A stretch of DNA of 64,000 nucleotides from Planctomycetaceae bacterium (lineage in GTDB: Bacteria > Planctomycetota > Planctomycetia > Planctomycetales > Planctomycetaceae), in NCBI GenBank assembly GCA_015485495.1, contig WFTL01000134.1, forward strand, positions 1 through 64,000. Direction: 5' to 3'. The notes beneath the pieces were generated by a model that saw only the letters and a program-made list of their open reading frames with translations, ran no database searches and was not told the origin of the DNA. The translations under genes and the position numbers were made by a program. This document shows positions 1 to 64,000 of the stretch, piece by piece. How positions within the stretch are numbered: the first letter of the stretch is position 1; each line of letters begins with the position of its first letter.

Positions 1-666
1 ATGGGGCTGAACGAATCGGATATTCTGTACGAAGACAATCACTGTCTGGTCGTTCGCAAGCCGGCGGGCGTCCTGACCGCCGGCGATGCCACCGGGGACG
101 AGAGCATGGCCGACCGGGCCCGCGAATGGATTCGCCTGCACTGTGGAAAACCGGGCCGGGTCTGGCTGGGCATCGTCCATCGTCTCGACCGCCCCGTATC
201 CGGTGTGCTCCTGCTGGCCCGCACCAGCAAGGCCGCTTCGCGTCTGTCCGACCAGTTCCGCAGAGGACAGATCGCCAAAACGTACCTGGCCGTCGTGGAA
301 GGATGCCCCCGGGATGACTCCCGGCAGCTCACGAACTGGCTCGTCAAGGACACGGCCCGCAATCACGTGTCTGTTGTCGGCCCGGATGCCCCCCACGGAA
401 AAAAGGCCGTCCTGAAGTACGAAATTCTTTCCAAAGGACCGCAGCGGTCCCTGCTGCGCGTAAAACCGCTCACCGGCCGCAGCCATCAGATTCGCGTGCA
501 GCTCGCTCATTTGGGACACCCCATCGCCGGCGACGTCCGTTATGGAGCTTCCGACCGGCTGCAGCATCGCATTCTGCTGCACGCGCTGTCGCTCACCTTC
601 ACCCACCCGACACGCCGCACTCCCATCACAGTCACCTGCGAACCGCCGCACGGATTTTCCGTGTGA
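1..666 (+). CDS. RluA-family pseudouridine synthase
   Basis: A 221-residue enzyme predicted to isomerise uridine to pseudouridine in rRNA or tRNA in the cytoplasm. The catalytic signature HRLDRPVSG (about residues 60-68) carries the conserved Asp, and LTGRSHQIRVQLAHLGHPI near residues 157-175 is the second RluA family motif. The N-terminus ILYEDNHCLVVRKPAGVLT is the usual RluA catalytic-domain beginning, so the ATG at the first base of the window is probably the true start and the protein is the short form without an S4 domain. Which RNA position it modifies cannot be read from the sequence. Confidence 0.88.
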   Translation: MGLNESDILYEDNHCLVVRKPAGVLTAGDATGDESMADRAREWIRLHCGKPGRVWLGIVHRLDRPVSGVLLLARTSKAASRLSDQFRRGQIAKTYLAVVEGCPRDDSRQLTNWLVKDTARNHVSVVGPDAPHGKKAVLKYEILSKGPQRSLLRVKPLTGRSHQIRVQLAHLGHPIAGDVRYGASDRLQHRILLHALSLTFTHPTRRTPITVTCEPPHGFSV

Positions 667-690
667 ATGGAATTCTGAACACCGCCCCCG

Positions 691-1440
691 TCAGTCTCCG
701 GACGTCCCGGACGCGCCGTCCCCCGGGGCAGCCGTTTCGCCGGCCGGCTTAGAACGCCGTCTTCGCCGCCGCCGTTTTCGTTTCCTGTCAGACGTCGTTT
801 CCGGATCCTTCTTCGGAGCCGCGCGGCCGGATGCGGAATCGGCAGAGAAATCGGCCGTCGATTCCACTGGATCCGCAGCGGCTTCCGGACGCCCTCGGGA
901 CCTGCGGCGCCGGCGTCTGCGGCGCCGTTTTCCTGCCGGCGCATCGGTCGATTCGCTGTCCGGTACAGCTCGCGTGTCCTCACCATCGGGAACGTCGCCA
1001 TCCGTGATACCGGCCCCGAATTCTTCTTCCTGGGATACCAGTCCCGAATCCCGTGAACCGGTCGATTCGCCAGTCGGAATGCTGTCCCGCAGCATCGGCC
1101 TGACCGGATGACGCCGGGCATGAGATTCCGGAGCGGCCGCGGCCAGATCAGCCGGATCCGGAAGCGGCAGATCGGTGCCATCGTCATCGTCGCGGGCGTC
1201 TTCTTCATTCAGATACGACACGAACGGTGTCACATCCACGGAAGAGACGGGATTCGGTTCCTGCAGCTTCATCTGCGGCCGTTCGGAACAGTCGCATGTC
1301 CACGCTGTCACATGGCCCGGAAGACGGACCAGGTTCCCGCAGGCGGGGCATTTCCAGCACCGCAGGACATTCAGTTCATGGTGAAGTGATGGGCCTTTGA
1401 TATCCGCATCTCCGATCACAGGCTGCACGCAGGTGCACAC
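691..1440 (-). CDS. Zinc-ribbon protein with two poly-arginine tracts
   Basis: About 249 residues, function unknown. The N-terminus is cysteine-rich (CTCVQPVIG, then CWKCPACGNLVRL and TWTCDC-like spacing), which suggests a metal-binding ribbon. The C-terminal half is low complexity and contains two runs of eight to nine arginines separated by an acidic/serine stretch, as seen in RNA- or DNA-associated proteins. I place the start at the GTG at 1440, just before the first cysteines and 40 bases after the upstream hydrolase stop, because the open frame upstream overlaps that gene and would need a TTG start. It may be co-transcribed with the hydrolase. No enzyme domain is visible. Confidence 0.6.
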   Translation of the reverse strand: MCTCVQPVIGDADIKGPSLHHELNVLRCWKCPACGNLVRLPGHVTAWTCDCSERPQMKLQEPNPVSSVDVTPFVSYLNEEDARDDDDGTDLPLPDPADLAAAAPESHARRHPVRPMLRDSIPTGESTGSRDSGLVSQEEEFGAGITDGDVPDGEDTRAVPDSESTDAPAGKRRRRRRRRRSRGRPEAAADPVESTADFSADSASGRAAPKKDPETTSDRKRKRRRRRRRSKPAGETAAPGDGASGTSGD

Positions 1441-1480
1441 GAGTTCGATGATCGCTGCAGGAAACACAGCGACCGGCAGG

Positions 1481-2458
1481 CTATCGTTCTGCCGGCGCAG
1501 CGGCAACAGAACGAACGAAACGCCGCAGTTCTTCCAGAACAATCCGCCGGCTTCGCAGCAGGATGTCGTTGTGACCCGTCTGTGGAAGAGTCACCCACCG
1601 GCGGGGAATGTTCGCAACGGATCGTTCCGGAGCCTGTTCGAACAGCCGGCGCCCGAATTCAGGCTCCACGATGCGATCGTCCTCCCCATGGAAATGCAGA
1701 AACGGCACCGTCACCTGACTGATCCGGTCGGCCGACGGGTACCGATCCAGAAGAACAGCGCGGACAGGAACCCAGCGGTACTTCGACGCGGCCACTTCCA
1801 CCATCGAAGAAAACGTGGCCACGGTCACCAGACCGGCAGGAACCGGGCCGTTCCGGCACTGTTCGGCCGCCAGAGCAACGGCCACAGCGCCTCCCAGGGA
1901 GACTCCCATCACCACAATGCTCTCCGGATCACGTCCCAGATGATCCACTGCAAAGGCCCACGCAGCCCGCGCATCGTTTTCCAGGGCTGTCTGAGACGGC
2001 TTTCCTTCAGAATCTCCGTACCCCTGATAATCGATGGCCAGAACATCGCAGTCCACATCTGCCAGCACGTCGTACCAGCCCACGCGCCCGCCTCGATTGC
2101 CTCCATTGCCGTGAAAGAAAATCACCAGGGGGCGGGCGGCGTTCCGCGACGAATCCTGTTTCAGATACCACCCGCGTACCCGATGGCCGTCTGTCGACGG
2201 AAACTCCACGTCCTGAGATTCCGGGAAGCGATGCAGAATGGTCGGAAAGGAAGCCACCGGCAGGCGGTCCGCCCGTTCGGGAAAATACATGAGCCGGCGC
2301 TGAACAAAACTGAGCATCACGACCACCGTCAGCCAGCAAAGAACCAGGAACAGTCCCGTCCGCCGCAGAAACCGCATCCGGCGGCCCGGCCGCGGTTCCG
2401 TCGGTGGCGGAGGCTGTGCCGAATCGTCCGGTAAAGCAGGTCCCGTGTGCGGTATCAT
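1481..2458 (-). CDS. Membrane-anchored alpha/beta hydrolase
   Basis: About 325 residues, serine hydrolase of the YfhR/ABHD13-like type; substrate unknown. A single N-terminal membrane segment (LFLVLCWLTVVVMLSF) is followed by the hydrolase fold: oxyanion motif FFHGNGGNRGG, nucleophile elbow GVSLGG, acid loop FHGEDDRIVEP and catalytic His in QTGHNDIL. The catalytic domain would lie outside the cytoplasmic membrane or be tethered to it. The ATG at 2458 has an AGGA-like site upstream; a GTG at 2497 would add 13 residues. It is divergent from rlmN and followed by the zinc-ribbon gene. Confidence 0.82.
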   Translation of the reverse strand: MIPHTGPALPDDSAQPPPPTEPRPGRRMRFLRRTGLFLVLCWLTVVVMLSFVQRRLMYFPERADRLPVASFPTILHRFPESQDVEFPSTDGHRVRGWYLKQDSSRNAARPLVIFFHGNGGNRGGRVGWYDVLADVDCDVLAIDYQGYGDSEGKPSQTALENDARAAWAFAVDHLGRDPESIVVMGVSLGGAVAVALAAEQCRNGPVPAGLVTVATFSSMVEVAASKYRWVPVRAVLLDRYPSADRISQVTVPFLHFHGEDDRIVEPEFGRRLFEQAPERSVANIPRRWVTLPQTGHNDILLRSRRIVLEELRRFVRSVAAAPAER

Positions 2459-2656
2459 CACTGAGCATCCTGTCCGAAAGTCGATCCTCCAGACCACCGG
2501 TTCCCGACAATCCGCGACAGATTTCCGAACCGGGGTTTCTTCTTCTGGCGCACAGCTTACGATCCGGCGTCACAGAATGCATCCTGATCGGATTTCATCT
2601 GCCGCATTCGGCCGGCAGCCCGATGCGAAATCCGTCAGCAGATCCGGAATATTCGG

Positions 2657-3766
2657 GTGTCAAACGAAACCACCACATCACGGTCTCCGGCTGCGGAAGC
2701 TGTGGATGGCCGGATTCTGCCTGCTCTGACGAGCCTGCAGGATGCCGACCTGACCGGCTGGCTGAGCCGTCGCGGTCACCCGCGGTACCGCACCGATCAG
2801 ATTCGCCGCTGGATCGTGGAACGCCGGGCCGGTTCGTTTTCCGACATGACGGACCTGCCGCGCGAACTCCGCACCGACCTGGAACAGGCGTTTCGGTTCA
2901 GCACGCTGGGCATTGTCAGCCATCAGACTGCTCGTGACCGCACGGAAAAACTGCTTCTGCAGTGCGCCGACGGCGAGCTCGTCGAAAGCGTTCTCATGCG
3001 CGATCCCGGCCGCCGCACCGTGTGCATCAGCACTCAGGTCGGCTGTGCCATGGGCTGCGTGTTCTGCGCCAGCGGACTGCAGGGACTGCGCCGCAGTCTG
3101 GCTGCATCGGAAATCATCGATCAGGTGCTGGCTCTGAACCGCCTGCTGGAAGAAGACGAACGGATCACGAATGTGGTCGTCATGGGCATTGGCGAACCGC
3201 TGGCCAACTACGATGCCCTGCTGGACACGCTGACGTTTCTCACCAGCCGGTTTGGTCTGGGAGCCCGGCGGATCACGGTGTCGACGGTGGGGCTGCCGGC
3301 GCGGATGCGGCAGTTTGCATCTTTGAAACGGCCGTACAATCTGGCCGTCTCCCTGCATGCTCCGACCGATGCCCTGCGAACACAGATTGTCCCTGTCAAC
3401 CGGGGAACCGGAATTCAGGACATCCTGGCAGCGGCCGACCGTTACTTTTACGAAACCGGACGGCGGGTCACGTATGAATACGTTCTTCTGCGCGGCGTCA
3501 ATGATCTGCCCGTCCATGCCAGGCAGCTTGCCGACCTGCTCAGCGGCCGCAATGCCCACGTGAATCTCATCCCCATGAACCGGGTTACCGAACTGACACT
3601 GGCGGCGCCGGATCATCAGGCCACAGACCGTTTCCGGTCTGTTCTGCAGAGGCGCGGTATTCCGGTCACCGTACGGAAACGCAGGGGGGCCGATATCGAT
3701 GCGGCCTGCGGACAGCTTCGGCTCAGCCGCACTCCCGCCCGGAATGCCGCATCAGCAGGTCGCTGA
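2657..3766 (+). CDS. rlmN: 23S rRNA (adenine(2503)-C(2))-methyltransferase RlmN
   Basis: Radical SAM methylase of 369 residues that methylates C2 of A2503 in 23S rRNA and often A37 in some tRNAs. The iron-sulfur cluster motif CAMGCVFC lies at residues 130-137, the SAM-binding region GEPLANYDALL follows, and the C-terminal catalytic cysteine sits in GADIDAACGQL (about residue 351). Length and motif order match RlmN rather than the lipoyl or Cfr relatives, although Cfr shares the same chemistry. Translation starts at a GTG; no ATG lies in frame near the conserved N-terminus. The gene ends five bases before the convergent UDP-glucose dehydrogenase gene. Confidence 0.93.
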   Translation: MSNETTTSRSPAAEAVDGRILPALTSLQDADLTGWLSRRGHPRYRTDQIRRWIVERRAGSFSDMTDLPRELRTDLEQAFRFSTLGIVSHQTARDRTEKLLLQCADGELVESVLMRDPGRRTVCISTQVGCAMGCVFCASGLQGLRRSLAASEIIDQVLALNRLLEEDERITNVVVMGIGEPLANYDALLDTLTFLTSRFGLGARRITVSTVGLPARMRQFASLKRPYNLAVSLHAPTDALRTQIVPVNRGTGIQDILAAADRYFYETGRRVTYEYVLLRGVNDLPVHARQLADLLSGRNAHVNLIPMNRVTELTLAAPDHQATDRFRSVLQRRGIPVTVRKRRGADIDAACGQLRLSRTPARNAASAGR

Positions 3767-3771
3767 AGCGG

Positions 3772-5088
3772 TCAGTGGTTCACGTGCGGAGCCAGACCGA
3801 TGCCGGAATACAGAAACCCGCGCTCGGCCATTCTGGCCGGATCGTACAGATTGCGACCGTCGAAAATGACCGGCCGGGCCAGTTTCCGCTTCACGTAGTC
3901 GAAGTCCGGATTGCGGTATTCGTTCCACTCAGTGACGATGGCCAGGGCCTCGGCGTCCTGACAGGCATCGTAATGATGGTCGAAATAGGAAATGGCATCG
4001 CCGAACTCCGCCCGGACGTTGTCCATCGCCACCGGGTCGCTCACCTGCACCCGGGCGCCTGCGTCCAGCAGACTGCGAATCAGAACCAGCGACGGCGCTT
4101 CGCGGATGTCGTCGGTCCGCGGCTTGAAGGCCAGTCCCCAGACGGCAATCGTGCGATCGCTGAGACGGCCGTCGAAATGGTTCCTGATTTTTTCAAACAG
4201 CACCTGCTTCTGCCGGGTGTTGATTTCGTCCACCGTCCGCAGCAGGCTGGCTTCCATGCCGCGCCGGGCCGCCACGGCCTGCAGAGCCCGGACATCCTTG
4301 GGAAAACAGGATCCGCCGTAACCGGCTCCCGGAAACAGAAACGAAAATCCGATGCGGGCATCGTGTCCGATGCCCCGGCGGACTTCGTTGATGTCCGCTC
4401 CCACACGCTCGCAGATGTTGGCCATTTCATTGATGAAACTGATCTTCGTGGCCAGCATGCAGTTGGCGGCGTACTTGATCATTTCTGCGCTTTCGATGCC
4501 CACGCGAATGTAGGGTTTTTCCGTGCGCAGGAAGGGCTTGTACAGTTCGTAAAGAATGTCGGATGCTTCGTCGTCGTCGACCCCCACAACCACGCGGTCC
4601 GGTTTGGTGAAATCCTCGATTGCGGCGCCTTCCTTGAGAAATTCCGGGTTCGATGCGGAACGAAACGGCGTGTCCGTCCGGCTTTCGATCCACTGACGCA
4701 CCTGACGGTTGGTCCCCACCGGCACGGTGCTCTTGCAGATCACCACCGCACCGGGCTGCAGATGCGGCGCCATCTGTTCGGCGGCACTGCGAACATAAGA
4801 CAGATCGGCCGCTCCCGATTCGTCCTGCGGAGTTCCCACACAGATGAAAATGCAGCGGGCCTTCGGAATCGCCTGAGCATAATCGGACGTGAAGCGGAGC
4901 CGCCCCGATGCAGCGTTGCGGTGAACCAGTTCTTCCAGTCCCGGCTCATAGATCGGAAGTTCGCCGTTCTGCAGCCGGCCGATTTTCGATTCGTCCACGT
5001 CGAGACAGACAACATCGTTGCCGCTTTCCGCGAAACAGGTTCCTGTGACCAGGCCGACATAGCCTGTGCCGATCATCGTGATGTTCAT
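3772..5088 (-). CDS. UDP-glucose 6-dehydrogenase
   Basis: Cytosolic enzyme of 438 residues that oxidises UDP-glucose to UDP-glucuronate with two NAD+, supplying acidic sugar for surface polysaccharide. The NAD-binding motif [15 protein letters not shown] opens the protein, a [15 protein letters not shown] motif lies in the first domain, and the catalytic cysteine is in [12 protein letters not shown] near residue 260. The C-terminal UDP-binding domain contains the usual [18 protein letters not shown]. The ATG at 5088 begins exactly at the Rossmann strand. It is the third gene after a methyltransferase and a GT2 glycosyltransferase on the same strand, 103 bases downstream of the latter. A GDP-mannose dehydrogenase is the nearest alternative. 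Confidence 0.93.
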
Positions 5089-5191
5089 GTTGAATGTGCC
5101 TGAAGGTCAGAGAACTTGATGCCGGGAATTCTGGCGGTCCCGGACGAGCCGGCAGCCGTGGTTCTGCCATCCGGCCGTGCTGCCGGTTCGG

Positions 5192-6292
5192 TCAGTGCCG
5201 ATCCCGGGACATGTCCGGAATCGTGCCGGCCGCCGGGCGTGCGGACTTCCGTTCGACAGCGAGAGCCTGGTCGATCTGGTGCATCAGGTCCAGCAGACGG
5301 TGTTCCCGGAGGTGTGATTCCGATTCTTCCGCTGCCGGTGGCTGTCGACGGCCGATCACACGGTCCACGATATGGCCGGGACGGCCCCGCACCTGATCGT
5401 AGATGCGGATCACGTACTCGCCCAGCACGCTGATGCCCAGAGCATTCAGGGAACCGAAAAACGATGCCGTGATGATCACCGATGCCCAGCCGGGAACGGC
5501 CAGCCCCGTGACCAGTTTGTGCCAGAGCACGAACGTGACAGCCCCCGCACACACGGCCGCTGACAGCGCGGCAATCACGGCGAACAGTGTCAGAGGAAAC
5601 GTGGAAAAGCCGAAGATGGCCGTCTTGGCCAGACGGAACAGGCCGCGCAGGGAGACTCGGGCACGATCGTCGTAACGGGCTTCCCGCTCCACGGGAAGTC
5701 CCACCTGGCGAAAGCCCACCCAGCTTCGCAGCCCGGGAAAGTACCGATCGGTCTCCGGAAGACTCAGCAGCGTATCCACAACGCGCCGGTCCAGCAGTCC
5801 GAAGTTGCCGGCATCCTGAGGAATCGGGGTGCGGGCAATCAGATTGAGAACCCGGTAGAAGCTGAAGAACAGAAAACGTTTCCATACGGATTCCTTGCGA
5901 TTGAAGCGCTGCGCGTACACCACGTCGTAGCCCTGATGCCACAGGGACAGAAAACGAGGAATCGCTTCGGGACGATCCTGCAGATCGGAATCCATCACGA
6001 TGACCGCATCGCCGGCGGCCTGCTGCAGGCCGGCCTGGACGGCGGCCTGATGACCGAAGTTTCGGGACAGACGGACGACCGTGATCTCCGGCGAACAGCC
6101 GGCCAGCTCCTCGAGAACCACGGAGGTTTCATCCGTGGATCCATCGTCCACGAAAATGATCTCCCAGGGATGTTCTGCCGACACCAGAGCCGCCGTGACA
6201 CGCCGCGTCAGCTCCCTGAGGATTTCGGCTTCGTTGAACACCGGCAGAACAACAGACACCAGGCCGTTCGACAGCACGCGGGCAGACGTCAT
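5192..6292 (-). CDS. Family 2 glycosyltransferase with C-terminal membrane helices
   Basis: A 366-residue ArnC/GtrB/DPM1-like enzyme predicted to transfer a sugar from a nucleotide donor to undecaprenyl phosphate at the inner membrane. The GT-A domain begins SVVLPVFNEAEILREL, with donor-site FVDDGSTDET and the metal-binding MDSDLQDRPE. Two hydrophobic segments near the C-terminus (about residues 215-295) fit the two-helix anchor of this family. The ATG at 6292 overlaps the TGA of the preceding methyltransferase as ATGA, which fixes the start and indicates translational coupling. A longer form starting upstream is unlikely. Confidence 0.9.
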   Translation of the reverse strand: MTSARVLSNGLVSVVLPVFNEAEILRELTRRVTAALVSAEHPWEIIFVDDGSTDETSVVLEELAGCSPEITVVRLSRNFGHQAAVQAGLQQAAGDAVIVMDSDLQDRPEAIPRFLSLWHQGYDVVYAQRFNRKESVWKRFLFFSFYRVLNLIARTPIPQDAGNFGLLDRRVVDTLLSLPETDRYFPGLRSWVGFRQVGLPVEREARYDDRARVSLRGLFRLAKTAIFGFSTFPLTLFAVIAALSAAVCAGAVTFVLWHKLVTGLAVPGWASVIITASFFGSLNALGISVLGEYVIRIYDQVRGRPGHIVDRVIGRRQPPAAEESESHLREHRLLDLMHQIDQALAVERKSARPAAGTIPDMSRDRH

Positions 6293-7014
6293 CGGGTCAG
6301 GACTCCCGCAAGAGACAGGCCGGCGGGAACCCCGGGCCCGTCCATCCACACGCGTTCAGCCGCCGCAGCTCCCAGCAGCAGACGATTGGTCACCTCCGAC
6401 ACCTGCGGAAAATCGGGACGGGTTCTCCTGGGAAACAGCTTCTCCCAGCTCCGCACGGCCAGTGCGGCCGGCAGGGTGAAACTGTTCCAGTGATTCAGCC
6501 ATGTCACGCGAAATCCGGCCTGGCCCGCCTGTCGCCGCAGTTCCCGCACCGTGTACCGACGGTGGTGTCCCAGCTGTTCGTCCCAGCGGCTGAACAGCCA
6601 GGGATAGGCCGGAACGGTGATCACAACAGCCCCGGAAGGATCCAGGGCGCTGCGGGCATGCTGCAGTACCCGAACCGGATCTTCGATGTGTTCCAGAACA
6701 TCCAGCAGTACCACGGCCCGCAGGCTGGACGGGGGCACCGGCCACGGTTCCGCCAGGTCGTGCACGTGAACATCTTCCACACCGCGGGCACGCACATGAT
6801 CCACCGCATCCGGCAGCACATCGAATCCCGTCACCGTGTAGCCCAGTTCACGAAATTCCACCAGGTTGCGGCCGGACCCAATGCCTCCTTCCACCAGTCG
6901 GCCCGGAGGAGCGGCGAAGCGCTTCAGCAGACGCAGGACAAGCTGCCGCTTGGCCACGTGCCACCAGTAGCTGTCTTCCAGCTTCACAAGTTCGCAAAGA
7001 TGCGCAGGATCCAT
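6289..7014 (-). CDS. Class I SAM-dependent methyltransferase
   Basis: About 241 residues. The SAM-binding motif VEGGIGSGRNLVEF, followed by GYTVTGFDVLPDAV and the LLDVLEHIEDP motif, marks a UbiE/COQ5-like small-molecule methyltransferase. The substrate is not evident, but it is translationally coupled to the GT2 gene and precedes UDP-glucose dehydrogenase, so a role in modifying a lipid-linked sugar or polysaccharide is the best inference. I chose the ATG at 7014 because MDPAHLCELVKLEDSYWWH matches the usual family N-terminus; ATG codons at 7065 and 7086 would add 17 or 24 unlike residues. Confidence 0.82.
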   Translation of the reverse strand: MDPAHLCELVKLEDSYWWHVAKRQLVLRLLKRFAAPPGRLVEGGIGSGRNLVEFRELGYTVTGFDVLPDAVDHVRARGVEDVHVHDLAEPWPVPPSSLRAVVLLDVLEHIEDPVRVLQHARSALDPSGAVVITVPAYPWLFSRWDEQLGHHRRYTVRELRRQAGQAGFRVTWLNHWNSFTLPAALAVRSWEKLFPRRTRPDFPQVSEVTNRLLLGAAAAERVWMDGPGVPAGLSLAGVLTR

Positions 7015-7282
7015 GGGAATCGTCGGCTCAGAACACGGAAGATGACGTGCCCAAACCTGACACATGACCACCGCGCCGCCGTACATGGCGGCGACGAAAC
7101 GAATACTGGAATCGGTTTCTTCGGAACCTGTGCGGGTCGTGCGTATCCTGTTGATTTTCGGCAGCAGGTATCAAAATCGCTCCCACCGCTCAAACCGTCA
7201 GAGCTGTGCGGACGTGAGGGGAATTCCGGAAACATGACCGTCGCGCAGGCTCCGCAACCGGTTTCTGTTCCAGGCTTCCTGT

Positions 7283-8875
7283 ATGGGACAGACCGCATCC
7301 AGGTTTTCGCCGCCGCTGCTGACGACGGCCGCACCGTCCGGCGGCCCGTCGCTGCGTTTCGTCACCACCGCCCTGCTGCTGTGGCTGCTGCTGGCCATTC
7401 CCCTGTTTCTGGCCATGCCGGTCTGCTGCGATACGGCCCTGTACGATGTTCAGGCGCGCTGTGTTCTGAACGGCGGCACGGCGTATCAGGACATCGTCGA
7501 GCCGAATCTTCCGGGAGCCATCTGGATTCACATGGCCATTCGATCCCTGGTCGGATGGTCGTCGGAAGCTGTCCGTGCTGCAGATCTCGTCCTCCTGACA
7601 ACATCACTGGTCCTGTGGACCTGGGCCGCAACAGGACGATTCCGGCACGTTCCCCTGGTTCTTCTGGCGGGAACGTTCTTCTACATGACACGCACCGAAT
7701 GGTGCCACGTTCAGCGGGACACCTGGCTGCTGCTGCCGACAGGAGCAGCCCTGGTGGTCCGAAATCGTCGCCGCTCCCCCGGCTTCTGCCGGTCCGCCGT
7801 CTTCGAAGGCGTTCTGTGGGGAACAGCCTTCTGGATCAAACCCCACGTGTCTCTTCCGGCCCTCCTGGTCATGGTGGCTGATGTTCCGGCCCGCCGCAGC
7901 TCCTGGCGGTCTGCCGCCGCTGACATTGTGGCCGTGATTCTGGGCGGGATTCTGGCAGCTGTTCCCGGCGTGGTCTGGCTGCTGCAGACCGGCGCCTGGC
8001 AGTCGTTCTGGACGATGATGACCGTCTGGAACCCTGAATACGTCCAGGCCGGCCGGGAACGGATGTCCCTGGAACGCTGGCACGCCATGGCACGCCGCTT
8101 CTCTGTCTGGCTGCTGGTCGTGCCGGCGGCCGTTTCCCTGGCTCTGCACACCCTGCTGCGTCTCCAGCACCGCTCAGATGTTTCGCCCGGTCTTCGCCGG
8201 CGCAACCTGCTGAGCGGCTGCCTGCTGGGCTGGGTGCTGCAGGCGGTGGGGCTGCAGCACGCATTCGACTATGTGCACGTTCCGGGAATTCTGCTGAGTC
8301 TGGTTCTGATCGTCACGCAGCACCGGCTCCTGCCACCGGCACTCGCCCGATCGGCCGTCATGGCGTTTTCGATTCTGGCCGTCTTTCAGACCCCCTTTTT
8401 TCTGCCAGGGCATCTGCGGCAGTGGCCGGCGGCTGTCTCGTCCGGAAGCACAGTGGCCGTCCGGTCTGCACTGGCCCATGGGAACCTGCCGTCCTGGCCG
8501 CATCTGATGGACACGGTGCGCTGGCTGGAACGGGCCGACGTGACCGACGGGGACATCACATGCCTCAACGTCCACAGCGTGCATGTGTACAACGAACTGA
8601 AGGTGCAGCCGGCCACTCGTTACTGGTGCGTGAACATTCTGGAAGAACTGTTTCCCTCGCAGGCCGATTCCATCCGGCGGTCCGTCATTTCCGGCGGCCA
8701 GCGGTTCGTTGTCTGCGAGACGCAGGAATTGCAGCAGGCCGGTCAGACACTGCCCGACTGGGTTCGCCAGTATCCTGTTGTCTATTCATCGGGAAGCTAC
8801 CAGGTGCGTCAGGTTCTCCGGCCGCTTTCCGAAACAGCACACACGACTGCCGGAAGGCCGGCTGCCGATTTCTGA
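7283..8875 (+). CDS. GT39-like membrane glycosyltransferase
   Basis: A 530-residue integral membrane protein with roughly nine to eleven hydrophobic segments from residue 27 onward. The segment after the first helix, CCDTALYDVQARCVLNGG then EPNLPGAIW, resembles the first outside loop of the ArnT/PMT/PglB-like GT-C fold, where an acidic residue near the start of the loop is catalytic. The C-terminal 110 residues are soluble and probably periplasmic. Such enzymes transfer sugar from polyprenyl-phosphate-sugar donors, and the divergent neighbouring GT2 could make the donor. Exact acceptor and donor are unknown. Confidence 0.62.
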   Translation: MGQTASRFSPPLLTTAAPSGGPSLRFVTTALLLWLLLAIPLFLAMPVCCDTALYDVQARCVLNGGTAYQDIVEPNLPGAIWIHMAIRSLVGWSSEAVRAADLVLLTTSLVLWTWAATGRFRHVPLVLLAGTFFYMTRTEWCHVQRDTWLLLPTGAALVVRNRRRSPGFCRSAVFEGVLWGTAFWIKPHVSLPALLVMVADVPARRSSWRSAAADIVAVILGGILAAVPGVVWLLQTGAWQSFWTMMTVWNPEYVQAGRERMSLERWHAMARRFSVWLLVVPAAVSLALHTLLRLQHRSDVSPGLRRRNLLSGCLLGWVLQAVGLQHAFDYVHVPGILLSLVLIVTQHRLLPPALARSAVMAFSILAVFQTPFFLPGHLRQWPAAVSSGSTVAVRSALAHGNLPSWPHLMDTVRWLERADVTDGDITCLNVHSVHVYNELKVQPATRYWCVNILEELFPSQADSIRRSVISGGQRFVVCETQELQQAGQTLPDWVRQYPVVYSSGSYQVRQVLRPLSETAHTTAGRPAADF

Positions 8876-8925
8876 TGACCGTTTCCCGGCGCCCTCCTGC
8901 GTCGGTTCAGCCGTTTCTGTGCGTT

Positions 8926-11871
8926 TCAGTCGTTCTCCTTCGGAGGCTGCTGACCGAAGAACAGAAAACCACCGAAACGGGAACCGCCGCTGCCCGGATT
9001 GAGGATGTAATCGGCATCCAGCGCCTTTTCGATCCGTCGGCGGGCCTGTGTCAGATGAGCGGTCGTGTAGGGGTCGTGACGATCACCGGCGGTGTTCTGA
9101 GCCTTTGTGATGCGGTCAAGAATCACGGCCAGCTGAGCGGAACTGAGCATGGAAATAGCGCGTGACGCGGCACCGGAACTGTTACCCGGCAGGGTGAGAT
9201 CGATGAGCCGTTCCAGATGTTCACGCTGCAGACTCCGCCGCAGACTGGAAATCATCGGTTTTCGGGCAGTGTACCTGTCTTCACCCTGCTGCTCCAGCTC
9301 ACTCCACACGGCCTCGGAAATCGTTTTCAGCAGTTCCGGCAGAGTGAGCGTATCTTCGTCAGCGGGAAGCCGCAGTTCGTTGTCATAAACCCAGCGAAGC
9401 GTGGTGGGATTCATCAGCATCGTCAGGGTGGCCGACTGGATCCCCATGATCCGGTCGTGGATCGGCCACGTGGATTCCTGGAAGAAGCTGTACGGGTCGT
9501 CCAGCCATTTGTCGCGGCCCATGGCCGTGGCCAGTTCCGGTGTGAGACCGAATGCTTCGTCGCGGAAGGCATTGTTCACGACGAATTCCAGAGCGTCCCG
9601 CTGATCCTGCGCCGGGACGACTTCGATCGGCATGCGTCCGTTGGGATCTCCCTTCTTGTCCCGATACACGAACGCTCCACCCACCCAGTTGGCCATCATG
9701 GAAATCACGCGTGTCTGGAGAAACAGCGTCAGCTCGTAACCGTAGCGCACGCGGTCCCAGCTGTCACCGTCCTCGATGAAATCGGACAGCAGACGTTCAC
9801 GGTGGTAGCGGGCCAGACGCATCTGATTTTCGGCGAAATCCAGAGGACGGCGACTGAAATCGTAGCGCCGGGCCAGCGGGTCCGGGCCGACGGTGTCTTC
9901 ATCCGTGGCGAATGCCAGTTCCGGTTCGGCCACCCGTTTCAGCACATCTTCGGGGTCGTCGAATGTGTAACCGTATTCGATGGCCCATTCGTCGTACGGA
10001 CCGATGCCCGTCATGCAGTAATCGCCCTGCAGTTCTCCGGATTCCATGTTGATATTCACACCCAGATAATCCATCACTGAACCGGCGAACTGCTTCTTCC
10101 CCTTCATGGCGGGGCTGTTGATTTCTGCCAGCGTGTACAGTGAAGACGCTTTGAAGTTGTGCCGCAGCCCCAGCGTGTGGCCGACTTCGTGAGCGACCAG
10201 ATGAGCGATCAGCGGTCCGACGAACGATTCGGGCATGCCGTCCAGCATCTGCTCTTTGGAATCGTCCTCGTCCTTCTCGTCATCCTCATCCTTCTCGTCC
10301 TTCTCCTGATCGTCCTCGTCGTCATCGCCGTCCTCGTCGTCATCCGCCCGGGCCAGCAGGTTCAGCGTCATCCTTGTGAGCGCCAGATCGTAGGAGATTC
10401 CTTCGCCGACCAGACACATGCCGTTGACCTGGCTGGTGCGGCCCATCAGTCCATCGAACTCATCGTCACCGATCAGTTGCGAATCCGCCATTCCGGCCGG
10501 ATGTCCGGCGAACGGCAGGCGGCTTTCCATGCGGATCCGGGCGGCCACCTGTTCGCGCACTGAGGGAGCGGCCAGGCGGATGCGGGGATCCCAGTCCGGA
10601 TGTTTCGCCAGCCAGCTCAGAATCTCCGGACCGAAACCTTCCATGGCCACCTGCGGCAGCAGCTCACTGAACTGCTTCTGGTAGTGTCGGATCCATCCGT
10701 CCGTGAGAATGATGTCGGCGTCCAGAATCTGGCCGGTCAGCGGATTGACGCGGCTGGGTCCGATGGCCGTTCCGACATCGTTGTTCAGCCAGCGGATGAA
10801 GTTGTAGTTGACATCTTCCGGATCCTTGTCCATGTGCGCTCCGGACACCCGGTCCTGGTAGTACACTTCGATCGCATTGGCAATCCCCACCTTTTCGAAC
10901 GCTTTGTTCCAGGCCAGCACGCCTTCACGCACCCAGCGGCGATAACGCACGGGCGTCGTGTGCTCAATGTAAAACACAATGGGTTTCTTGGGAGGACTGA
11001 GTTTCAGTTTCGGATCGGCCTTCTGAAGATGCCAGCGATTGATGTACCGCACCCGGGTTTCCCGGTCGTTGTATTTCGCCAGATCAGAATAACTCGTGGT
11101 GAAGTATCCCACCCGCTGATCGGCCACGCGCGGCTTGTAGCCGGTGCTCTTCGGGATCTCGCTGATCGAATAGTGAAGCCGCCTGAGCTTTCCGGATTCC
11201 TGTCCGTTCAGGAAATTCCATGGCAGCATCATTCCCGGCGCCGGGCCGCCGGCCGGAACTTCAAAAGCCACTTCGATGTTGTTTTCGAACGCCTTGGCCG
11301 TGGTCACCCTGAACAGCCCGTGCCGCACGGCTGAAGGAGACACCTGTCCGGCGCGCCCGAAGAACCGCGTCGCCTGACCGATCAGCAGGGCATCCAGGTC
11401 GATCAGCGGCCCCCCGCCAGGCCCCATGGTCACAATCGGAATGTCCAGAAGCACGCGGTCGGTGAACAGCCGCCGAACACTCGACTCCGCTTCCTTGTCT
11501 TTGGTGGCCCGCACACTCACGTTCGGTTCGATCAGAGCCAGACGCTTGTCATAGCGGCGCCAGTACACGTAAAAGTCGCCGCCCTGAAGCCCCGCATACC
11601 GGTCCCCGCTGGCCAGAGTCACCGCAATGAAATACTTCTTGTCCGCGAACGACCGCGGCAGCTCGGCATACATCTGATCGTCGGACTTCCGCCGATACAG
11701 CGTGTACATGGGCCGGATCCCGGCCCGCGTGACCACCTTTTCAAACCCTTCCAGAACCTTCGCGTGCGGTGGGAACCTGTCAGCCTTTTCTTCATTCCCC
11801 TTCGACTGCAGGTTCCCCAGCAGCATCACGCTGACGATGGTCAAAACAGACAGATGACGAGTCAGCGGCAT
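8926..11871 (-). CDS. Secreted zinc-dependent metalloprotease (DUF5117-like)
   Basis: A 981-residue protein with an N-terminal signal peptide (SVLTIVSVMLLG) and the zinc site HEVGHTLGLRHNFKA near residue 560, the extended HExxHxxGxxH form of metzincin peptidases. The N-terminal region with strands such as FIAVTLASGDRYAGLQGG fits the DUF5117/DUF5118 family of large bacterial metalloproteases. An extremely acidic stretch of about 32 residues (around 507-538), mostly Asp, Glu and Lys, lies just before the zinc site. Expected to act outside the cytoplasmic membrane; substrate unknown. It stands alone, convergent with the GT39-like gene. Confidence 0.85.
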   Translation of the reverse strand: MPLTRHLSVLTIVSVMLLGNLQSKGNEEKADRFPPHAKVLEGFEKVVTRAGIRPMYTLYRRKSDDQMYAELPRSFADKKYFIAVTLASGDRYAGLQGGDFYVYWRRYDKRLALIEPNVSVRATKDKEAESSVRRLFTDRVLLDIPIVTMGPGGGPLIDLDALLIGQATRFFGRAGQVSPSAVRHGLFRVTTAKAFENNIEVAFEVPAGGPAPGMMLPWNFLNGQESGKLRRLHYSISEIPKSTGYKPRVADQRVGYFTTSYSDLAKYNDRETRVRYINRWHLQKADPKLKLSPPKKPIVFYIEHTTPVRYRRWVREGVLAWNKAFEKVGIANAIEVYYQDRVSGAHMDKDPEDVNYNFIRWLNNDVGTAIGPSRVNPLTGQILDADIILTDGWIRHYQKQFSELLPQVAMEGFGPEILSWLAKHPDWDPRIRLAAPSVREQVAARIRMESRLPFAGHPAGMADSQLIGDDEFDGLMGRTSQVNGMCLVGEGISYDLALTRMTLNLLARADDDEDGDDDEDDQEKDEKDEDDEKDEDDSKEQMLDGMPESFVGPLIAHLVAHEVGHTLGLRHNFKASSLYTLAEINSPAMKGKKQFAGSVMDYLGVNINMESGELQGDYCMTGIGPYDEWAIEYGYTFDDPEDVLKRVAEPELAFATDEDTVGPDPLARRYDFSRRPLDFAENQMRLARYHRERLLSDFIEDGDSWDRVRYGYELTLFLQTRVISMMANWVGGAFVYRDKKGDPNGRMPIEVVPAQDQRDALEFVVNNAFRDEAFGLTPELATAMGRDKWLDDPYSFFQESTWPIHDRIMGIQSATLTMLMNPTTLRWVYDNELRLPADEDTLTLPELLKTISEAVWSELEQQGEDRYTARKPMISSLRRSLQREHLERLIDLTLPGNSSGAASRAISMLSSAQLAVILDRITKAQNTAGDRHDPYTTAHLTQARRRIEKALDADYILNPGSGGSRFGGFLFFGQQPPKEND

Positions 11872-12400
11872 ATCAGACCTCAGTTCCTAAGCAGACGCAT
11901 CGACCGCAGTCGCCGCACCGCCTGCAGAACAGGACGGGCAACGAATCATGCAGCCGGAACGGGAAAAGTCGGTGGCAGGAAATTCAGACACAAGCATCAG
12001 GCGCATCACCCGTTTTCTCGGCCGCCTGACGATCGCGACTCGCAATTCTACCCGCTGACGACCAAAGGAGAAGCAGCGAGGATACGGAATTCAGGAAGCT
12101 CACAGAGCTGTGGAAGAATAGATTGCCTGTTGAGTGTCATCCGGTGCACTGCTCCATCCGATCAGGTCATCCCCATTGCGACAAACCGAGTCACTTCAGT
12201 TGCCACCGGCAATCCCGACTACCGACCTCCGACAGTTTCCCCCACACACGATCAACATTGTCGTCGCAGTTTCCGCAGCCCCCACTTCCTGCACCCTTCC
12301 AACTCCCTCACACCCCGGACCACCGCCGCAGCCACCTCCCCCCATCGTCCTTCCTCACCTCCTTCCATTCATGTCCCCACACCGGGCCAATCGCCAACAA
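11872..12400. other. Non-coding stretch with a C-rich, G-poor tract
   Basis: About 530 bases between the metalloprotease start and the hsp20 regulatory sites without a convincing gene; the open frames here have planctomycete-atypical Pro/His/Ser-rich composition. From about 12225 to 12400 the plus strand is strikingly C-rich and G-poor, with cytosine runs at 12279-12283, 12294-12296, 12305-12307, 12313-12316 and 12338-12343. The upstream half probably holds the metalloprotease promoter, but I cannot point to it. Confidence 0.5.
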
Positions 12401-12448
12401 TGCCATATTGGCACCACCGCAAAGACACAGGGTACTGCCACAATGGCA
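12401..12448. promoter_or_regulatory. Two inverted repeats, probable enhancer-binding-protein sites
   Basis: Two copies of TGCCA-N3-TGGCA lie at 12401-12413 (centre TAT) and 12436-12448 (centre CAA), 35 bases centre to centre. They sit about 150 and 115 bases upstream of the transcription start predicted from the sigma-54 promoter, the usual distance for binding of an AAA+ activator. The activator gene is not in this window. Confidence 0.7.
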
Positions 12449-12528
12449 CTCTTGTCGTTCACGGCACCACGGCACAAAAATCACACAACATACTGTCGCA
12501 TAATGACTTGCAATCACAGGAGTTTATT

Positions 12529-12544
12529 TGGCACGCTGTTTGCT
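12529..12544 (+). promoter_or_regulatory. Sigma-54 (RpoN) promoter of the hsp20 pair
   Basis: TGGCACG-N4-TTGCT with the invariant GG at 12530-12531 and GC at 12542-12543 exactly 12 bases apart, a full match to the -24/-12 consensus. Transcription should begin near 12555, giving a 5' leader of about 64 bases before the first hsp20 start codon. Confidence 0.88.
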
Positions 12545-12618
12545 ATATGTGCTGGCGACAGTGACTTCAGCGGTTGACGTCACATCAATCTCGAACCATT
12601 GAAGAAAGGAGCAGGAAC

Positions 12619-13029
12619 ATGAACGGTGCCACTCTTCCGGCAGTGATGTCCAGTCCGTTCCGAATCGCGGATCGCGTCTTCGATGGTCGTCTGGACGTTC
12701 GGTATGTCGGTCCCGGCGCGGTCAGCGTGACGGAAACGGGGTCGGCCACGATCTTCGAATTCGACGTTCCCGGCTTCACCGCCGATTCTCTCAGCATTGA
12801 CGTGGAAGACGGTCGTCTGATTGTTGCCGGACGCCGCGAAGAAGCCGAAGGCGATCGGAAGGTGTACAGCGAACGGCGGATGACGAGCTTCCGGCGGATT
12901 CTGACGCTGGATCGTCGTCTGGACCCGTCCGCGATCACAGCCGACCTGGCGAATGGAGTCCTGAAAGTGACGGTTGCCCGCCGTCCGGAATCCGAACGCC
13001 GGCGCATCGACGTGCGGACAGCTTCGTGA
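12619..13029 (+). CDS. Hsp20 family small heat shock protein (first copy)
   Basis: A 136-residue alpha-crystallin-domain holdase that would bind unfolding proteins in the cytoplasm without ATP. The domain spans about residues 35-130: FEFDVPGFTADSLSIDVEDGRL at its start and the family-defining LANGVLKVTVARR near the end. The ATG at 12619 is preceded by a strong GAAAGGAG site, which excludes the in-frame codon at 12574 that would lie inside the leader. It is the first gene after the sigma-54 promoter, and a second, diverged hsp20 follows 141 bases later. Confidence 0.95.
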   Translation: MNGATLPAVMSSPFRIADRVFDGRLDVRYVGPGAVSVTETGSATIFEFDVPGFTADSLSIDVEDGRLIVAGRREEAEGDRKVYSERRMTSFRRILTLDRRLDPSAITADLANGVLKVTVARRPESERRRIDVRTAS

Positions 13030-13113
13030 CCGACGGTCACGAAGATCTGCGGCCGCTGTCGCGGGTGCCGGGGCGACAGCGGCTCAGATCGCCGGAGCTC
13101 TGGTCGTCCGGCG
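13022..13113 (+). promoter_or_regulatory. Three consecutive stem-loops between the hsp20 genes
   Basis: Three perfect hairpins follow one another: a 10-base stem at 13022-13044 that includes the stop codon of the first gene, an 11-base stem at 13052-13062/13073-13083, and a 7-base stem at 13090-13096/13107-13113. None is followed by a T run, so they look like RNA processing, stabilising or partial-termination elements rather than a full terminator. No separate promoter is visible before the second hsp20. Confidence 0.65.
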
Positions 13114-13170
13114 AACACGCACCCGCAATCTGTGGACACAACAGCAACACAACGAAAAAGGAGTCGCATC

Positions 13171-13626
13171 ATGCATCTGAACCAGTTCGAAAACACTCTG
13201 TCTCTGTTCAACAACTTCGTCAACGAAATGCTTCCGGATGTGGCGGACTACTGGCGTCCGGAACTGTCCATCACGGATTACGAAGACCGCTTCGTGATCG
13301 AATGCGAGCTTCCAGGCGTCGATCAGGAACACCTGAGCCTGGATGTGCACGATGGCATTCTGGAAATCTCCGGTGAACGCCATCGTCAGGAACTTCCGGA
13401 TGGCGCCACAGTCCGAGTGGACGAACGGCGCTGGGGAGCGTTCCGTCGGCGCATCCGCCTGGATGATTCCGTCAACGCGGATCTCATCGAAGCCGATTAT
13501 CAGGACGGCATCCTGCGAATCACGGCTCCCCGGCAGAAGGAATCTCTGCCGCGGAAGATCGAAATCCGCAGTGCGTCCGGATCGGCCGCGCCGAAAGCCA
13601 AAGTCGTGGAAGCTTCTCAGAGCTGA
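13171..13626 (+). CDS. Hsp20 family small heat shock protein (second copy)
   Basis: A 151-residue small heat shock protein. The alpha-crystallin domain runs from about residue 30 (WRPELSITDYEDRFVIECEL) to about 130, with DYQDGILRITAPRQ as the C-terminal signature. The C-terminal tail is Ala/Ser/Lys-rich and contains KIEIRSA; no clear I-x-I anchor is seen. An AAAAAGGAG ribosome binding site precedes the ATG at 13171. It is only loosely similar to the first copy, so the pair may form hetero-oligomers or have different clients. It is probably co-transcribed from the sigma-54 promoter. Confidence 0.95.
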   Translation: MHLNQFENTLSLFNNFVNEMLPDVADYWRPELSITDYEDRFVIECELPGVDQEHLSLDVHDGILEISGERHRQELPDGATVRVDERRWGAFRRRIRLDDSVNADLIEADYQDGILRITAPRQKESLPRKIEIRSASGSAAPKAKVVEASQS

Positions 13627-13657
13627 CCGCATCCGGCAGCAGCCCGGCGCATCCACC

Positions 13658-13690
13658 GGCCGCGACCGCTTTCCGGTCGCGGCCACTTTA
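13658..13690 (+). terminator. Terminator of the hsp20 operon
   Basis: A perfect 11-base stem (13658-13668 with 13674-13684) and CTTTC loop, 31 bases after the second hsp20 stop and followed by ACTTTAT. The T run is short, but position and stability fit a terminator. Confidence 0.7.
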
Positions 13691-13968
13691 TGCGCCCAGA
13701 TATCGCGGCCCGGTCATCCCGCTCAGAACAGGAACACCCTCACTCCCATCCCCCCTGCCGTCCCGGCCACGCCGAATCCGCCGGACACCGCGAATCCCGC
13801 CCCCGGACCATCGTTCTGCCCCTCCTTCTGCCCGCTGGTAAACCGGCTGCCATTGGCCGGAATCTGACGGCCGGCTTCGCTCCACAGCCAGGACAGCGCT
13901 TGTGACGAACCGGTTTCCTGTTACACTTCCGCCCCGCGCCGGCCGAAGCGGTGCCGTGTCGACAGAAA

Positions 13969-14041
<73 letters not shown>

Positions 14042-14242
14042 CTGTCTCCCCGTTCAGTTCGCACATCTGTTCTGCCACGGCGGGACCATCTGTTCTGCTC
14101 TCGGTGGAACGATGGAGTTCTCCGCCACGGGGCCACGTTTCGCGCAGTCAATACCGGCAGTCGCGATCGAAGATGCAGCAGGAAGCTTCGACGCCAACCG
14201 GAAAGACCGGATTTGTCGGCCGGAAGACGGCGCCCCAGAACG

Positions 14243-14923
14243 TCACGACAGGCTGGGTTCTTCGGCCCGCAGTTCGCGATCCATGAGCCGCACGAGCGTT
14301 GCCAGGCTGTTGACCCGCATTTTCTTCATCGCTTTGCCGCGGTGCTTTTCCACCGTCTTGACGCTGATGTCCAGATCGATGGCCACCGACTTGTTTGTGG
14401 CGCCTCGAAACACGAGTTCGACAACCTGGCGTTCTCGTGGAGACAGAAAGTCCAGATAGCGCTGGCCGTTGGGCAGCGGAGCCGGAAGACCATCGTCAGC
14501 CAGCCGTTCACGATCCAGAGCGGCAAAGGCTCGTTCGACCGCATCCAGCAGATCACTCGTCTGGTACGGCTTGTCCAGCACGGTGACCGCCCCCCGCCGC
14601 ATCGCTTCCACGGCAATCTCCGTGGCGGGGTAACCGGAAATCAAAATCAGTTTGAACGATCCCGGATGTTCGCCCACCCGGCGCTGAACCTCCAGGCCAT
14701 CCGCATAAGGAAGCCGCTGATCGGTCAGGACGACTCCCGGCAGCAGGTCCGAAAGCTGCCGCAGAAACGGTTCGGGGTTGTCGTACGTGAACACCTCGAA
14801 TCCGGCACGAGTCAACTGAGCACGCAGGACATCCAGGACCGTCGGATCATCGTCCACAACGTAAACACGACGCGCTGACACAGCCCCGTCCGAAGAAAAC
14901 GACTTTTCATGCATGGTGGTCAT
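14243..14923 (-). CDS. FixJ/NarL-type response regulator
   Basis: A 226-residue two-component DNA-binding regulator. The receiver domain (about 18-135) has the acidic pocket VVDDDP, phosphoacceptor Asp68 in VVLTDQRLP and Lys118 in LDKPY. The LuxR-type helix-turn-helix (about 158-215) begins LSPRERQVVELVFRGATNKSVA and ends KTVEKHRGKAMKKM, as in FixJ. No histidine kinase is adjacent, so it is an orphan here. I chose the ATG at 14923; another ATG at 14914 is equally possible. The intergenic region shared with murC is rich in dyads. Confidence 0.88.
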   Translation of the reverse strand: MTTMHEKSFSSDGAVSARRVYVVDDDPTVLDVLRAQLTRAGFEVFTYDNPEPFLRQLSDLLPGVVLTDQRLPYADGLEVQRRVGEHPGSFKLILISGYPATEIAVEAMRRGAVTVLDKPYQTSDLLDAVERAFAALDRERLADDGLPAPLPNGQRYLDFLSPRERQVVELVFRGATNKSVAIDLDISVKTVEKHRGKAMKKMRVNSLATLVRLMDRELRAEEPSLS

Positions 14924-14986
14924 TTCGGCCCTGAAAAATGTCACCTGCTTCCACAAACCTCACAGCAGTGATCGGCTCAGCCGCCC

Positions 14987-15062
14987 GGTGCTGTGACCTC
15001 CCTGCCGTTTCGTTCGGAAGACCACAGCACCAGTCGCTGTGGCAGGATCTGACCATCCTGCC
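14987..15062. repeat. Cluster of overlapping inverted repeats
   Basis: Within 76 bases there are a 9-base dyad (14987-14995 with 15023-15031), a 7-base dyad (15022-15028 with 15036-15042) and an 8-base dyad with 6-base loop (15041-15048 with 15055-15062). The first two share an arm, so they are mutually exclusive. They lie just upstream of the response-regulator gene, possibly operator sites or a switch-like RNA. Confidence 0.5.
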
Positions 15063-15156
15063 GGTCGTTCACAGCCGGGAGTGTAGCATATTTTACGGAG
15101 AACAATCAATCCGACGCCCGTTTCGTATGCGGATACGCACACCACGCCATCCGTTT

Positions 15157-15206
15157 CCGCGATACCGGCTGCCGCGTTTGCGGTGCCGCGGCAGCCGGTA
15201 TCGCGG
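15157..15206. repeat. Perfect 19-base inverted repeat upstream of murC
   Basis: Arms at 15157-15175 and 15188-15206 are exact reverse complements of 19 bases with a 12-base loop, about 104 bases before the murC start. No T run follows on either strand, and neither flanking gene reads into it, so it is not an ordinary terminator. Confidence 0.7.
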
Positions 15207-15310
15207 TTGTGGCCCATCATTCGTTCTCCTACCCTTCCTCTGCTCTTTTGGCTTCAGACAGCACGTTCCCCGGTCACCAGTTCATTCGGCGCAGAAAGCT
15301 CATTCCCCTG

Positions 15311-16807
15311 ATGCACCGGCCCTTTTCAGCCCGTGTCCCCGATGGCAGCACCAGACCATCTCAGACGTGGCTGCTGCTGGGAGCGGCCGGTGTCGGCATG
15401 CGGTCTCTGGCCGGCATCCTGCTGGAAGCCGGGCACCGGCTGCTGCTGGCCGACAGGTGTTTTCAGGAGACCGACTTCGTTCCCGCCGAAAGCGCAGACC
15501 GCCGGGATGTTCTGCAGTCTCATCGGGACGCAGTGCGGATCATTCCCTGGCCGCAGTGTCCGGAAGCGCTGGCGATCGCCGGCTGCATCCGGTCACCGGC
15601 GGTGCCCCCGGACGCCGCTCCCGTGCCCGCTTTGAGAAACCGCGGATGTCCGGTTCTCACACCGGCCGCCGCTCTGAACCGCCTGTTTTCCGATCGCCGA
15701 CAGGTGAGCGTCGCAGGCACCCATGGGAAAAGCACGACGACGGCGCTGCTTGGCTGGATTCTGGACGATTCCCGGTCGTCAGCCGGCTGGTTTTTCGGAG
15801 CCGATCTGCGGGGGGATGCCGTGACCGGCGACCACCCGGCCCGGCCGTCCAGCGGAGGTCGGTACGGCACAGGTCCGTTCGCTGTCATCGAATCCTGCGA
15901 ATATGCCGATTCATTTCTGCAGCTCGACCCGGCCCACATCGTCCTGACGGGAATCGATGGAGATCATTTCGACTGGTTCCGTCAGTCCGCTCACGAAGAT
16001 GCCGCTTTCGGAAGGTTTCTCGATCGGCGATCTGAAGACGGCCTGCTGGTTCTGCGTCAGGACTGTGAACGTTCCTGCCGCATTGCCCGTGGCCGCCGCA
16101 GAACCATCACCTGGACCACATCCGGACATCGTGCGGCAGACTGGAGCGGTTCGGTCATCGCAGCAGCGAAAGGGCGGACCACCGTTCGTATCCGCCGGGC
16201 CGGCCGTCGCGTCACCGACGTTGTGGTGCCTCTGACAGGACGCCACAACGTATCCAATGTCACGGCCGCTGTCACGATGGCCTGTCTACTGGGAACATCG
16301 ATCCAGCAGATTCGCTGTCGGGCCGAACACTTTCCGGGACTGAAACGGCGTCTGGAACCCCGAGGACAACTGGGACAGACCGTGCTGATCGATGATTACG
16401 CTCATCATCCCACGGCCGTCTCCTGTGTGCTGCAGACGGTGCGACAGCAGTATCCGGATCGGCGACTGCGAGCGGTTTTCGAACCGCATCAGGCCCTGCG
16501 GCTGCGCCGCTGCTGGAAACCGTTCATTGCCGCGCTGCAACAGGCCGATGAAGTGCTCGTGCTGCCCGTGTTTCCGGCCCGGGAAAGGACCCCGCCTGCT
16601 CAGTGCGGTGCGCTGTCTGATCGACTGGCTTTGGAAATCCGGGCGGCGGGGACTTCTGCCACGTACCACAACGCACTACACTCCGCGGCAGCAGCCATTC
16701 AACAGACCGCCCACCATCGCGATGTGGTCATTACGATGGGAGCCGGTACCGTGCATCAGATCCATGACGAAGTCCATCGACGATTTCAGCGACATCCTGC
16801 AGCGTGA
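15311..16807 (+). CDS. murC: UDP-N-acetylmuramate--L-alanine ligase MurC
   Basis: A 498-residue Mur ligase that adds L-Ala to UDP-MurNAc in cytoplasmic peptidoglycan synthesis. The N-terminal UDP-binding motif GAAGVGMRSLAGILLEAG corresponds to the MurC GIGGxGM region, the ATP loop is GTHGKSTTT (about residue 136), and the C-terminal domain includes DDYAHHPTAVSCVLQTVR and FEPHQALR, both MurC hallmarks. I start at the ATG at 15311; an upstream GTG at 15209 would begin in the 19-base inverted repeat region. The end overlaps murB by 44 bases, and ddl follows, forming a partial division/cell-wall cluster. Confidence 0.93.
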   Translation: MHRPFSARVPDGSTRPSQTWLLLGAAGVGMRSLAGILLEAGHRLLLADRCFQETDFVPAESADRRDVLQSHRDAVRIIPWPQCPEALAIAGCIRSPAVPPDAAPVPALRNRGCPVLTPAAALNRLFSDRRQVSVAGTHGKSTTTALLGWILDDSRSSAGWFFGADLRGDAVTGDHPARPSSGGRYGTGPFAVIESCEYADSFLQLDPAHIVLTGIDGDHFDWFRQSAHEDAAFGRFLDRRSEDGLLVLRQDCERSCRIARGRRRTITWTTSGHRAADWSGSVIAAAKGRTTVRIRRAGRRVTDVVVPLTGRHNVSNVTAAVTMACLLGTSIQQIRCRAEHFPGLKRRLEPRGQLGQTVLIDDYAHHPTAVSCVLQTVRQQYPDRRLRAVFEPHQALRLRRCWKPFIAALQQADEVLVLPVFPARERTPPAQCGALSDRLALEIRAAGTSATYHNALHSAAAAIQQTAHHRDVVITMGAGTVHQIHDEVHRRFQRHPAA

Positions 16808-17648
16808 CCGGTCTCTGGCGGAATTCACCTGGCTTCGCGTCGGCGGACCGGCGGAATACCTGCTGACACCTCGCACTGAACAGGAACTCATCGACGCTGC
16901 CCGCTGCTGTCTGGAAGCAGACCTTCCGCTGCGTATTCTGGGCGGTGGATCGAACCTTCTGGTTGCCGATGAAGGTGTTCCGGGAGTGGTCCTTCGCGTC
17001 ATGGAACCGCTGCTCAGTGAGATTCACGTCGACGGCACACGCCTGACGGCCGGTGCAGGAGCCCTGTTGTCTCATGCGGTGTCCGAAGCCGTGCGGCATC
17101 AGCTCGCCGGAATGGAGACCCTGGTGGGCATTCCGGGAACTGTCGGCGGGGCCGTTCAGGGAAACGCGGGCGGAAGACACGGCGACATCGGAGAACTGGT
17201 CGAGTCCGTGCGCGTGCTCGACCGCGACGGCCAGATTCTGGAGCGGTCCGGGGACGAGCTGTCGTTTTCGTACCGCAGAAGCAGTCTGACCGATGCCCTG
17301 ATCCTGTCCGCCACGTTTCAGCTGCAGAATGATGCGTCCGATGATCTGACCCGCCGCATGCGGCAGAACTGGATCATGAAACGGGCGACTCAGCCGCTGG
17401 CCGATCAGTCGGCAGGCTGCATTTTTCGGAATCCGCGCGGTCTGAGTGCCGGAGCACTCATTGAACAGTGCGGTCTGAAGGGCAGCAGCGTGGGGGAAGC
17501 CCGCGTCAGCGACCGTCACGCCAATTTCATCGTCACCGAAGAAGGAGCCACGGCCTGCGACATCGACCGTCTCATCGGCCGCATCCAGGCAGCGGTGGCT
17601 GAAAAATTCGGTGTCGAACTGGAACTGGAGATTCGCCGGTGGCCCTGA
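16764..17648 (+). CDS. murB: UDP-N-acetylenolpyruvoylglucosamine reductase MurB
   Basis: A 294-residue FAD enzyme that reduces the enolpyruvyl group with NADPH to give UDP-MurNAc, the substrate of MurC. Diagnostic segments are the N-terminal LRVGGPAEYLLTP, the FAD-binding LRILGGGSNLLVADEG and GIPGTVGGAVQGNAG, the FSYRRSSL motif, and GCIFRNPRG with SAGALIEQCGLKG, which carries the catalytic region of the type II enzymes. The ATG at 16764 lies within the end of murC, 44 bases before its stop, consistent with coupling. Length is normal for the family. Confidence 0.94.
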   Translation: MTKSIDDFSDILQRDRSLAEFTWLRVGGPAEYLLTPRTEQELIDAARCCLEADLPLRILGGGSNLLVADEGVPGVVLRVMEPLLSEIHVDGTRLTAGAGALLSHAVSEAVRHQLAGMETLVGIPGTVGGAVQGNAGGRHGDIGELVESVRVLDRDGQILERSGDELSFSYRRSSLTDALILSATFQLQNDASDDLTRRMRQNWIMKRATQPLADQSAGCIFRNPRGLSAGALIEQCGLKGSSVGEARVSDRHANFIVTEEGATACDIDRLIGRIQAAVAEKFGVELELEIRRWP

Positions 17649-17703
17649 TGCGTTCGGCCGGCGGAAAATGATCCGGCCGAACAGCAGATCATCCGTGACA
17701 CGC

Positions 17704-18612
17704 ATGCCTCCCCGCATTCTGATCATTTCCGGTGGAACATCTGAAGAACGCTCTGTCAGTCTGGAAAGCGGTGCAGCCGTACAGGCCGCTCTGGAGGAAG
17801 CCGGGTACGGCACCGGTCTGTGGGATCCGGCGAACATCGATGCCGAGGCCTTCCCGTTTGCGGACTGGGATCTGGCATTTCCGGTCCTCCATGGGACCGG
17901 AGGCGAAGACGGTCGACTGCAGAACCTTCTGAAGAAAAACAGACTTCCCTGGATCGGTTCCAGTGCGGAAGCGAGCGTCCGAACGTTCGACAAAATCCAG
18001 ACACGCCGCCTGCTGTCCCAGCAGGGCATCCCCGTGGCGCCGGGGATGTGTCTGCATGAACCGGCCAGCGACTGTCCGGACGAATTCCCGGTGGTTGTGA
18101 AGCCGGCACGTCAGGGATCCAGCATTGGAATCTCACTGGTCCGGCACCGCAGAGACTGGGATGCTGCTGTCAGGAACGCGTATCGGCTGTGTGACGACAT
18201 TGTGGTCGAACAGTTCATCAGTGGCCGGGAAGTGAGTGTTCCCGTGATTTACGGACACCTTCTTCCTGCGGTCGAAGTGCTGCCGGACGGTGTGTGGTAC
18301 GATTTCGACAGCAAGTACCGTTCGCAGTCCACGCAGTACCGAGCCGATCCTCCCGATCTGCCGCCGGAAGTGCTCCGGCTGGCCCGGCAGGCCTGTCAGG
18401 CGTGCCAGGTCGATGGAATTGCACGTGTCGATTTCCGTATCGACCGGGCCGGCCGGCCCTTCGTTCTGGAAATCAACACGATTCCCGGAATGACCTCGCA
18501 CAGTCTCGTTCCGATCTCGGCGGCGGCGGCCGGTCTGAGTCTGCCGGAGCTGTGCGATCGATGTGTCCGCCATCGCCTCGGCGAGAAACCCTTTTCAGTC
18601 CACGCCGAGTGA
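17704..18612 (+). CDS. ddl: D-alanine--D-alanine ligase
   Basis: A 302-residue ATP-grasp enzyme that joins two D-Ala for the peptidoglycan stem. It begins PPRILIISGGTSEERSVSLESG, the usual Ddl N-terminus, has LHGTGGEDGRLQ in the first domain, and ends with the metal-binding FVLEINTIPGMTSHSLVP. The ATG at 17704 is chosen because it sits just before the first strand; an ATG at 17668 would add 12 residues. It follows murB by 55 bases, so murC, murB and ddl are probably one unit. Together they indicate a peptidoglycan wall. Confidence 0.94.
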   Translation: MPPRILIISGGTSEERSVSLESGAAVQAALEEAGYGTGLWDPANIDAEAFPFADWDLAFPVLHGTGGEDGRLQNLLKKNRLPWIGSSAEASVRTFDKIQTRRLLSQQGIPVAPGMCLHEPASDCPDEFPVVVKPARQGSSIGISLVRHRRDWDAAVRNAYRLCDDIVVEQFISGREVSVPVIYGHLLPAVEVLPDGVWYDFDSKYRSQSTQYRADPPDLPPEVLRLARQACQACQVDGIARVDFRIDRAGRPFVLEINTIPGMTSHSLVPISAAAAGLSLPELCDRCVRHRLGEKPFSVHAE

Positions 18613-18763
18613 ACCGGCGGCCGAACGTCCGTTCTCCGGCAGGACGCTGTCGCCCCCCTTACGCAACCGGCACTTTCATAGCCTCTGGTGCAGAAATGGG
18701 AACGTCACAGGGTTCTTCGCCGGAAACTGTTCCAGCGTGCCGGCCGCGCCGGAGACCGACCGG

Positions 18764-19294
18764 TCAGGTCTGATCGGCCAGATCCACCGTAACGGAAAAG
18801 TCCTGTCCGGCCTCCGACAGCGCCGACAGCAGCGTTCCGATGTCCAGACCGGATGGCAGCGCGACTTTCATCACCATTTCGAATCCGCCGCTCTGCCGGG
18901 TCCCCACTGCCCGCATCCCCACGATATCGGCCTGCTGCACGGCGATCACGGACGAAAGTGTCTGCAGCACCCCCGGCCGATTCTCGCCCCCCAGTCTCAG
19001 CGTATGCACCGTGGACGGAACAGACGCCGTACCGGCAATGCCGTCGGCATCCGGACTGTGCAGGCCGACATCGATCCCGAACGGCCGACACGCATCTTCG
19101 ATGTGAGATCGAATGACCTGTTCGGTCAGCGTGTCCGGAAACCGGGCCGAAAAAATCATCGTGAAGTAGCCGCGCACGACGGTCTGGCTGAGTTCCTGCA
19201 GGTCCCCGCCCAGTTCGGACAGAGCGCGGGTGACCGCGGCCAGAATCCCGGCTCGGTTGGCAGCAGTCATGGTTAGAACAAATTCCTGCGGCAT
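18764..19294 (-). CDS. Tandem ACT-domain protein (GcvR-like)
   Basis: A 176-residue protein consisting of two ACT domains, about residues 4-80 (FVLTMTAANRAGILAAVTRALSEL) and 95-172 (HTLRLGGENRPGVLQTLSSVIA). ACT domains bind amino acids and regulate partners; the two-domain stand-alone form resembles GcvR, the glycine-cleavage regulator, but no glycine-cleavage gene is nearby. No DNA-binding or enzymatic domain is present. It lies upstream of nothing it overlaps with and is convergent with ddl. Specific role unknown. Confidence 0.82.
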   Translation of the reverse strand: MPQEFVLTMTAANRAGILAAVTRALSELGGDLQELSQTVVRGYFTMIFSARFPDTLTEQVIRSHIEDACRPFGIDVGLHSPDADGIAGTASVPSTVHTLRLGGENRPGVLQTLSSVIAVQQADIVGMRAVGTRQSGGFEMVMKVALPSGLDIGTLLSALSEAGQDFSVTVDLADQT

Positions 19295-19343
19295 GACAGC
19301 CCGTTTCCTTCATCCCGTCCGGCAGCCGATTTCGGACATGTTT

Positions 19344-19754
19344 TCAGTCCTGATCCGGTTCGCTGCACAGTTCCACGATGTGTCCGTCGGGATCAGGCAG
19401 AAAGACCTGAACGGCTCCGTCCGGCCGCCGGCGAACATCCCCGATGATCGGAATTCCGCATTCCTGAAGATGTTCGGCAGCGGCCGCGGCATCTTCAACG
19501 GAAAACGCCAGATGATGACAGCGGCTGCCGTGGGCGCGATCGGGATCCACGCCCGGCCGGCCACTGCCTTCGTGCGCTTCGATCAGATGCACCAGGGTGC
19601 TTCCGGCCTGGAACCAGGCACCGGGGAAGGAAAAAGCCGGACGAGCGACCTCCGTCATTCCCAGCAGATCCACATAAAAAGCGCGGCTCCGCGAAAGATC
19701 CTCCACAACCAGCGTCACATGATCGATCTGTTGTACCCGAATCGTGGTCGCCAA
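19344..19754 (-). CDS. VOC-family (glyoxalase/dioxygenase fold) protein
   Basis: A 136-residue vicinal-oxygen-chelate protein. Two beta-alpha-beta-beta-beta modules are recognisable: IDHVTLVVEDLSRSRAFYVDLLGM and HHLAFSVEDAAAAAEHLQECGI, with the metal-ligand candidates His in IDHV, Glu or His in the middle strands and Glu in HIVELCSEPD. The TTG at 19754 is preceded by AGGAAG and begins directly before the first strand, so I prefer it to the TTG at 19787. It could be a lyase, epimerase or dioxygenase; substrate cannot be told. It lies 49 bases upstream of the ACT gene. Confidence 0.8.
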   Translation of the reverse strand: MATTIRVQQIDHVTLVVEDLSRSRAFYVDLLGMTEVARPAFSFPGAWFQAGSTLVHLIEAHEGSGRPGVDPDRAHGSRCHHLAFSVEDAAAAAEHLQECGIPIIGDVRRRPDGAVQVFLPDPDGHIVELCSEPDQD

Positions 19755-19964
19755 ACTGTTCTTCCTGATCACATACCTGAAAAACAAAACCGCGACGAAA
19801 CAGACACTCGGTTTCTTCGCGGCAACACATGATCGACTGCATCAGGGGAAACAGAAGGCCACCCCATATGAGCCGCTTTGCCGGGACGGATTGCCCCGCA
19901 GCCGCACAGGCCGCGCACCGCCGATCGTAGGAGAATCCGCCAACTTCACAACTGTCGTCGAGCA

Positions 19965-19994
19965 AAACGGGGCTGCCGGTACGCCGGCAGCCCC
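19965..19994 (-). terminator. Rho-independent terminator of the 355-residue gene
   Basis: A perfect 11-base GC stem (19969-19979 with 19984-19994) and 4-base loop. Read on the minus strand it is followed by TTTT, about 55 bases after the stop of the gene ending at 20052. Confidence 0.85.
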
Positions 19995-20051
19995 TGCGGC
20001 AACTCATGAACCGGTCCCGCAGCCCGCCGGAATTCAGATTCGGCCGGCGGT

Positions 20052-21119
20052 TCATGCCCGCCGCCTGCGCCGCATGATCGCCAGCACGACGGCTGCGACG
20101 ATCAGTGTGTTTGTGATTATCACCAGGATCCACCGATGTCCCGCCCCGGCGTTTTTCTCATGCATCAGTGTTTCGCCAGGCCCCGGCCACGAAGCAGGTT
20201 CCCCCACGACAACCGTTGCTCCGTCCCGGTTCCATCGGCGCATGACCTGATCACCGGATATCACCCGAAACCCATCGGGAATCCGCGCCAGGATGCCATC
20301 GATCACCCGATCGACTTCTTCCCGTTCCGTGACGAACCGGCTGACAGTCATCCGCCTGGATTCGGTCATCGGTTCGCCCTCCCTGGGCACCATCTCCCGT
20401 GTGACTCGCGCCACCCAGGGAGCCGTCAGTGTGCCGAGCTGCTGTCCCTGGATCACGCATTCGTGCGTAATTCGGGAATAGCCATTCGGTACCAGTCTGC
20501 TTTCGAATTCCGCCAGAGGCACCGGGAGATAATCACCCAGCAGGGAGTCCTCCTTCTGCTCGAACGTCATGAAAACCGAATCGTCGCGGGTCGTCAGTCG
20601 GAAGACACCGAAGCTGTTTTCGGATTCGGCATGACCGTTTGTCAGATCGAACGACTCAACATCCGCGGGAAATACGGCCCGCGTTGGCATCGAAAAGAAA
20701 CATGCCAACTCCAGATTTCCTGGCGGTCCGACAATCGCGCGACTCAGCCAGGCCCGCGGATGGCCTGGCGCAGCACGAGCATCCTGCTGCTCAACGAGGG
20801 AATCGACGACCAGATCCTGTGCCTCCGTCAGATGGTCTCCTTCCGACCACATTTCGATCGAGACGGCCTTCGTGAGCACAGTGGAGGAATAAACATAATG
20901 ACGTCTTCGGAAAGTGTCGTCGCCGGCCGTGACTGACCAGCCGGCCAGAACTCGTTTCGGCGTCACGGCAACCAGCAGGTCCGTGCCGCGGGAATCTTCC
21001 GTGGAGTCGCCGGAAGTCTGCGCTTCCAGCAGATAACTGTCCGGAATCAGTTCATCGGCCGGAACAGCAGCTTCACAAAGAGTCATTGCCACGGCAACGC
21101 CTGAAACCGCGAATCTCAT
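20052..21119 (-). CDS. Unrecognised exported, C-terminally anchored protein
   Basis: A 355-residue protein that I do not recognise. It has an N-terminal signal-like segment (MRFAVSGVAVAMTLCEAAVPA), a large extracytoplasmic part without motifs known to me, and a C-terminal membrane helix (WILVIITNTLIVAAVVLAIM) followed by RRRRRA, which gives a type I orientation with a positively charged cytoplasmic end. Such a layout also resembles sorting-type C-termini, although no PEP-type motif precedes the helix. The ATG at 21119 has AAGGTG upstream. It lies 358 bases downstream of another exported gene and is followed by a good terminator. Confidence 0.7.
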   Translation of the reverse strand: MRFAVSGVAVAMTLCEAAVPADELIPDSYLLEAQTSGDSTEDSRGTDLLVAVTPKRVLAGWSVTAGDDTFRRRHYVYSSTVLTKAVSIEMWSEGDHLTEAQDLVVDSLVEQQDARAAPGHPRAWLSRAIVGPPGNLELACFFSMPTRAVFPADVESFDLTNGHAESENSFGVFRLTTRDDSVFMTFEQKEDSLLGDYLPVPLAEFESRLVPNGYSRITHECVIQGQQLGTLTAPWVARVTREMVPREGEPMTESRRMTVSRFVTEREEVDRVIDGILARIPDGFRVISGDQVMRRWNRDGATVVVGEPASWPGPGETLMHEKNAGAGHRWILVIITNTLIVAAVVLAIMRRRRRA

Positions 21120-21477
21120 ACCACACCTTTTTCTGAAACTGTGCCGGCAGCTGTTTGCGGCTCATCGAGGATTCATGGGCGCCGGGTTGAAAAATGTGGA
21201 GATGCCGGTCTGGTCGGTGATTGTTTCGCGCCATCAGGTCCGTGGGACCAGTGTGGCCGCGAGCCTGTTCTGTGAGACGCCGGACACTTTCGCCAGCAGG
21301 CCTCAGTCGATGTGCCGGCAGGGTGGAAGGACCACCATGCCGCTGAACGCCGATGTCCTGCAATTCCACCGGACGAACAGCATTCACAGCATTCGGTGCG
21401 GAACTGTTTCGAGACGCCTGGCGACGCCGGGCTGAATGCCACTGTACGGCGATGACTTCGCACATCCGGATTCGTGT
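21120..21477. other. Intergenic stretch, nothing convincing
   Basis: These 358 bases separate the two exported-protein genes. The open frames on the minus strand lack start signals, have odd Trp/Cys/His-rich composition and overlap the neighbours. I see no promoter or repeat that I can defend. Confidence 0.5.
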
Positions 21478-21912
21478 TCACGAACGATCCGTCAGAAACG
21501 TCAGTTCCATGTTCATACGCCAGAGCCGACATTCCAGGAGATCGCTTCGCCGGGCGGTTCCGGATCTGATCCGGTTTTCCACAACGCGTTCGACTGCCCT
21601 GACGCGTTCCAGGTGTTTCTTCAGGACTTCTGACCGAGCATCAGCAGTTTCGGCTATTTTCATTTCGATATCGAACAACTTCTCCTGTGCCGCAATCAGT
21701 TCGTGAAGCTGCCCCCTGCCACCGAGAAATTCCTTCATGCGACTCTGGACCAGCAGCTCGGATGTTGTGCGCATCTCTTCCAGCAGTTCGACCGTTGATG
21801 CCTCTTCTTCGCCGGTCGCAGGTCCACCCTGTCGGGGCTCAACCGAAAGGAGCAACGGTGCGGAAACAACAACACCGGTCACCAAAAGCGTCACCCTGAA
21901 AATCCTGGACAT
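21478..21912 (-). CDS. Small exported coiled-coil protein, TolC-hairpin-like
   Basis: A 144-residue protein with a signal peptide (FRVTLLVTGVVVSAPLLL) followed by a long amphipathic helix region. The segment RVVENRIRSGTARRSDLLEC resembles the conserved helix turn of TolC-type outer-membrane factors (V..G..SR.DLL.A), but the protein is far too short for a channel. A strong AAAGGAG site precedes the ATG at 21912. It is the first gene of a possible two-gene unit with the 355-residue exported protein. Function unknown; an envelope structural role is a guess. Confidence 0.7.
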   Translation of the reverse strand: MSRIFRVTLLVTGVVVSAPLLLSVEPRQGGPATGEEEASTVELLEEMRTTSELLVQSRMKEFLGGRGQLHELIAAQEKLFDIEMKIAETADARSEVLKKHLERVRAVERVVENRIRSGTARRSDLLECRLWRMNMELTFLTDRS

Positions 21913-22466
21913 GGGAGCTTACTCCTTTCAGGTGCATAAAACGCCGGGAGATTCCCCAAGTGATTCTCCCGGCTGAACGATTTTCAAATTAGCGGATTCC
22001 GGTGAACTGTCAATCTTTTCCCACAGGGTGCGCTGCAGCGGAATTCAGCAACCGAATCAATTCAGCGACCGAATCACGGGATCGGACGATCAGCTGAGCC
22101 AGCCAAAGCCGAAAGGTGCACGTCGTCAGGGGATCGGCAGGCACCCGTCACGTTTTCCATTTGCGTGTGAATCGCCAATCAGAGTCCGCTCGTGATTTCA
22201 CGCTGACACGTTCCGCGCCGACTGTCGCAGAATTTCAGACAGGAACGTCCTTCTGAAATATCTCGCTCACGAGACGCACAACAGGAACGCGTCCTGAGGA
22301 TTCACGATCGCACCATGCGGAATGCCTGACCTGCGTTTTCTCTGCCGCCCCACGAAACGTTCTGCGGAGCCGGCTGCTGCTGGACGGTGCGCAGGTGTTT
22401 GGTCATACTCTTCTCGTGCGATCGGAATTCTTTTCTGATGGAGCCGGATACGAACGGGACGAATTC
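21913..22466. promoter_or_regulatory. Divergent intergenic region upstream of the GTPase cassette
   Basis: About 550 bases between the exported coiled-coil gene and the GTPase gene. No other gene is supported. It holds the two tandem 17-base repeats at 22043-22076 and is moderately AT-richer just before 22015, so promoters for both directions are expected here. Confidence 0.5.
22043..22076 (+). repeat. Tandem 17-base direct repeat
   Basis: ATTCAGCAACCGAATCA and ATTCAGCGACCGAATCA lie end to end with one mismatch. Each copy also contains the partial dyad ATTC-N9-GAAT-like ends. Position about 390 bases before the GTPase start and 130 before the divergent gene suggests an operator. Confidence 0.7.
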
Positions 22467-23792
22467 ATGGCAACGCAACGACTTCCGGGGCGGCCGGCTT
22501 CCCTGCTGCCCCGGGCCACCTGCCCGCACTGCTGGCACCGGTTTCCTCCTGAAGAGTCGCTCTGGGTATCTGCCCATCCCGATCTCGACGACGACGATGT
22601 CGTGACTCCACGAGGTCAGCGGCGTTTTCTTCCCACCCGGATCACCGCAACCGGCCATGCACTCGACATTCGCGGGGAAGTGTGTCATCACCTGGCCTGC
22701 CCGCGCTGCCATCTGACCATCGTCCGTGCTCTGCTGGAACTCGATCCGCTCATCTTTTCCATCCTGGGAGCCCCGGGTTCGGGGAAGTCGTACTACCTGG
22801 CCGCATCCATCTGGCAGCTTCGCAGAGTTCTGGGAACACAGTTCCAGATTGCATTCGGTGATGCGGATCCGTCCGCCAATCGGATGCTGAATCAGTATGA
22901 AGAAACGCTGTTTCTGAACAATCAGCGGGATCAGCCGGTGGCCCTGCCCAAAACGGAAAAAGAAGGCGACCTGTACCAGTCTGTGGTCCTGGGCGGCCGG
23001 CCGGTTCTGTTTCCGAAGCCTTTTGTGTTTTCAATCCGTCCGCAGCCGGATCATCCGCTGTCCCGCCATGCCCGGGCTTTGTCCCGCGCGTTCTGCCTGT
23101 ACGACAACGCGGGGGAACATTTCATGCCGGGCGAAGAATCGTCCAGCAATCCCGGAACTCAGCATCTGACCGTTTCCCGGGCTCTGCTGTTTCTGTTCGA
23201 TCCCACACAGCACCACGAATTCCGCGAAGCCGTGGCCTCTCAGACCGACGACCCTCAGATGGGAGAACAGGGCTGGAACTTTCGGCAGGATCGCATTCTG
23301 CTGGAAGCCGAAAGCCGCATCCGCGCGCTGACCGGCCTGCCGCAGTCGCAGCGCGACAAACGGCCGCTGATCATCGTGGTCACCAAGCACGATGCCTGGC
23401 GGTCTCTTACGGGCGGCAGCCACCTGGATCCCGACTGGTTCATCCGCACCAGCCGCAGCGGCCGGTGCGCTCTGGATGTGGCGCGGATCGCCGAAACCTC
23501 CGAACAGATCCGCAGCCTCATGCTGAAGTACGCTCCGGAAGTGGTCAGTGCGGCAGACGGGTTTTCATCCGACGTCACGTATCTGCCCGTCAGCGCTCTG
23601 GGACGCGGCCCGGAACTCGTGGAGGAAGCGGAAACCCGATTCGCCATCCGCCCGCGCGACGTGAAGCCTGTCTGGGCCGAAGTGCCCCTGCTGTACGCGC
23701 TGCAGCGCACCGTCCCCGGACTCATCCCCTCATACAGCGGACGCGGCCGCATGAAGGCCCGGCTGCACACGGCAGAAGGTCCTCAGGGATGA
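22467..23792 (+). CDS. Zinc-ribbon GTPase of a GAP1-linked system
   Basis: About 441 residues. An N-terminal ribbon is formed by CPHC (19-22) and CHHLACPRC (73-81). The P-loop GAPGSGKSY follows at about 101-109, the G3-like CLYDNAGEHF at about 210, and VVTKHD at about 305, the latter giving GTP specificity. This is a TRAFAC-like GTPase as found in the 'double-GTPase' families that accompany GAP1 proteins. It has no membrane segment, so it should work in the cytoplasm against a membrane partner. I use the ATG at 22467; a GTG at 22395 is possible. The stop overlaps the next start as ATGA. Confidence 0.82.
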   Translation: MATQRLPGRPASLLPRATCPHCWHRFPPEESLWVSAHPDLDDDDVVTPRGQRRFLPTRITATGHALDIRGEVCHHLACPRCHLTIVRALLELDPLIFSILGAPGSGKSYYLAASIWQLRRVLGTQFQIAFGDADPSANRMLNQYEETLFLNNQRDQPVALPKTEKEGDLYQSVVLGGRPVLFPKPFVFSIRPQPDHPLSRHARALSRAFCLYDNAGEHFMPGEESSSNPGTQHLTVSRALLFLFDPTQHHEFREAVASQTDDPQMGEQGWNFRQDRILLEAESRIRALTGLPQSQRDKRPLIIVVTKHDAWRSLTGGSHLDPDWFIRTSRSGRCALDVARIAETSEQIRSLMLKYAPEVVSAADGFSSDVTYLPVSALGRGPELVEEAETRFAIRPRDVKPVWAEVPLLYALQRTVPGLIPSYSGRGRMKARLHTAEGPQG

Positions 23793-25942
23793 GTCACGAG
23801 ATCGTGTATACCTCTGCGCCGCAGGGACTCAAACCCGGCAGCAAGGGGTTCTGCACGGTCATCAGCACCGAAGGCATTTCGGATTATCTGGTGGAACGCC
23901 TCGAGATGCTCAGCGGATACCGCCATGCCTTCTCCCCCGGCGATCCCAGAGCTCCGGTCAATTACTCGCATCTGCAGATCCGCGTGGGACGAGAAACCTA
24001 CTACGTCCTGTCCCGCATCTGCGACGCCGGTTTCGACTACAGCCAGCGGTCCAACAAGCTGGCTCACCACATTGCGCTGTCGGCTTCCGAACGCGTGGCC
24101 GCCGGTCCGGCAGCCGTCCTGGCCTCGAAAGGCTTTTTCATCACCCGCTGGGACGGGCACGTGCGTGTTCTCCCCACCGGTCGGCTCCCCGCTCCCCGCC
24201 CGGCTCCCGGCGGCACGTGTCGAACATGGAAATCCGTCACCGGCGATGCAGGCTGGGCCGGCTGGCTGGCTGAAACCGTCCTGCAGCCGCGGCCCCGACC
24301 CGTGACCCTCCTTTTCCGCCCCGAAACCGACACGCTGACGCTTGTTGCCGAAGCCATCTGCCTGCTGCCGGCTCACCGGAGGTGGGATGTGACATTCAAC
24401 ACGTATTACACCCGAGCCGTCGCCGGCAGCGACTGTCTGTGGCGCTTTGTTCTGGACGGCACGCGGCAGGCCGATGAACTGCGGGTGCGTCCGGATATCC
24501 GGCTGGTGGACCTGAACCATCCGGGCCGCCTGAAAGAAGAATCCGAACTGATCGCCCTGGCCCGCAGCGGAAAATGCACCACCGCGGCCTCTCAGAGTTT
24601 CACGCTGCCGCCTCCGGAACCTCCCGGCAGCCGAAAGCAGGCGTCGTGGCCCACACGACGCAGGCCACGGGCCGCCAGCACCGCGTCCGTAGATGATTCC
24701 ACGGAATCCGGCATGCTCCCAAACAGCGACAGTTCCCAGGTGTGTGTTCCGGAACTGCCGGCATCACACCGTTACGACGCGATTCGCCGCCGCCGTCTGC
24801 GTCGTCTTCTGCTGATCGGGTTTCTGGCCGTTTCAGCGGCGGCCGGAGCGATCGTGGCCGGAGCCTGGTATTCGCGTCAGCAGGCTTTGCGGTCGGCGCC
24901 GGACTCCCTGCCGACAGAGGTTCCCGACACGGCCGCATCGGGCGCCGGGGGGGCCGATCATGAGGTTTCCGAAGAAGCAGACACGCCGTCGTCCGCGGCA
25001 GACAGCAGTGAGCCTTCGCCTCGTTCGGCCGATCCATCCGATGCCGGAACCGGCACCAGCCGTCATTCCGATTCCGCACAGGCAGGTGGACCGGGCCGCC
25101 AGAATGTCGTTGAAACCGGTTCCCGGACCGTTCAGTTTCGTGATCCGGCCGGGACGGCCGTGCTCACCTGGACGCTGCATCCGGACCTGCCTCCTTCGAT
25201 ACTCGAAACACTCCGGTTTGACATCCGCATTCAGCCATCGCCGTCCCGTTCGATTCCCGACGCCCCGCAGATGGAATTCCCCGCACTGATCGGTCAGCTC
25301 CGGTCCGGCCGACAGACGATCCGTCTGTCTGTGGATGCGGACTTCCAAATGGCGGCCACTGTCAGTCCGCTGCGTTCTTCTCGTCTCGGCCCGCCTGGCC
25401 GCCGACAGAATGCCGACCGTACCGTGGCCGAATTCGATCTCAGACTGGAAGCCGTGCCGTCCTCACGGCGGAATTCGGATCACCGTCCGGCTCTGAAGCT
25501 GACGATCGAGCCGCCCCGGTTCCCGCGAGGTGTTCGGACGAGTGGAGTGCGTGCGGCCCGTCGGCTGCTGCACGGGGACCCCCGACTGGTGACCGGAATC
25601 GCTTTTCCGAGCTGGCTGCACGATGTCGGCGAATCCGACGAAAACGGATTTCCTCTTCCGGTTCTCGATCAGCTCGTCAGGGAAATCAACCGGTCTGTGG
25701 AACGGAACGACAGAATCGCCGCCGATTCCCGGTCCCTGGACGCGATTCGATCGCGGCTTCAGAAATACTATCTGGAAGATCCTCCGGAACGGTTTTCTGC
25801 AGCGGCTGAAGGATTTGAGCATCACGTGGAGGCGCTGATTGAGCAGCACCGTGTGTTTCGCGTTCTGCGCGACCATCTGTCCGGCGCGGAGGTTGTCCTG
25901 CAGGCTTTTGTGACACAGCCCGCTCCTTCTGACAAACTGTGA
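23789..25942 (+). CDS. GAP1-N-like membrane protein (GTPase-associated)
   Basis: A 717-residue protein. Residues 1-250 match my recollection of the GTPase-associated protein 1 N-terminal domain: IVYTSAPQGLKPGSKGFCTV, LSGYRHAF, YSHLQI and an ALLPAHRRWDVTFNTYY-like segment. A low-complexity linker leads to one membrane helix (about 333-356, LLLIGFLAVSAAAGAIVAGAWY) preceded by RRRRLRR, so the N-terminus is cytoplasmic. About 70 acidic/Ser-rich residues and a roughly 290-residue outside domain follow. It is coupled to the GTPase by a 4-base overlap and probably senses or tethers it. GAP activity itself is not shown. Confidence 0.8.
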   Translation: MSHEIVYTSAPQGLKPGSKGFCTVISTEGISDYLVERLEMLSGYRHAFSPGDPRAPVNYSHLQIRVGRETYYVLSRICDAGFDYSQRSNKLAHHIALSASERVAAGPAAVLASKGFFITRWDGHVRVLPTGRLPAPRPAPGGTCRTWKSVTGDAGWAGWLAETVLQPRPRPVTLLFRPETDTLTLVAEAICLLPAHRRWDVTFNTYYTRAVAGSDCLWRFVLDGTRQADELRVRPDIRLVDLNHPGRLKEESELIALARSGKCTTAASQSFTLPPPEPPGSRKQASWPTRRRPRAASTASVDDSTESGMLPNSDSSQVCVPELPASHRYDAIRRRRLRRLLLIGFLAVSAAAGAIVAGAWYSRQQALRSAPDSLPTEVPDTAASGAGGADHEVSEEADTPSSAADSSEPSPRSADPSDAGTGTSRHSDSAQAGGPGRQNVVETGSRTVQFRDPAGTAVLTWTLHPDLPPSILETLRFDIRIQPSPSRSIPDAPQMEFPALIGQLRSGRQTIRLSVDADFQMAATVSPLRSSRLGPPGRRQNADRTVAEFDLRLEAVPSSRRNSDHRPALKLTIEPPRFPRGVRTSGVRAARRLLHGDPRLVTGIAFPSWLHDVGESDENGFPLPVLDQLVREINRSVERNDRIAADSRSLDAIRSRLQKYYLEDPPERFSAAAEGFEHHVEALIEQHRVFRVLRDHLSGAEVVLQAFVTQPAPSDKL

Positions 25943-25952
25943 AGGCAGTCCC

Positions 25953-27272
25953 ATGAACGAATATGAATCCGTGATTGATCAGATTCAGGCCGTGCTGGCC
26001 TGGGATCACGATCCGGATCCGGAATACATGCAGGAACTGGCTGAAGAATACACGCGGCTGGTGCGTCAGGTGAACGACCGGCTGCGGGCCTGCGACAAAC
26101 TGCTCAGCCGTGGTCTGCGAACCGAAGCCATCCAGCAGGCGGAAACCGAACCGAATCTGCTGGATGTCACCGCCATTCTTGATTTTCCGGAAGCGGAATA
26201 CTGGGCCGACTACGTCTCGCAGTACGAACTGCCGCCGCTTCCGGAACTGCTGGTGAGCATCGCTGCCGATCTCAATGATGCCTACGCCGCCGAACAGCCG
26301 GTGGCCCGTCTTCTGAAACTGCATCGCCTCCACGCCCTGGCTCTCAGCCCCCTGCGTGACCGCATTCTCATTCTGCGGGAACTGGCCGAACGCGACGTGG
26401 AAAACGCCCACTGGCTGGAAGATCTGGAACAGTACGAACAGGCGCGGCAGGTCCAGATCGAAGAAGAACTGGAAACGGCCCTGCTGGACAAGGACATGAA
26501 GTCGGTCGCGGCTCTGGATGAAGAACTGTCGGAATCGTCCTGGCGCGTGCGGCCGCCGCGTTCCTTAAGAGCCCGGGCACGTGCGGCCCTGAAGCGGCTT
26601 CAGTCTCTGGATGCCCGGCGTCAGGCCCGCCAGGTCGCTGCCGAACTTCTGACCGCCTGGAAAGAAGGCGATGAACAGCGAACGCTGGAGTGCGCCGAAC
26701 GCTGGGAAGAACTCGCCGCGACCGCCGACTTTCCGGAAGACGATCCGCTGCTGGAACAGGTCGTTCCGGCGCTGAGCTGGGCGGCGGCCCGCAGTACGGA
26801 AGCGGCCGGCCAGAAAGCCTGGTTCGATGCCGTGGCTGCTTTGAAAAAGGCCCTCGACCGCGACGCACCGATACACAAACTGCAGCGTCTTGTTCAGACT
26901 CTCGAAGACATCTCAGGCGACATCCCGGACGATCTGCAGGCGGCCGTGAAGGAACGCTTCGATCAGCATGACCGACAGCTCGCCCGCCGGCGTCTGCTCG
27001 TGATTTCCGCAGTGGCCGCCGGTGTCCTGTTTTTCCTGATCATCATGGGGCTGCTGGCTGCTGCTGTCCTGGCTCCTGGAAAGAAAACCGATTCTTCGGA
27101 GGACGCGTCTGCATGGCGACAGGAAGAGTCGGCTGCGACGCTGTGCCGGCAGACTGTTCCGGCCCCGGCCGCCGCATGCACGATGCCGCACGCGCCCACT
27201 GCCGCGGTATCCTTTCAGACAGGCGAAGCGGCTGCTCGGCGACCAACACGCACACCAGGCGGAGAATGCTGA
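25953..27272 (+). CDS. Helical single-span membrane protein of the GTPase cassette
   Basis: A 439-residue protein without a family I can name. Residues 1-340 are almost entirely charged alpha helix with repeated Glu/Arg/Leu/Ala patterns, like tandem helical or coiled-coil scaffolds. One strong membrane helix follows (about 347-373, LLVISAVAAGVLFFLIIMGL), then a Pro/Ala/Thr-rich tail of about 65 residues. Topology is N-in, tail-out. It starts 10 bases after the GAP1-like gene and ends 3 bases before the GYF gene, so it belongs to the same transcript. Probably an adaptor or scaffold. Confidence 0.78.
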   Translation: MNEYESVIDQIQAVLAWDHDPDPEYMQELAEEYTRLVRQVNDRLRACDKLLSRGLRTEAIQQAETEPNLLDVTAILDFPEAEYWADYVSQYELPPLPELLVSIAADLNDAYAAEQPVARLLKLHRLHALALSPLRDRILILRELAERDVENAHWLEDLEQYEQARQVQIEEELETALLDKDMKSVAALDEELSESSWRVRPPRSLRARARAALKRLQSLDARRQARQVAAELLTAWKEGDEQRTLECAERWEELAATADFPEDDPLLEQVVPALSWAAARSTEAAGQKAWFDAVAALKKALDRDAPIHKLQRLVQTLEDISGDIPDDLQAAVKERFDQHDRQLARRRLLVISAVAAGVLFFLIIMGLLAAAVLAPGKKTDSSEDASAWRQEESAATLCRQTVPAPAAACTMPHAPTAAVSFQTGEAAARRPTRTPGGEC

Positions 27273-27275
27273 TCC

Positions 27276-28100
27276 ATGAGTGACACATTTTACATTCAGG
27301 TTCGCGGCAGGAAACAGGGGCCCTACACGGCCGACCGGCTCCGCCGCATGGCGAAGATGGGACGGTTCGGCCGTCAGCACCGCGTGTCCCGGGACGGCCG
27401 TCGGTGGAAACCGGCGGAAGAATTCCCGGAACTGTTTCGCGCTGAAGGAGAACGCAAGCAGCGGCAGGACATCGCCGGGGTCGCCCCGGCCGGAACGGCC
27501 GCTCCGCCGGGAGCGGCTCCTGGCGGAACGGATCCCCTGCCGGCCGGAAGCAGCTCGCAGGGATGGCACTACAGTCACGGCGGCCAGCAGTACGGTCCGG
27601 TGTCCTTCGAAGTGATCCGACACGCTCAGGCAACCGGTCAGCTCACGGCCACCGATCTGGTGTGGACAGCCGGCATGGCCGAATGGAAACAGGCCGACCG
27701 GGCCTTTCCGGGCCTGTTTTCAGGAGAAGCGTCCGGTGCGGGATCCGGTGCCGCCGGGGCCGCCGCCCCGGCTCCCGGCGGGCCGGCCGGCATGCCGCAG
27801 CAGGAAGGCATCGTCCCGCATGCCCCCATGTCCAATCTGGCCCTGTCCAGCCTCGTATTGTCTTTCATTCCGATCATCGGCAGCATCGCTGCAGTGATCT
27901 GCGGACATCTGGCTCTGGCGGAAATTCATCGAAGCGGAGGCGCCATGAACGGACGGAAGTTCGCGGTGGCCGGTCTGGCGATTGGATACGGAATTCTGTC
28001 TCTGGCCGTGCTGTACGGTCTGTTCTGGCTGAGTTCGTCGGCGTTCGCCCCCGGCGATGTCTGGACTCCGGAACTCGTTTCACCCCCGCGGACCCGCTGA
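27276..28100 (+). CDS. Double GYF-domain membrane protein
   Basis: A 274-residue protein with two GYF_2-type domains: FYIQVRGRKQGPYTADRLRRM ending at PAEEFPELF (about 4-52), and WHYSHGGQQYGPVSFEVIR ending at WKQADRAFPGLF (about 95-148). A Pro/Gly/Ala linker leads to two or three membrane helices (about 188-255), as in DUF4190 proteins. GYF domains in this fold class usually bind proline-rich peptides, and the Pro-rich tails and linkers of the neighbouring proteins are candidate ligands. GGAG precedes the ATG. It closes the four-gene cassette. Confidence 0.85.
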   Translation: MSDTFYIQVRGRKQGPYTADRLRRMAKMGRFGRQHRVSRDGRRWKPAEEFPELFRAEGERKQRQDIAGVAPAGTAAPPGAAPGGTDPLPAGSSSQGWHYSHGGQQYGPVSFEVIRHAQATGQLTATDLVWTAGMAEWKQADRAFPGLFSGEASGAGSGAAGAAAPAPGGPAGMPQQEGIVPHAPMSNLALSSLVLSFIPIIGSIAAVICGHLALAEIHRSGGAMNGRKFAVAGLAIGYGILSLAVLYGLFWLSSSAFAPGDVWTPELVSPPRTR

Positions 28101-28151
28101 ACATCCACAGCCCGATCATCGACCGAACCCGGAACGAAATCGACCGGCTCG

Positions 28152-29024
28152 TCAGACCGCGTCGAGCCCGTGGAATTCCAGCACGCTTCGAACGACCTGC
28201 TGGGGCGCTTCCGTCTGCGGGTAGTGGCCGACATGGGGCAGCTCCACAACATCAGCCGCCGGGACCAGTTCCCGATACCGTTCCACCATGTGGGCTCCGG
28301 ACACCGGATCCAGCAGCCCGTTGATCAGCCTCAGAGGACAGGTCGCCTTCTGCAGCGCTCCAGCCCAGCGGTCCCGATACTGCATTCGTTCGGGAATGTA
28401 TTGGAGCAGACGGTGGAACAGACGGGGCGCCCCGTTCCAGGTGAGAATGTCCCAGAAGGCATCCAGTTGTTCTTCGGTCGGCCGGGTATCCGGCCCGAAC
28501 ACCGCGGCGAACGATTTCCCGAACGACCGCCGCGTCTGCAGGCGACTCAGAACAGGTCCCGCCGGGGTGAGCAGCAGTTTTTGAATGAGCCGCGGCCGAT
28601 GGGTTTCGGGAAACAGACCGCCATTCAGCAGACAGACGGACAGGATGTCCGGATCGTCTGCGCCGTCGTCCGCACGCCGGGCCAGCAGTTCCTGGGCCAC
28701 GGTGTCACCATAATCGTGAGTCAGCAGATGATATGCCCGGATGTTCTGCCGCTGCAGCAGCTCCACCACAATCTGCGCCTGTTCAGCAATCGTGTAATCA
28801 TGCGGAACGGGACGGTCGGAAAATCCGTAACCCAGAAAGTCGGGCGCGATGAGTCGGAAGTGGCGGCCGAGCATCGGCCGGACCGGAACCCAGTCCCAGG
28901 AAGACGTCGGGAATCCGTGCAGCAGCACCAGCACGGGCCGGCTGCCGCCGCTGTCGTGAAAGAAGATCCGATGTCCCGCCAGAACCGCGTCCTGACCGGC
29001 GTGATGCCACTCAGCAGGATTCAT
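28152..29024 (-). CDS. Alpha/beta hydrolase resembling MEST/PEG1
   Basis: A 290-residue hydrolase with LLHGFPTSSWDW, DFLGYGFSDRP, the nucleophile elbow LLTHDYGDTVAQELL and LPHVGHYPQ with the catalytic His. The Asp in HDYGD is the nucleophile of the haloalkane dehalogenase/epoxide hydrolase branch. The segments CLLNGGLFPETHRPRLIQKLL and ADVVELPHVGHYPQTEAP agree closely, as I remember it, with the mammalian MEST protein and its bacterial relatives. The ATG at 29024 overlaps the preceding DJ-1 gene by 14 bases; a longer start at 29162 would lie deep inside that gene. Confidence 0.82.
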   Translation of the reverse strand: MNPAEWHHAGQDAVLAGHRIFFHDSGGSRPVLVLLHGFPTSSWDWVPVRPMLGRHFRLIAPDFLGYGFSDRPVPHDYTIAEQAQIVVELLQRQNIRAYHLLTHDYGDTVAQELLARRADDGADDPDILSVCLLNGGLFPETHRPRLIQKLLLTPAGPVLSRLQTRRSFGKSFAAVFGPDTRPTEEQLDAFWDILTWNGAPRLFHRLLQYIPERMQYRDRWAGALQKATCPLRLINGLLDPVSGAHMVERYRELVPAADVVELPHVGHYPQTEAPQQVVRSVLEFHGLDAV

Positions 29025-29661
29025 GGAAGGATTCTCCGCTGCCCCGCAGATACTTCGGTGCATCGGCCGACTTCGGGAAGTCTCCGTATTTCTTTCCTGA
29101 AGGAAAGTACTCCGCGGCCGCCTGAACGATTCCGGCGCAGCGGCTGCCGGCCGTTTCCGCAATGAATGCCAGAATCAGATCCATTCCGGCAGACACTCCT
29201 GCGGCTGTCCAGATCCGGCCGTCCCGCACGAAGCGTTCTTCGGCGACCTGAACGTCCGGCAGTTCCCGCAGACGATTCAGATGCGCCCAGTGCGTCGTGG
29301 CGGTTTTCCCCCGCAGCAGTCCCGCCGCATGCAGCAGAAATGTTCCGGTGCAGACTGACAAAACATGATCTGCCTGCCCGGCCTGATCCGCAATGAACTG
29401 CACCGTCGTATCATTATCGACTTCCCGACGTGTCCCCTGACCACCGGGAACCAGCAGCACATCCAGAGAAGGACAGGCGGCGTATGTCGTGTCGGCCGTC
29501 ACCGTCAGGCCGTTGGCACAGGTGATCGAAGCGGACCGCTGACTGACCGTCAGACAGCGCCGGGGGCCATCCGCCCGTCGGCTCCACTGGCCCACCAGTT
29601 CCCAGGGACCGATGAAATCCAGTTCCTCAACACCATCGAAAACCAGTATCCCGAAGATCAC
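29011..29661 (-). CDS. DJ-1/PfpI family protein
   Basis: About 216 residues of the glutamine-amidotransferase-like fold. The N-terminus IFGILVFDGVEELDFIGPWEL and nucleophile elbow VCTGTFLLHAAGLLRGKTATTHW match the isonitrile hydratase/ThiJ branch, with the reactive Cys in VCTGTF and the acidic Glu in VEELD. I start at the GTG at 29661, with AGGAG upstream; an ATG at 29751 would add 30 unlike residues, and the long open frame beyond it is antisense to the flavin reductase gene. It overlaps the downstream hydrolase by 14 bases, implying one transcript. Substrate is unknown. Confidence 0.8.
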   Translation of the reverse strand: MIFGILVFDGVEELDFIGPWELVGQWSRRADGPRRCLTVSQRSASITCANGLTVTADTTYAACPSLDVLLVPGGQGTRREVDNDTTVQFIADQAGQADHVLSVCTGTFLLHAAGLLRGKTATTHWAHLNRLRELPDVQVAEERFVRDGRIWTAAGVSAGMDLILAFIAETAGSRCAGIVQAAAEYFPSGKKYGDFPKSADAPKYLRGSGESFHESC

Positions 29662-29835
29662 GGAAGAGACCACTCCTGCCTGGACGGAAGAAAACCCGAC
29701 CGGTCCGGCCACACAGATTTCGCCACCGGACGCCGCATATCGCTTCGACATGATATCCGACAGGACACCGTGCCACGGCCACGGTAGAATGGTCGTTCGT
29801 TCGATGTCCTCTGTCCAGCCCTGGAACCGTTTCCG

Positions 29836-30447
29836 GTGTCTCAGCATTCCCGCACTCCCTGCCAGTCTCTTTTCGATCGTCTCGATCCTCCGGTGTGGGT
29901 GGTGACATCGTGTCACACCGGCCGTCCCGGTGGATGCGTGGCCACGTTCGTCATGAACAGTTCCATCGCTGCAGAAGCACCGCGGGTGACTGTCGGCCTG
30001 GCGAAGCGCCATCACACGCACGAACTGGTGGCCGCATCGAAGAAGCTGAATGTGTTTCTTCTGGCAGCCGGTCAGACTGATGAAGTCGTGCGGTTCGGCC
30101 TGAACAGCGGACACGATACGGAAAAGTTTCCTGATGCGGCCCTTCCGGACGATGAACTGCCGCCGCTTTCCGGAACGGCCGCGGCACTTCGCTGCGCTGT
30201 GGAAGCGGAACTGGACATCGGAGACCGCACGCTGTTCGTCTGTGACGTGCGGCAGTGCCGGACGACGGAACGGCCGATTCTCCATCTGTCCGCTGTTCTC
30301 GGACAACTGTCCGACGACCAGCGTCGCCTTCTCATTCAGCAGTACCGTCACGATGCCGATCTGGACGCCGCCGCAATCAGGCAGTGGCGACGTCGAAACC
30401 TGTCGCGAGGATCGTCTTCCGACATCACGGCCCGTGAACCGCTCTGA
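29836..30447 (+). CDS. Flavin reductase-like FMN-binding protein
   Basis: A 203-residue protein of the FMN-binding split-barrel family (PF01613-type). Residues WVVTSCHTGRPGGCVATFVMNSSIAAEAPRV hold the FMN-contacting loop and SIAAEAPRVTVGLAKRHHTHEL is the typical second strand-turn. About 170 residues form the barrel; the Arg-rich end is not conserved. Flavin reductases of this type supply reduced flavin to monooxygenases, though some bind other cofactors. Translation starts at a GTG at 29836, 84 bases upstream of the divergent DJ-1 gene region. No monooxygenase is adjacent. Confidence 0.8.
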   Translation: MSQHSRTPCQSLFDRLDPPVWVVTSCHTGRPGGCVATFVMNSSIAAEAPRVTVGLAKRHHTHELVAASKKLNVFLLAAGQTDEVVRFGLNSGHDTEKFPDAALPDDELPPLSGTAAALRCAVEAELDIGDRTLFVCDVRQCRTTERPILHLSAVLGQLSDDQRRLLIQQYRHDADLDAAAIRQWRRRNLSRGSSSDITAREPL

Positions 30448-30742
30448 TCGGCGGACACAGCGCATCGGTCCGCGGGACGAACGCGATTGCACAGCGACAC
30501 GGGCCATCCGGCCGCGTTCGTGCGGCCCGGAGCGCTGTTTTCGGCAGAATGCGGGCGTTGCGAATCCGGAAGTGTGGCATTTTCGTCGTCAGGCCCAATA
30601 CTCTGATCAGACCGATCGAAATCGATCGGCGGCAGGAATGTTTCCGCCCCGGGGCCGTCTGCCGATGAACCGGCCGGCCGTTGCGGACGTGCGCATGTGC
30701 CGTCTGGAACACTGTGGGAAGTCTCCAGGGAGTCAACCGATC
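30448..30742. promoter_or_regulatory. Intergenic region upstream of nadE with a dyad
   Basis: Nearly 300 bases without a supported gene. A perfect 8-base dyad with a two-base centre, CCGATCGA-AA-TCGATCGG, lies at 30612-30629, about 115 bases before nadE, and could be a regulator site. Open frame continues upstream of nadE but has no homologous N-terminus. Confidence 0.45.
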
Positions 30743-32746
30743 ATGCGGCGATTGCGCCTGGGTGCCGCGATTCTCAATCAGACACCGCTCGACTGGCCCG
30801 GAAATCGGCAGCGCATCATCGATGCGCTGGACCAGGCGAGGCAGTGTGGTGTGAGCGTCCTGTGTCTTCCGGAACTGTGCATCACGGGATACGGATGCGA
30901 AGACATGTTTCTGTCGCCGGCCGTCTGGAAGACCGCCTGGCAGACGCTGCAGCAGATCGTTCCGGCCACTCGGGGAATGCTGGCCGCTGTCGGCCTGCCT
31001 CTGTACGTGACGAACGGGGTTTACAACACCATATGCATCGTGTGCGACGGACAGATCGCGGGATTCGTCCCCAAGCAGCATCTGGCAGGCGACGGTCTGC
31101 ACTACGAACCGCGCTGGTTTCGTGCCTGGCCGAAGAACACGATTGCAGAATATCGCTGCGACGGGCACTCCTGGCCGGTTGGCGACCTGCTGTTCGAAGC
31201 GGACGGAGTGCGGTTCGGGATGGAAATCTGCGAAGACGCCTGGGTGGCCGATCGAACCGGACGCCGCATGGCTGCCTGCGGCGTCGATGTGATTCTGAAT
31301 CCCAGTGCCAGCCACTTCGCGTTCGGAAAACACGCCGTGCGGCACCGTTTCGTTCTCGAAGGATCGCGTGCCTTCGGAGTCGGGTACGTGTATACCAACC
31401 TGGTGGGCAATGAAGCCGGGCGGGCGATTTACGACGGGGGCGCCCTCATCGCGTGCGCAGGCGATCTGCTGGTCCGCGGGCCGCGCTTCCGGTTCGATCC
31501 GGTCGATGTGGTGACGGCCGATGTCGATATCGAACTGGCGCGGATGCGGCGGGCCGGCGTTCATTCTCTGACAGCCAGTCTGTCTCCGGATGTCCAGGAA
31601 CGGATTGTGCAGATTCCCGGTCACCTGCAGCCGTCACCGGACACTCCCTGTCCGCCGCCGGAAGAAGATTCCCCCCCGGCCTGCGATGACTACGACGATT
31701 TCACCTGTGCCATCGCTCTGGGACTGTTCGATTATCTGAGGAAAAGCCGGTCTCAGGGGTTCGTGGTCAGCATGAGCGGCGGCGCGGATTCATCCGCCAC
31801 CGCCTGTCTTGTTCGCTGCATGATCGAACGCGCCCTGCAGGATCTCGGTCCGCACGGTACGGCAGCCGCTTTGAACCATATCCCGGATCTGCCCGACAGT
31901 CCCGAAGCGGACGCGTGGATGAACCGGCTGTTCACCGGAGTCTACCAGGCCACACGAAACAGTTCTGAGACGACTCTGCAGGCTGCCCGCCAGGTGACCG
32001 AAGCGGTCGGCGGAACTTTCTGCAGTCTGGACATCGACGAAATCGTCCAGGCCAACTGCCGACTGGTGGAACACACTCTGGGACGCCGGCTGGAATGGGA
32101 CCGCGACGACATCACTCTGCAGAACATTCAGGCCCGGACCCGCGCGCCGCTCGTCTGGATGTTCGCCAACCTGAACCACGCGCTGCTGCTGTCCACCAGC
32201 AATCGTTCCGAAGCGGCTGTCGGATACGCCACCATGGACGGGGACACCTCCGGAGGACTCAGCCCCATCGCCGGGATCGACAAGGCCTTTTTGAGAGAAT
32301 GGCTGCGCCGCATGGAAACCCGCGGCAGCGGCGGCTGCCCCCCGGTACCGGAACTGGCTCTGGTCAATGCCCAGGAACCCACCGCCGAACTGCGTCCCGC
32401 GTCCCACGGGCAGACGGACGAATCCGACCTGATGCCCTATCCGATTCTGGACGAAATCGAAGGCCTGGCCATTCGCGACAAGTACAGTCCGGCCGAAGTC
32501 CTGCACGCACTTCGGGACCGCCATCCGGACACACCGCCCGACCGGCTGACGGAATGGGTGAATCGCTTTTTTACACTGTGGTGCCGCAACCAGTGGAAGC
32601 GGGAACGCTATGCCCCCTCGTTTCATGTGGACGACAAGAATCTCGACCCCCGCACCTGGTGCCGTTTCCCCATCCTTTCAGGCGGGTTCCGTGAGGAACT
32701 GGACAACCTGCGCAATTCAGGGCACACAGGCAAAGAGCGACTCTGA
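30743..32746 (+). CDS. nadE: Glutamine-dependent NAD(+) synthetase
   Basis: A 667-residue two-domain enzyme that makes NAD from deamido-NAD, ATP and glutamine. The nitrilase-type glutaminase domain (about 1-280) has the Glu in LPELCITGYGCED, Lys in VPKQHLAGDG and nucleophile Cys in MEICEDAW. The synthetase domain (about 320-660) has the P-loop SMSGGADSSATACLV near 341, IQARTRAPLVWMFAN, and TSNRSEAAVGYATMDGDTSGG. Length fits the long NadE form. The ATG at 30743 is chosen because residues MRRLRLGAAILNQT begin the nitrilase fold. Confidence 0.94.
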   Translation: MRRLRLGAAILNQTPLDWPGNRQRIIDALDQARQCGVSVLCLPELCITGYGCEDMFLSPAVWKTAWQTLQQIVPATRGMLAAVGLPLYVTNGVYNTICIVCDGQIAGFVPKQHLAGDGLHYEPRWFRAWPKNTIAEYRCDGHSWPVGDLLFEADGVRFGMEICEDAWVADRTGRRMAACGVDVILNPSASHFAFGKHAVRHRFVLEGSRAFGVGYVYTNLVGNEAGRAIYDGGALIACAGDLLVRGPRFRFDPVDVVTADVDIELARMRRAGVHSLTASLSPDVQERIVQIPGHLQPSPDTPCPPPEEDSPPACDDYDDFTCAIALGLFDYLRKSRSQGFVVSMSGGADSSATACLVRCMIERALQDLGPHGTAAALNHIPDLPDSPEADAWMNRLFTGVYQATRNSSETTLQAARQVTEAVGGTFCSLDIDEIVQANCRLVEHTLGRRLEWDRDDITLQNIQARTRAPLVWMFANLNHALLLSTSNRSEAAVGYATMDGDTSGGLSPIAGIDKAFLREWLRRMETRGSGGCPPVPELALVNAQEPTAELRPASHGQTDESDLMPYPILDEIEGLAIRDKYSPAEVLHALRDRHPDTPPDRLTEWVNRFFTLWCRNQWKRERYAPSFHVDDKNLDPRTWCRFPILSGGFREELDNLRNSGHTGKERL

Positions 32747-33052
32747 GTTTCCTGACAACATTCCTGGCAGCTGATCTGGTCGAACACTTCCGGGAACGGC
32801 AAAAATTACAATCTGTGAATACGGGATCCGATCGGGACGATCGGTGCGTTCTGTTCGGTGCAGGACGGGCCGCGGCATGGTGGCTGTCTTCGACAGAGCA
32901 GCTTTTCGAATCGCGGCACGAGGTTTGCAGACGAAATGGTTCGACACACACCGTCAGGTGGATTCCGTTCCTGGCAGGCCGGTGTTCTGCTGGCGGGCAC
33001 AGGCAGCTCCTCGGAAGCTGCTTTCCAGGAATGTTCTTCATGGAGGTTGCAG
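32747..33052. other. Intergenic region before the BON gene
   Basis: Just over 300 bases. A small dyad (CCGATC-N5-GATCGG, 32828-32844) and a TTACAAT-like stretch at about 32805 are the only notable features. No sigma-54 element is present. Confidence 0.4.
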
Positions 33053-33316
33053 ATGACCGACAGCCCGCACAGCTCGCACAAAATGCCCGAAGACGCCAGC
33101 ACACACGCCATCGAAACGCGTGTCCGCCGCGAACTTCTGTCCAGTTCGCAGCTGTCTGTTTCCAGCCTGGTGGTGCGCCGCATGCCCAATGGCGTGTGCC
33201 TGGAAGGAATCGTGAAAGTTCATGACGACAGTGTCGATGTGGATGCCGTCGTGAAGCAGATCAGCGGCGTGGAAGAAGTCCGCAATCACCTGCTGGTCTG
33301 TGCCGGACGCTGCTGA
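33053..33316 (+). CDS. BON-domain protein
   Basis: An 87-residue protein that is essentially one BON domain: IETRVRRELLSSSQLSVSSL, GVCLEGIVKVHDDSVDVDAVVKQISGVEEVRNHLLV. BON domains are small membrane- or ligand-associated modules, often periplasmic; there is no signal peptide here, so it is likely cytoplasmic. A good GGAGG lies seven bases before the ATG at 33053, which settles the start against the longer upstream frame. It is transcribed alone after nadE. Confidence 0.78.
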   Translation: MTDSPHSSHKMPEDASTHAIETRVRRELLSSSQLSVSSLVVRRMPNGVCLEGIVKVHDDSVDVDAVVKQISGVEEVRNHLLVCAGRC

Positions 33317-33478
33317 GCCGAATGCTGCGGAGAACGTTCGTCGTCTGACATCAAACACACCGTCTTCCGGCCAATCGGGTCGGCGTTTCGTCCCGGATGG
33401 TTTTTCGGACCGTCTGTCAACCGGATCCGGCGGGGCCGACAGACCGGATACCGCGAATTTCGGGGTATTCCTGTTTCA

Positions 33479-34474
33479 GTGCGTCTGCTGCTGTTCGAGT
33501 TCGTTCATGCCGACCTGAAGGCATGGTCTTCTGCTCCCGCCAGTCTGAAGCAGGAAGGCGGAGCGATGCTGCAGGCGCTGGTCGATGATGCCATGTCGGC
33601 ACAAACGATCGACCCGGTTCTTCTGGCCTGCCCGGATGCCGCATCGACGCTGCGTCTGTCCGGCTGCACGGTGCAGCTTCTCAGCGAACAGATTCCCGTC
33701 CTCGATCAGCTCGCCCATCATGTGCACCGTGTCGATGCCGTTCTGCCGGTTGCTCCGGAATGCGACGGCGTCCTTTCTGCCGTGTCGGACTGTCTGCACC
33801 GTCGGGCCGCTCAGTGCCTGCTGCCGCCCCCGGAGATCCTGGTCCGGCTTTGTGATAAATGGAAAACGTACGACTGGTTCCGCAGTGCGGGCATCCCCAT
33901 GGTGCCCACATCGGTTCCGAATGAATCGGTGCCGGATTCCTGGACGATCTGCAAACCCCGCCTGGGAGCCGGCTGTCATGGCATCACCCGCGGACGACCA
34001 TCCATGGCGGCCGATTCGGACCACTTCATCTGCCAGCCGGAAATCTCCGGCCGGTCTCTGTCGGTCGGCATCCTGGGAAACGGGAACGGCCACCTGGTGC
34101 TGCCCGTGGCGGAACAGCACGTGCAGTGGGTCGATGATCATCCCGAATACCGGGGAGGCACCGTGCCGGCACGGGTGCCTGCCGGCATCAGCCGGCAGAT
34201 CGACCGGATCGTGGACCGCGTGCTGGAGGAACTGGGAGCTTTTCGGGGTTACGTGGGCCTGGACTTTCTGATAGCGGACGATCTGCAGACAGTCCTGCTG
34301 AATGAAGCGAACCCGCGTCTGTGTACGAGTTTTGTCGGATATCGCCATCTGTATCGTGACAGTCTGCTGGCCTGGATGCTGTCTGGCGCCTCCCCCGTCC
34401 CGACGGATCCGGCGGCCCCGGCTGTTCGTTTTCATACATCCGGTTTCGTCGAAGTGATTCCCGACCCGGCATGA
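33479..34474 (+). CDS. ATP-grasp family ligase
   Basis: A 331-residue ATP-grasp enzyme. Recognisable parts are LCDKWKTYDWFRSAGIPMVPT (entry to the ATP-binding domain, about 122-145), TICKPRLGAGCHGITRG (ATP-binding Lys and loop), and GLDFLIADDLQTVLLNEANPRLCTSFVG with the metal-binding Glu and Asn near 275. It resembles the COG1821/COG2232-type ligases, including MfnD of methanofuran synthesis, some of which accompany tetrahydromethanopterin C1 genes in planctomycetes. No other C1 gene is in the window, so that link is tentative. A GTG at 33479 starts it. Confidence 0.72.
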   Translation: MRLLLFEFVHADLKAWSSAPASLKQEGGAMLQALVDDAMSAQTIDPVLLACPDAASTLRLSGCTVQLLSEQIPVLDQLAHHVHRVDAVLPVAPECDGVLSAVSDCLHRRAAQCLLPPPEILVRLCDKWKTYDWFRSAGIPMVPTSVPNESVPDSWTICKPRLGAGCHGITRGRPSMAADSDHFICQPEISGRSLSVGILGNGNGHLVLPVAEQHVQWVDDHPEYRGGTVPARVPAGISRQIDRIVDRVLEELGAFRGYVGLDFLIADDLQTVLLNEANPRLCTSFVGYRHLYRDSLLAWMLSGASPVPTDPAAPAVRFHTSGFVEVIPDPA

Positions 34475-34493
34475 CGGGACGCGATCCGCGCAT

Positions 34494-35573
34494 TCAGCCC
34501 TGCTGCAGGGCCAGTTCCCGACGAATGCGAATCGCGACATCCGGAGACACCATCGCTGCGGTCGCCATCTGACACATGACGGCTCCTGCTTCCAGACAGC
34601 GCCGCACGTCGTCGGCGGTCCGGATTCCTCCGACAGCAATGAACCGCACCGGCCCAAAGCCCTTTTGCTCCAGACCGGCAAACAGACGAAGCTGACGTAC
34701 CGATGCCTCCAGAATCCCTGCTCCGCAGATGCCTCGTTTCTGGCCGCCAAACAGCAGTTGTCCGGAATGCCGAACGTGAGTGGCCACACTGTTGGTCATG
34801 GAAACGGTATCCACGAAGGGACCGACTGCCTGCAGCAGGGCTCCCGCCGCTTCCACTGAAGCCACGTGTCCAATCTTGACGATGAAGGGCACACCGCCGA
34901 TGGCATCGCGCACCGCGGCAGCCACACCGGCTGCAGCCTCCGCGTCCTGGTAAAGCTGGCCGTCCGGAGTACACACATTCGGACAGGAAAAATTGGCTTC
35001 CACCGCGTCGGCACCACTGTCCACCGCCCAGCGGGCGCAGGCAGCGTAATCCCGGGCCAGTTCTTCGGTTCCCTGGCCGGATTCGACGGTGGCCACCACG
35101 GAAACCACCAGAACCTTTCGGTCCGGCAGCATACGCCGCGTCTGTTCGACATCCGCGCGCCAGATGTCCGGGTCCGCGGACGGCATGCCGAACGACACGG
35201 CCCACGTTCCCTGCATTTTTTCAGAGGCAGCCAGCTCCCCGGTCTGCTCATCGACCTGACCACATTCCACCGGCTGCAGATTGGGCATTTCGTAACAGGG
35301 ATGAAAACACCGACGCACGGTCTTGTAGGTCAGCACGTCGAATCCCAGACTCGCGTAGTACAGACACCATCGTCCGTTCAGCAGCGGTCCGGCCGGAATT
35401 CCCAAAGGAGACTCGATCGGCAGCCCGCAGAAATCCCATGTCCCGGGGACGGACGGAACCTCGATGTCGACAGGATCCGGGGCGTGTTCCCGATTCCATT
35501 CATAGGAACGAAAGCGATCGTATCGGGGCAGTCGATCGGACGGCAGCGAAGAGGCGGACATCCGAGGGATCAC
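34494..35573 (-). CDS. Dihydroorotate dehydrogenase-like flavoprotein
   Basis: A 359-residue TIM-barrel flavoprotein related to PyrD. Family motifs are PLGIPAGPLLNGRW near the start, VEANFSCPN with a Cys-rich continuation VCTPDG, IVKIGHV, and the FMN phosphate site FIAVGGIRTADDVRRCLEAGA. It lacks the expected PyrD class 2 membrane helix and the usual class 1 context, so the name 'dihydroorotate dehydrogenase-like' is safer than pyrD. The GTG at 35573 overlaps the upstream dsbD stop as GTGA; an ATG lies 12 bases later. It faces the ATP-grasp gene across 19 bases. Confidence 0.8.
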   Translation of the reverse strand: MIPRMSASSLPSDRLPRYDRFRSYEWNREHAPDPVDIEVPSVPGTWDFCGLPIESPLGIPAGPLLNGRWCLYYASLGFDVLTYKTVRRCFHPCYEMPNLQPVECGQVDEQTGELAASEKMQGTWAVSFGMPSADPDIWRADVEQTRRMLPDRKVLVVSVVATVESGQGTEELARDYAACARWAVDSGADAVEANFSCPNVCTPDGQLYQDAEAAAGVAAAVRDAIGGVPFIVKIGHVASVEAAGALLQAVGPFVDTVSMTNSVATHVRHSGQLLFGGQKRGICGAGILEASVRQLRLFAGLEQKGFGPVRFIAVGGIRTADDVRRCLEAGAVMCQMATAAMVSPDVAIRIRRELALQQG

Positions 35574-38230
35574 CTGCGCCGCAGCGGCCGATCGGGAACC
35601 CGGAGCTCGGCCCGCGCCGTCCGGGACTCGAATTTCTGCAGACCTTCCTGCAGAAACCTTTCGAATTCCTCCTGACTGACCAGCCCCGACGTCCGTGCCA
35701 AAACGTCTCCATCCGGAGACAGAATCAGATAGGTCGGCATGGCGGTGCCTCCGGTCAGCCGCGTGCTCAGCTCCAGGTTCTCATCGAGCAGCCGCTCCCG
35801 TTCCTTCGGGTCGGTCACGCCTGGAATGATGTCCAGAAAAAGCTGAGCCCTCGGAAGGGTTGCCAGAATCTCGAGGATTTCCGGTTCGCCAAGCACGCTG
35901 TTTTCCATGTCGCGGCAGTTGGTGCAGTTGACCCCCGTAAAATCGACGAAAACCGGCCGGTTGTGCTGCCGGGCCAGCGTCAGCGCATCGTCCAGATCCA
36001 GGGCGTACGCGAGACCTCGATGAACCAGCGCGTACCGGGACTTGCGCAGCCCCGGAAACGCATCCTGGACTCCGTTCGGATCACGGCCGCCGACCGCATC
36101 TGCCGTTTCAAAGCGCGGCGGAGCAAACCCGGCCAGACGATCCCAGATCCAGTTGTCCGGAGGACGCGGGCTGAACAGCCCCGCACAGATCAGCAGGGAC
36201 AGACTGACGCATGCGATTCCCCACAGCCCGCCGACCGGAGACACTCCCTCCGCCGATGCCCCGTCTTTTGAAAAACGCACAACCCCCAGCAGATACAGCC
36301 CGGTCACCAGAGCCAGAGCTGCCCAGAGAACCATCGTAGTCGTGAAATCCAGGAAACGGGGCATCCCGTCCGGACTGAATCCGATGTCAGCGACACTCAG
36401 AAACTTCACCACGAAAGCCAGTTCAATCAGTCCGGCCGTGCTTTTGACCTTCTGCATCCAGCCACCACTTGCCGGAAGACGGGCCAGCACCCCGGGAAAC
36501 AGTGCCAGAAGAAAGAACGGACTGGCGAAGGCGGCCGAAAAGGCCAGCATGCCGAGAATCGGCCACAGGTAATTTCCCTGAGCAGCCCAGACGAGAATCG
36601 TCGCCACGAACGCCGTCGTGCAGGTGAACGAAACCAGCGTGAACGTGAGGGCCATGAACAGCACCCCGACCAGCCCCCCCTGAACTTCCCGTTTCGATGT
36701 CCAGTTCAGAAGCGCAGCCGGAACGCGGATTTCGAAAACCCCCATCAGCATGAGTGCAAAAGCGATGAACACGGCCGCAAAAATCAGGTTGAGCCAGGGA
36801 CCGTTCGCCAGTTCCGTCATCATCTGCGGACCGAACAGAATGGACACCAGCACTCCGATGATCGTGAACGATCCCACAATTCCCAGACAGTAAACGACCG
36901 CCAGAACCGTGGAACTGCCTTTTCCGGACTCCGCCTGTTTCAGAAAAAAGGCGACCGTGACCGGAATCATGGGAAACACACAGGGCGTCAGCAGCGCCAC
37001 GAAACCGGAAATCATCGCCGCCACCAGAAATGGAATCAGCCCCTGACGATGCGCATCGCGGATGCCGGCGGCCGGTGCATCCGACGTGTCCGGCGACGGC
37101 GGGGCTTCCGGTGGCCGCGGAGGGGCTGCCGGAGGAGCACCGGCCAGACGATCTGTCTCAGCAAACTCGAACGGTTCCACAGCATCCGGTCCTCCCAGGC
37201 CCACCGTAAAATGAGCATCGGCCGGAAGATTGCAGACCGTCGAACACGCCTGGCCGGACACCGTGCCGCTCACCGTCGCCTCCGCGGAAATCACCCGAAA
37301 CGTGGCCGACCAGGTCACCTGACCTTCGTGAACCTCGAACCACTCGCCGTCCAGAACCCCTGGCTTGCGCTCCGGTTCCCGATCGGCCTGGAAATCGGTG
37401 AGCTGTTCCAGGCCGCGCACATCCGCCAGAACAATCCTGGTGGGCGTCCCGGCATCAGGGTCCATCGAACGGGAATAGGTGTGCCAGCCTGGAGCCAGTT
37501 CCGCAGTGACCGACAACGTCACTGTGTCCCCCGGCCCGGCGTCCGGAGGATTCAGCGCCACGACATACCGCATGCGTGCATCGGACGCCGACACTCCTTC
37601 CTGAAAGACGGCCACACGCGAAGGAATCCGAGGAGCCTTCGGCAGCCGTTCTGATGAGGTGCGTTCAGCCGGCGACCTGCTGACCGTTCCGGTCGCCGTA
37701 AATTCCGGTGGAGGATACAGGGCGATGCACACGCCGCCCGGCCCGACCGAACAGATCTGCCCGCGCAGCCGGCCGGAGACGGAAATCTCGTCAGATCCCC
37801 GATCCGTCACGCGATACCGACGCGACCAGGTCACGGGATCTTCATACTTTTCAATATTTCCCTGAAAGTCTTCGCTGAATACCACCGTGGGCGCATGATC
37901 GGGTACGAAACCCGGCTGCACAGGATCCAGCCCCGTCGGGTCATCGAGCACAATCTGTGTTTTCTGTCCGGCCGGAGTCGTCATCGAATACAGGTAGAAA
38001 CCTTTCGGAGGAACCGCCGTGACACGCAGTTCCACGATGCCGTCTCCGACAGGCACCAGTTCGGCGTCCAGCCCCACCGTCGCCGTGTCCGGCCCCTTCA
38101 ATGCGGCATCAGCTCCGCCTCCGGAATCGAGAAACTTCGAAAACCGGTCCGTCGTCGAAAAACCGTCCTGGCCGACTGCACCAGCCGAAAGCCACAACAG
38201 CAGGATCACAGGGAAAGCCCGATTCAACAT
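35570..38230 (-). CDS. DsbD-like thiol:disulfide interchange protein
   Basis: An 886-residue inner-membrane electron carrier that passes electrons from cytoplasmic thioredoxin to the periplasm. Signal peptide (residues 1-20), two tandem DsbD-alpha-type domains (about 45-165 and 210-350, each ending in a Cys pair such as CSTVCNLPADAHF), a linker, about eight membrane helices starting at LIPFLVAAMISGFVALLTPCVFP, and a C-terminal thioredoxin domain with PVFVDFTGVNCTNCRDM near 760. The duplicated outer domain makes it longer than E. coli DsbD (about 560). Its stop overlaps the downstream flavoprotein gene. Confidence 0.88.
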   Translation of the reverse strand: MLNRAFPVILLLWLSAGAVGQDGFSTTDRFSKFLDSGGGADAALKGPDTATVGLDAELVPVGDGIVELRVTAVPPKGFYLYSMTTPAGQKTQIVLDDPTGLDPVQPGFVPDHAPTVVFSEDFQGNIEKYEDPVTWSRRYRVTDRGSDEISVSGRLRGQICSVGPGGVCIALYPPPEFTATGTVSRSPAERTSSERLPKAPRIPSRVAVFQEGVSASDARMRYVVALNPPDAGPGDTVTLSVTAELAPGWHTYSRSMDPDAGTPTRIVLADVRGLEQLTDFQADREPERKPGVLDGEWFEVHEGQVTWSATFRVISAEATVSGTVSGQACSTVCNLPADAHFTVGLGGPDAVEPFEFAETDRLAGAPPAAPPRPPEAPPSPDTSDAPAAGIRDAHRQGLIPFLVAAMISGFVALLTPCVFPMIPVTVAFFLKQAESGKGSSTVLAVVYCLGIVGSFTIIGVLVSILFGPQMMTELANGPWLNLIFAAVFIAFALMLMGVFEIRVPAALLNWTSKREVQGGLVGVLFMALTFTLVSFTCTTAFVATILVWAAQGNYLWPILGMLAFSAAFASPFFLLALFPGVLARLPASGGWMQKVKSTAGLIELAFVVKFLSVADIGFSPDGMPRFLDFTTTMVLWAALALVTGLYLLGVVRFSKDGASAEGVSPVGGLWGIACVSLSLLICAGLFSPRPPDNWIWDRLAGFAPPRFETADAVGGRDPNGVQDAFPGLRKSRYALVHRGLAYALDLDDALTLARQHNRPVFVDFTGVNCTNCRDMENSVLGEPEILEILATLPRAQLFLDIIPGVTDPKERERLLDENLELSTRLTGGTAMPTYLILSPDGDVLARTSGLVSQEEFERFLQEGLQKFESRTARAELRVPDRPLRRR

Positions 38231-38697
38231 GCCGTGATTCCATCATCCATTCACAATTCCCGACTGTTTTCCGAAAGATCAGCCGGAACAGAAAACCCGT
38301 CCAGTGTTTCCGATGAGACGCCGCCGGACGTCCGATGCTTACGGACGTTTCCCGGACACACTCCGTTCGACAGAACGCCGATTCCGCGTTCCGGCCGAAT
38401 CCTGCTCCCGCCGATCCGCTTCCGGCCATGCCTGCCGCCCAGTCCCCTATTGTCTTCGGCGACCGACGAAAAGTCGACACGAATGAACGTTGGGAATCGG
38501 CCACAGAACAGAACACACATCCCCCCTTCCACGGAGAACACCCGTTCACCCGACCGGACGCTGTTTTCCGCTGCCGGCCCAGCAGCCGCAGGCTCCGAAT
38601 CGATTCCGATCCGCGGGAATCCCCGCAGGTGCAGCCCTGCTGCGAGCTGCCGATCGGGCCCCCACATTCGCCTTCCCGGCAGGTTCCGCCTCGTTTT
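38231..38697. promoter_or_regulatory. Divergent region between dsbD-like and tetR genes
   Basis: About 470 bases without a supported gene. The dsbD-like promoter should lie in the left part; the tetR operators are at the right end. I see no repeats or other structure of note in the middle. Confidence 0.4.
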
Positions 38698-38740
38698 TGA
38701 CAGAATGTCAGAAATCTTCTTGTTTTCTGACAGAGTGTCA
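38698..38740. promoter_or_regulatory. Two palindromic operators of the efflux operon
   Basis: TGACAGAATGTCA (38698-38710) and TGACAGAGTGTCA (38728-38740) are both TGACA-N3-TGTCA palindromes, 30 bases (about three helical turns) apart. The first contains a TTGACA -35-like box and the second ends 14 bases before the tetR start. They are the expected sites for autorepression by the adjacent TetR protein. Confidence 0.85.
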
Positions 38741-38754
38741 ATCATCATGAAGAC

Positions 38755-39483
38755 ATGTCCACACTGACCCCCAAACAGCAGGAAATCCGCGACCGGGAAA
38801 CGCGGATTCTGGAGGTGGCTCGTCGTCTGCTGGATGACAGCGGCTACCTGGGGCTCAGTATGGATGCCATTGCGGCCGAGCTCGGGTATTCGCGGGGCAC
38901 GATCTACAACCATTTTTCCTGTAAAGAAGAGATCATCATCGCTCAGGCGATCCGCACCATGAATCAGCGGACGAACATGTTTCGCCGCGCCGCTTCGACC
39001 TCCGGACGGCCGCGGCAGCGGCTGTCGGCCATCGGGGTGGCGGCGGAACTGTTTGTTCGGCTGCACCCTGATCACTTCGCCGTGGAACAGCTCATTCGAT
39101 CAGCATCCATCTGGGACAAGACCTCCGAAAAACGGCGCCGCGCCATGCATCTGGCGGAAAGCCAGTGCATGGCCATCGTCGCCGGAATTGTGCGGGACGG
39201 GATCGCCCATGGGGATCTCACTCTGCCGGATCAGTTCAGTCCGGAAGATCTGGTGTTCTGCCTGTGGTCTGTGACCTTCGGAGCGTACTCCATCATTGCC
39301 ACCAGCGACGGACTGGAAGCACACGGCGTACTCGATCCCTGGTATGCCGTTCGGCTGAACATCAATCGCACGCTCGACGGATTTCAATGGGAACCGCTGT
39401 CCACAGAATTCGACTATCTGGCCCAGTTCGAACAGCTCATCCACGACGTGTTTCCTGAAGAACAGCGGCAGCTTTTCGGCTGA
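38755..39483 (+). CDS. TetR-family transcriptional repressor
   Basis: A 242-residue regulator. The N-terminal helix-turn-helix is clear: ETRILEVARRLLDDSGYLGLSMDAIAAELGYSRGTIYNHFSCKEEI (about 14-60). The C-terminal ligand-binding domain is unrelated to well-known types. It is the first gene of a unit with a membrane-fusion protein (3 bases downstream) and an RND pump, so it probably represses all three and is released by a pump substrate. The two identical palindromes just upstream support autoregulation. The ATG at 38755 is the only start that includes the full HTH. Confidence 0.93.
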   Translation: MSTLTPKQQEIRDRETRILEVARRLLDDSGYLGLSMDAIAAELGYSRGTIYNHFSCKEEIIIAQAIRTMNQRTNMFRRAASTSGRPRQRLSAIGVAAELFVRLHPDHFAVEQLIRSASIWDKTSEKRRRAMHLAESQCMAIVAGIVRDGIAHGDLTLPDQFSPEDLVFCLWSVTFGAYSIIATSDGLEAHGVLDPWYAVRLNINRTLDGFQWEPLSTEFDYLAQFEQLIHDVFPEEQRQLFG

Positions 39484-39486
39484 CCT

Positions 39487-40785
39487 GTGTCTCACCAAAA
39501 AACCACGATGCGCCATTTTCTCACATCGAGACGGACTTTGCTCCTGTTTCTGCTGATCGTTCTGCTGTCGGCAGCGGGGTCTGCCGTGCACCGGCCGGCC
39601 GCACAACCTGCAACGCATCCGGATGCCGCTCCGGCGGCTCTGCCGGTTTCCGTCATCACGGCTCGTCCGGTCAGTTCGTTCGCTCAGACCCGCCACTACA
39701 CGGGAACTCTGGTAGCCGGCCGCACGTCGGAACTGAGTTTCCAGCGTTCCGCGGAGGTGGTGGAAATCGCCGTGGATGAAGGAGACGCCGTACAGACCGG
39801 CGACGAAATCGCCCGGCTCGACGTGCGGCGTCTGGACACCGCGCAGCAGATTCTCGAAGCACAGCGGGCCGCCGCGGCAGCCCGGCTGCGGGAACTCCAG
39901 GCCGGCCCGCGCCGTGAAACGATCGAAGCCACGCGTGCCCAGGTCGCCGAACTGGAAGCGCAGCAGGAACTGGCTGAACGAACTCACCGCCGCACGCTGG
40001 AACTGCAGGCGCGGAATTCCGCATCGGCCCAGGCAGTGGATAACACGCTGCTGTCTCTGGAAGCAGCCACCGCCCGGCTGCGGCGCGCGCGCCGCCGTCT
40101 GGAAGAACTGGAATCCGGAACACGTCAGGAACAGATCGACGCGCAGCGAGCCGCGGTGGCTCAGCTGGATGCCCGGCTGGCTGATCTGAAACTGGATCGG
40201 GAAGACAGCGTGCTCCGTGCTCCGTTTGCCGGACGGATCTCCCGGCGGTACCTGGACGAAGGCACCGTGGTGACTGTCGGGCAGCCCGTCGTGCGGCTTG
40301 TGGAGGACACTGTTCTGGAAGCGCGCATCGGGCTTCCGGCAGACAGGCTGTCTCATCTGCACGAAGGGGATTCCGTGACGCTGCGGCACAAGGACCGGCT
40401 TCTGAAAGCCGCGTTCCTTCATGTGCTGCCGGAAGTCGATCTGCGAACCCGCACACAGACTGCCGTTTTCCGACTGACTGAGCAGGATGCCCGAAAAGCG
40501 GCCCCCGGGCAGACCGTGAGAATCACGCTGACCAGCGAGGTCCCGGCCCGCGGGTTCTGGCTGCCCACGACGGCTCTGGCCCCCTCCCGCCGCGGTCTGT
40601 GGTCGGCCTATGTCGTGGACCACCGCGACGGACACGACGTGATTGCTGAACGAACCGTAGAGGTTCTGCACACAGAAGGAGACCGGGTTCTGGTGACAGG
40701 AACTCTTTATCCGGAAGACCGTGTCGTGGCGACGGGGGTGCACCGGGTGGTCCCGGGGCAGCGTGTGACGGTCCTGCAGCCATGA
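39487..40785 (+). CDS. RND efflux membrane-fusion (HlyD/AcrA-type) protein
   Basis: A 432-residue periplasmic adaptor. One N-terminal membrane anchor (about 16-32, LLLFLLIVLLSAAGSAV) is followed by the lipoyl-like half motif YTGTLVAGRTSELSFQRSAEVVEIAVDEGDAVQTGDEIARLDV, a long alpha-helical hairpin (about 110-250) and the second half motif RAPFAGRISRRYLDEGTVVTVGQPVVRLVE. The C-terminal beta-barrel and membrane-proximal domains follow. The GTG at 39487 is 3 bases after tetR; an ATG at 39508 would drop seven residues. No outer-membrane channel gene is adjacent. Confidence 0.92.
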   Translation: MSHQKTTMRHFLTSRRTLLLFLLIVLLSAAGSAVHRPAAQPATHPDAAPAALPVSVITARPVSSFAQTRHYTGTLVAGRTSELSFQRSAEVVEIAVDEGDAVQTGDEIARLDVRRLDTAQQILEAQRAAAAARLRELQAGPRRETIEATRAQVAELEAQQELAERTHRRTLELQARNSASAQAVDNTLLSLEAATARLRRARRRLEELESGTRQEQIDAQRAAVAQLDARLADLKLDREDSVLRAPFAGRISRRYLDEGTVVTVGQPVVRLVEDTVLEARIGLPADRLSHLHEGDSVTLRHKDRLLKAAFLHVLPEVDLRTRTQTAVFRLTEQDARKAAPGQTVRITLTSEVPARGFWLPTTALAPSRRGLWSAYVVDHRDGHDVIAERTVEVLHTEGDRVLVTGTLYPEDRVVATGVHRVVPGQRVTVLQP

Positions 40786-40846
40786 CCTGCCGTCTGTCGG
40801 GCCGGAATGGCCACCCCGTGCCGGATCCGGTTCGGTCGAAGAAAGT

Positions 40847-43800
40847 GTGTCGGTGATTTCCACGTTTTTCTATCGCCAGCCTCGCATCACGATCCTGGTC
40901 ATCAGCCTGATTCTGGTGTCCGGGCTGTCGGCGTTTTTCGTTCTGCCGCGCATGGAAGACCCGCTGATGACCGAACGCGTGGCGATGGTCAACACGGTTT
41001 ATCCCGGAGCCAACGCGGAACGGGTCGAAGCACTGGTCACGGAAAAGATCGAAGAAGAACTTCAGGAAGTGGACGAGATCATGGATCTGCGTTCCTTTTC
41101 CGGAGCCGGCATTTCCACGATCACGATCGAACTGCGGGATGACGTGTATGCCGATCAGGTCGGGGCCATCTGGTCCCGGATTCGTGACAAACTTGACGAC
41201 GTGGCTCCACGGCTTCCCCAGGATGCCCGGAAACCGGAATTCGTCGATCTGAAGCTCAAAGCCTATGCCCTCATTGTCGGTGTGGTGTGGGAACATCCTG
41301 ATCCGGAAAACGCCGCCCCTTCGTGGGCAATCCTCCGACGAACCGCCGAACAGCTCGAAGAACGCATCCGGGCGGTTCCCGGCACGGAAGTCATCGATCT
41401 GTTCGGCGAACCGCAGGAAGAGGTCGTTGTGGAAGTGGATGCCTTCCGGCTGGCGACATTCGGACTGACGGTCCGCGACGTGGCCGATCAGATCCAGGCC
41501 AGCGATGCCCGCATGTCGGCCGGTCTTCTGCGCGGCCGGTCAAACCTGATGGTGGAAGTTCACGGAGAACTGGATTCGCTCGACCGCATCGGACGCATTC
41601 CAGTTCGGTCCACGGCCGACGGCCGTTTCGTCCTGCTGTCGGACATTGCCGACATCCGCCGTTCCATCGTGGATCCTCCGCAAAGCATGGTGCTCATCGA
41701 CGGACAGCATGCGGTCGCTCTGGCAGTCACCGTCCGGAACGATCAGCGCATCGATCAGTGGTCCGAACGTGTCCGGGCGGTCGTTCAGCAGTTTGCAGCC
41801 GGTCAGCCGCGCGGAATCACTGTGCGTCCGGTGTTCTGGCAGAGCACATATGTCACACAGCGGCTGGAGAATCTGCTGTGGAATCTTCTGTTCGGTGCCG
41901 TCGCCGTGGCAACCGTCGTGTTCATCATGATGGGCTGGCGCAGCGCCCTGGTCGTCAGTTCCGCCCTGCCGCTGTCGGCTCTGATGGTTCTTTCCGGAAT
42001 GCGCCTCCTGGAGATTCCGATTCACCAGATGTCCGTGACCGGACTGATCGTGGCACTGGGTCTGCTCATCGACAACGCGATCGTCATCGTGGACGACGTG
42101 TCGGTGAAGATCCAGGAAGGGCAGCATCCCGCGAACGCCGTGGGCACCAGTGTGCGTCACCTGGCGGTTCCCCTGCTGGGATCCACTCTGACCACCGCGC
42201 TGGCCTTCGGCCCGATTGCCCTCATGCCGGGGCCGGCCGGGGAGTTTGTCAGTTCGATCGCCATGAGCGTCATTCTGGCGATCTTCAGTTCCCTGTTTCT
42301 GGCCCTGACCATCGTTCCGGCTCTCACGGCCCTGGGCATTCGCCCGGATGATTCTGCCGGGCGCGGTCCGTGGTGGCAGGACGGGCTGAGCATTGCCGCG
42401 GTCAGCCGCGGCTATCGGGCCAGCCTGCAGTTCGTGTTCAGCCGTCCGGCACTGGGAATGTTTCTGGGAATGGCCCTGCCCCTGCTCGGCTTTGCCGCGG
42501 CATCCGCGCTGCCGGAACAGTTCTTTCCTCCGGCGGACCGCGATCAGTTCTATCTCGAAGTCGACTTTCCTCCACAGACATCGATTCACGAAACGCTGCG
42601 TCAGGTGCGTCGGATGCGACTGGATCTGCTGGAGAATCCCGACATCACGGACGTCACCTGGTTCGCCGGCGAAAGTGCTCCACCGTTCTACTACAACGTC
42701 GTGCAGCGTCGCAAAAACAATTCCCGCTATGCACAGGCCATCGTTCAGCTCGACGGCACCATCGCCACCCCGGAACTCATTTCATCTCTGCAGCAGCAGT
42801 TCGACGCCCGCTACCCGGAAGCCCGGGTTCTGGTGAGGCAGCTCGAACAGGGACCTCCCTTCGATGCTCCCGTGGAAGTGCGGCTGTTTGGTCCCGATCT
42901 GGATGTGCTGCGGCACCTGGGCAGCCAGGTGCGGCTGACACTGGCCGAAATCCCCGAGGTCATCCACACGCGGTCGGACATCAGTGAGCAGGTGGCGCGG
43001 CTGTCTGTTGTGGTTCCGGAAGAAGAAGCGCGTCTGGCCGGACTGACATTCGGTGCGATTTCCCGCCAGCTCAGCAGCAGTCTGGAAGGCGTCACCGGAG
43101 GTTCCGTTCTGGAAGCCACCGAAGAACTCCCCGTCCGCGTGCGGGTGACCAGTCGGTCTCGCAGCGACCTGTCCACCATCGCCTCCACGGAAATGCTGAC
43201 GCAGCGCTCTGATGCGGCCGGCGGAGCGGCCCCTCTTTCGGCCCTGTCTCAGGTGCATGTCATCCCGGCCACCGCCGGAATCACCCACCTGAACGGACGC
43301 CGGCTGAACGAAGTGAAGGCCTACCTGAAAGCCGGTGTTCTGCCGGCCGTCGTCCAGAAGGAATTCCTGAGGCGGCTGGAAGAATCGGACTTCGAGCTGC
43401 CTCCGGGATACGTCCTGACATTCGGCGGAGAATCCATGGAACGGGACGATGCCATCGGCAATCTGATGGCCAGCGTGGGAGTCCTCATGGTCCTCATGGC
43501 CGCCACGCTGGTCCTGAGTTTCGGTTCGTTTCGCATGGCGGCCATCATCGGAATCATCGCCGTTCTGTCTGCCGGACCGGGGCTGGGCGCTCTGTGGCTG
43601 TTCGGTTTTCCCTTCGGCTTCATGGCCATCATCGGCACGATGGGACTGATCGGTGTGGCCATCAATGATTCGATCGTCGTGCTGGCCGCCATTCGGGAGG
43701 ATGACCAGGCATCCACCGGTCGCCGCGATGCCGTGCTTCAGGTCGTCATGCGGGCCACGCGGCATGTCGTGGCCACCACGCTGACCACGATCGCCGGATT

Positions 43801-44008
43801 CGTGCCTCTGCTGATCGGCGGCGGCGGATTCTGGCCGCCGCTGGCCGTGGCCATTGCCGGCGGTGTCGGCGGAGCCACCCTGCTGGCTCTGTATTTCGTG
43901 CCATCGGCCTACATTCTGGCCATGTGCCGCGGCTGCGAATCGGAAGCCGCCGATTCCCGCCCCCAGACTCTGGCCGGACCGCAGGGAACACCGGCCCTGA
44001 CAACCTGA
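40847..44008 (+). CDS. RND-family efflux transporter
   Basis: A 1053-residue proton-driven exporter of the AcrB/CzcA superfamily with twelve membrane helices and two large periplasmic loops. The first helix starts at ITILVISLILVSGLSAFFV; helix 4 has the proton-relay residues in GLLIDNAIVIVDD (about 407-419), which is AcrB-like and not metal-exporter-like (no CzcA DFGxxVDGA motif). The C-terminal half repeats the pattern, with IGLIGVAINDSIVVLAAI. It is the third gene of the tetR operon and needs an outer-membrane partner encoded elsewhere. Starts at a GTG. Confidence 0.93.
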   Translation: MSVISTFFYRQPRITILVISLILVSGLSAFFVLPRMEDPLMTERVAMVNTVYPGANAERVEALVTEKIEEELQEVDEIMDLRSFSGAGISTITIELRDDVYADQVGAIWSRIRDKLDDVAPRLPQDARKPEFVDLKLKAYALIVGVVWEHPDPENAAPSWAILRRTAEQLEERIRAVPGTEVIDLFGEPQEEVVVEVDAFRLATFGLTVRDVADQIQASDARMSAGLLRGRSNLMVEVHGELDSLDRIGRIPVRSTADGRFVLLSDIADIRRSIVDPPQSMVLIDGQHAVALAVTVRNDQRIDQWSERVRAVVQQFAAGQPRGITVRPVFWQSTYVTQRLENLLWNLLFGAVAVATVVFIMMGWRSALVVSSALPLSALMVLSGMRLLEIPIHQMSVTGLIVALGLLIDNAIVIVDDVSVKIQEGQHPANAVGTSVRHLAVPLLGSTLTTALAFGPIALMPGPAGEFVSSIAMSVILAIFSSLFLALTIVPALTALGIRPDDSAGRGPWWQDGLSIAAVSRGYRASLQFVFSRPALGMFLGMALPLLGFAAASALPEQFFPPADRDQFYLEVDFPPQTSIHETLRQVRRMRLDLLENPDITDVTWFAGESAPPFYYNVVQRRKNNSRYAQAIVQLDGTIATPELISSLQQQFDARYPEARVLVRQLEQGPPFDAPVEVRLFGPDLDVLRHLGSQVRLTLAEIPEVIHTRSDISEQVARLSVVVPEEEARLAGLTFGAISRQLSSSLEGVTGGSVLEATEELPVRVRVTSRSRSDLSTIASTEMLTQRSDAAGGAAPLSALSQVHVIPATAGITHLNGRRLNEVKAYLKAGVLPAVVQKEFLRRLEESDFELPPGYVLTFGGESMERDDAIGNLMASVGVLMVLMAATLVLSFGSFRMAAIIGIIAVLSAGPGLGALWLFGFPFGFMAIIGTMGLIGVAINDSIVVLAAIREDDQASTGRRDAVLQVVMRATRHVVATTLTTIAGFVPLLIGGGGFWPPLAVAIAGGVGGATLLALYFVPSAYILAMCRGCESEAADSRPQTLAGPQGTPALTT

Positions 44009-44018
44009 AGCAGAACGC

Positions 44019-44034
44019 TTCCGGCTGACCGGAA
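44019..44034. terminator. Small hairpin between convergent genes
   Basis: TTCCGG-CTGA-CCGGAA, a 6-base stem and 4-base loop in the short gap after the RND gene and before the convergent UbiC-like gene stop. Possibly a two-way terminator, but there is no T run. Confidence 0.35.
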
Positions 44035-44071
44035 ATGACAGGGGCTCAGAGCGCCTGCCTTTCGGAATCGA

Positions 44072-44614
44072 TCACTTCAGCGGCGCCGACACTTCCAGGA
44101 GATCGACCGCCGGACGGCCGTCGCAGAAGATCGTGGCCATCCGTCCGTAGGTGATGTCCCCGTCGGGCATCCGGAAATAGTGCGCCAGTCCCGGACCGGC
44201 CGTCAGTTCGATGATCGCCCCCAGATCGATATGCCGCAGCACATTGTGCTGAATCAGGACGCGTCCCAGCGGAATCTTCTGCGATTCGATTTCCCGCCGC
44301 ACGGCCGGACTGACGAAATCGAAATTGAACCGCACGATTCCGAACTGAACAACATCCTTCGTGCTGCTGTTCTTCAGCAGAATCTTGCGGCAGTACAGAT
44401 CGTTCTCGAACCGCGATTCCAGCACCTCCACTTCCACACGGCAGTCATGGTAGGATTCCATCGTGACGGTCATGTGATGTTCGTGGACCAGCATCCGATG
44501 GTACGGTTCCGGAGTGGCTTCCCGGGCGATATGACGGGCCTGCCGATACAAAGGACGGTGTTCGGTTTCCGGAAACAGCTCCGTCAGTTGCTCCAGTTCG
44601 ACAATGGGATTCAC
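44072..44614 (-). CDS. UbiC-like (chorismate lyase fold) protein
   Basis: A 180-residue protein whose second half (VVQFGIVRFNFDFVSPAVRREIESQKIPLGRVLI, then IIELTAGPGLAHYF and TYGRMATIFCDGRPAVDLLEV) resembles the chorismate lyase/UTRA fold, including the strand-and-loop arrangement around a buried ligand. The N-terminal HEHHMTVTMESYHDCRVEVEV also fits a UbiC-type first sheet. Catalytic residues cannot be confirmed. It starts at a GTG and lies 94 bases downstream of a HemN-like radical SAM gene on the same strand, so the two probably act together. A hypothetical lyase is the most I can claim. Confidence 0.55.
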   Translation of the reverse strand: MNPIVELEQLTELFPETEHRPLYRQARHIAREATPEPYHRMLVHEHHMTVTMESYHDCRVEVEVLESRFENDLYCRKILLKNSSTKDVVQFGIVRFNFDFVSPAVRREIESQKIPLGRVLIQHNVLRHIDLGAIIELTAGPGLAHYFRMPDGDITYGRMATIFCDGRPAVDLLEVSAPLK

Positions 44615-44708
44615 AGTTCCAGACCACTCCGGGACAGAGATTCGAAACAGAAAAAACCGGCGGCTCGTTCGGTCCCCCGTTCGTGCAGCCGGTCGTCGTA
44701 AAATGCGA

Positions 44709-46019
44709 TCAGGTGTAACGGATGTCGCGGTGTTCTTCTTCGAAGTATTCCGGCAGAAGACTGTCCACCTGCAGCAGACCGCGTCGAGTCAGCCTAACGC
44801 GGTCATCATGAATCGTCAGATAGCCGGCCGCCTGCTGATTGCGGAAGGCATCTGAAAATTCCTGCAGAATGTCCACTCCGTACCGATCCCGGAACGGCTG
44901 CACGGACACACCGCCCTCTTTCAGCTGCAGCACCAGCTCCCGGATCAGAAGCTGATGCTCCGTCGGCCGCAGCGCCCGGCTGACCGGAAGCCGCCCCTGG
45001 TCCACTGCAGCCACGTACTCGTCCATCGTGTCCAGATTCTGGTAATGGACTCCCTGCAGATGTCCGAAGCTGGACACCCCCGTGGCAATCAGATCGGCTC
45101 CCCGCCACACATTGTCCCGATAGATGAAGTGGTCCGCATCCGGATTGCGAACCAGTTCGTTGGTGCTGGAAATGTGATAGCCGGCTTCCAGAAGACGATC
45201 CATCGCCTCCCCGACCCAGCGGCGCTTCGTGTTCCAGTCGGCAACCGGCGACTGCCGACCTTCTTCCCGGATCTCCCGCGACAGCAGCGTGTTGAACGGC
45301 AGCTCCATCTGGTAAATGGTGATGTTGTCCGGTTCCATGTCGATGACCCGGTCGATGCACCGCTGCCAGTTCGCGTCCGTTTCGCCCACCATGCCGGCGA
45401 TCAGGTCGATGTTGACCTGAGCGAAGCCGACCTGCTGAATCCAGTCCCATGCCCGGAAGACTTCCGCCGACAGGTGAGCGCGCCCGTTTTCTTCCAGAAT
45501 CCGGTCGTCGAAATTCTCCACCCCCAGCGAGATGCGGGTCACGCCGATGTCCCGGAGTGTTCGCAGCTTCTCCAGACTCAGCGTTCCCGGTTCACATTCG
45601 AATGTGACTTCCTGCGCCCTGTCCCAGGACACGTGTGCCGACATGCGGTCGCGCAGCGAACGAAGCTGCCGGGAACTCAGGTACGACGGCGTCCCGCCTC
45701 CGAAATACACGAACAGCAGTTCGCGGCCGCGGACGCACGGCTGTCGACTGACCAGCTCGATTTCCCGAATCAGACTCTGCACGTACCGTTCGATCGCCCG
45801 CGCATTCTGATCCGTATACACGCGAAAATAACAGAACCGGCAGCGGCGGCGGCAGAACGGAATGTGGATATACAGTCCGGCCGGACGATCATCGGCAGGA
45901 GGCTGGCTGAGCACGCTGTCGAGCCGGGGAATCTGTTCAGGAGTCCACACCGAAAACGGCGGGTAGTTGGAAATGAAATAGCTGCCCGGCTCAGTGGCAG
46001 ACGACGTGTCAGTGCTCAT
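44709..46019 (-). CDS. HemN-like radical SAM protein
   Basis: A 436-residue radical SAM enzyme. The cluster motif is Cys56-x3-Cys60-x2-Cys63 in [54 protein letters not shown] and [14 protein letters not shown] are the HemN/HemW core, and a HemN C-terminal domain is present (residues about 340-430). The residue after the third Cys is Tyr-Phe, not the Cys of true coproporphyrinogen oxidase (Cx3Cx2CxC), so haem synthesis is unlikely; a haem chaperone or another methyl/radical chemistry is possible. The UbiC-like gene follows. Confidence 0.82.
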
Positions 46020-46081
46020 TCGTTTTCCTCCGAAGCGTGCCGCAGCCGTCCCATCCTTTTACGGCGGTCTTCCCGCCGGAG

Positions 46082-47293
46082 TCAGCCGAAGCACAGCAGA
46101 CGCCCGTTCGCGGCATCTTCCCCCGTGACCATACACTCCTGGCCGATGGCCATGCCAGCGGTGACAGGGCGTCCGGCGTGGTATTTCCAGACCTGCTCTC
46201 CACTGCTCAGAGAAACACCGTAAACGTTGCCGTCGGCTGACCCGAAAAACACCCGGTCGTCCACGGCGGCCGCCGAACATTCGATTCGCCCGCGGGCCGC
46301 GAATGTCCAGCGGGCTTTCCCCGTGGCCCGGTCGATCGCATGCAGCAGCCGATCGTGCGACCCGACCACCACGAGATCGTCCGTGGCCACCGCGGATGCC
46401 CGAATGGACAGTTCCCGGCGCCCCGCGTAACGCCACTGAACCTTTCCGGTCCGCCAGTTCAGTGCCGTCACGATTCCCGCGTGTGATCCCACATACAGCA
46501 TGTCCCCGACCACTGCCGGGGAGGCAATCAGATAATCGTTCATGTCGACAGCCAGTGTCTCCCGCCCGTCACGGATATCGATCACACGCAGCATTGCATC
46601 GCAGCCGGACACGAACGTGAAATGTTCCACGACCGCCGGAGAACAGTTGATCCGGTCACGCGTCTGAAACCTCCAGATCTCCTCCCCTTTCGGATTCAGG
46701 CAGTACAGAAAGGAATCGTGAGATGCCAGAATGAGCCGCCCTTTCCACCAGGCCGCCCCTCCGGCGATTTCCGCTCCGGTTTCGAACTTCCACCGACGTT
46801 TTCCGGTACGCGCATCCACGGCGTGCAGGAACCCGTCTTCGTCTCCGACGTAGACCGCATCGCCGACGACCAGCGGAGCCGCTTTGAATCCGGCGGCAAA
46901 CTCCTCTTCGTCGCGACTGTCGATGGACCGGTACTTCCACAGGATACGCCCGCTTCGACGATCCAGACAGTACAGATATCCTTCCAAAGCCGGAGCATAC
47001 ACGCGATCGCGGACAATGGCCGATGTTCCCACCCAGCCGTCCCGCGATGCCAGACTCCACAGCAGCCGCGGATCGCCAGCCAGCCGTGTCCTGGAAATGC
47101 CTCGCTGATCCGGAGTGCCCCGAAACGACGGCCAGGCTCCCAGTGAATCGAATGCCGATGAACCGGACTGCGATGAACCGGAATCGGCCCCGGCCCGCAC
47201 CCGACCGGCTGCGGCTGCTGCGGCTGCCAGGACGGCCAGAACCTGCCGGCGGGGCATGCCGGAGCGTTGGAAAGCAGACAGCGCTGAAAACAT
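46082..47293 (-). CDS. Exported PQQ-type beta-propeller protein
   Basis: About 403 residues. An N-terminal signal (about residues 12-34, RRQVLAVLAAAAAAAGRVRAGA) carries an RR pair. The rest is a repeated beta-propeller with blades such as GRILWKYRSID, GKRRWKFETGAEI, GEEIWRFQTRDRI, GKVQWRYAGRREL, GKARWTFAARGRI and GEQVWKYHAGRPV, the tryptophan-docking pattern of quinoprotein-like repeats. No quinone ligands or dehydrogenase motif are visible, so it is likely a scaffold like BamB or a planctomycete propeller. The ATG at 47293 is chosen; a GTG at 47356 is alternative. Confidence 0.85.
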   Translation of the reverse strand: MFSALSAFQRSGMPRRQVLAVLAAAAAAAGRVRAGADSGSSQSGSSAFDSLGAWPSFRGTPDQRGISRTRLAGDPRLLWSLASRDGWVGTSAIVRDRVYAPALEGYLYCLDRRSGRILWKYRSIDSRDEEEFAAGFKAAPLVVGDAVYVGDEDGFLHAVDARTGKRRWKFETGAEIAGGAAWWKGRLILASHDSFLYCLNPKGEEIWRFQTRDRINCSPAVVEHFTFVSGCDAMLRVIDIRDGRETLAVDMNDYLIASPAVVGDMLYVGSHAGIVTALNWRTGKVQWRYAGRRELSIRASAVATDDLVVVGSHDRLLHAIDRATGKARWTFAARGRIECSAAAVDDRVFFGSADGNVYGVSLSSGEQVWKYHAGRPVTAGMAIGQECMVTGEDAANGRLLCFG

Positions 47294-47395
47294 GAAAGAC
47301 CTGTCGTTCGACGAACGCGATTCCCGGGCGGCATTCGGATCGGCTGCTGCCGGCACGACGCTCCCACGACGCTCAATGATCAGCCGGATTTTTGG

Positions 47396-48619
47396 TCAGG
47401 ACATCCGACTGACTTCCGATGAAACAGGACGATCCGCACCGATGGCATTCAGATACACCTGTCGAAAATCGGCCTCCGCCATTTTTCGGGGATTGAACTG
47501 TCCCGTCCACTGCTCAGATGCCTGACGCGACAGAGTTTCCAGATTCGCCAGCAGATCGTCTTCCTCAGCCAGCTCACACAGATGCGTGGGCATCCCGGCC
47601 TGGCCCACCAGCCGCAGGAACCGATCGGCGAGAACCTGAGCGGCGTCTTCTGCGGACGCACGACGGTCGATCCATCCGGACGTCACGGCCAGGTCGTGGT
47701 ACAGATCCCCCGCAACAGACGCGTTCCACCGAATCACGTGCGGCAGCAGAACTCCCACTGCCTGGCCGTGCAGGGTTCCGAACCGGGCGGTCAGCGGATT
47801 CGCCAGAGCATGCGCGGCCCCCAGCATGCTGTTCTCGATGGCGGTTCCCGCAAAATGTGCTCCCAGCTGCATGCGGCCCCGTGCATCCAGATCATCCGGA
47901 TCCGCCAGCATTTCAGGAAAGGCGCCCGCCAGCAGTTTCCAGGCTTCGCGGGAAAACATCGACGAGACGGGATTGCGGTTGCGCGTCACGAAACTTTCCA
48001 CCGCATGCGTCATCGCGTCGATTCCCGTCACGGCGGCCACGGCCGGCGGCATCGTGATCGTCAGTTCCGGATCGAGAATGGCTGCCCGGCAGGCTGCCTT
48101 CGGATCGCCGCACGGCATTTTCATATGTGTCACAGGATCAGCGATCACGGCAAACGACTGAGCCTCGCTGCCGGTTCCGGCCGTCGTGGGAACAGCCACC
48201 ATGGGCAGCATGACGGAATGCGCCCGCCCCACGCCGCGATAGTCCTGCATCCGGCCGCCGTTGGTGATCAGAAAATTGGCGCCTTTGGCGCAGTCCAGAC
48301 TGCTGCCGCCGCCCAGGCCGACAATCAGGTCCACATCATGCGGACGAGCGAATTCCACACACCGGTCCACATCCTCAGACGTCGGATTCTCGCTCACCCC
48401 ATCGAACACGAACACATCGCACCCGGCTTCGTTCAAAAGCTGAACGGCCCGGTCCGGATGTCCGGCATTCCGCAGCCCGCGATCGGTCACCAGCAGAACG
48501 CGGGTACCGCTCAGTTCCCGCGTGACATCGCCCAGCCGGGCGAACGAACCGGGTCCGAATATCAGACGCGTGCGGGGTGTGTACCGGAAAGGCGCCGAAC
48601 CTGAGAAAGATGCCGTCAT
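47396..48619 (-). CDS. Iron-containing alcohol dehydrogenase
   Basis: A 407-residue NAD(P)-dependent oxidoreductase of the Fe-ADH family. NAD-binding is by GGGSSLDCAKGANFL; metal ligands fit Asp in ILDPELT, His in DAMTHAVESF and His in RFGTLHGQAVGVLLPHV. Typical substrates are short primary alcohols, 1,3-propanediol, lactaldehyde or glycerol; the exact one is unknown. The ATG at 48619 is chosen because homologous sequence begins there; an upstream GTG at 48688 is less likely. The gene is divergent from a peptide transporter operon. Confidence 0.9.
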   Translation of the reverse strand: MTASFSGSAPFRYTPRTRLIFGPGSFARLGDVTRELSGTRVLLVTDRGLRNAGHPDRAVQLLNEAGCDVFVFDGVSENPTSEDVDRCVEFARPHDVDLIVGLGGGSSLDCAKGANFLITNGGRMQDYRGVGRAHSVMLPMVAVPTTAGTGSEAQSFAVIADPVTHMKMPCGDPKAACRAAILDPELTITMPPAVAAVTGIDAMTHAVESFVTRNRNPVSSMFSREAWKLLAGAFPEMLADPDDLDARGRMQLGAHFAGTAIENSMLGAAHALANPLTARFGTLHGQAVGVLLPHVIRWNASVAGDLYHDLAVTSGWIDRRASAEDAAQVLADRFLRLVGQAGMPTHLCELAEEDDLLANLETLSRQASEQWTGQFNPRKMAEADFRQVYLNAIGADRPVSSEVSRMS

Positions 48620-48749
48620 GGAAGCTGGAATCGGACGGCCGCTGCAGACGGCCCGCAGGAGGGAATCGAATGGAACCGGACACCGCAAACGGCCGCCCGT
48701 GCCGCTGATCGAAAACGGAATCGGTGCGACGGCAGTGGATGCCAGAATA

Positions 48750-48805
48750 CCGAGTCGGTCGGGCTGTGAAAACCCACCGCACAGCCCTCTTCGCCCGCAC
48801 TCGGT
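48750..48805. repeat. Nested inverted repeats in the adh/ABC intergenic region
   Basis: An outer 7-base dyad (48750-48756 with 48799-48805) surrounds a perfect inner 8-base dyad GGGCTGTG/CACAGCCC (48761-48768 with 48780-48787). It resembles a cruciform or two-way junction RNA in the leader of either gene. Confidence 0.5.
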
Positions 48806-48861
48806 GCTCCGCGGGAGCCCGTACGAGCTGCCCTTGCAGACGATTCAGTCTGCCCCTACCT

Positions 48862-48886
48862 TCCCGACAGCACATTTCTGTCGGGA
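48862..48886 (+). promoter_or_regulatory. Hairpin just before the peptide-transporter operon
   Basis: TCCCGACAG and CTGTCGGGA form a perfect 9-base stem with a 7-base loop, ending 31 bases before the start codon of the binding-protein gene. There is no T run after it. It may be an operator or a leader structure. Confidence 0.5.
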
Positions 48887-48917
48887 CGGAAACCCATCAC
48901 TTTCAGGAATCATTCTC

Positions 48918-50807
48918 ATGCCGCATCGCGCGATGCTGTATGCCGGCTGTTTCGTCTGTCTGCTGCTGTGTGCCGGCTGTTCCTCGCAGGAAGCGCCCGA
49001 TGCGTCCGGTTCACCGGCTGCGGCGGCTGCGGCAGCCGGCCGCAGCGACACATCCCAGACGGCGCGTGTCAGTGATGAAGAATTCCGGGCTGCCTGGGAA
49101 CAGCGCCGGGCCTCCGGGAATCTGAAAACGGCCCGTTTCCCGATGCGATCCGACGGCCCGGCGTCGCTGGATCCGGTCCGCGGATCCACGATGTACGAAA
49201 ACATCTGTGCCAGCCAGATTCTGGAAACCCTGCTGCAGTACAAGTACTTCAAACGCCCCTTCGAACTGGAACCGCTGCTGCTGGCGGAAATGCCCGTCTG
49301 TTCCGATGACGGACTCACCTGGCGGTTCCGCCTGCGTCCGGACATCCGATTTCACGACGACCCCTGTTTTCCCGACGGCCGCGGTCGCACCGTGACAGCC
49401 GCCGACGTCTTCTATTCGTGGAAACGTCTGGCCGACACCGACACGGGCAGCAAATCGTGGTGGCTGCTGAACGGCATGATCGCCGGATTCGACGAATTCC
49501 GGGAAACCCAGAACCAGGCGCCTCAGTTCGACTACGACGCCGAGGTGCCGGGGCTGAAGATCATCAGCGATCTGGAATTCGAAGTGACACTGACCCGGCC
49601 CAATCAGAGTTTCCTGTGGAAGCTGGCCATGTTCCAGACGGCCGTGGTTCCCCGCGAAGCCGTCGAAAAGTACGGGGATCAGTTCGGACTGCGTCCCGTC
49701 GGCACGGGGCCCTGGATTCTGCGCGAAGGCGACTGGGTTCAGGATGTGGGCATTCGCTTCACGCGGAATCCCGGTTATCGGGAAGTCTATTTCCCCACGG
49801 AATTCATGCCGGAAGACGTCGAAGCCGGCCTGACCGGCGGACAGGGAAAGCGACTGCCGATTCTGGATGAAATCCAGGTGGTGTTCTTCAAGGAAGACCA
49901 GCCCATGTGGCTGCAGTTTCGTTCCGGAAAACTCGATTACACTCAGGTTCCTGCCGAAAACTTCCGTCAGGCCTTCAACCGCCGCACCGGGCGTCTGAAA
50001 CGCGAGTTCCGGGACCAGGGCATGACGGGCCATGCCGTCCCGCTGCTGGATTTCATCTTCCGCGCCTTCAACATGGATGACCCGCTTCTGGGCGGCCGGT
50101 CTGACAAAAGCCGGTACCTGCGGCAGGCCATCTGCCTGGCACTCGACTGGGACGAACAGAACGACGCGTTCTACAACGGGATGAACGTGGTGTACGACGG
50201 CGTCATTCCGCCCGGACTGCCCGGGCATCCGGAAGGCGGCCGATCGGAACATTCGTACCGAGGCCGCGATCTGGAGCGCGCGAGAAAGCTGCTGGCCAAA
50301 GCCGGATATCCCGAAGGCCACGGGCTGCCGACGATCGATTATTACACGTCGCGCGGCGGAAACGGCAAAGAACAGACCGAAATGCTCACCCGGCAGCTCA
50401 GCGACCTGGGCATCACCGTGAAAGCCCACCTGCTGGACTTTTCTCAGCTCATTCAGAAAGTCAACAACCGAAGCGCTCAGTTCTTCAGTTTCGCCTGGGC
50501 ATCCGACTACCCCGACGGAGAAAACAATCTGGCCATCTTCTACGGCCCCAATGCGTCTCCCGGATCGAATCATTTCAATTACAGCAATCCGGAATACGAC
50601 GCTCTGTATGAACAGATCGTCGCGATGCCGCCGGGTGAAGAACGCACGGCCATCTACGAACGCATGCAGGCGATTCTCATGGAAGACTGCCCGTATGCCG
50701 GTTCCATGGCCCGCACACGGTATTACATCGTCACCCCTCAGCTGAAGAACTTCAAACCCGTGGAAACGTTTTCCAACTGGTTCAAGTATCTGGACGTGGA
50801 ACGGTAG
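48918..50807 (+). CDS. ABC peptide/solute-binding lipoprotein
   Basis: A 629-residue family-5 solute-binding protein. The lipobox LLLCAGC puts the acylated Cys at 21, followed by an Ala-rich linker. The body has SBP_bac_5 features: RGSTMYENICASQILETLLQYK, the DGLTWRFRLRPDIRFHDD motif (residue about 140) and SFAWASDYPDGENNLAIFYGPN near the C-terminus. It would be anchored to the cytoplasmic membrane and deliver oligo- or dipeptides to the permease. The ATG at 48918 follows CAGGAA. It is the first of five genes of one operon. Confidence 0.93.
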   Translation: MPHRAMLYAGCFVCLLLCAGCSSQEAPDASGSPAAAAAAAGRSDTSQTARVSDEEFRAAWEQRRASGNLKTARFPMRSDGPASLDPVRGSTMYENICASQILETLLQYKYFKRPFELEPLLLAEMPVCSDDGLTWRFRLRPDIRFHDDPCFPDGRGRTVTAADVFYSWKRLADTDTGSKSWWLLNGMIAGFDEFRETQNQAPQFDYDAEVPGLKIISDLEFEVTLTRPNQSFLWKLAMFQTAVVPREAVEKYGDQFGLRPVGTGPWILREGDWVQDVGIRFTRNPGYREVYFPTEFMPEDVEAGLTGGQGKRLPILDEIQVVFFKEDQPMWLQFRSGKLDYTQVPAENFRQAFNRRTGRLKREFRDQGMTGHAVPLLDFIFRAFNMDDPLLGGRSDKSRYLRQAICLALDWDEQNDAFYNGMNVVYDGVIPPGLPGHPEGGRSEHSYRGRDLERARKLLAKAGYPEGHGLPTIDYYTSRGGNGKEQTEMLTRQLSDLGITVKAHLLDFSQLIQKVNNRSAQFFSFAWASDYPDGENNLAIFYGPNASPGSNHFNYSNPEYDALYEQIVAMPPGEERTAIYERMQAILMEDCPYAGSMARTRYYIVTPQLKNFKPVETFSNWFKYLDVER

Positions 50808-50816
50808 CCTCCCGGC

Positions 50817-51797
50817 ATGTGGACTTATCTGATCCGACGTCTGGCATGGAACGTCCCGGTCTATCTGGGCATTCTGCTGTTCATCATGATCGTCCTGCGT
50901 GTCCGGGACCCGGTCTTCGCCCGGCTTCCCAAGAATGCCACCGAACAGGACAAGGCCGACATTCGCGCCGAACTGGGACTCGACCAGCCGTTCGTGGCGC
51001 AGTACCGGGATCTGCTGCGTCAGGTGTGCACACTGTCCTTCGACCAGGAAAGCTGGTCGCATCCCGGTCAGACCGTCGGACAGATCATGAAACGCAGTAT
51101 CGGGCCCAGTCTGGCCATCACCGTTCCGGCTCTGGTGTTCACAACCGTCCTGTCCGTGACAGTGGCTTTGTGTTCGGCCTGGTTTCGCGGCCGGCTGCCG
51201 GACCGTCTGCTCGTTCTGACGTCGGTGCTGGGCATGAGCATCAGTTTTCTGGTGTACATCATTCTGGGCCAGTACTTCGCTGCATTCCGCATGCGGGAAA
51301 TCACCGGAATCGACCTGTTCGCGATTTCCTACGACCCGGAAGTATCGGGTGTCGGAGGCATGGAATTCGTCACGACTGTGTGGCCCCGCTACTACCTGCT
51401 TCCGGTCCTCACCAGTGTCGTGGTGGCCATGGGATACGACACGCGTTTTTATCGCGCCGTAATGGTGGAAGAATCCTCCCGCGATTACATCATCACGGCC
51501 CGGGCCAAGGGAGCTCCTCAGTGGCGGATCATGTTCGTGCACATGCTGAAGAACGCAATGATCCCCATCATCACGCGGGTGGCCACCACCCTGCCGTTCC
51601 TGATCACCGGTTCGTTTCTTCTGGAGCGTTACTTCGGCATTCCCGGGATGGGAAATCAGCTTCTGCTGGCCGTGGAAAGTCTCGATTTTCCCGTTGTTCA
51701 GGCGTTCACGGCGGTCTTCGCCGCGCTGTACATCGCCACCATTCTGCTGACGGACATCCTGTACGCCCTGGTTGACCCGCGGGTCCGACTGTCATGA
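50817..51797 (+). CDS. ABC peptide permease, DppB/OppB type
   Basis: A 326-residue inner-membrane permease of six helices. The N-terminal YLIRRLAWNVPVYLGILLFI, ELGLDQPFVAQYRDLL and the EAA-like coupling loop YIITARAKGAPQWRIMFVHMLKNAMIP are OppB features, the last contacting the ATPases. It begins 9 bases after the binding-protein stop and ends overlapping the DppC gene as ATGA. Two of the helices are separated by an insertion (about residues 147-185) that is slightly longer than in DppB. Confidence 0.93.
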   Translation: MWTYLIRRLAWNVPVYLGILLFIMIVLRVRDPVFARLPKNATEQDKADIRAELGLDQPFVAQYRDLLRQVCTLSFDQESWSHPGQTVGQIMKRSIGPSLAITVPALVFTTVLSVTVALCSAWFRGRLPDRLLVLTSVLGMSISFLVYIILGQYFAAFRMREITGIDLFAISYDPEVSGVGGMEFVTTVWPRYYLLPVLTSVVVAMGYDTRFYRAVMVEESSRDYIITARAKGAPQWRIMFVHMLKNAMIPIITRVATTLPFLITGSFLLERYFGIPGMGNQLLLAVESLDFPVVQAFTAVFAALYIATILLTDILYALVDPRVRLS

Positions 51798-53053
51798 CGG
51801 AAATCGGTTCGTCCCGAGCCTGGAGAAAATTTCTGCGGCACCGGCCGGCCGTGATCGCTTCGGTCGTCATTGCCGTGTACGTCGCCGTGGCGCTGTCTGT
51901 GCTTCTGACCGGCTGGATCACTCTGGAAGACACCAGCGCCCGCGTGGGACCGGCCAACCTGCCGGGCTTCGGACTGCTGCCGGATCCCGAACAGCGGATG
52001 GACAATGCAGAATGGCTGGCCGAACGCATCGAATCCCTGTGCGACCGCGCGGATCCTGAGGAAGCTCTTGCAGGATTCCGCGATCTGGGCAGTCGGCGGC
52101 TGGCCGATCTGAATGTGGACGAATTCCGGCGCCGCATCGACGCCATCTGGGACACCTGGGACCGGCTGGCGGAACTGGACGACGTGAACGAAGCAGCCCG
52201 CAGCCCGGAAACCGGTCCCGAAGTTCGGGAAGGGCTCGCGGAACTGGACCGGCGCTGTGAAGCGCTGCTGCAGCCGGTGTCGGAAACCGGATCGGTGTGG
52301 CGAACACTGGAACTGCTTCTGGGGACCGATCGGCAGGGCCGTTCGATTTTTCTCAGAGCCGTGTATTCGATCCGAGTGGCCGTGATGATCGGCCTGGTCA
52401 CCGGCCTGCTGGCTGTCGCCATCGGGACGCTGGCCGGACTGGCTGCCGGTTATTTCGGAGGCATCACAGACGGAATCATCACATGGCTGTATTCCACGTT
52501 CGCGTCCATTCCGGGAATCGTTCTGCTGATTGTTCTGGCATTCATGTTTTCCGGCGGCGAACTGGACGCATCGCTGAACCGTGTGACCGGCGGTCTTCTG
52601 CGAACGGTTCTTGGAGGGCGGCTGGACGAAACCCTGATCCCCGTCTACATCAGCTTCGCCATCACCTTCTGGATCGGCCCCTGTCGTGTCATCCGGGGAG
52701 AAACCATGAAAATCCGGGAACTCGAATACGTCCAGGCCGCCGTGGTGATGGGCTTCGGCCGGATGCGTCTGCTGCTGCGCCACGTGCTGCCCAACGTCAG
52801 CCACCTGATGCTCATCAATTTTTCACTGCTGTTCATTGCCGCGGTCAAGTCCGAAGTGATCCTCAGCTATCTGGGTCTGGGCGTCCAGAACGGTCCGAGC
52901 TGGGGGCTGATGATCAGCCAGTCCGGACAGGAAGTGATGAAGGGCTTCTTCTGGCAGATCGGATCAGCCACCGGATTCATGTTCGTGCTCGTCCTCGCCT
53001 TCAACATTCTCACAGATGCCCTTCAGGACGTGTTCGACCCGAAACACGTGTGA
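51794..53053 (+). CDS. ABC peptide permease, DppC/OppC type, with long insertion
   Basis: A 419-residue permease, about 120 residues longer than DppC. The first helix (about 18-42, VIASVVIAVYVAVALSVLL) is followed by a charged helical stretch (about 45-165, rich in Glu, Arg, Asp and Leu) before the DppC signature LLGTDRQGRSIFLRAVYS near 173. Five helices and the coupling loop YVQAAVVMGFGRMRLLLRHVLPNV follow. The extra part lies on the outside, where it could contact the lipoprotein. It overlaps DppB by 4 bases. Confidence 0.92.
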   Translation: MTEIGSSRAWRKFLRHRPAVIASVVIAVYVAVALSVLLTGWITLEDTSARVGPANLPGFGLLPDPEQRMDNAEWLAERIESLCDRADPEEALAGFRDLGSRRLADLNVDEFRRRIDAIWDTWDRLAELDDVNEAARSPETGPEVREGLAELDRRCEALLQPVSETGSVWRTLELLLGTDRQGRSIFLRAVYSIRVAVMIGLVTGLLAVAIGTLAGLAAGYFGGITDGIITWLYSTFASIPGIVLLIVLAFMFSGGELDASLNRVTGGLLRTVLGGRLDETLIPVYISFAITFWIGPCRVIRGETMKIRELEYVQAAVVMGFGRMRLLLRHVLPNVSHLMLINFSLLFIAAVKSEVILSYLGLGVQNGPSWGLMISQSGQEVMKGFFWQIGSATGFMFVLVLAFNILTDALQDVFDPKHV

Positions 53054-53057
53054 CCCG

Positions 53058-54101
53058 ATGTCTTCCGCTTCTCCGTCTTCTGAACTTCCCACTGCGGCGC
53101 CCACGGCGCGCCCGGTGCTGTCCGTACGGAATCTGACCACACAGTTCCGCACCGACCGCGGCCTGCTCACGGCGGTCGACAGCGTGTCTTTCGACGTGTT
53201 CGAAGGCGAAGTGCTGGGCATCGTGGGAGAATCCGGATGCGGCAAGTCCGTCACAGCGCGGTCCATCATGAGACTGCTTCCGGAGCACATCACCCGCTAC
53301 GGTCCGGACAGCCGGGTGGAATTTTCCGGCTGCAATCTGCTGGAACTGAAAGAGCGCCGGATGCGGCGGATTCGAGGCGACCGCATCGCCATGATCTTCC
53401 AGGAACCCATGACGGCTCTGAATCCTGTGTACACGATCGGAGCGCAGCTTGACGAAGCCCTGCGCTACCACACGTCGCTTTCCCGGCGGGAACGCCGGCG
53501 ACGCGTTCTGGAACTGCTCGAACGCGTGGAGATCCCCAGTCCCGAACGACGACGGCGCGAATACCCGCATCAGCTCTCCGGCGGCATGCGGCAGCGCATC
53601 GTCATCGCCATGGCTCTGGCCTGCGAGCCCGATGTGCTCATCGCCGACGAACCCACCACAGCGCTGGACGTCACCATTCAGGCTCAGATCCTGCGACTGA
53701 TGGACGAACTGAGAAAAACCTCTCAGACCGCCATCGTTCTCATCACACACGATCTGGGTGTCGTGGCCCAGATGTGCGACCGGGTCGTGGTCATGTATGC
53801 CGGACAGGTTGTTGAATCGGCCGGCGTCGACGACCTGTTCCACGATGCGGCCCATCCGTACACCCGTGCCCTGCTGGAATCCATTCCGCGTTCGGGGGCC
53901 CGCAGAACGGGACGTCTGGCCACCATTCCCGGCATGGTCCCCGGACTCGATGAGATGCCGGCGGCCTGCCGCTTCGCCGAACGGTGCAGCGGCCGGGAGG
54001 ATCGCTGCACCCGGATCGCTCCCCGGCTGACGGACATCACCGACGCCCGAAGCGTTCGCTGCCATTTTCCCATGCACCAGGCCGCCGGGGAGACGCACTG
54101 A
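53058..54101 (+). CDS. ABC peptide transporter ATPase, DppD/OppD type
   Basis: A 347-residue nucleotide-binding subunit with Walker [14 protein letters not shown] (about 57-69), Q-loop [17 protein letters not shown], signature [15 protein letters not shown] and Walker [16 protein letters not shown]. The C-terminal oligopeptide domain ([19 protein letters not shown], then [12 protein letters not shown]) carries the Cys residues that bind an iron-sulfur cluster in some DppD proteins. It starts 4 bases after the DppC stop. It pairs with the next gene as a heterodimer. Confidence 0.94.
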
Positions 54102-54102
54102 G

Positions 54103-55122
54103 ATGGCTTTGCTGCAGGTGAACCGTCTGTATAAGCAGTTCCCCGTCCGCGGCGGACTGCTCAACCGGCCCATCGGAGCCGTCCAGGCAGTGACCGATGT
54201 GAGCTTCGAACTCGATCAGGGCGTGACTCTGGGAGTCATCGGAGAATCCGGGTGCGGCAAATCGACCCTGGGCAAAACGATCATCGGCCTGCACCGGCCC
54301 ACCAGGGGCACGGTGACATTCGACGGCGTCGAAATCACGTCGCTGTCGCATCGCGGCATGATGCCGCTGAGACGACGGATGCAGTTCATCTTCCAGGACC
54401 CCTATTCGTCTCTGAACCCCCGCATGACGGCCGGCCAGATGCTCAGCGAAGTCATCCGCTTTCACGACATCGTGTCGCCCCGCCAGCGCACCCGATACAT
54501 CGAAGAACTGCTGGAAATCGTCCAGATGCGGCCCGACGCCCGCCACCGCTATCCCCACGAATTTTCAGGAGGCCAGCGGCAGCGTCTCAACATCGCCCGC
54601 GCCCTGGCCGTGAAACCCGATTTCATCATTGCCGATGAACCGGTGTCCGCCCTGGACGTGTCCGTTCAGGCCCAGATCCTCAACCTGCTGATGGATCTGA
54701 GAGAACGCTTCGGACTGACCATCATGTTCATCAGTCATGATCTGAAAGTCGTGGAACACTTCTGCGATGAGATGATCGTGATGTATCTGGGGCAGGTGAT
54801 GGAACGGCTGTCCTGCGACCGGATTCAGCAGACCGCCCGCCACCCGTACACCCAGGCCCTGCTGAAATCGAATCCCATCAACGACCCGCGCGACCGGACA
54901 GAACTGCATGTTCTGGAAGGCGAAGTTCCCAGCCCCCGCAACCCTCCGCCGGGCTGTCCGTTCGTCACACGGTGCCCTGTGGCCGAATCACGCTGCCAGA
55001 CACAGCGTCCGGGCCTGGTGCCGGTCGGCCGTCGCCACGATGCCGCCTGCTGGCTGGTCGATGCGGATGCCGCATCTGCCGTTTCCTCCGGTTCCGGCAA
55101 AACAGCAGGGTCTTCCGACTGA
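54103..55122 (+). CDS. ABC peptide transporter ATPase, DppF/OppF type
   Basis: A 339-residue partner ATPase. Walker [16 protein letters not shown]-loop FQDPYSSLNPRMTAG, signature FSGGQRQRLNIARAL and Walker B FIIADEPVSALDVS are intact. The C-terminal oligo_HPY region GEVPSPRNPPPGCPFVTRCPVAESRC is typical. It starts one base after the DppD stop with GGGGAG upstream and ends the operon three bases before a convergent sulfatase gene. Confidence 0.94.
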   Translation: MALLQVNRLYKQFPVRGGLLNRPIGAVQAVTDVSFELDQGVTLGVIGESGCGKSTLGKTIIGLHRPTRGTVTFDGVEITSLSHRGMMPLRRRMQFIFQDPYSSLNPRMTAGQMLSEVIRFHDIVSPRQRTRYIEELLEIVQMRPDARHRYPHEFSGGQRQRLNIARALAVKPDFIIADEPVSALDVSVQAQILNLLMDLRERFGLTIMFISHDLKVVEHFCDEMIVMYLGQVMERLSCDRIQQTARHPYTQALLKSNPINDPRDRTELHVLEGEVPSPRNPPPGCPFVTRCPVAESRCQTQRPGLVPVGRRHDAACWLVDADAASAVSSGSGKTAGSSD

Positions 55123-55125
55123 CAG

Positions 55126-56571
55126 TTATGGCGCTGCTGTTCCCGAATCCGACGATGAACCGGCCAGTTCCGGAAACGCGCCCGCCAGATCCAGATCGTC
55201 TCCCGTCTGCCGCTGCAGAACCTGCAGCCGGGCGAACAGCCGCCGCTGCCGCCCGAGTGTCTGTGGACTGCCGGCCAGGTCATTTCTTTCGAACGGATCC
55301 TGACTCAGATCGAAAAAACGCCGCCGTCTGATGGCCGGGTAGAGAATCAGTTTGTCCTGTCCGGAAGTGATCATCCGCTGCATGTCCATCCATGCTCCGT
55401 ACGCCGTTCCGCTCACGTCCGGCACCGGATCGCGCACCTGGTCCATCAGCGACGGAAATTCCACGTGATCGGGCCTTTCGATGCCGGCAATGTCCAGAAC
55501 CGTCGGCATGATGCTCTGCAGACAGACCCGCTTCCCGCAGCGCCCTCCCGGTCGGGCTCCCGGGCCACAGACAATCAGCGGCACCCGCACACTGGGATCG
55601 TACATGTTCTGTTTTCCCATCAGCCCGTGGTGCCCGCATGCCAGGCCATGATCGGCCGAAAAGACAATCCATGTCCGCTTCGAAAGTCCGCTTTCTTCCA
55701 GAGCATCCAGAATGCGGCCGATCTGCTCGTCCATGTGGCTGATGATCGCATAGTACTCCTGACGATGAACGCGCACGGCATACGGTGTTCTGGGAAACGG
55801 AGCCAGCCGTTCATCCCGGATGCGGTTGCTGCCGATATCGTACGGGTATTCAGGAAGGAAATTCGGCGGCACCTGAATCACTTCCGGCGGATAACGATCC
55901 ACGAAACGTTTCGGTGACTGGCGCGGATCGTGAGGGGCGCTGAAGGCCAGATACATGAAGAACGGTCGCGAATCACCGGCGGCCATGCGGAGAAAATCAC
56001 GGCCGTCATCCGCAACGACCTCACTCCAGTGACGCCCTCCCTCCCAGTGTCCTCCCAGCGACGTGTCCCACGGACTCCACCGCGTATCCTTCGGAGACTG
56101 AGGGCGATCATACGCGGATTGCACGGTTTTCGGCATGCCGCCCCGCACGTGCCGGACCACATCGAACACCCGCTCGGCCGGTGCCTTCACGTGCCACTTT
56201 CCGGAAAAATACGTCCGGTATCCGTGCTGCTGCATGATCTGCGGCCACAGTCTTCTTTCCGGAACCCAGTCGGATGCCAGCTTCCTTTCCGCGTCCCGCG
56301 CATGCCACAGAAAACGGCCCGTCATCAGCATCGTTCGGCTGGCCACACACACAGCGCCATGCCAGCCTCCCTGATTGTACGCATGCGTGAACAGAATGCC
56401 GCGACGAACAAGGCGATCCAGATTCGGCGTATCAATCTCCGCCTGTCCCGCTGCCGCGATCGTGTCAAAAGCCTGATCGTCAGCAAACAGGAACAGAATG
56501 TTCGGACGTTCCTGAGCTGCCCCGAGGGACACCTGCAGCCAGAGCACCAGACAGACCGTTCGCTTCATCAT
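55126..56571 (-). CDS. Secreted sulfatase
   Basis: A 481-residue arylsulfatase-family enzyme that removes sulfate from sulfated sugars or aromatic esters, presumably outside the cytoplasm. Signal peptide MMKRTVCLVLWLQVSLGAA; metal site NILFLFADDQAFD; the active-site CVASRTMLMTGR, whose Cys is converted to formylglycine; and HDPRQSP, VFSADHGLACGHHGLMGKQNMYD. Such enzymes are abundant in marine planctomycetes. The start is one of two adjacent ATGs at 56571/56568; a GTG or ATG further up is not supported. Requires a maturation enzyme encoded elsewhere. Confidence 0.92.
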   Translation of the reverse strand: MMKRTVCLVLWLQVSLGAAQERPNILFLFADDQAFDTIAAAGQAEIDTPNLDRLVRRGILFTHAYNQGGWHGAVCVASRTMLMTGRFLWHARDAERKLASDWVPERRLWPQIMQQHGYRTYFSGKWHVKAPAERVFDVVRHVRGGMPKTVQSAYDRPQSPKDTRWSPWDTSLGGHWEGGRHWSEVVADDGRDFLRMAAGDSRPFFMYLAFSAPHDPRQSPKRFVDRYPPEVIQVPPNFLPEYPYDIGSNRIRDERLAPFPRTPYAVRVHRQEYYAIISHMDEQIGRILDALEESGLSKRTWIVFSADHGLACGHHGLMGKQNMYDPSVRVPLIVCGPGARPGGRCGKRVCLQSIMPTVLDIAGIERPDHVEFPSLMDQVRDPVPDVSGTAYGAWMDMQRMITSGQDKLILYPAIRRRRFFDLSQDPFERNDLAGSPQTLGRQRRLFARLQVLQRQTGDDLDLAGAFPELAGSSSDSGTAAP

Positions 56572-56661
56572 GACACTCAGCGGAAACCGTCCGCTTCCAT
56601 CCCCTGCAGATATCCACACACCTCACACACCTCACCGAATCGGACGGCTCCCATCCGCCAC

Positions 56662-57597
56662 TCAGTCCAGTTCCTGCAGACAGGTACTCAGATAACGGCG
56701 CGATCGATTGATTTCTTCCGTGACCTGCGACGTCGTTTCGCGAATGGGAACGCCGCGCGGAACCGGATGCATGAAAATCTCCGTCCAGCCCTGATAGTCG
56801 ATGTCCTTCAGAGCCTGCAGCAGAGGGCGAAAATCGAGCGAACCGCGTCCGGGAAGCTGCAGCAGTTCCTCTTCCTTCGGCAGCTTTTCCATGCACCCGT
56901 GTCCGTGCTGCCAGGCATAGAACATGGCGATTCGAGATCCCACGGTCCGAATGAGATCACTGAGAAGGACCGTATCCTGGGGCAGATGATAGGGGGCAAG
57001 GGCGATGCCCAGATGCGGATGATCGCACAGTTCCACAAGCCATTTCAGCGAGTCGGCCGTTTCGAACAGACCGTGACCGTGGTTTTCGATGGCGATCGTC
57101 ACGCCCGTTTCTTCCGCCACGTCCAGATGCGGCTTCATCTGGTCGACGAACCGCTGCACGGCGCTGCGCAGTGCGTCTCCTTCCTGTCCTCGCGGTCCGC
57201 GGCCGCCGGTCACAATGAGCGAACATCCCAGACGCCGCGCCAGACGCATTTCCTTCTGAAGGCGAAACGGGCCGAGCGCATACTGCGTGATGCAGCCCAC
57301 CTGCACGCCGGCATCCGCGGCCAGAGAAAGGAACGTGTCTTCGCCAAGCGTGTCCACCTGTTCCCGCTGGCTGCCGTGAACGCGGGGCCACAGATCGACA
57401 GCGGACGCTCCGCAGCGCTGTACCTCCGGAAAAATGTCCCGCACGTCGGTGTAACCATACATGCAGGATCCCACAATGTACTTCAGTCGGAATCCGCCGA
57501 TCTCTTCCCGGTCGGCAGCCGCCTGCCTGCGGGAAGTGCTGAGTGCCCCGGCCGCGGCAGCCAGACGTGTTCCGAAGGTACGCCGATTCAGTCGCAT
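56662..57597 (-). CDS. Tat-type sugar isomerase/epimerase-like TIM-barrel protein
   Basis: A 311-residue AP endonuclease 2-like TIM barrel. The N-terminus MRLNRRTFGTRLAAAAGAL is a twin-arginine signal (NRRTFGT), so it is folded before export. The barrel is recognisable from GYTDVRDIFPEVQRCGASAVDLW, SLIVTGGRGPRG, GVTIAIENHGHGLFET, LGIALAPYHLP, IAMFYAWQHG and DYQGWTEIFMHP, which carry the usual metal-binding Glu, Asp and His. Substrate unknown. It follows the sulfatase on the same strand, so both may act on the same glycan. Confidence 0.85.
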   Translation of the reverse strand: MRLNRRTFGTRLAAAAGALSTSRRQAAADREEIGGFRLKYIVGSCMYGYTDVRDIFPEVQRCGASAVDLWPRVHGSQREQVDTLGEDTFLSLAADAGVQVGCITQYALGPFRLQKEMRLARRLGCSLIVTGGRGPRGQEGDALRSAVQRFVDQMKPHLDVAEETGVTIAIENHGHGLFETADSLKWLVELCDHPHLGIALAPYHLPQDTVLLSDLIRTVGSRIAMFYAWQHGHGCMEKLPKEEELLQLPGRGSLDFRPLLQALKDIDYQGWTEIFMHPVPRGVPIRETTSQVTEEINRSRRYLSTCLQELD

Positions 57598-58077
57598 GTT
57601 GTCTCCGGCTGCGAACAGACGGTTTCCGCCCGGAAAATCAGACGTCCCGGACAGGATCTGCCATCACGGTCCGACAGTCGACTGGCCCCATTGGCCGAAC
57701 CGCGCGGCCGCCCGCCCAGTCTAGTGACTCCCCGGACACCAGGCACATGTCCGATTGCCTCTCTGGAACACATTCCGTTGATTTTCCATGTCCCGACTCC
57801 GAAACGGACACGGCGGCAGCCCGGCCCCGCCGTCGTTCTCTCATTCCTTGCCCTGCTCCCCGGGCAACATGCTGCCCCTGTGCGGATATTCTCGTGTCCG
57901 GCAGCCTCGTGTCTGCATGGCCATTTGCTCGATTCTGACCGGTCGGACGGCAGCCCCCCTTGATCTGTGTCAGGACCAGGGCACCATAAACGAACGAATC
58001 CGCATGCTCGTCGGCCCGAACCGTTCGAACCCGACGGCAAAACAATCTCACCTGTCTTTCGTTCTGGATGATTCACA
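57598..58077. promoter_or_regulatory. Intergenic region between divergent genes
   Basis: About 480 bases between the Tat-exported barrel and the cytochrome-type gene. The minus-strand open frames here have no start signal or recognisable composition and are not called. Promoters for both directions must be within it. Confidence 0.4.
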
Positions 58078-58569
58078 ATGCGTCCTGTCGTCTTCTGTTC
58101 GTTCGTCGTGCTGCCGGCGGTTCTGATTTTCGGCACCGTGCCGCTGATCCCGTCCATCGTGTCCTCCCGCCACAAAGTGGCTGCCGCCACATCGCAGCCG
58201 GCTCCGCAGATGGAATCTGTGGAACAGGACATGCATGAATTCATGGAATACGTCTTCCAGCCGACATACCGCCGTCTCCGAAAAAACCTGAATGATCAGG
58301 CCGCCGAAGGCCCTTCCTGGAAGGCCATCCGTTCCGATGCCCTCATTCTGGCGGAAAGCTGCAACCTGCTGTTTCTGCGGCAGCCTGAAGCCGATGCGGA
58401 CGACTGGATCCGACATGCCGCCGCCGCCCGGGCCGGAGGATCCGACATGTACAAGGCCGCTCAGTCCAAAGACTTTCCCAAAACCGCGGCTGCTTTCCGG
58501 TCCATGCTGAACCACTGCAATGCGTGCCACCGCCAGTTCGAAGACGGGCGTCACATCCTGAAGCCCTGA
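58078..58569 (+). CDS. Cytochrome c'-like haem protein
   Basis: A 163-residue exported protein. The N-terminal signal ([21 protein letters not shown]) is followed by a mainly helical domain ending in the haem-binding CNACHRQF (about 151-158), close to the C-terminus as in cytochrome c' four-helix bundles. An N-terminal methionine-like ligand cannot be chosen with confidence. Periplasmic electron transfer or gas binding is the likely role. It begins a plus-strand run with an RraA-like gene and a cobalamin adenosyltransferase; the spacing of 74 bases to the next gene allows one transcript. Confidence 0.82.
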
Positions 58570-58643
58570 CAGCACCGTCCCGGCTGATGACACGACCGGC
58601 TGCCGGTCCCCCGTCCCCTTCATCAGAAACAGAAGGACCGCCC

Positions 58644-59360
58644 GTGTCTCTTTCCATTGAGACTCTGAATGCCCTGCGGCAGTACGACACCCCCACGGTC
58701 TGCAATGTCATCGAACTGTTCGATGTACGCCCCCGCAGTACCGGCTACATGAATGCGTCCATTCAGGCCTGCTTTCCGAACCTGCCGCCGATGGTGGGAT
58801 TCGCGCTCACATCTGAATTCCGCGCTTTGTCTCCGTCGCGGTCGGATGCCTATGGCGGCCTGCCGGCTCAGCTCGAAGCCATGCAGTCGCTTCCCGGTCC
58901 TCCGGTCATCGTGTTCCAGGACCTGGACGTTCCTTCCGCGGCAGCTACGTTCGGGGAAGTGATGTGTTCCACTTACAAGGCATTCGGCGCGGCAGGACTG
59001 ATCACATCGGGCACGGGCCGCGACCTGGATCAGGTGGCCGCTCTGGAATTTCCCGCATTCACATCCGGCACCTGCTGTTCTCACGGCGACTGCCATATCC
59101 TGTCCATCAACGTGCCGGTGGTTGTTGGCGGCATCACGATTTATCCGGGCGATCTGCTGCATGGAGACCGCAACGGCGTCACCACGATTCCTCCGGAAAT
59201 CGCGTCCGAAATTCCGGATGCGTGCGAGGAATTCATGAAGGCCGAAGCCCACGTGATTGAATACGTGCGTCAGGGCACACCGACCGTTCAGGGATTTCAG
59301 GAAGCCGCGCAGGCGATGTCGGCCGATATTCGCGCTCTGGCCGATCGGCTGCGGCGCTGA
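58644..59360 (+). CDS. RraA-like aldolase/decarboxylase family protein
   Basis: A 238-residue protein of the RraA/HMG aldolase family. Diagnostic parts are [58 protein letters not shown] and [17 protein letters not shown]; the R-D pair and the GDxxGV loop are the catalytic/metal region. Members are 4-hydroxy-4-methyl-2-oxoglutarate aldolases, oxaloacetate decarboxylases or RNase E inhibitors, so the reaction is open. I use the GTG at 58644, with AAGGA eight bases upstream; the open frame further up is low complexity. Confidence 0.84.
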
Positions 59361-59392
59361 CCGGCAGGTCCCCGGACCGGAGAACAGCCATC

Positions 59393-59971
59393 ATGGTACG
59401 CATCGACCGAATCTACACGCGTTCCGGTGATGCCGGTCAGACGTCGCTGGGCGACGGGTCCCGCGTGGAAAAGACCGATCAGCGGATTGCCGTCATGGGC
59501 AGCGTCGATGAAGTCAACAGTCACCTGGGACAGGCCGCAGCATTCAGCAGTTCGAAAACGCTGACGGCCCTTCTGGAACAGCTTCAGCAGCTCCTGTTCG
59601 ATCTGGGAGCGGACCTGTGCTGTCCGGCTGATAAAACTGCCGAACACGATGCGTGCCCCCGCATCGCTGCGAAACACGTCACCTGGCTGGAACAGCGTAT
59701 CGATGAATGGTCGAAACCGCTGAGTCCTCTGAACAGCTTCATTCTGCCAGGCGGCAGCCCGTGCGCGGCGGCTCTTCATGTGAGCCGAGCGGTGTGCCGT
59801 CGAGCTGAACGGGAGTTTCTTCGGCTTCTGGAACATTCCGGCCGGGAAACAGTCAACGAACACACGGGCGTTTTTCTGAATCGCCTGTCCGACCTGCTGT
59901 TTGTCCTGGCCCGCGCGGCCAACGACAACGGCCAGGCCGATGTTCTCTGGGATCCTGCCCGAACCGTGTGA
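59393..59971 (+). CDS. PduO-type cob(I)alamin adenosyltransferase
   Basis: A 192-residue enzyme that transfers the adenosyl group of ATP to cob(I)alamin to make coenzyme B12. The ATP-binding N-terminus RIYTRSGDAGQTSLGDGSRVEKTD and the trimer motif MGSVDEVNSHLG are textbook PduO, as is FILPGGSPCAAALHVSRAVCRRAER. It lies 32 bases after the RraA-like gene and 6 bases before an unknown small gene. A B12-dependent partner is not in the window. Confidence 0.93.
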   Translation: MVRIDRIYTRSGDAGQTSLGDGSRVEKTDQRIAVMGSVDEVNSHLGQAAAFSSSKTLTALLEQLQQLLFDLGADLCCPADKTAEHDACPRIAAKHVTWLEQRIDEWSKPLSPLNSFILPGGSPCAAALHVSRAVCRRAEREFLRLLEHSGRETVNEHTGVFLNRLSDLLFVLARAANDNGQADVLWDPARTV

Positions 59972-59977
59972 CCTGCG

Positions 59978-60382
59978 ATGAACGACCGTCCCGAAGCCGA
60001 TCCGCTCCGGCGTCTTGTGAACGAATTTCAGAAAACAATGGCCCATGCCTGGATGGTTCGCACGTTCGTCAAGCATTCGGATGAAATCGAGGAATTCCCG
60101 GAACTGATGGGTATCGTGCGGGCGGTGTTCGATATGAGCCGGGCGATTGAAAACAAAGCCGATGACCCGCCTGCCTACTTCCGATTCGCTCAGAAGAAGA
60201 TGAACGGTCTGCGCCGGGCGGTGCAGCAGTTTCGCGAAGATGCCTGGCGCGCCTCGACACACACGAATTTCCAGCAGGCGGTCCTGTCCATCGAACATGC
60301 CCTGGAACGGCTGGAGGACATCCTGCAGCGTGTTCGCGTGCTCCAGGAAGGCGGGAACCTGCCTGACCGTCCGGAAAGCTGA
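59978..60382 (+). CDS. Unrecognised small helical protein
   Basis: A 134-residue soluble, almost fully helical protein with no signal or membrane segment and no family I can name. Segments such as LVNEFQKTMAHAWMVRTFVKHSD, NGLRRAVQQFREDAW and HALERLEDILQRVRVLQEG suggest a helical bundle. It starts 6 bases after the PduO gene and is likely translated with it. A role linked to cobalamin chemistry is only a guess from context. Confidence 0.72.
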   Translation: MNDRPEADPLRRLVNEFQKTMAHAWMVRTFVKHSDEIEEFPELMGIVRAVFDMSRAIENKADDPPAYFRFAQKKMNGLRRAVQQFREDAWRASTHTNFQQAVLSIEHALERLEDILQRVRVLQEGGNLPDRPES

Positions 60383-60392
60383 CACTGCCGCA

Positions 60393-60408
60393 TCCGGGCC
60401 CCCCCGGA
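60393..60408. terminator. Short hairpin between convergent genes
   Basis: TCCGGG-CCCC-CCCGGA, a 6-base stem 10 bases after the small helical gene, in the gap before the convergent oxidoreductase gene. No T run follows, so the call is weak. Confidence 0.35.
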
Positions 60409-60482
60409 CGACCGTCACCCGTTCACCATCCGTCGCGTTTTCCACGTTCAGGCATCCCGTCCACGCACACCGCACGCGCGGT

Positions 60483-61514
60483 TCACGCACTGATTTTCTG
60501 CTGCGTTCCGCTGCGGGCTGATTTCAGAGCCGCCAGGCTGACTTTCAGCGTCTGAGCGGCTTCGGCCAGACTGCAAGGAGGCGGCAGACGGCCTTCCAGC
60601 ACATCCAGCATGGTTTCGGCGTTACGAATGTACCAGGCATCCCGGTCTTCGAATCGGTGCTCCTCCCATTCCCACGTGCCATCCGGTTCGCTCATCCAGC
60701 CCAGCCGATGCCGATGCAGTTCGAAGCGCACGGTGGCCTCTTCACACACGACCGTCAGAGTCGATTCGTTGGGATGCTGGTACATGTTGAGCGAATAGAC
60801 GGCCGGGATGTCTCCGTGCCGGGCGATCAGATGCACCGTGTCTTCCACATCAACCCCGGGCAGCTGCCGGTGGCACGCATCGCTGAACACGGACGTGATC
60901 GGCCCGGCACACCATTCGGCCATGTTGAGCAGATGCGTGATGGCATCCTGAATGGCGCCGCCTCCTGTTTCATGCCGGGCGAAGTACGTGTCGGCATAAG
61001 CGGGCCGATACAGGGCAAATCTCTGCCCCGATACGCCGCAGACCTGCAGCGGCGCTCCCCAGCGTCCGGACTGCATGCTTTCACGCAGACGGCGCACCAG
61101 CGGATGGGCTCTCAACTGATAACTCACCGCCGCCGTCAGCCCCCTGCGTGCAACCAGATTCTGCAGTTCATCCACGCCGTCCAGAGACGTCGCCAGGGGC
61201 TTTTCGATGATCAGGTGACAGCCGCATCGGGCCGCTTCCAGAGCGATCGGGACATGGGTATGGGCCGGCGTGGCCACCAGAACGGCATCCCAGGAATCCT
61301 GCAGAGCGTCCTGCGTCGACGCGTACGAATCAGACACGCTGTATGTCTGCTGCACGCGGTGTCGGGTCGCATCATCCGCTTCGCAGATGCCCAAAGAGAC
61401 CCGGCCGGTGGCCCGATAACAGCGTACGTGACGTTCCCCGATCGACCCACAGCCGATGATCAGTATTCTGTGTTGCTGCTGACTCACTGACCGATTCTCC
61501 CGTTCATCCGGCAT
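60483..61514 (-). CDS. Gfo/Idh/MocA family oxidoreductase
   Basis: A 343-residue NAD(P)-dependent dehydrogenase. RILIIGCGSIGERHVRCYRATG binds the dinucleotide, EKPLATSLDGVDELQNL carries the catalytic Lys, and QDAITHLLNMAEWCAG contains the conserved acid-His pair of the C-terminal domain. These enzymes act on sugars, inositols or related metabolites, so the substrate is open. The protein has no signal peptide and is probably cytoplasmic. It lies 212 bases downstream of tsaD on the same strand. Confidence 0.88.
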   Translation of the reverse strand: MPDERENRSVSQQQHRILIIGCGSIGERHVRCYRATGRVSLGICEADDATRHRVQQTYSVSDSYASTQDALQDSWDAVLVATPAHTHVPIALEAARCGCHLIIEKPLATSLDGVDELQNLVARRGLTAAVSYQLRAHPLVRRLRESMQSGRWGAPLQVCGVSGQRFALYRPAYADTYFARHETGGGAIQDAITHLLNMAEWCAGPITSVFSDACHRQLPGVDVEDTVHLIARHGDIPAVYSLNMYQHPNESTLTVVCEEATVRFELHRHRLGWMSEPDGTWEWEEHRFEDRDAWYIRNAETMLDVLEGRLPPPCSLAEAAQTLKVSLAALKSARSGTQQKISA

Positions 61515-61726
61515 CCTTCAGCAGCGGTCCCTGTCACATGCAAACCGCCCCATCTCCGCCCGGTCCGTTCCTCGGAACACTCAGGCCCGCCGCCACTCCG
61601 GCAGGACCGGCAGAAGAGGAACTGTCGCAGACCGACGGCCCGCTGAAAAGGCCGCCCTGGACCGTCGCCCTGTCCCAGGAGGCAATGTTTTCCGGAACGG
61701 CTGATGACCGGTCCTGGAAGAATCGT

Positions 61727-62791
61727 TCAGGATGACCCCGGCGAAGCCGAAGTGGCGTGCGGGGACCGGCGGCGGACCAGGCCGGGCAGAACATCGGCAT
61801 CCAGATCGGCTGTCCGCCCGGCCCGCAGATACTCCCAGGCAATGGCCGCCATGGCTGCGTTGTCCGTACAGTACTTCAAAGGAGCGATTCGGAGTTCGAT
61901 GTTTTCCTGCTGAGCCATCGCGGTGAGCTGGTCCCGCAGATGTCGATTGGCAGCGACTCCTCCTCCCACACACAGCCGCCGATGTCGGGTCTGCTTCAGG
62001 GCCCGCCGCGCCTTCTGCACCAGCACATCCACGACGGCTGCCTGAAACGATGCCGCCAGATCCGGCACGCGATCAACCGGTGTTTCCGACAGCTGTTCCG
62101 GCCCCGGAACACCGCGAGCCGCATACAGCACGGCCGTCTTCAGACCACTGAAGCTGAAATCCAGCCCGGGATTCTTCAGCATGGGACGCGGCATGTCGAA
62201 GGCCCTTGGATTCCCCGATTCGGCCGCCGCAGCCACAGACGGTCCGCCCGGATAGGGCAGTCCCAGAATCCGGGCCACTTTGTCGAAGGCTTCCCCGGCC
62301 GCATCATCCGTCGTCCCGCCGATCAGACGGAAGTCCACTGCCGATACGCAGTCGTACAGACTGGTATGGCCTCCGCTGACAACGAACCCCACACACGGAA
62401 AGATGGGTCCCTGTTCGTCCAGTCCGCAGGCATACACGTGGGCTTCGATGTGATTGACGGTCACCAGAGGAATGTCCAGGCACATGGCCAGGGTTTTGGC
62501 TGCAGTGAGTCCCACGAGCAGGGACCCGACCAGTCCCGGTTCGGACGTGACGGCAACAGCCGCCAGATCCGTCCGGCTGATTCCGGCAGCATCCAGAGCG
62601 GAAGACAGGACGGGAACGATGCGGGTCACATGGGCGCGGGAGGCGATTTCCGGAACGACCCCTCCGAACTCAGCGTGCAGCTGATCCTGCGACGCGACGA
62701 TACTGGACAGAATCTTCCCGTCGTCCCGGATCACGGCAGACGCCGTTTCGTCACAGGAGGATTCGATTGCCAGCAGATGTCTTCGGTTCAC
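61727..62791 (-). CDS. tsaD: tRNA N6-adenosine threonylcarbamoyltransferase TsaD
   Basis: A 354-residue ASKHA-fold enzyme that puts the threonylcarbamoyl group on A37 of ANN-reading tRNAs, together with TsaB and TsaE. Features are LLAIESSCDETASAVI (residues about 6-21), the iron/zinc site NHIEAHVYA near 115, FVVSGGHTSLY, TTDDAAGEAFDKVARILGLPYPGG and CVGGGVAANRHLR. Partners are not in the window. Translation begins at a GTG. The essential role makes this a core-chromosome marker. Confidence 0.95.
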   Translation of the reverse strand: MNRRHLLAIESSCDETASAVIRDDGKILSSIVASQDQLHAEFGGVVPEIASRAHVTRIVPVLSSALDAAGISRTDLAAVAVTSEPGLVGSLLVGLTAAKTLAMCLDIPLVTVNHIEAHVYACGLDEQGPIFPCVGFVVSGGHTSLYDCVSAVDFRLIGGTTDDAAGEAFDKVARILGLPYPGGPSVAAAAESGNPRAFDMPRPMLKNPGLDFSFSGLKTAVLYAARGVPGPEQLSETPVDRVPDLAASFQAAVVDVLVQKARRALKQTRHRRLCVGGGVAANRHLRDQLTAMAQQENIELRIAPLKYCTDNAAMAAIAWEYLRAGRTADLDADVLPGLVRRRSPHATSASPGSS

Positions 62792-63208
62792 CAGGCGTCT
62801 CCCGGAAAGGCAGCAGGCCCGCCACTGTCGCGGACGGCGTCCTGAGAGTCAACTGCGGTGCGGAACCGCTGCGGAACCGGTATTCGGCCGCCGTTCCCTG
62901 AGATTCCCGACCACGGCATTCATCACCGGACGGGCGGCGTTCCGGCCGCCACATGGACTCTTCGCCGGCCGTCTGCTGTGTGCGGATTATCGCCTGCGGG
63001 ATTGCGTCTGAGTGATCTGGAATGCCGGTTGACGCGCACTATGATGAACGGCCGAGGCGATTCTGTGCGGACAGGCCGCCGCAGCCTGCTGCGGCCGTTC
63101 CGGCAGCCGCATCACGATGGAAAACCGTTCCCTGAACTGGTCTTGCATCGTGCCGGCAGGTCCGTTTCTCCAGCGAACTGCGGAACATCCGAAACACACT
63201 GGATATCC
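62792..63208. promoter_or_regulatory. Intergenic region between tsaD and the last gene
   Basis: About 420 bases. An open frame runs through it in phase with the following gene, but it has no ribosome binding site and an Arg/Pro/His-rich composition unlike the gene itself, so I treat it as non-coding with promoters for both directions. Confidence 0.4.
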
Positions 63209-63739
63209 ATGTTTGGCGACTTCGAACGCGAACAACTCTTTCATGCCATGTGGGATTCCGTCCGGATCGAACGCGGCGTATCGCGTTCGCTGTTCACGTT
63301 CGGCGATACCGACCTGCCCTATTTTCTCGTGACGCCTGCCGACAGCGAAAGCGGCACCGTGGCCGTCCGGCAGGGGCAGGTGACGATCACCCGGGCGAAG
63401 ATCATCACGCCCGACAGCATGCACCCGGAATTTCGCAACTTCTTTGAAAACTCCGAGGAATTCGGAGCCGCGGAATTCCTCCTGTCGCGAACGGCCGCGT
63501 TTTCCAACCTGAAACTGTCCAACCAGCAGGGCAGCGAACGGATCGTGACCGACACCGTCGCCGAAGCCGTGGAACGACTCGACCGTCAGCTCGACCGTGA
63601 AGAGGAAGAAGACACGGCCATTCTGAGTGCTCCGGCCGGACTGGCGGGACTGGCCCTGTTCAAGTACGCCTCCCAGCGTGTTCTGGCCAGTGCTTCCGAC
63701 AACCTCCAGGAACTGCGGGAACGCGGCTTTCTGCCATAA
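63209..63739 (+). CDS. Unrecognised conserved-looking protein
   Basis: A 176-residue soluble protein that I cannot place in a family. It has no signal peptide; an N-terminal half with strands such as SRSLFTFGDTDLPYFLV and GTVAVRQGQVTITRAKIITP, and a C-terminal helical part with ERLDRQLDREEEED acidic/basic repeat and an AGLAGLALFKYASQRVL helix. Codon use and composition match confirmed neighbours, and the ATG at 63209 begins the ordered sequence. Probably a planctomycete-specific protein. Confidence 0.7.
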   Translation: MFGDFEREQLFHAMWDSVRIERGVSRSLFTFGDTDLPYFLVTPADSESGTVAVRQGQVTITRAKIITPDSMHPEFRNFFENSEEFGAAEFLLSRTAAFSNLKLSNQQGSERIVTDTVAEAVERLDRQLDREEEEDTAILSAPAGLAGLALFKYASQRVLASASDNLQELRERGFLP

Positions 63740-64000
63740 CCGCCCATTCGTTGCCCTGTCGGTTCTGCTCCAGAAGCACAAATGGACCAGTTTTTTGGGA
63801 GCACGCCACCTGGATCCGGCCTACTGGCTTCCGCTGCCTGTAGTTCGCCGTGCGCATACCCAGTAGAATGGCCATTCCGACGTCGTCCCTACGCGCGCTC
63901 CGTGGTCACGTGGCCAGAACATTTCGCGGGCAATTCACGATGGTTCTGTTATCAACGTCACTCCGCCCGCAATCGAATGGGCAGTCAAGGCTGCGAAAAA
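63740..64000. other. Right edge, no gene called
   Basis: The last 261 bases carry no gene I can support; a slightly AT-richer stretch near 63930-63970 may be a promoter of a gene beyond the window. Confidence 0.4.

Follow-up and report, generated by a model that had tools for sequence, protein, structure and literature searches.

A possible membrane-anchored GTPase switch in Planctomycetota: comparative anatomy of a DO-GTPase/GAP1-N2 cassette with a double-GYF protein

What might a GTPase control when its gene is packed together with genes for GAP1, helical and GYF partners that sit in the membrane? This question is raised by four genes on the + strand at positions 22467-28100 of the window, i.e. 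the whole stretch of 64,000 nucleotides that was analysed (contig WFTL01000134.1, from a Planctomycetaceae bacterium). The coordinates of the open reading frames bore out exactly the original prediction of four genes with spacings of -4, 10 and 3 bases: the first two overlap by 4 bases, and the following gaps are of 10 and 3 bases. They encode a DO-GTPase with one N-terminal zinc ribbon (22467..23792), a GAP1-N2 protein (23789..25942), a reduced helical scaffold protein (25953..27272) and a double-GYF membrane protein (27276..28100). Profile searches indicated a single copy of the cassette in the genome, which is 98% complete. The sole RNA family match within the window was a tRNA-Lys at 13969-14042.

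The GTPase matched the Pfam family DO-GTPase2 (PF19993) at 28.9 bits (cut-off 27) when the cassette proteins were searched, and at just 21.9 bits, under the same cut-off, in the search of the whole genome. Its zinc-ribbon region (residues 19-81; 22521..22709), with two CxxC pairs, is followed by the P-loop GAPGSGKS (residues 101-108; 22767..22790), the G3/Walker B motif DNAGE with its conserved Glu (residues 213-217; 23103..23117) and the G4 motif TKHD (residues 306-309; 23382..23393). C19, C22, C78, C81, GxPxSGKS, DNAGE and K.D (K307 and D309) were invariant across 11 relatives. The profile of the GTPase, compared with solved structures, gave weak matches to Der/EngA and ankyrin designs alone. 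A GTPase of this family was also present in four loci (L129, L132, L175 and L178) with no detectable GAP1 or scaffold within the stretch examined.

The second protein begins with a GAP1-N2 domain (PF20013, 83.9 bits; residues 1-124; 23789..24160) and a GAP1-M domain (PF20014, 49.1 bits; residues 146-237; 24224..24499), the cut-off being 24 bits for each. These are followed by a proline-rich cytoplasmic linker (24554..24763, limits approximate), by a membrane helix assigned from hydropathy (residues 340-358; 24806..24862; the helix of the predicted model spans residues 326-368) and by an outside part (residues 359-717; 24863..25939). No GAP1-C match was obtained in Pfam at E 1, and Pfam may have no GAP1-C model; the protein has the membrane helix and the outside part instead. 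R76 and R87 of the GAP1 protein are invariant residues.

The predicted model of this GAP1 protein was confident at residues 1-265 and poor in the outside part. The fold predicted for the N2 domain is longin-like, and DENN-module structures aligned over the span of N2 and M. The top matches of residues 1-265 in VIA-align were the Loki longin, DENND10, TagF, DENND1A, DENND1B with Rab35, FLCN, CPLANE, Lst4 and GATOR1 chains, with Z values from 7.0 to about 5.9, i.e. below the value of 8 under which, by the program's caution line, a match may reflect merely a common arrangement; PAS domains ranked lower. Foldseek found no match with E under 0.001 for the same model, and a profile search of GAP1-N2/M against solved structures provided no sequence-level link. 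We consider the likeness of the predicted GAP1-N2/M fold to longin/DENN regulators of small GTPases as a lead. What GAP1 has in common with DENND1, FLCN and NPRL2 is this predicted fold, here next to a GTPase gene; the differences are that GAP1 is bacterial and that the likeness comes with a Z of about 7 and no sequence similarity.

The third protein, the scaffold, had no family match above the cut-off in Pfam. It consists of a helical cytoplasmic part, one membrane helix by hydropathy (residues 348-366; 26994..27050) and a unique tail of 71 residues (27051..27269), the limits of which depend on the call of the helix. A model of the scaffold, made from the relative L099, was a long helical protein with good confidence; it gave assorted helical-repeat matches, many with a large rmsd, and no specific structural relative is claimed. 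The fourth protein has GYF_2 in two stretches (91.9 bits), the first at 27288..27437 (approximate limits) and the second at residues 97-141 (27564..27698), followed by a DUF4190 membrane region (42 bits; residues 188-246; 27837..28013). Hydropathy assigned two membrane helices to it.

DO-GTPase/GAP1 systems were defined through comparative genomics by Kaur et al. (2020; PMC7159879); passages of that paper describe planctomycete GAP1-N2 systems, some of them coupled to a GYF pair fused to trypsin or to a membrane-rich region. The cassette of the window is of this published planctomycete double-GYF GAP1-N2 type. As in those passages, a zinc-ribbon DO-GTPase with a Walker B Glu is accompanied, just downstream, by a protein with GAP1-N2, GAP1-M and a membrane helix, and by a GYF pair on a membrane-rich protein, which has GYF_2 twice with DUF4190 in the window and trypsin in the related locus L041. 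The helical scaffold gene present here is not described in these passages. A search of the main text found no mention of MotA, ExbB, TolQ, Zorya or a secretion ATPase for these systems, nor of longin, Roadblock or MglA. It names planctomycete variants by parts other than fibronectin repeats; no fibronectin type III repeats were found in the four window proteins, nor in the long scaffold of L075. PMC7159879 was the only paper retrieved with GAP1-N2 terms, or with the GYF domain joined with planctomycetes, in a literature search of partial coverage, which also retrieved no experimental study of DO-GTPase/GAP1 systems.

What is new here is the comparative anatomy of the cassette, derived from 105 distinct related loci with the GTPase; in 70 of these the scaffold gene is complete. 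The loci came from genome searches and from GTDB contigs scanned with the GTPase, the best 80 of the 377 relatives in that scan being kept. Gene calls in relatives were based on open reading frames, the starts of which may be too long in places, and membrane helices on simple hydropathy. GTPase, GAP1, scaffold and GYF follow one another as a rule, and since this order is kept in dozens of planctomycete loci, the cassette is not a chance assembly. The proposal that a DO-GTPase and a GAP1-N2 partner belong to a cassette assembled at the membrane was thus upheld: PF19993, PF20013, PF20014, GYF_2 and DUF4190 all matched, GAP1 and the scaffold have one membrane helix each by hydropathy, and gene order is conserved across planctomycete loci. 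In eight loci (L061, L063, L064, L066, L067, L068, L069 and L070) three gene clusters were in common, which in L063 are an FGE-sulfatase gene, a DO-GTPase and a GAP1-N2 gene. This corresponds to the FGE-sulfatase subtype in the passages from Kaur et al., which shares with the window the GTPase followed by GAP1-N2 but has an effector gene upstream in place of the scaffold and GYF genes.

The related loci also indicated that the scaffold, which occurs as one copy per genome, is a conserved core component of the system. Among the 70 complete scaffolds (a sample made of the best 80 of 377 relatives and the genome-search loci, which vary in completeness, several contigs ending inside the operon), 59 continue for 590-662 residues past the membrane helix and 10 end 0-6 residues past it; the window scaffold, with its 71 residues, is the sole intermediate. 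It thus lacks the outside part of roughly 600 residues found in most relatives. Among the carriers of the long operon is a planctomycete that can be cultivated, Rhodopirellula solitaria (L158). Up to the membrane helix it is 51% identical to the scaffold of L075, from the same genus, with nothing in common beyond. The possibility that a frameshift had truncated a long protein was rejected: a translated search of the window with the L075 scaffold, in any frame, found nothing past the helix, and its outside part was absent from the window's whole genome.

In all 10 short loci, GAP1 likewise ends within 6 residues of its helix, and in 9 of them the GYF protein carries a pilus-type ATPase domain, the tenth (L108) being cut by the contig end. 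L118 has the same short GAP1 and a scaffold that is itself cut; two deep long loci, L065 and L071, combine a short GAP1 with a long scaffold. In the GTPase tree (obtained by a quick method with no bootstrap, and midpoint-rooted for drawing only), the short loci, 11 rows with L118 included, form one clade with an SH-aLRT of 99. The window GTPase is paired with that of L075, a locus where the scaffold is long and no motor lies nearby; the loss in the window is thus separate from that in the short clade. A weakly matching scaffold-like protein was also found with a motor trio, of the kind described below, in two loci (L091 and L092) with no detectable GTPase or GAP1; in L092 they lie beside a TonB-dependent receptor, a YfiR-like protein and an open reading frame resembling a histidine kinase.

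The outside parts, where present, diverge quickly. The window GAP1 is 9-19% identical to its relatives outside and 30-47% inside, and the outside part was the less similar one in all pairs compared, both for GAP1 (351/351; means of 14% vs 40%) and for the scaffold (496/496; means of 18% vs 32%). In 14 of 14 locus pairs chosen for relatedness, dN of GAP1 was higher outside than inside; where computable for both parts, dN/dS was 0.17-0.49 outside and 0.07-0.21 inside, many values being saturated. For GAP1 and scaffold alike, dN/dS was below 0.5 wherever computable, dS often being saturated. Three genomes (L044, L045 and L051) have a second GAP1 copy upstream of the GTPase, and these tandem copies are 77-85% identical inside and nearly unrelated outside. 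This contrast in rate agrees with a shared signalling part to which variable sensors are joined, but part of the fast outside evolution could stem from relaxed constraint. As the outside parts of GAP1 and scaffold are large and quickly varying in most relatives, they probably read a cue from the envelope or the surface.

The original prediction had taken the lack of a visible effector to mean that the window may hold an effector-less, sensing version of such systems or one with a new effector, and had proposed that the GYF domains bind proline-rich tails of the partners. The second proposal held in part. The GAP1 linkers before the membrane contain 14% proline and are enriched in PPP, found in 31 of 83 as compared to 16.8 ± 3.6 in shuffles; in contrast, the classical GYF ligand, PPG followed by a hydrophobic residue, was not enriched (1/83 vs 1.1 in shuffles). 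The idea of an effector-less version was not supported by the relatives, in which the GYF protein is a variable slot. It carries trypsin in L041 and in L090 (the window's genus) and DUF4190 in the window, whereas the short clade has a GspE/PilB-type ATPase in this place and L053 a membrane-rich region (helices by hydropathy). A GYF match followed the scaffold in 60 of the 67 loci with at least 1.5 kb of sequence there, in the sample that includes the best 80 of 377 relatives.

Furthermore, a gene of the MotA/TolQ/ExbB type was present nearby in 25 of the 46 long loci with at least 3 kb past the scaffold (same sample, including the best 80 of 377). Behind it there are usually two further genes, the products of which are coiled-coil proteins with a single helix and, at that helix, an invariant Asp. 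By this comparison, the window holds a reduced member. The channel protein of this subfamily is ExbB-like (MotA_ExbB, 46 bits). The two others had no match to the ExbD profile, so that the term MotB-like rests on their architecture. GAP1-N2 was found in 9 of the 11 genomes with the motor subfamily, as compared to 22 of 294 overall (P = 6e-10, if the 294 genomes are taken, as we infer, to be the first part of the 392-genome sample). The position of the motor loci on the deepest branches of the midpoint-rooted GTPase tree, the root of which is for drawing only, suggests that the motor was lost repeatedly. It is absent from the window's locus, and the subfamily is absent from the window's genome, where the best match (214 bits) belongs to another locus and to a wider type of trio.

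Three further observations concern these genes. Another contig of the window's genome (L093, 6353-10128) carries a separate ExbB-like gene, more distantly related and accompanied by two coiled-coil genes, and trios related to this one occur in genomes in which GAP1-N2 was not found. L090 (2008-12938) is a longer operon with the scaffold, a MotA/ExbB-like gene, a GYF protein that weakly matches DUF2135, two MotB-like genes, a protein that matched profiles of the HtrA/DegP type and of TPR, and the GYF-trypsin protein; upstream of its scaffold, the contig end truncates a gene that is probably GAP1. Finally, MotA-like and MotB-like membrane proteins in relatives of the cassette recall ZorA and ZorB of Zorya. 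Membership of Zorya seems doubtful in view of the ZorA/ZorB profile matches, which were very weak in relatives (at most 19.4 bits) and absent for the window proteins.

The fuller sets of relatives come with a proton-channel cluster or with a motor ATPase of the pilus type, so that control of a membrane machine is the probable role of the set. The reading that we favour, tentatively and with somewhat less than even confidence, is that of a membrane-anchored GTPase switch which, by way of a GYF adaptor, gates a machine of the envelope; the window would hold a reduced variant of it, without a nearby motor. The zinc-ribbon DO-GTPase would be controlled by GAP1, the cytoplasmic N2 and M domains of which are probably a longin/DENN-like regulator, acting as a GAP or as an exchange factor. 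GAP1 and the scaffold, each predicted to cross the membrane once, would hand the cue read by their outside parts to the GTPase. The double-GYF protein would serve as the adaptor on the output side, joined in different lineages to trypsin, to a PilB/GspE-type ATPase or to a membrane-rich region. In the window, with no motor nearby and no outside part on the scaffold, the GYF-DUF4190 membrane protein would be the only visible output. Comparative anatomy thus suggests a testable mechanism, in which a regulated GTPase is tied via GYF adaptors to a proton channel trio or to a pilus-type ATPase.

The main and serious rival is the biological conflict system put forward by Kaur et al. (PMC7159879). 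Here, GTPase and GAP1 would define a threshold, and once an invader had been sensed, the infected cell would be damaged or killed by the membrane or peptidase parts. The families, and the planctomycete double-GYF variant, are the same as in the passages of that paper, and a defence function would agree with the patchy distribution of the cassette (GAP1-N2 in 36 of the 392 sampled genomes of the phylum), with exchangeable outputs that include trypsin-type peptidases and with the fast evolution of the outside parts. Yet, PADLOC returned no match for the four proteins, no defence genes were noticed beside the cassette, and mobile carriage was rejected, no relative having been found among plasmids or viral contigs. 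In addition, what varies is located outside the membrane, while the products of phages act on its inner side, and a proton channel trio or a PilB-type ATPase would be an unusual killing effector. On balance, we regard a conflict function as somewhat unlikely.

The envelope-machine switch can also be given a more specific form, as a controller of motility, polarity or envelope transport resembling MglA/MglB of Myxococcus, which acts on the AglRQS gliding motor and type IV pili. In both cases a GTPase and a regulator, which is a putative one here, are tied to a motor with an ExbB-type protein, joined by two ExbD-type proteins in Myxococcus and by two MotB-like ones in relatives of the cassette, and to a pilus-type ATPase, which is that of the short version here. 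One ExbB-like and two MotB-like genes are reminiscent of AglR with AglQ/AglS, i.e. one ExbB and two ExbD/TolR proteins (PMC3169522). The longin-like fold predicted for GAP1-N2 would be related to the Roadblock fold of MglB, longin and Roadblock domains being related GTPase-binding folds (PMC3521125). However, the GTPase is of another family, and the window proteins had no Pfam or NCBIfam match to the MglB Roadblock domain or the MglA GTPase. GltJ links MglA and MglB via a zinc ribbon and a GYF domain. The GYF protein is weakly similar to GltJ (1.3e-5), though the match spans the GYF domain only and reaches 24.5 bits for a cut-off of 450. No Glt envelope set was identified, nor other pilus genes beside the four short-version loci inspected, and the likeness to MglA and AglQ/S is one of analogy and not of established homology. 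We consider an MglAB-like role as quite unlikely. A more far-reaching proposal is that a bacterial GTPase controlled by a longin/DENN-type regulator drives a pilus-type ATPase or else a stator-like complex powered by protons. It would amount to a second, independent lineage of MglAB-like machine control, with a prokaryotic relative of the eukaryotic DENN/FLCN/NPRL family; this seems unlikely, though slightly less so.

It is highly improbable that the window copy is a decaying remnant that became functionless after loss of the motor and of the outside part, for, although its intermediate scaffold tail is found in just 1 of 70 loci and the sister copy keeps the outside part, its four open reading frames are intact and tightly spaced, the GTPase motifs are kept, and the short clade consists of stable versions without outside parts. 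The cassette may have been inherited vertically within the genus: the window GTPase is 72% identical to that of one same-genus genome, and NadE, though it lies on a different contig from the cassette in both same-genus genomes, is 69% identical between each of them and the window.
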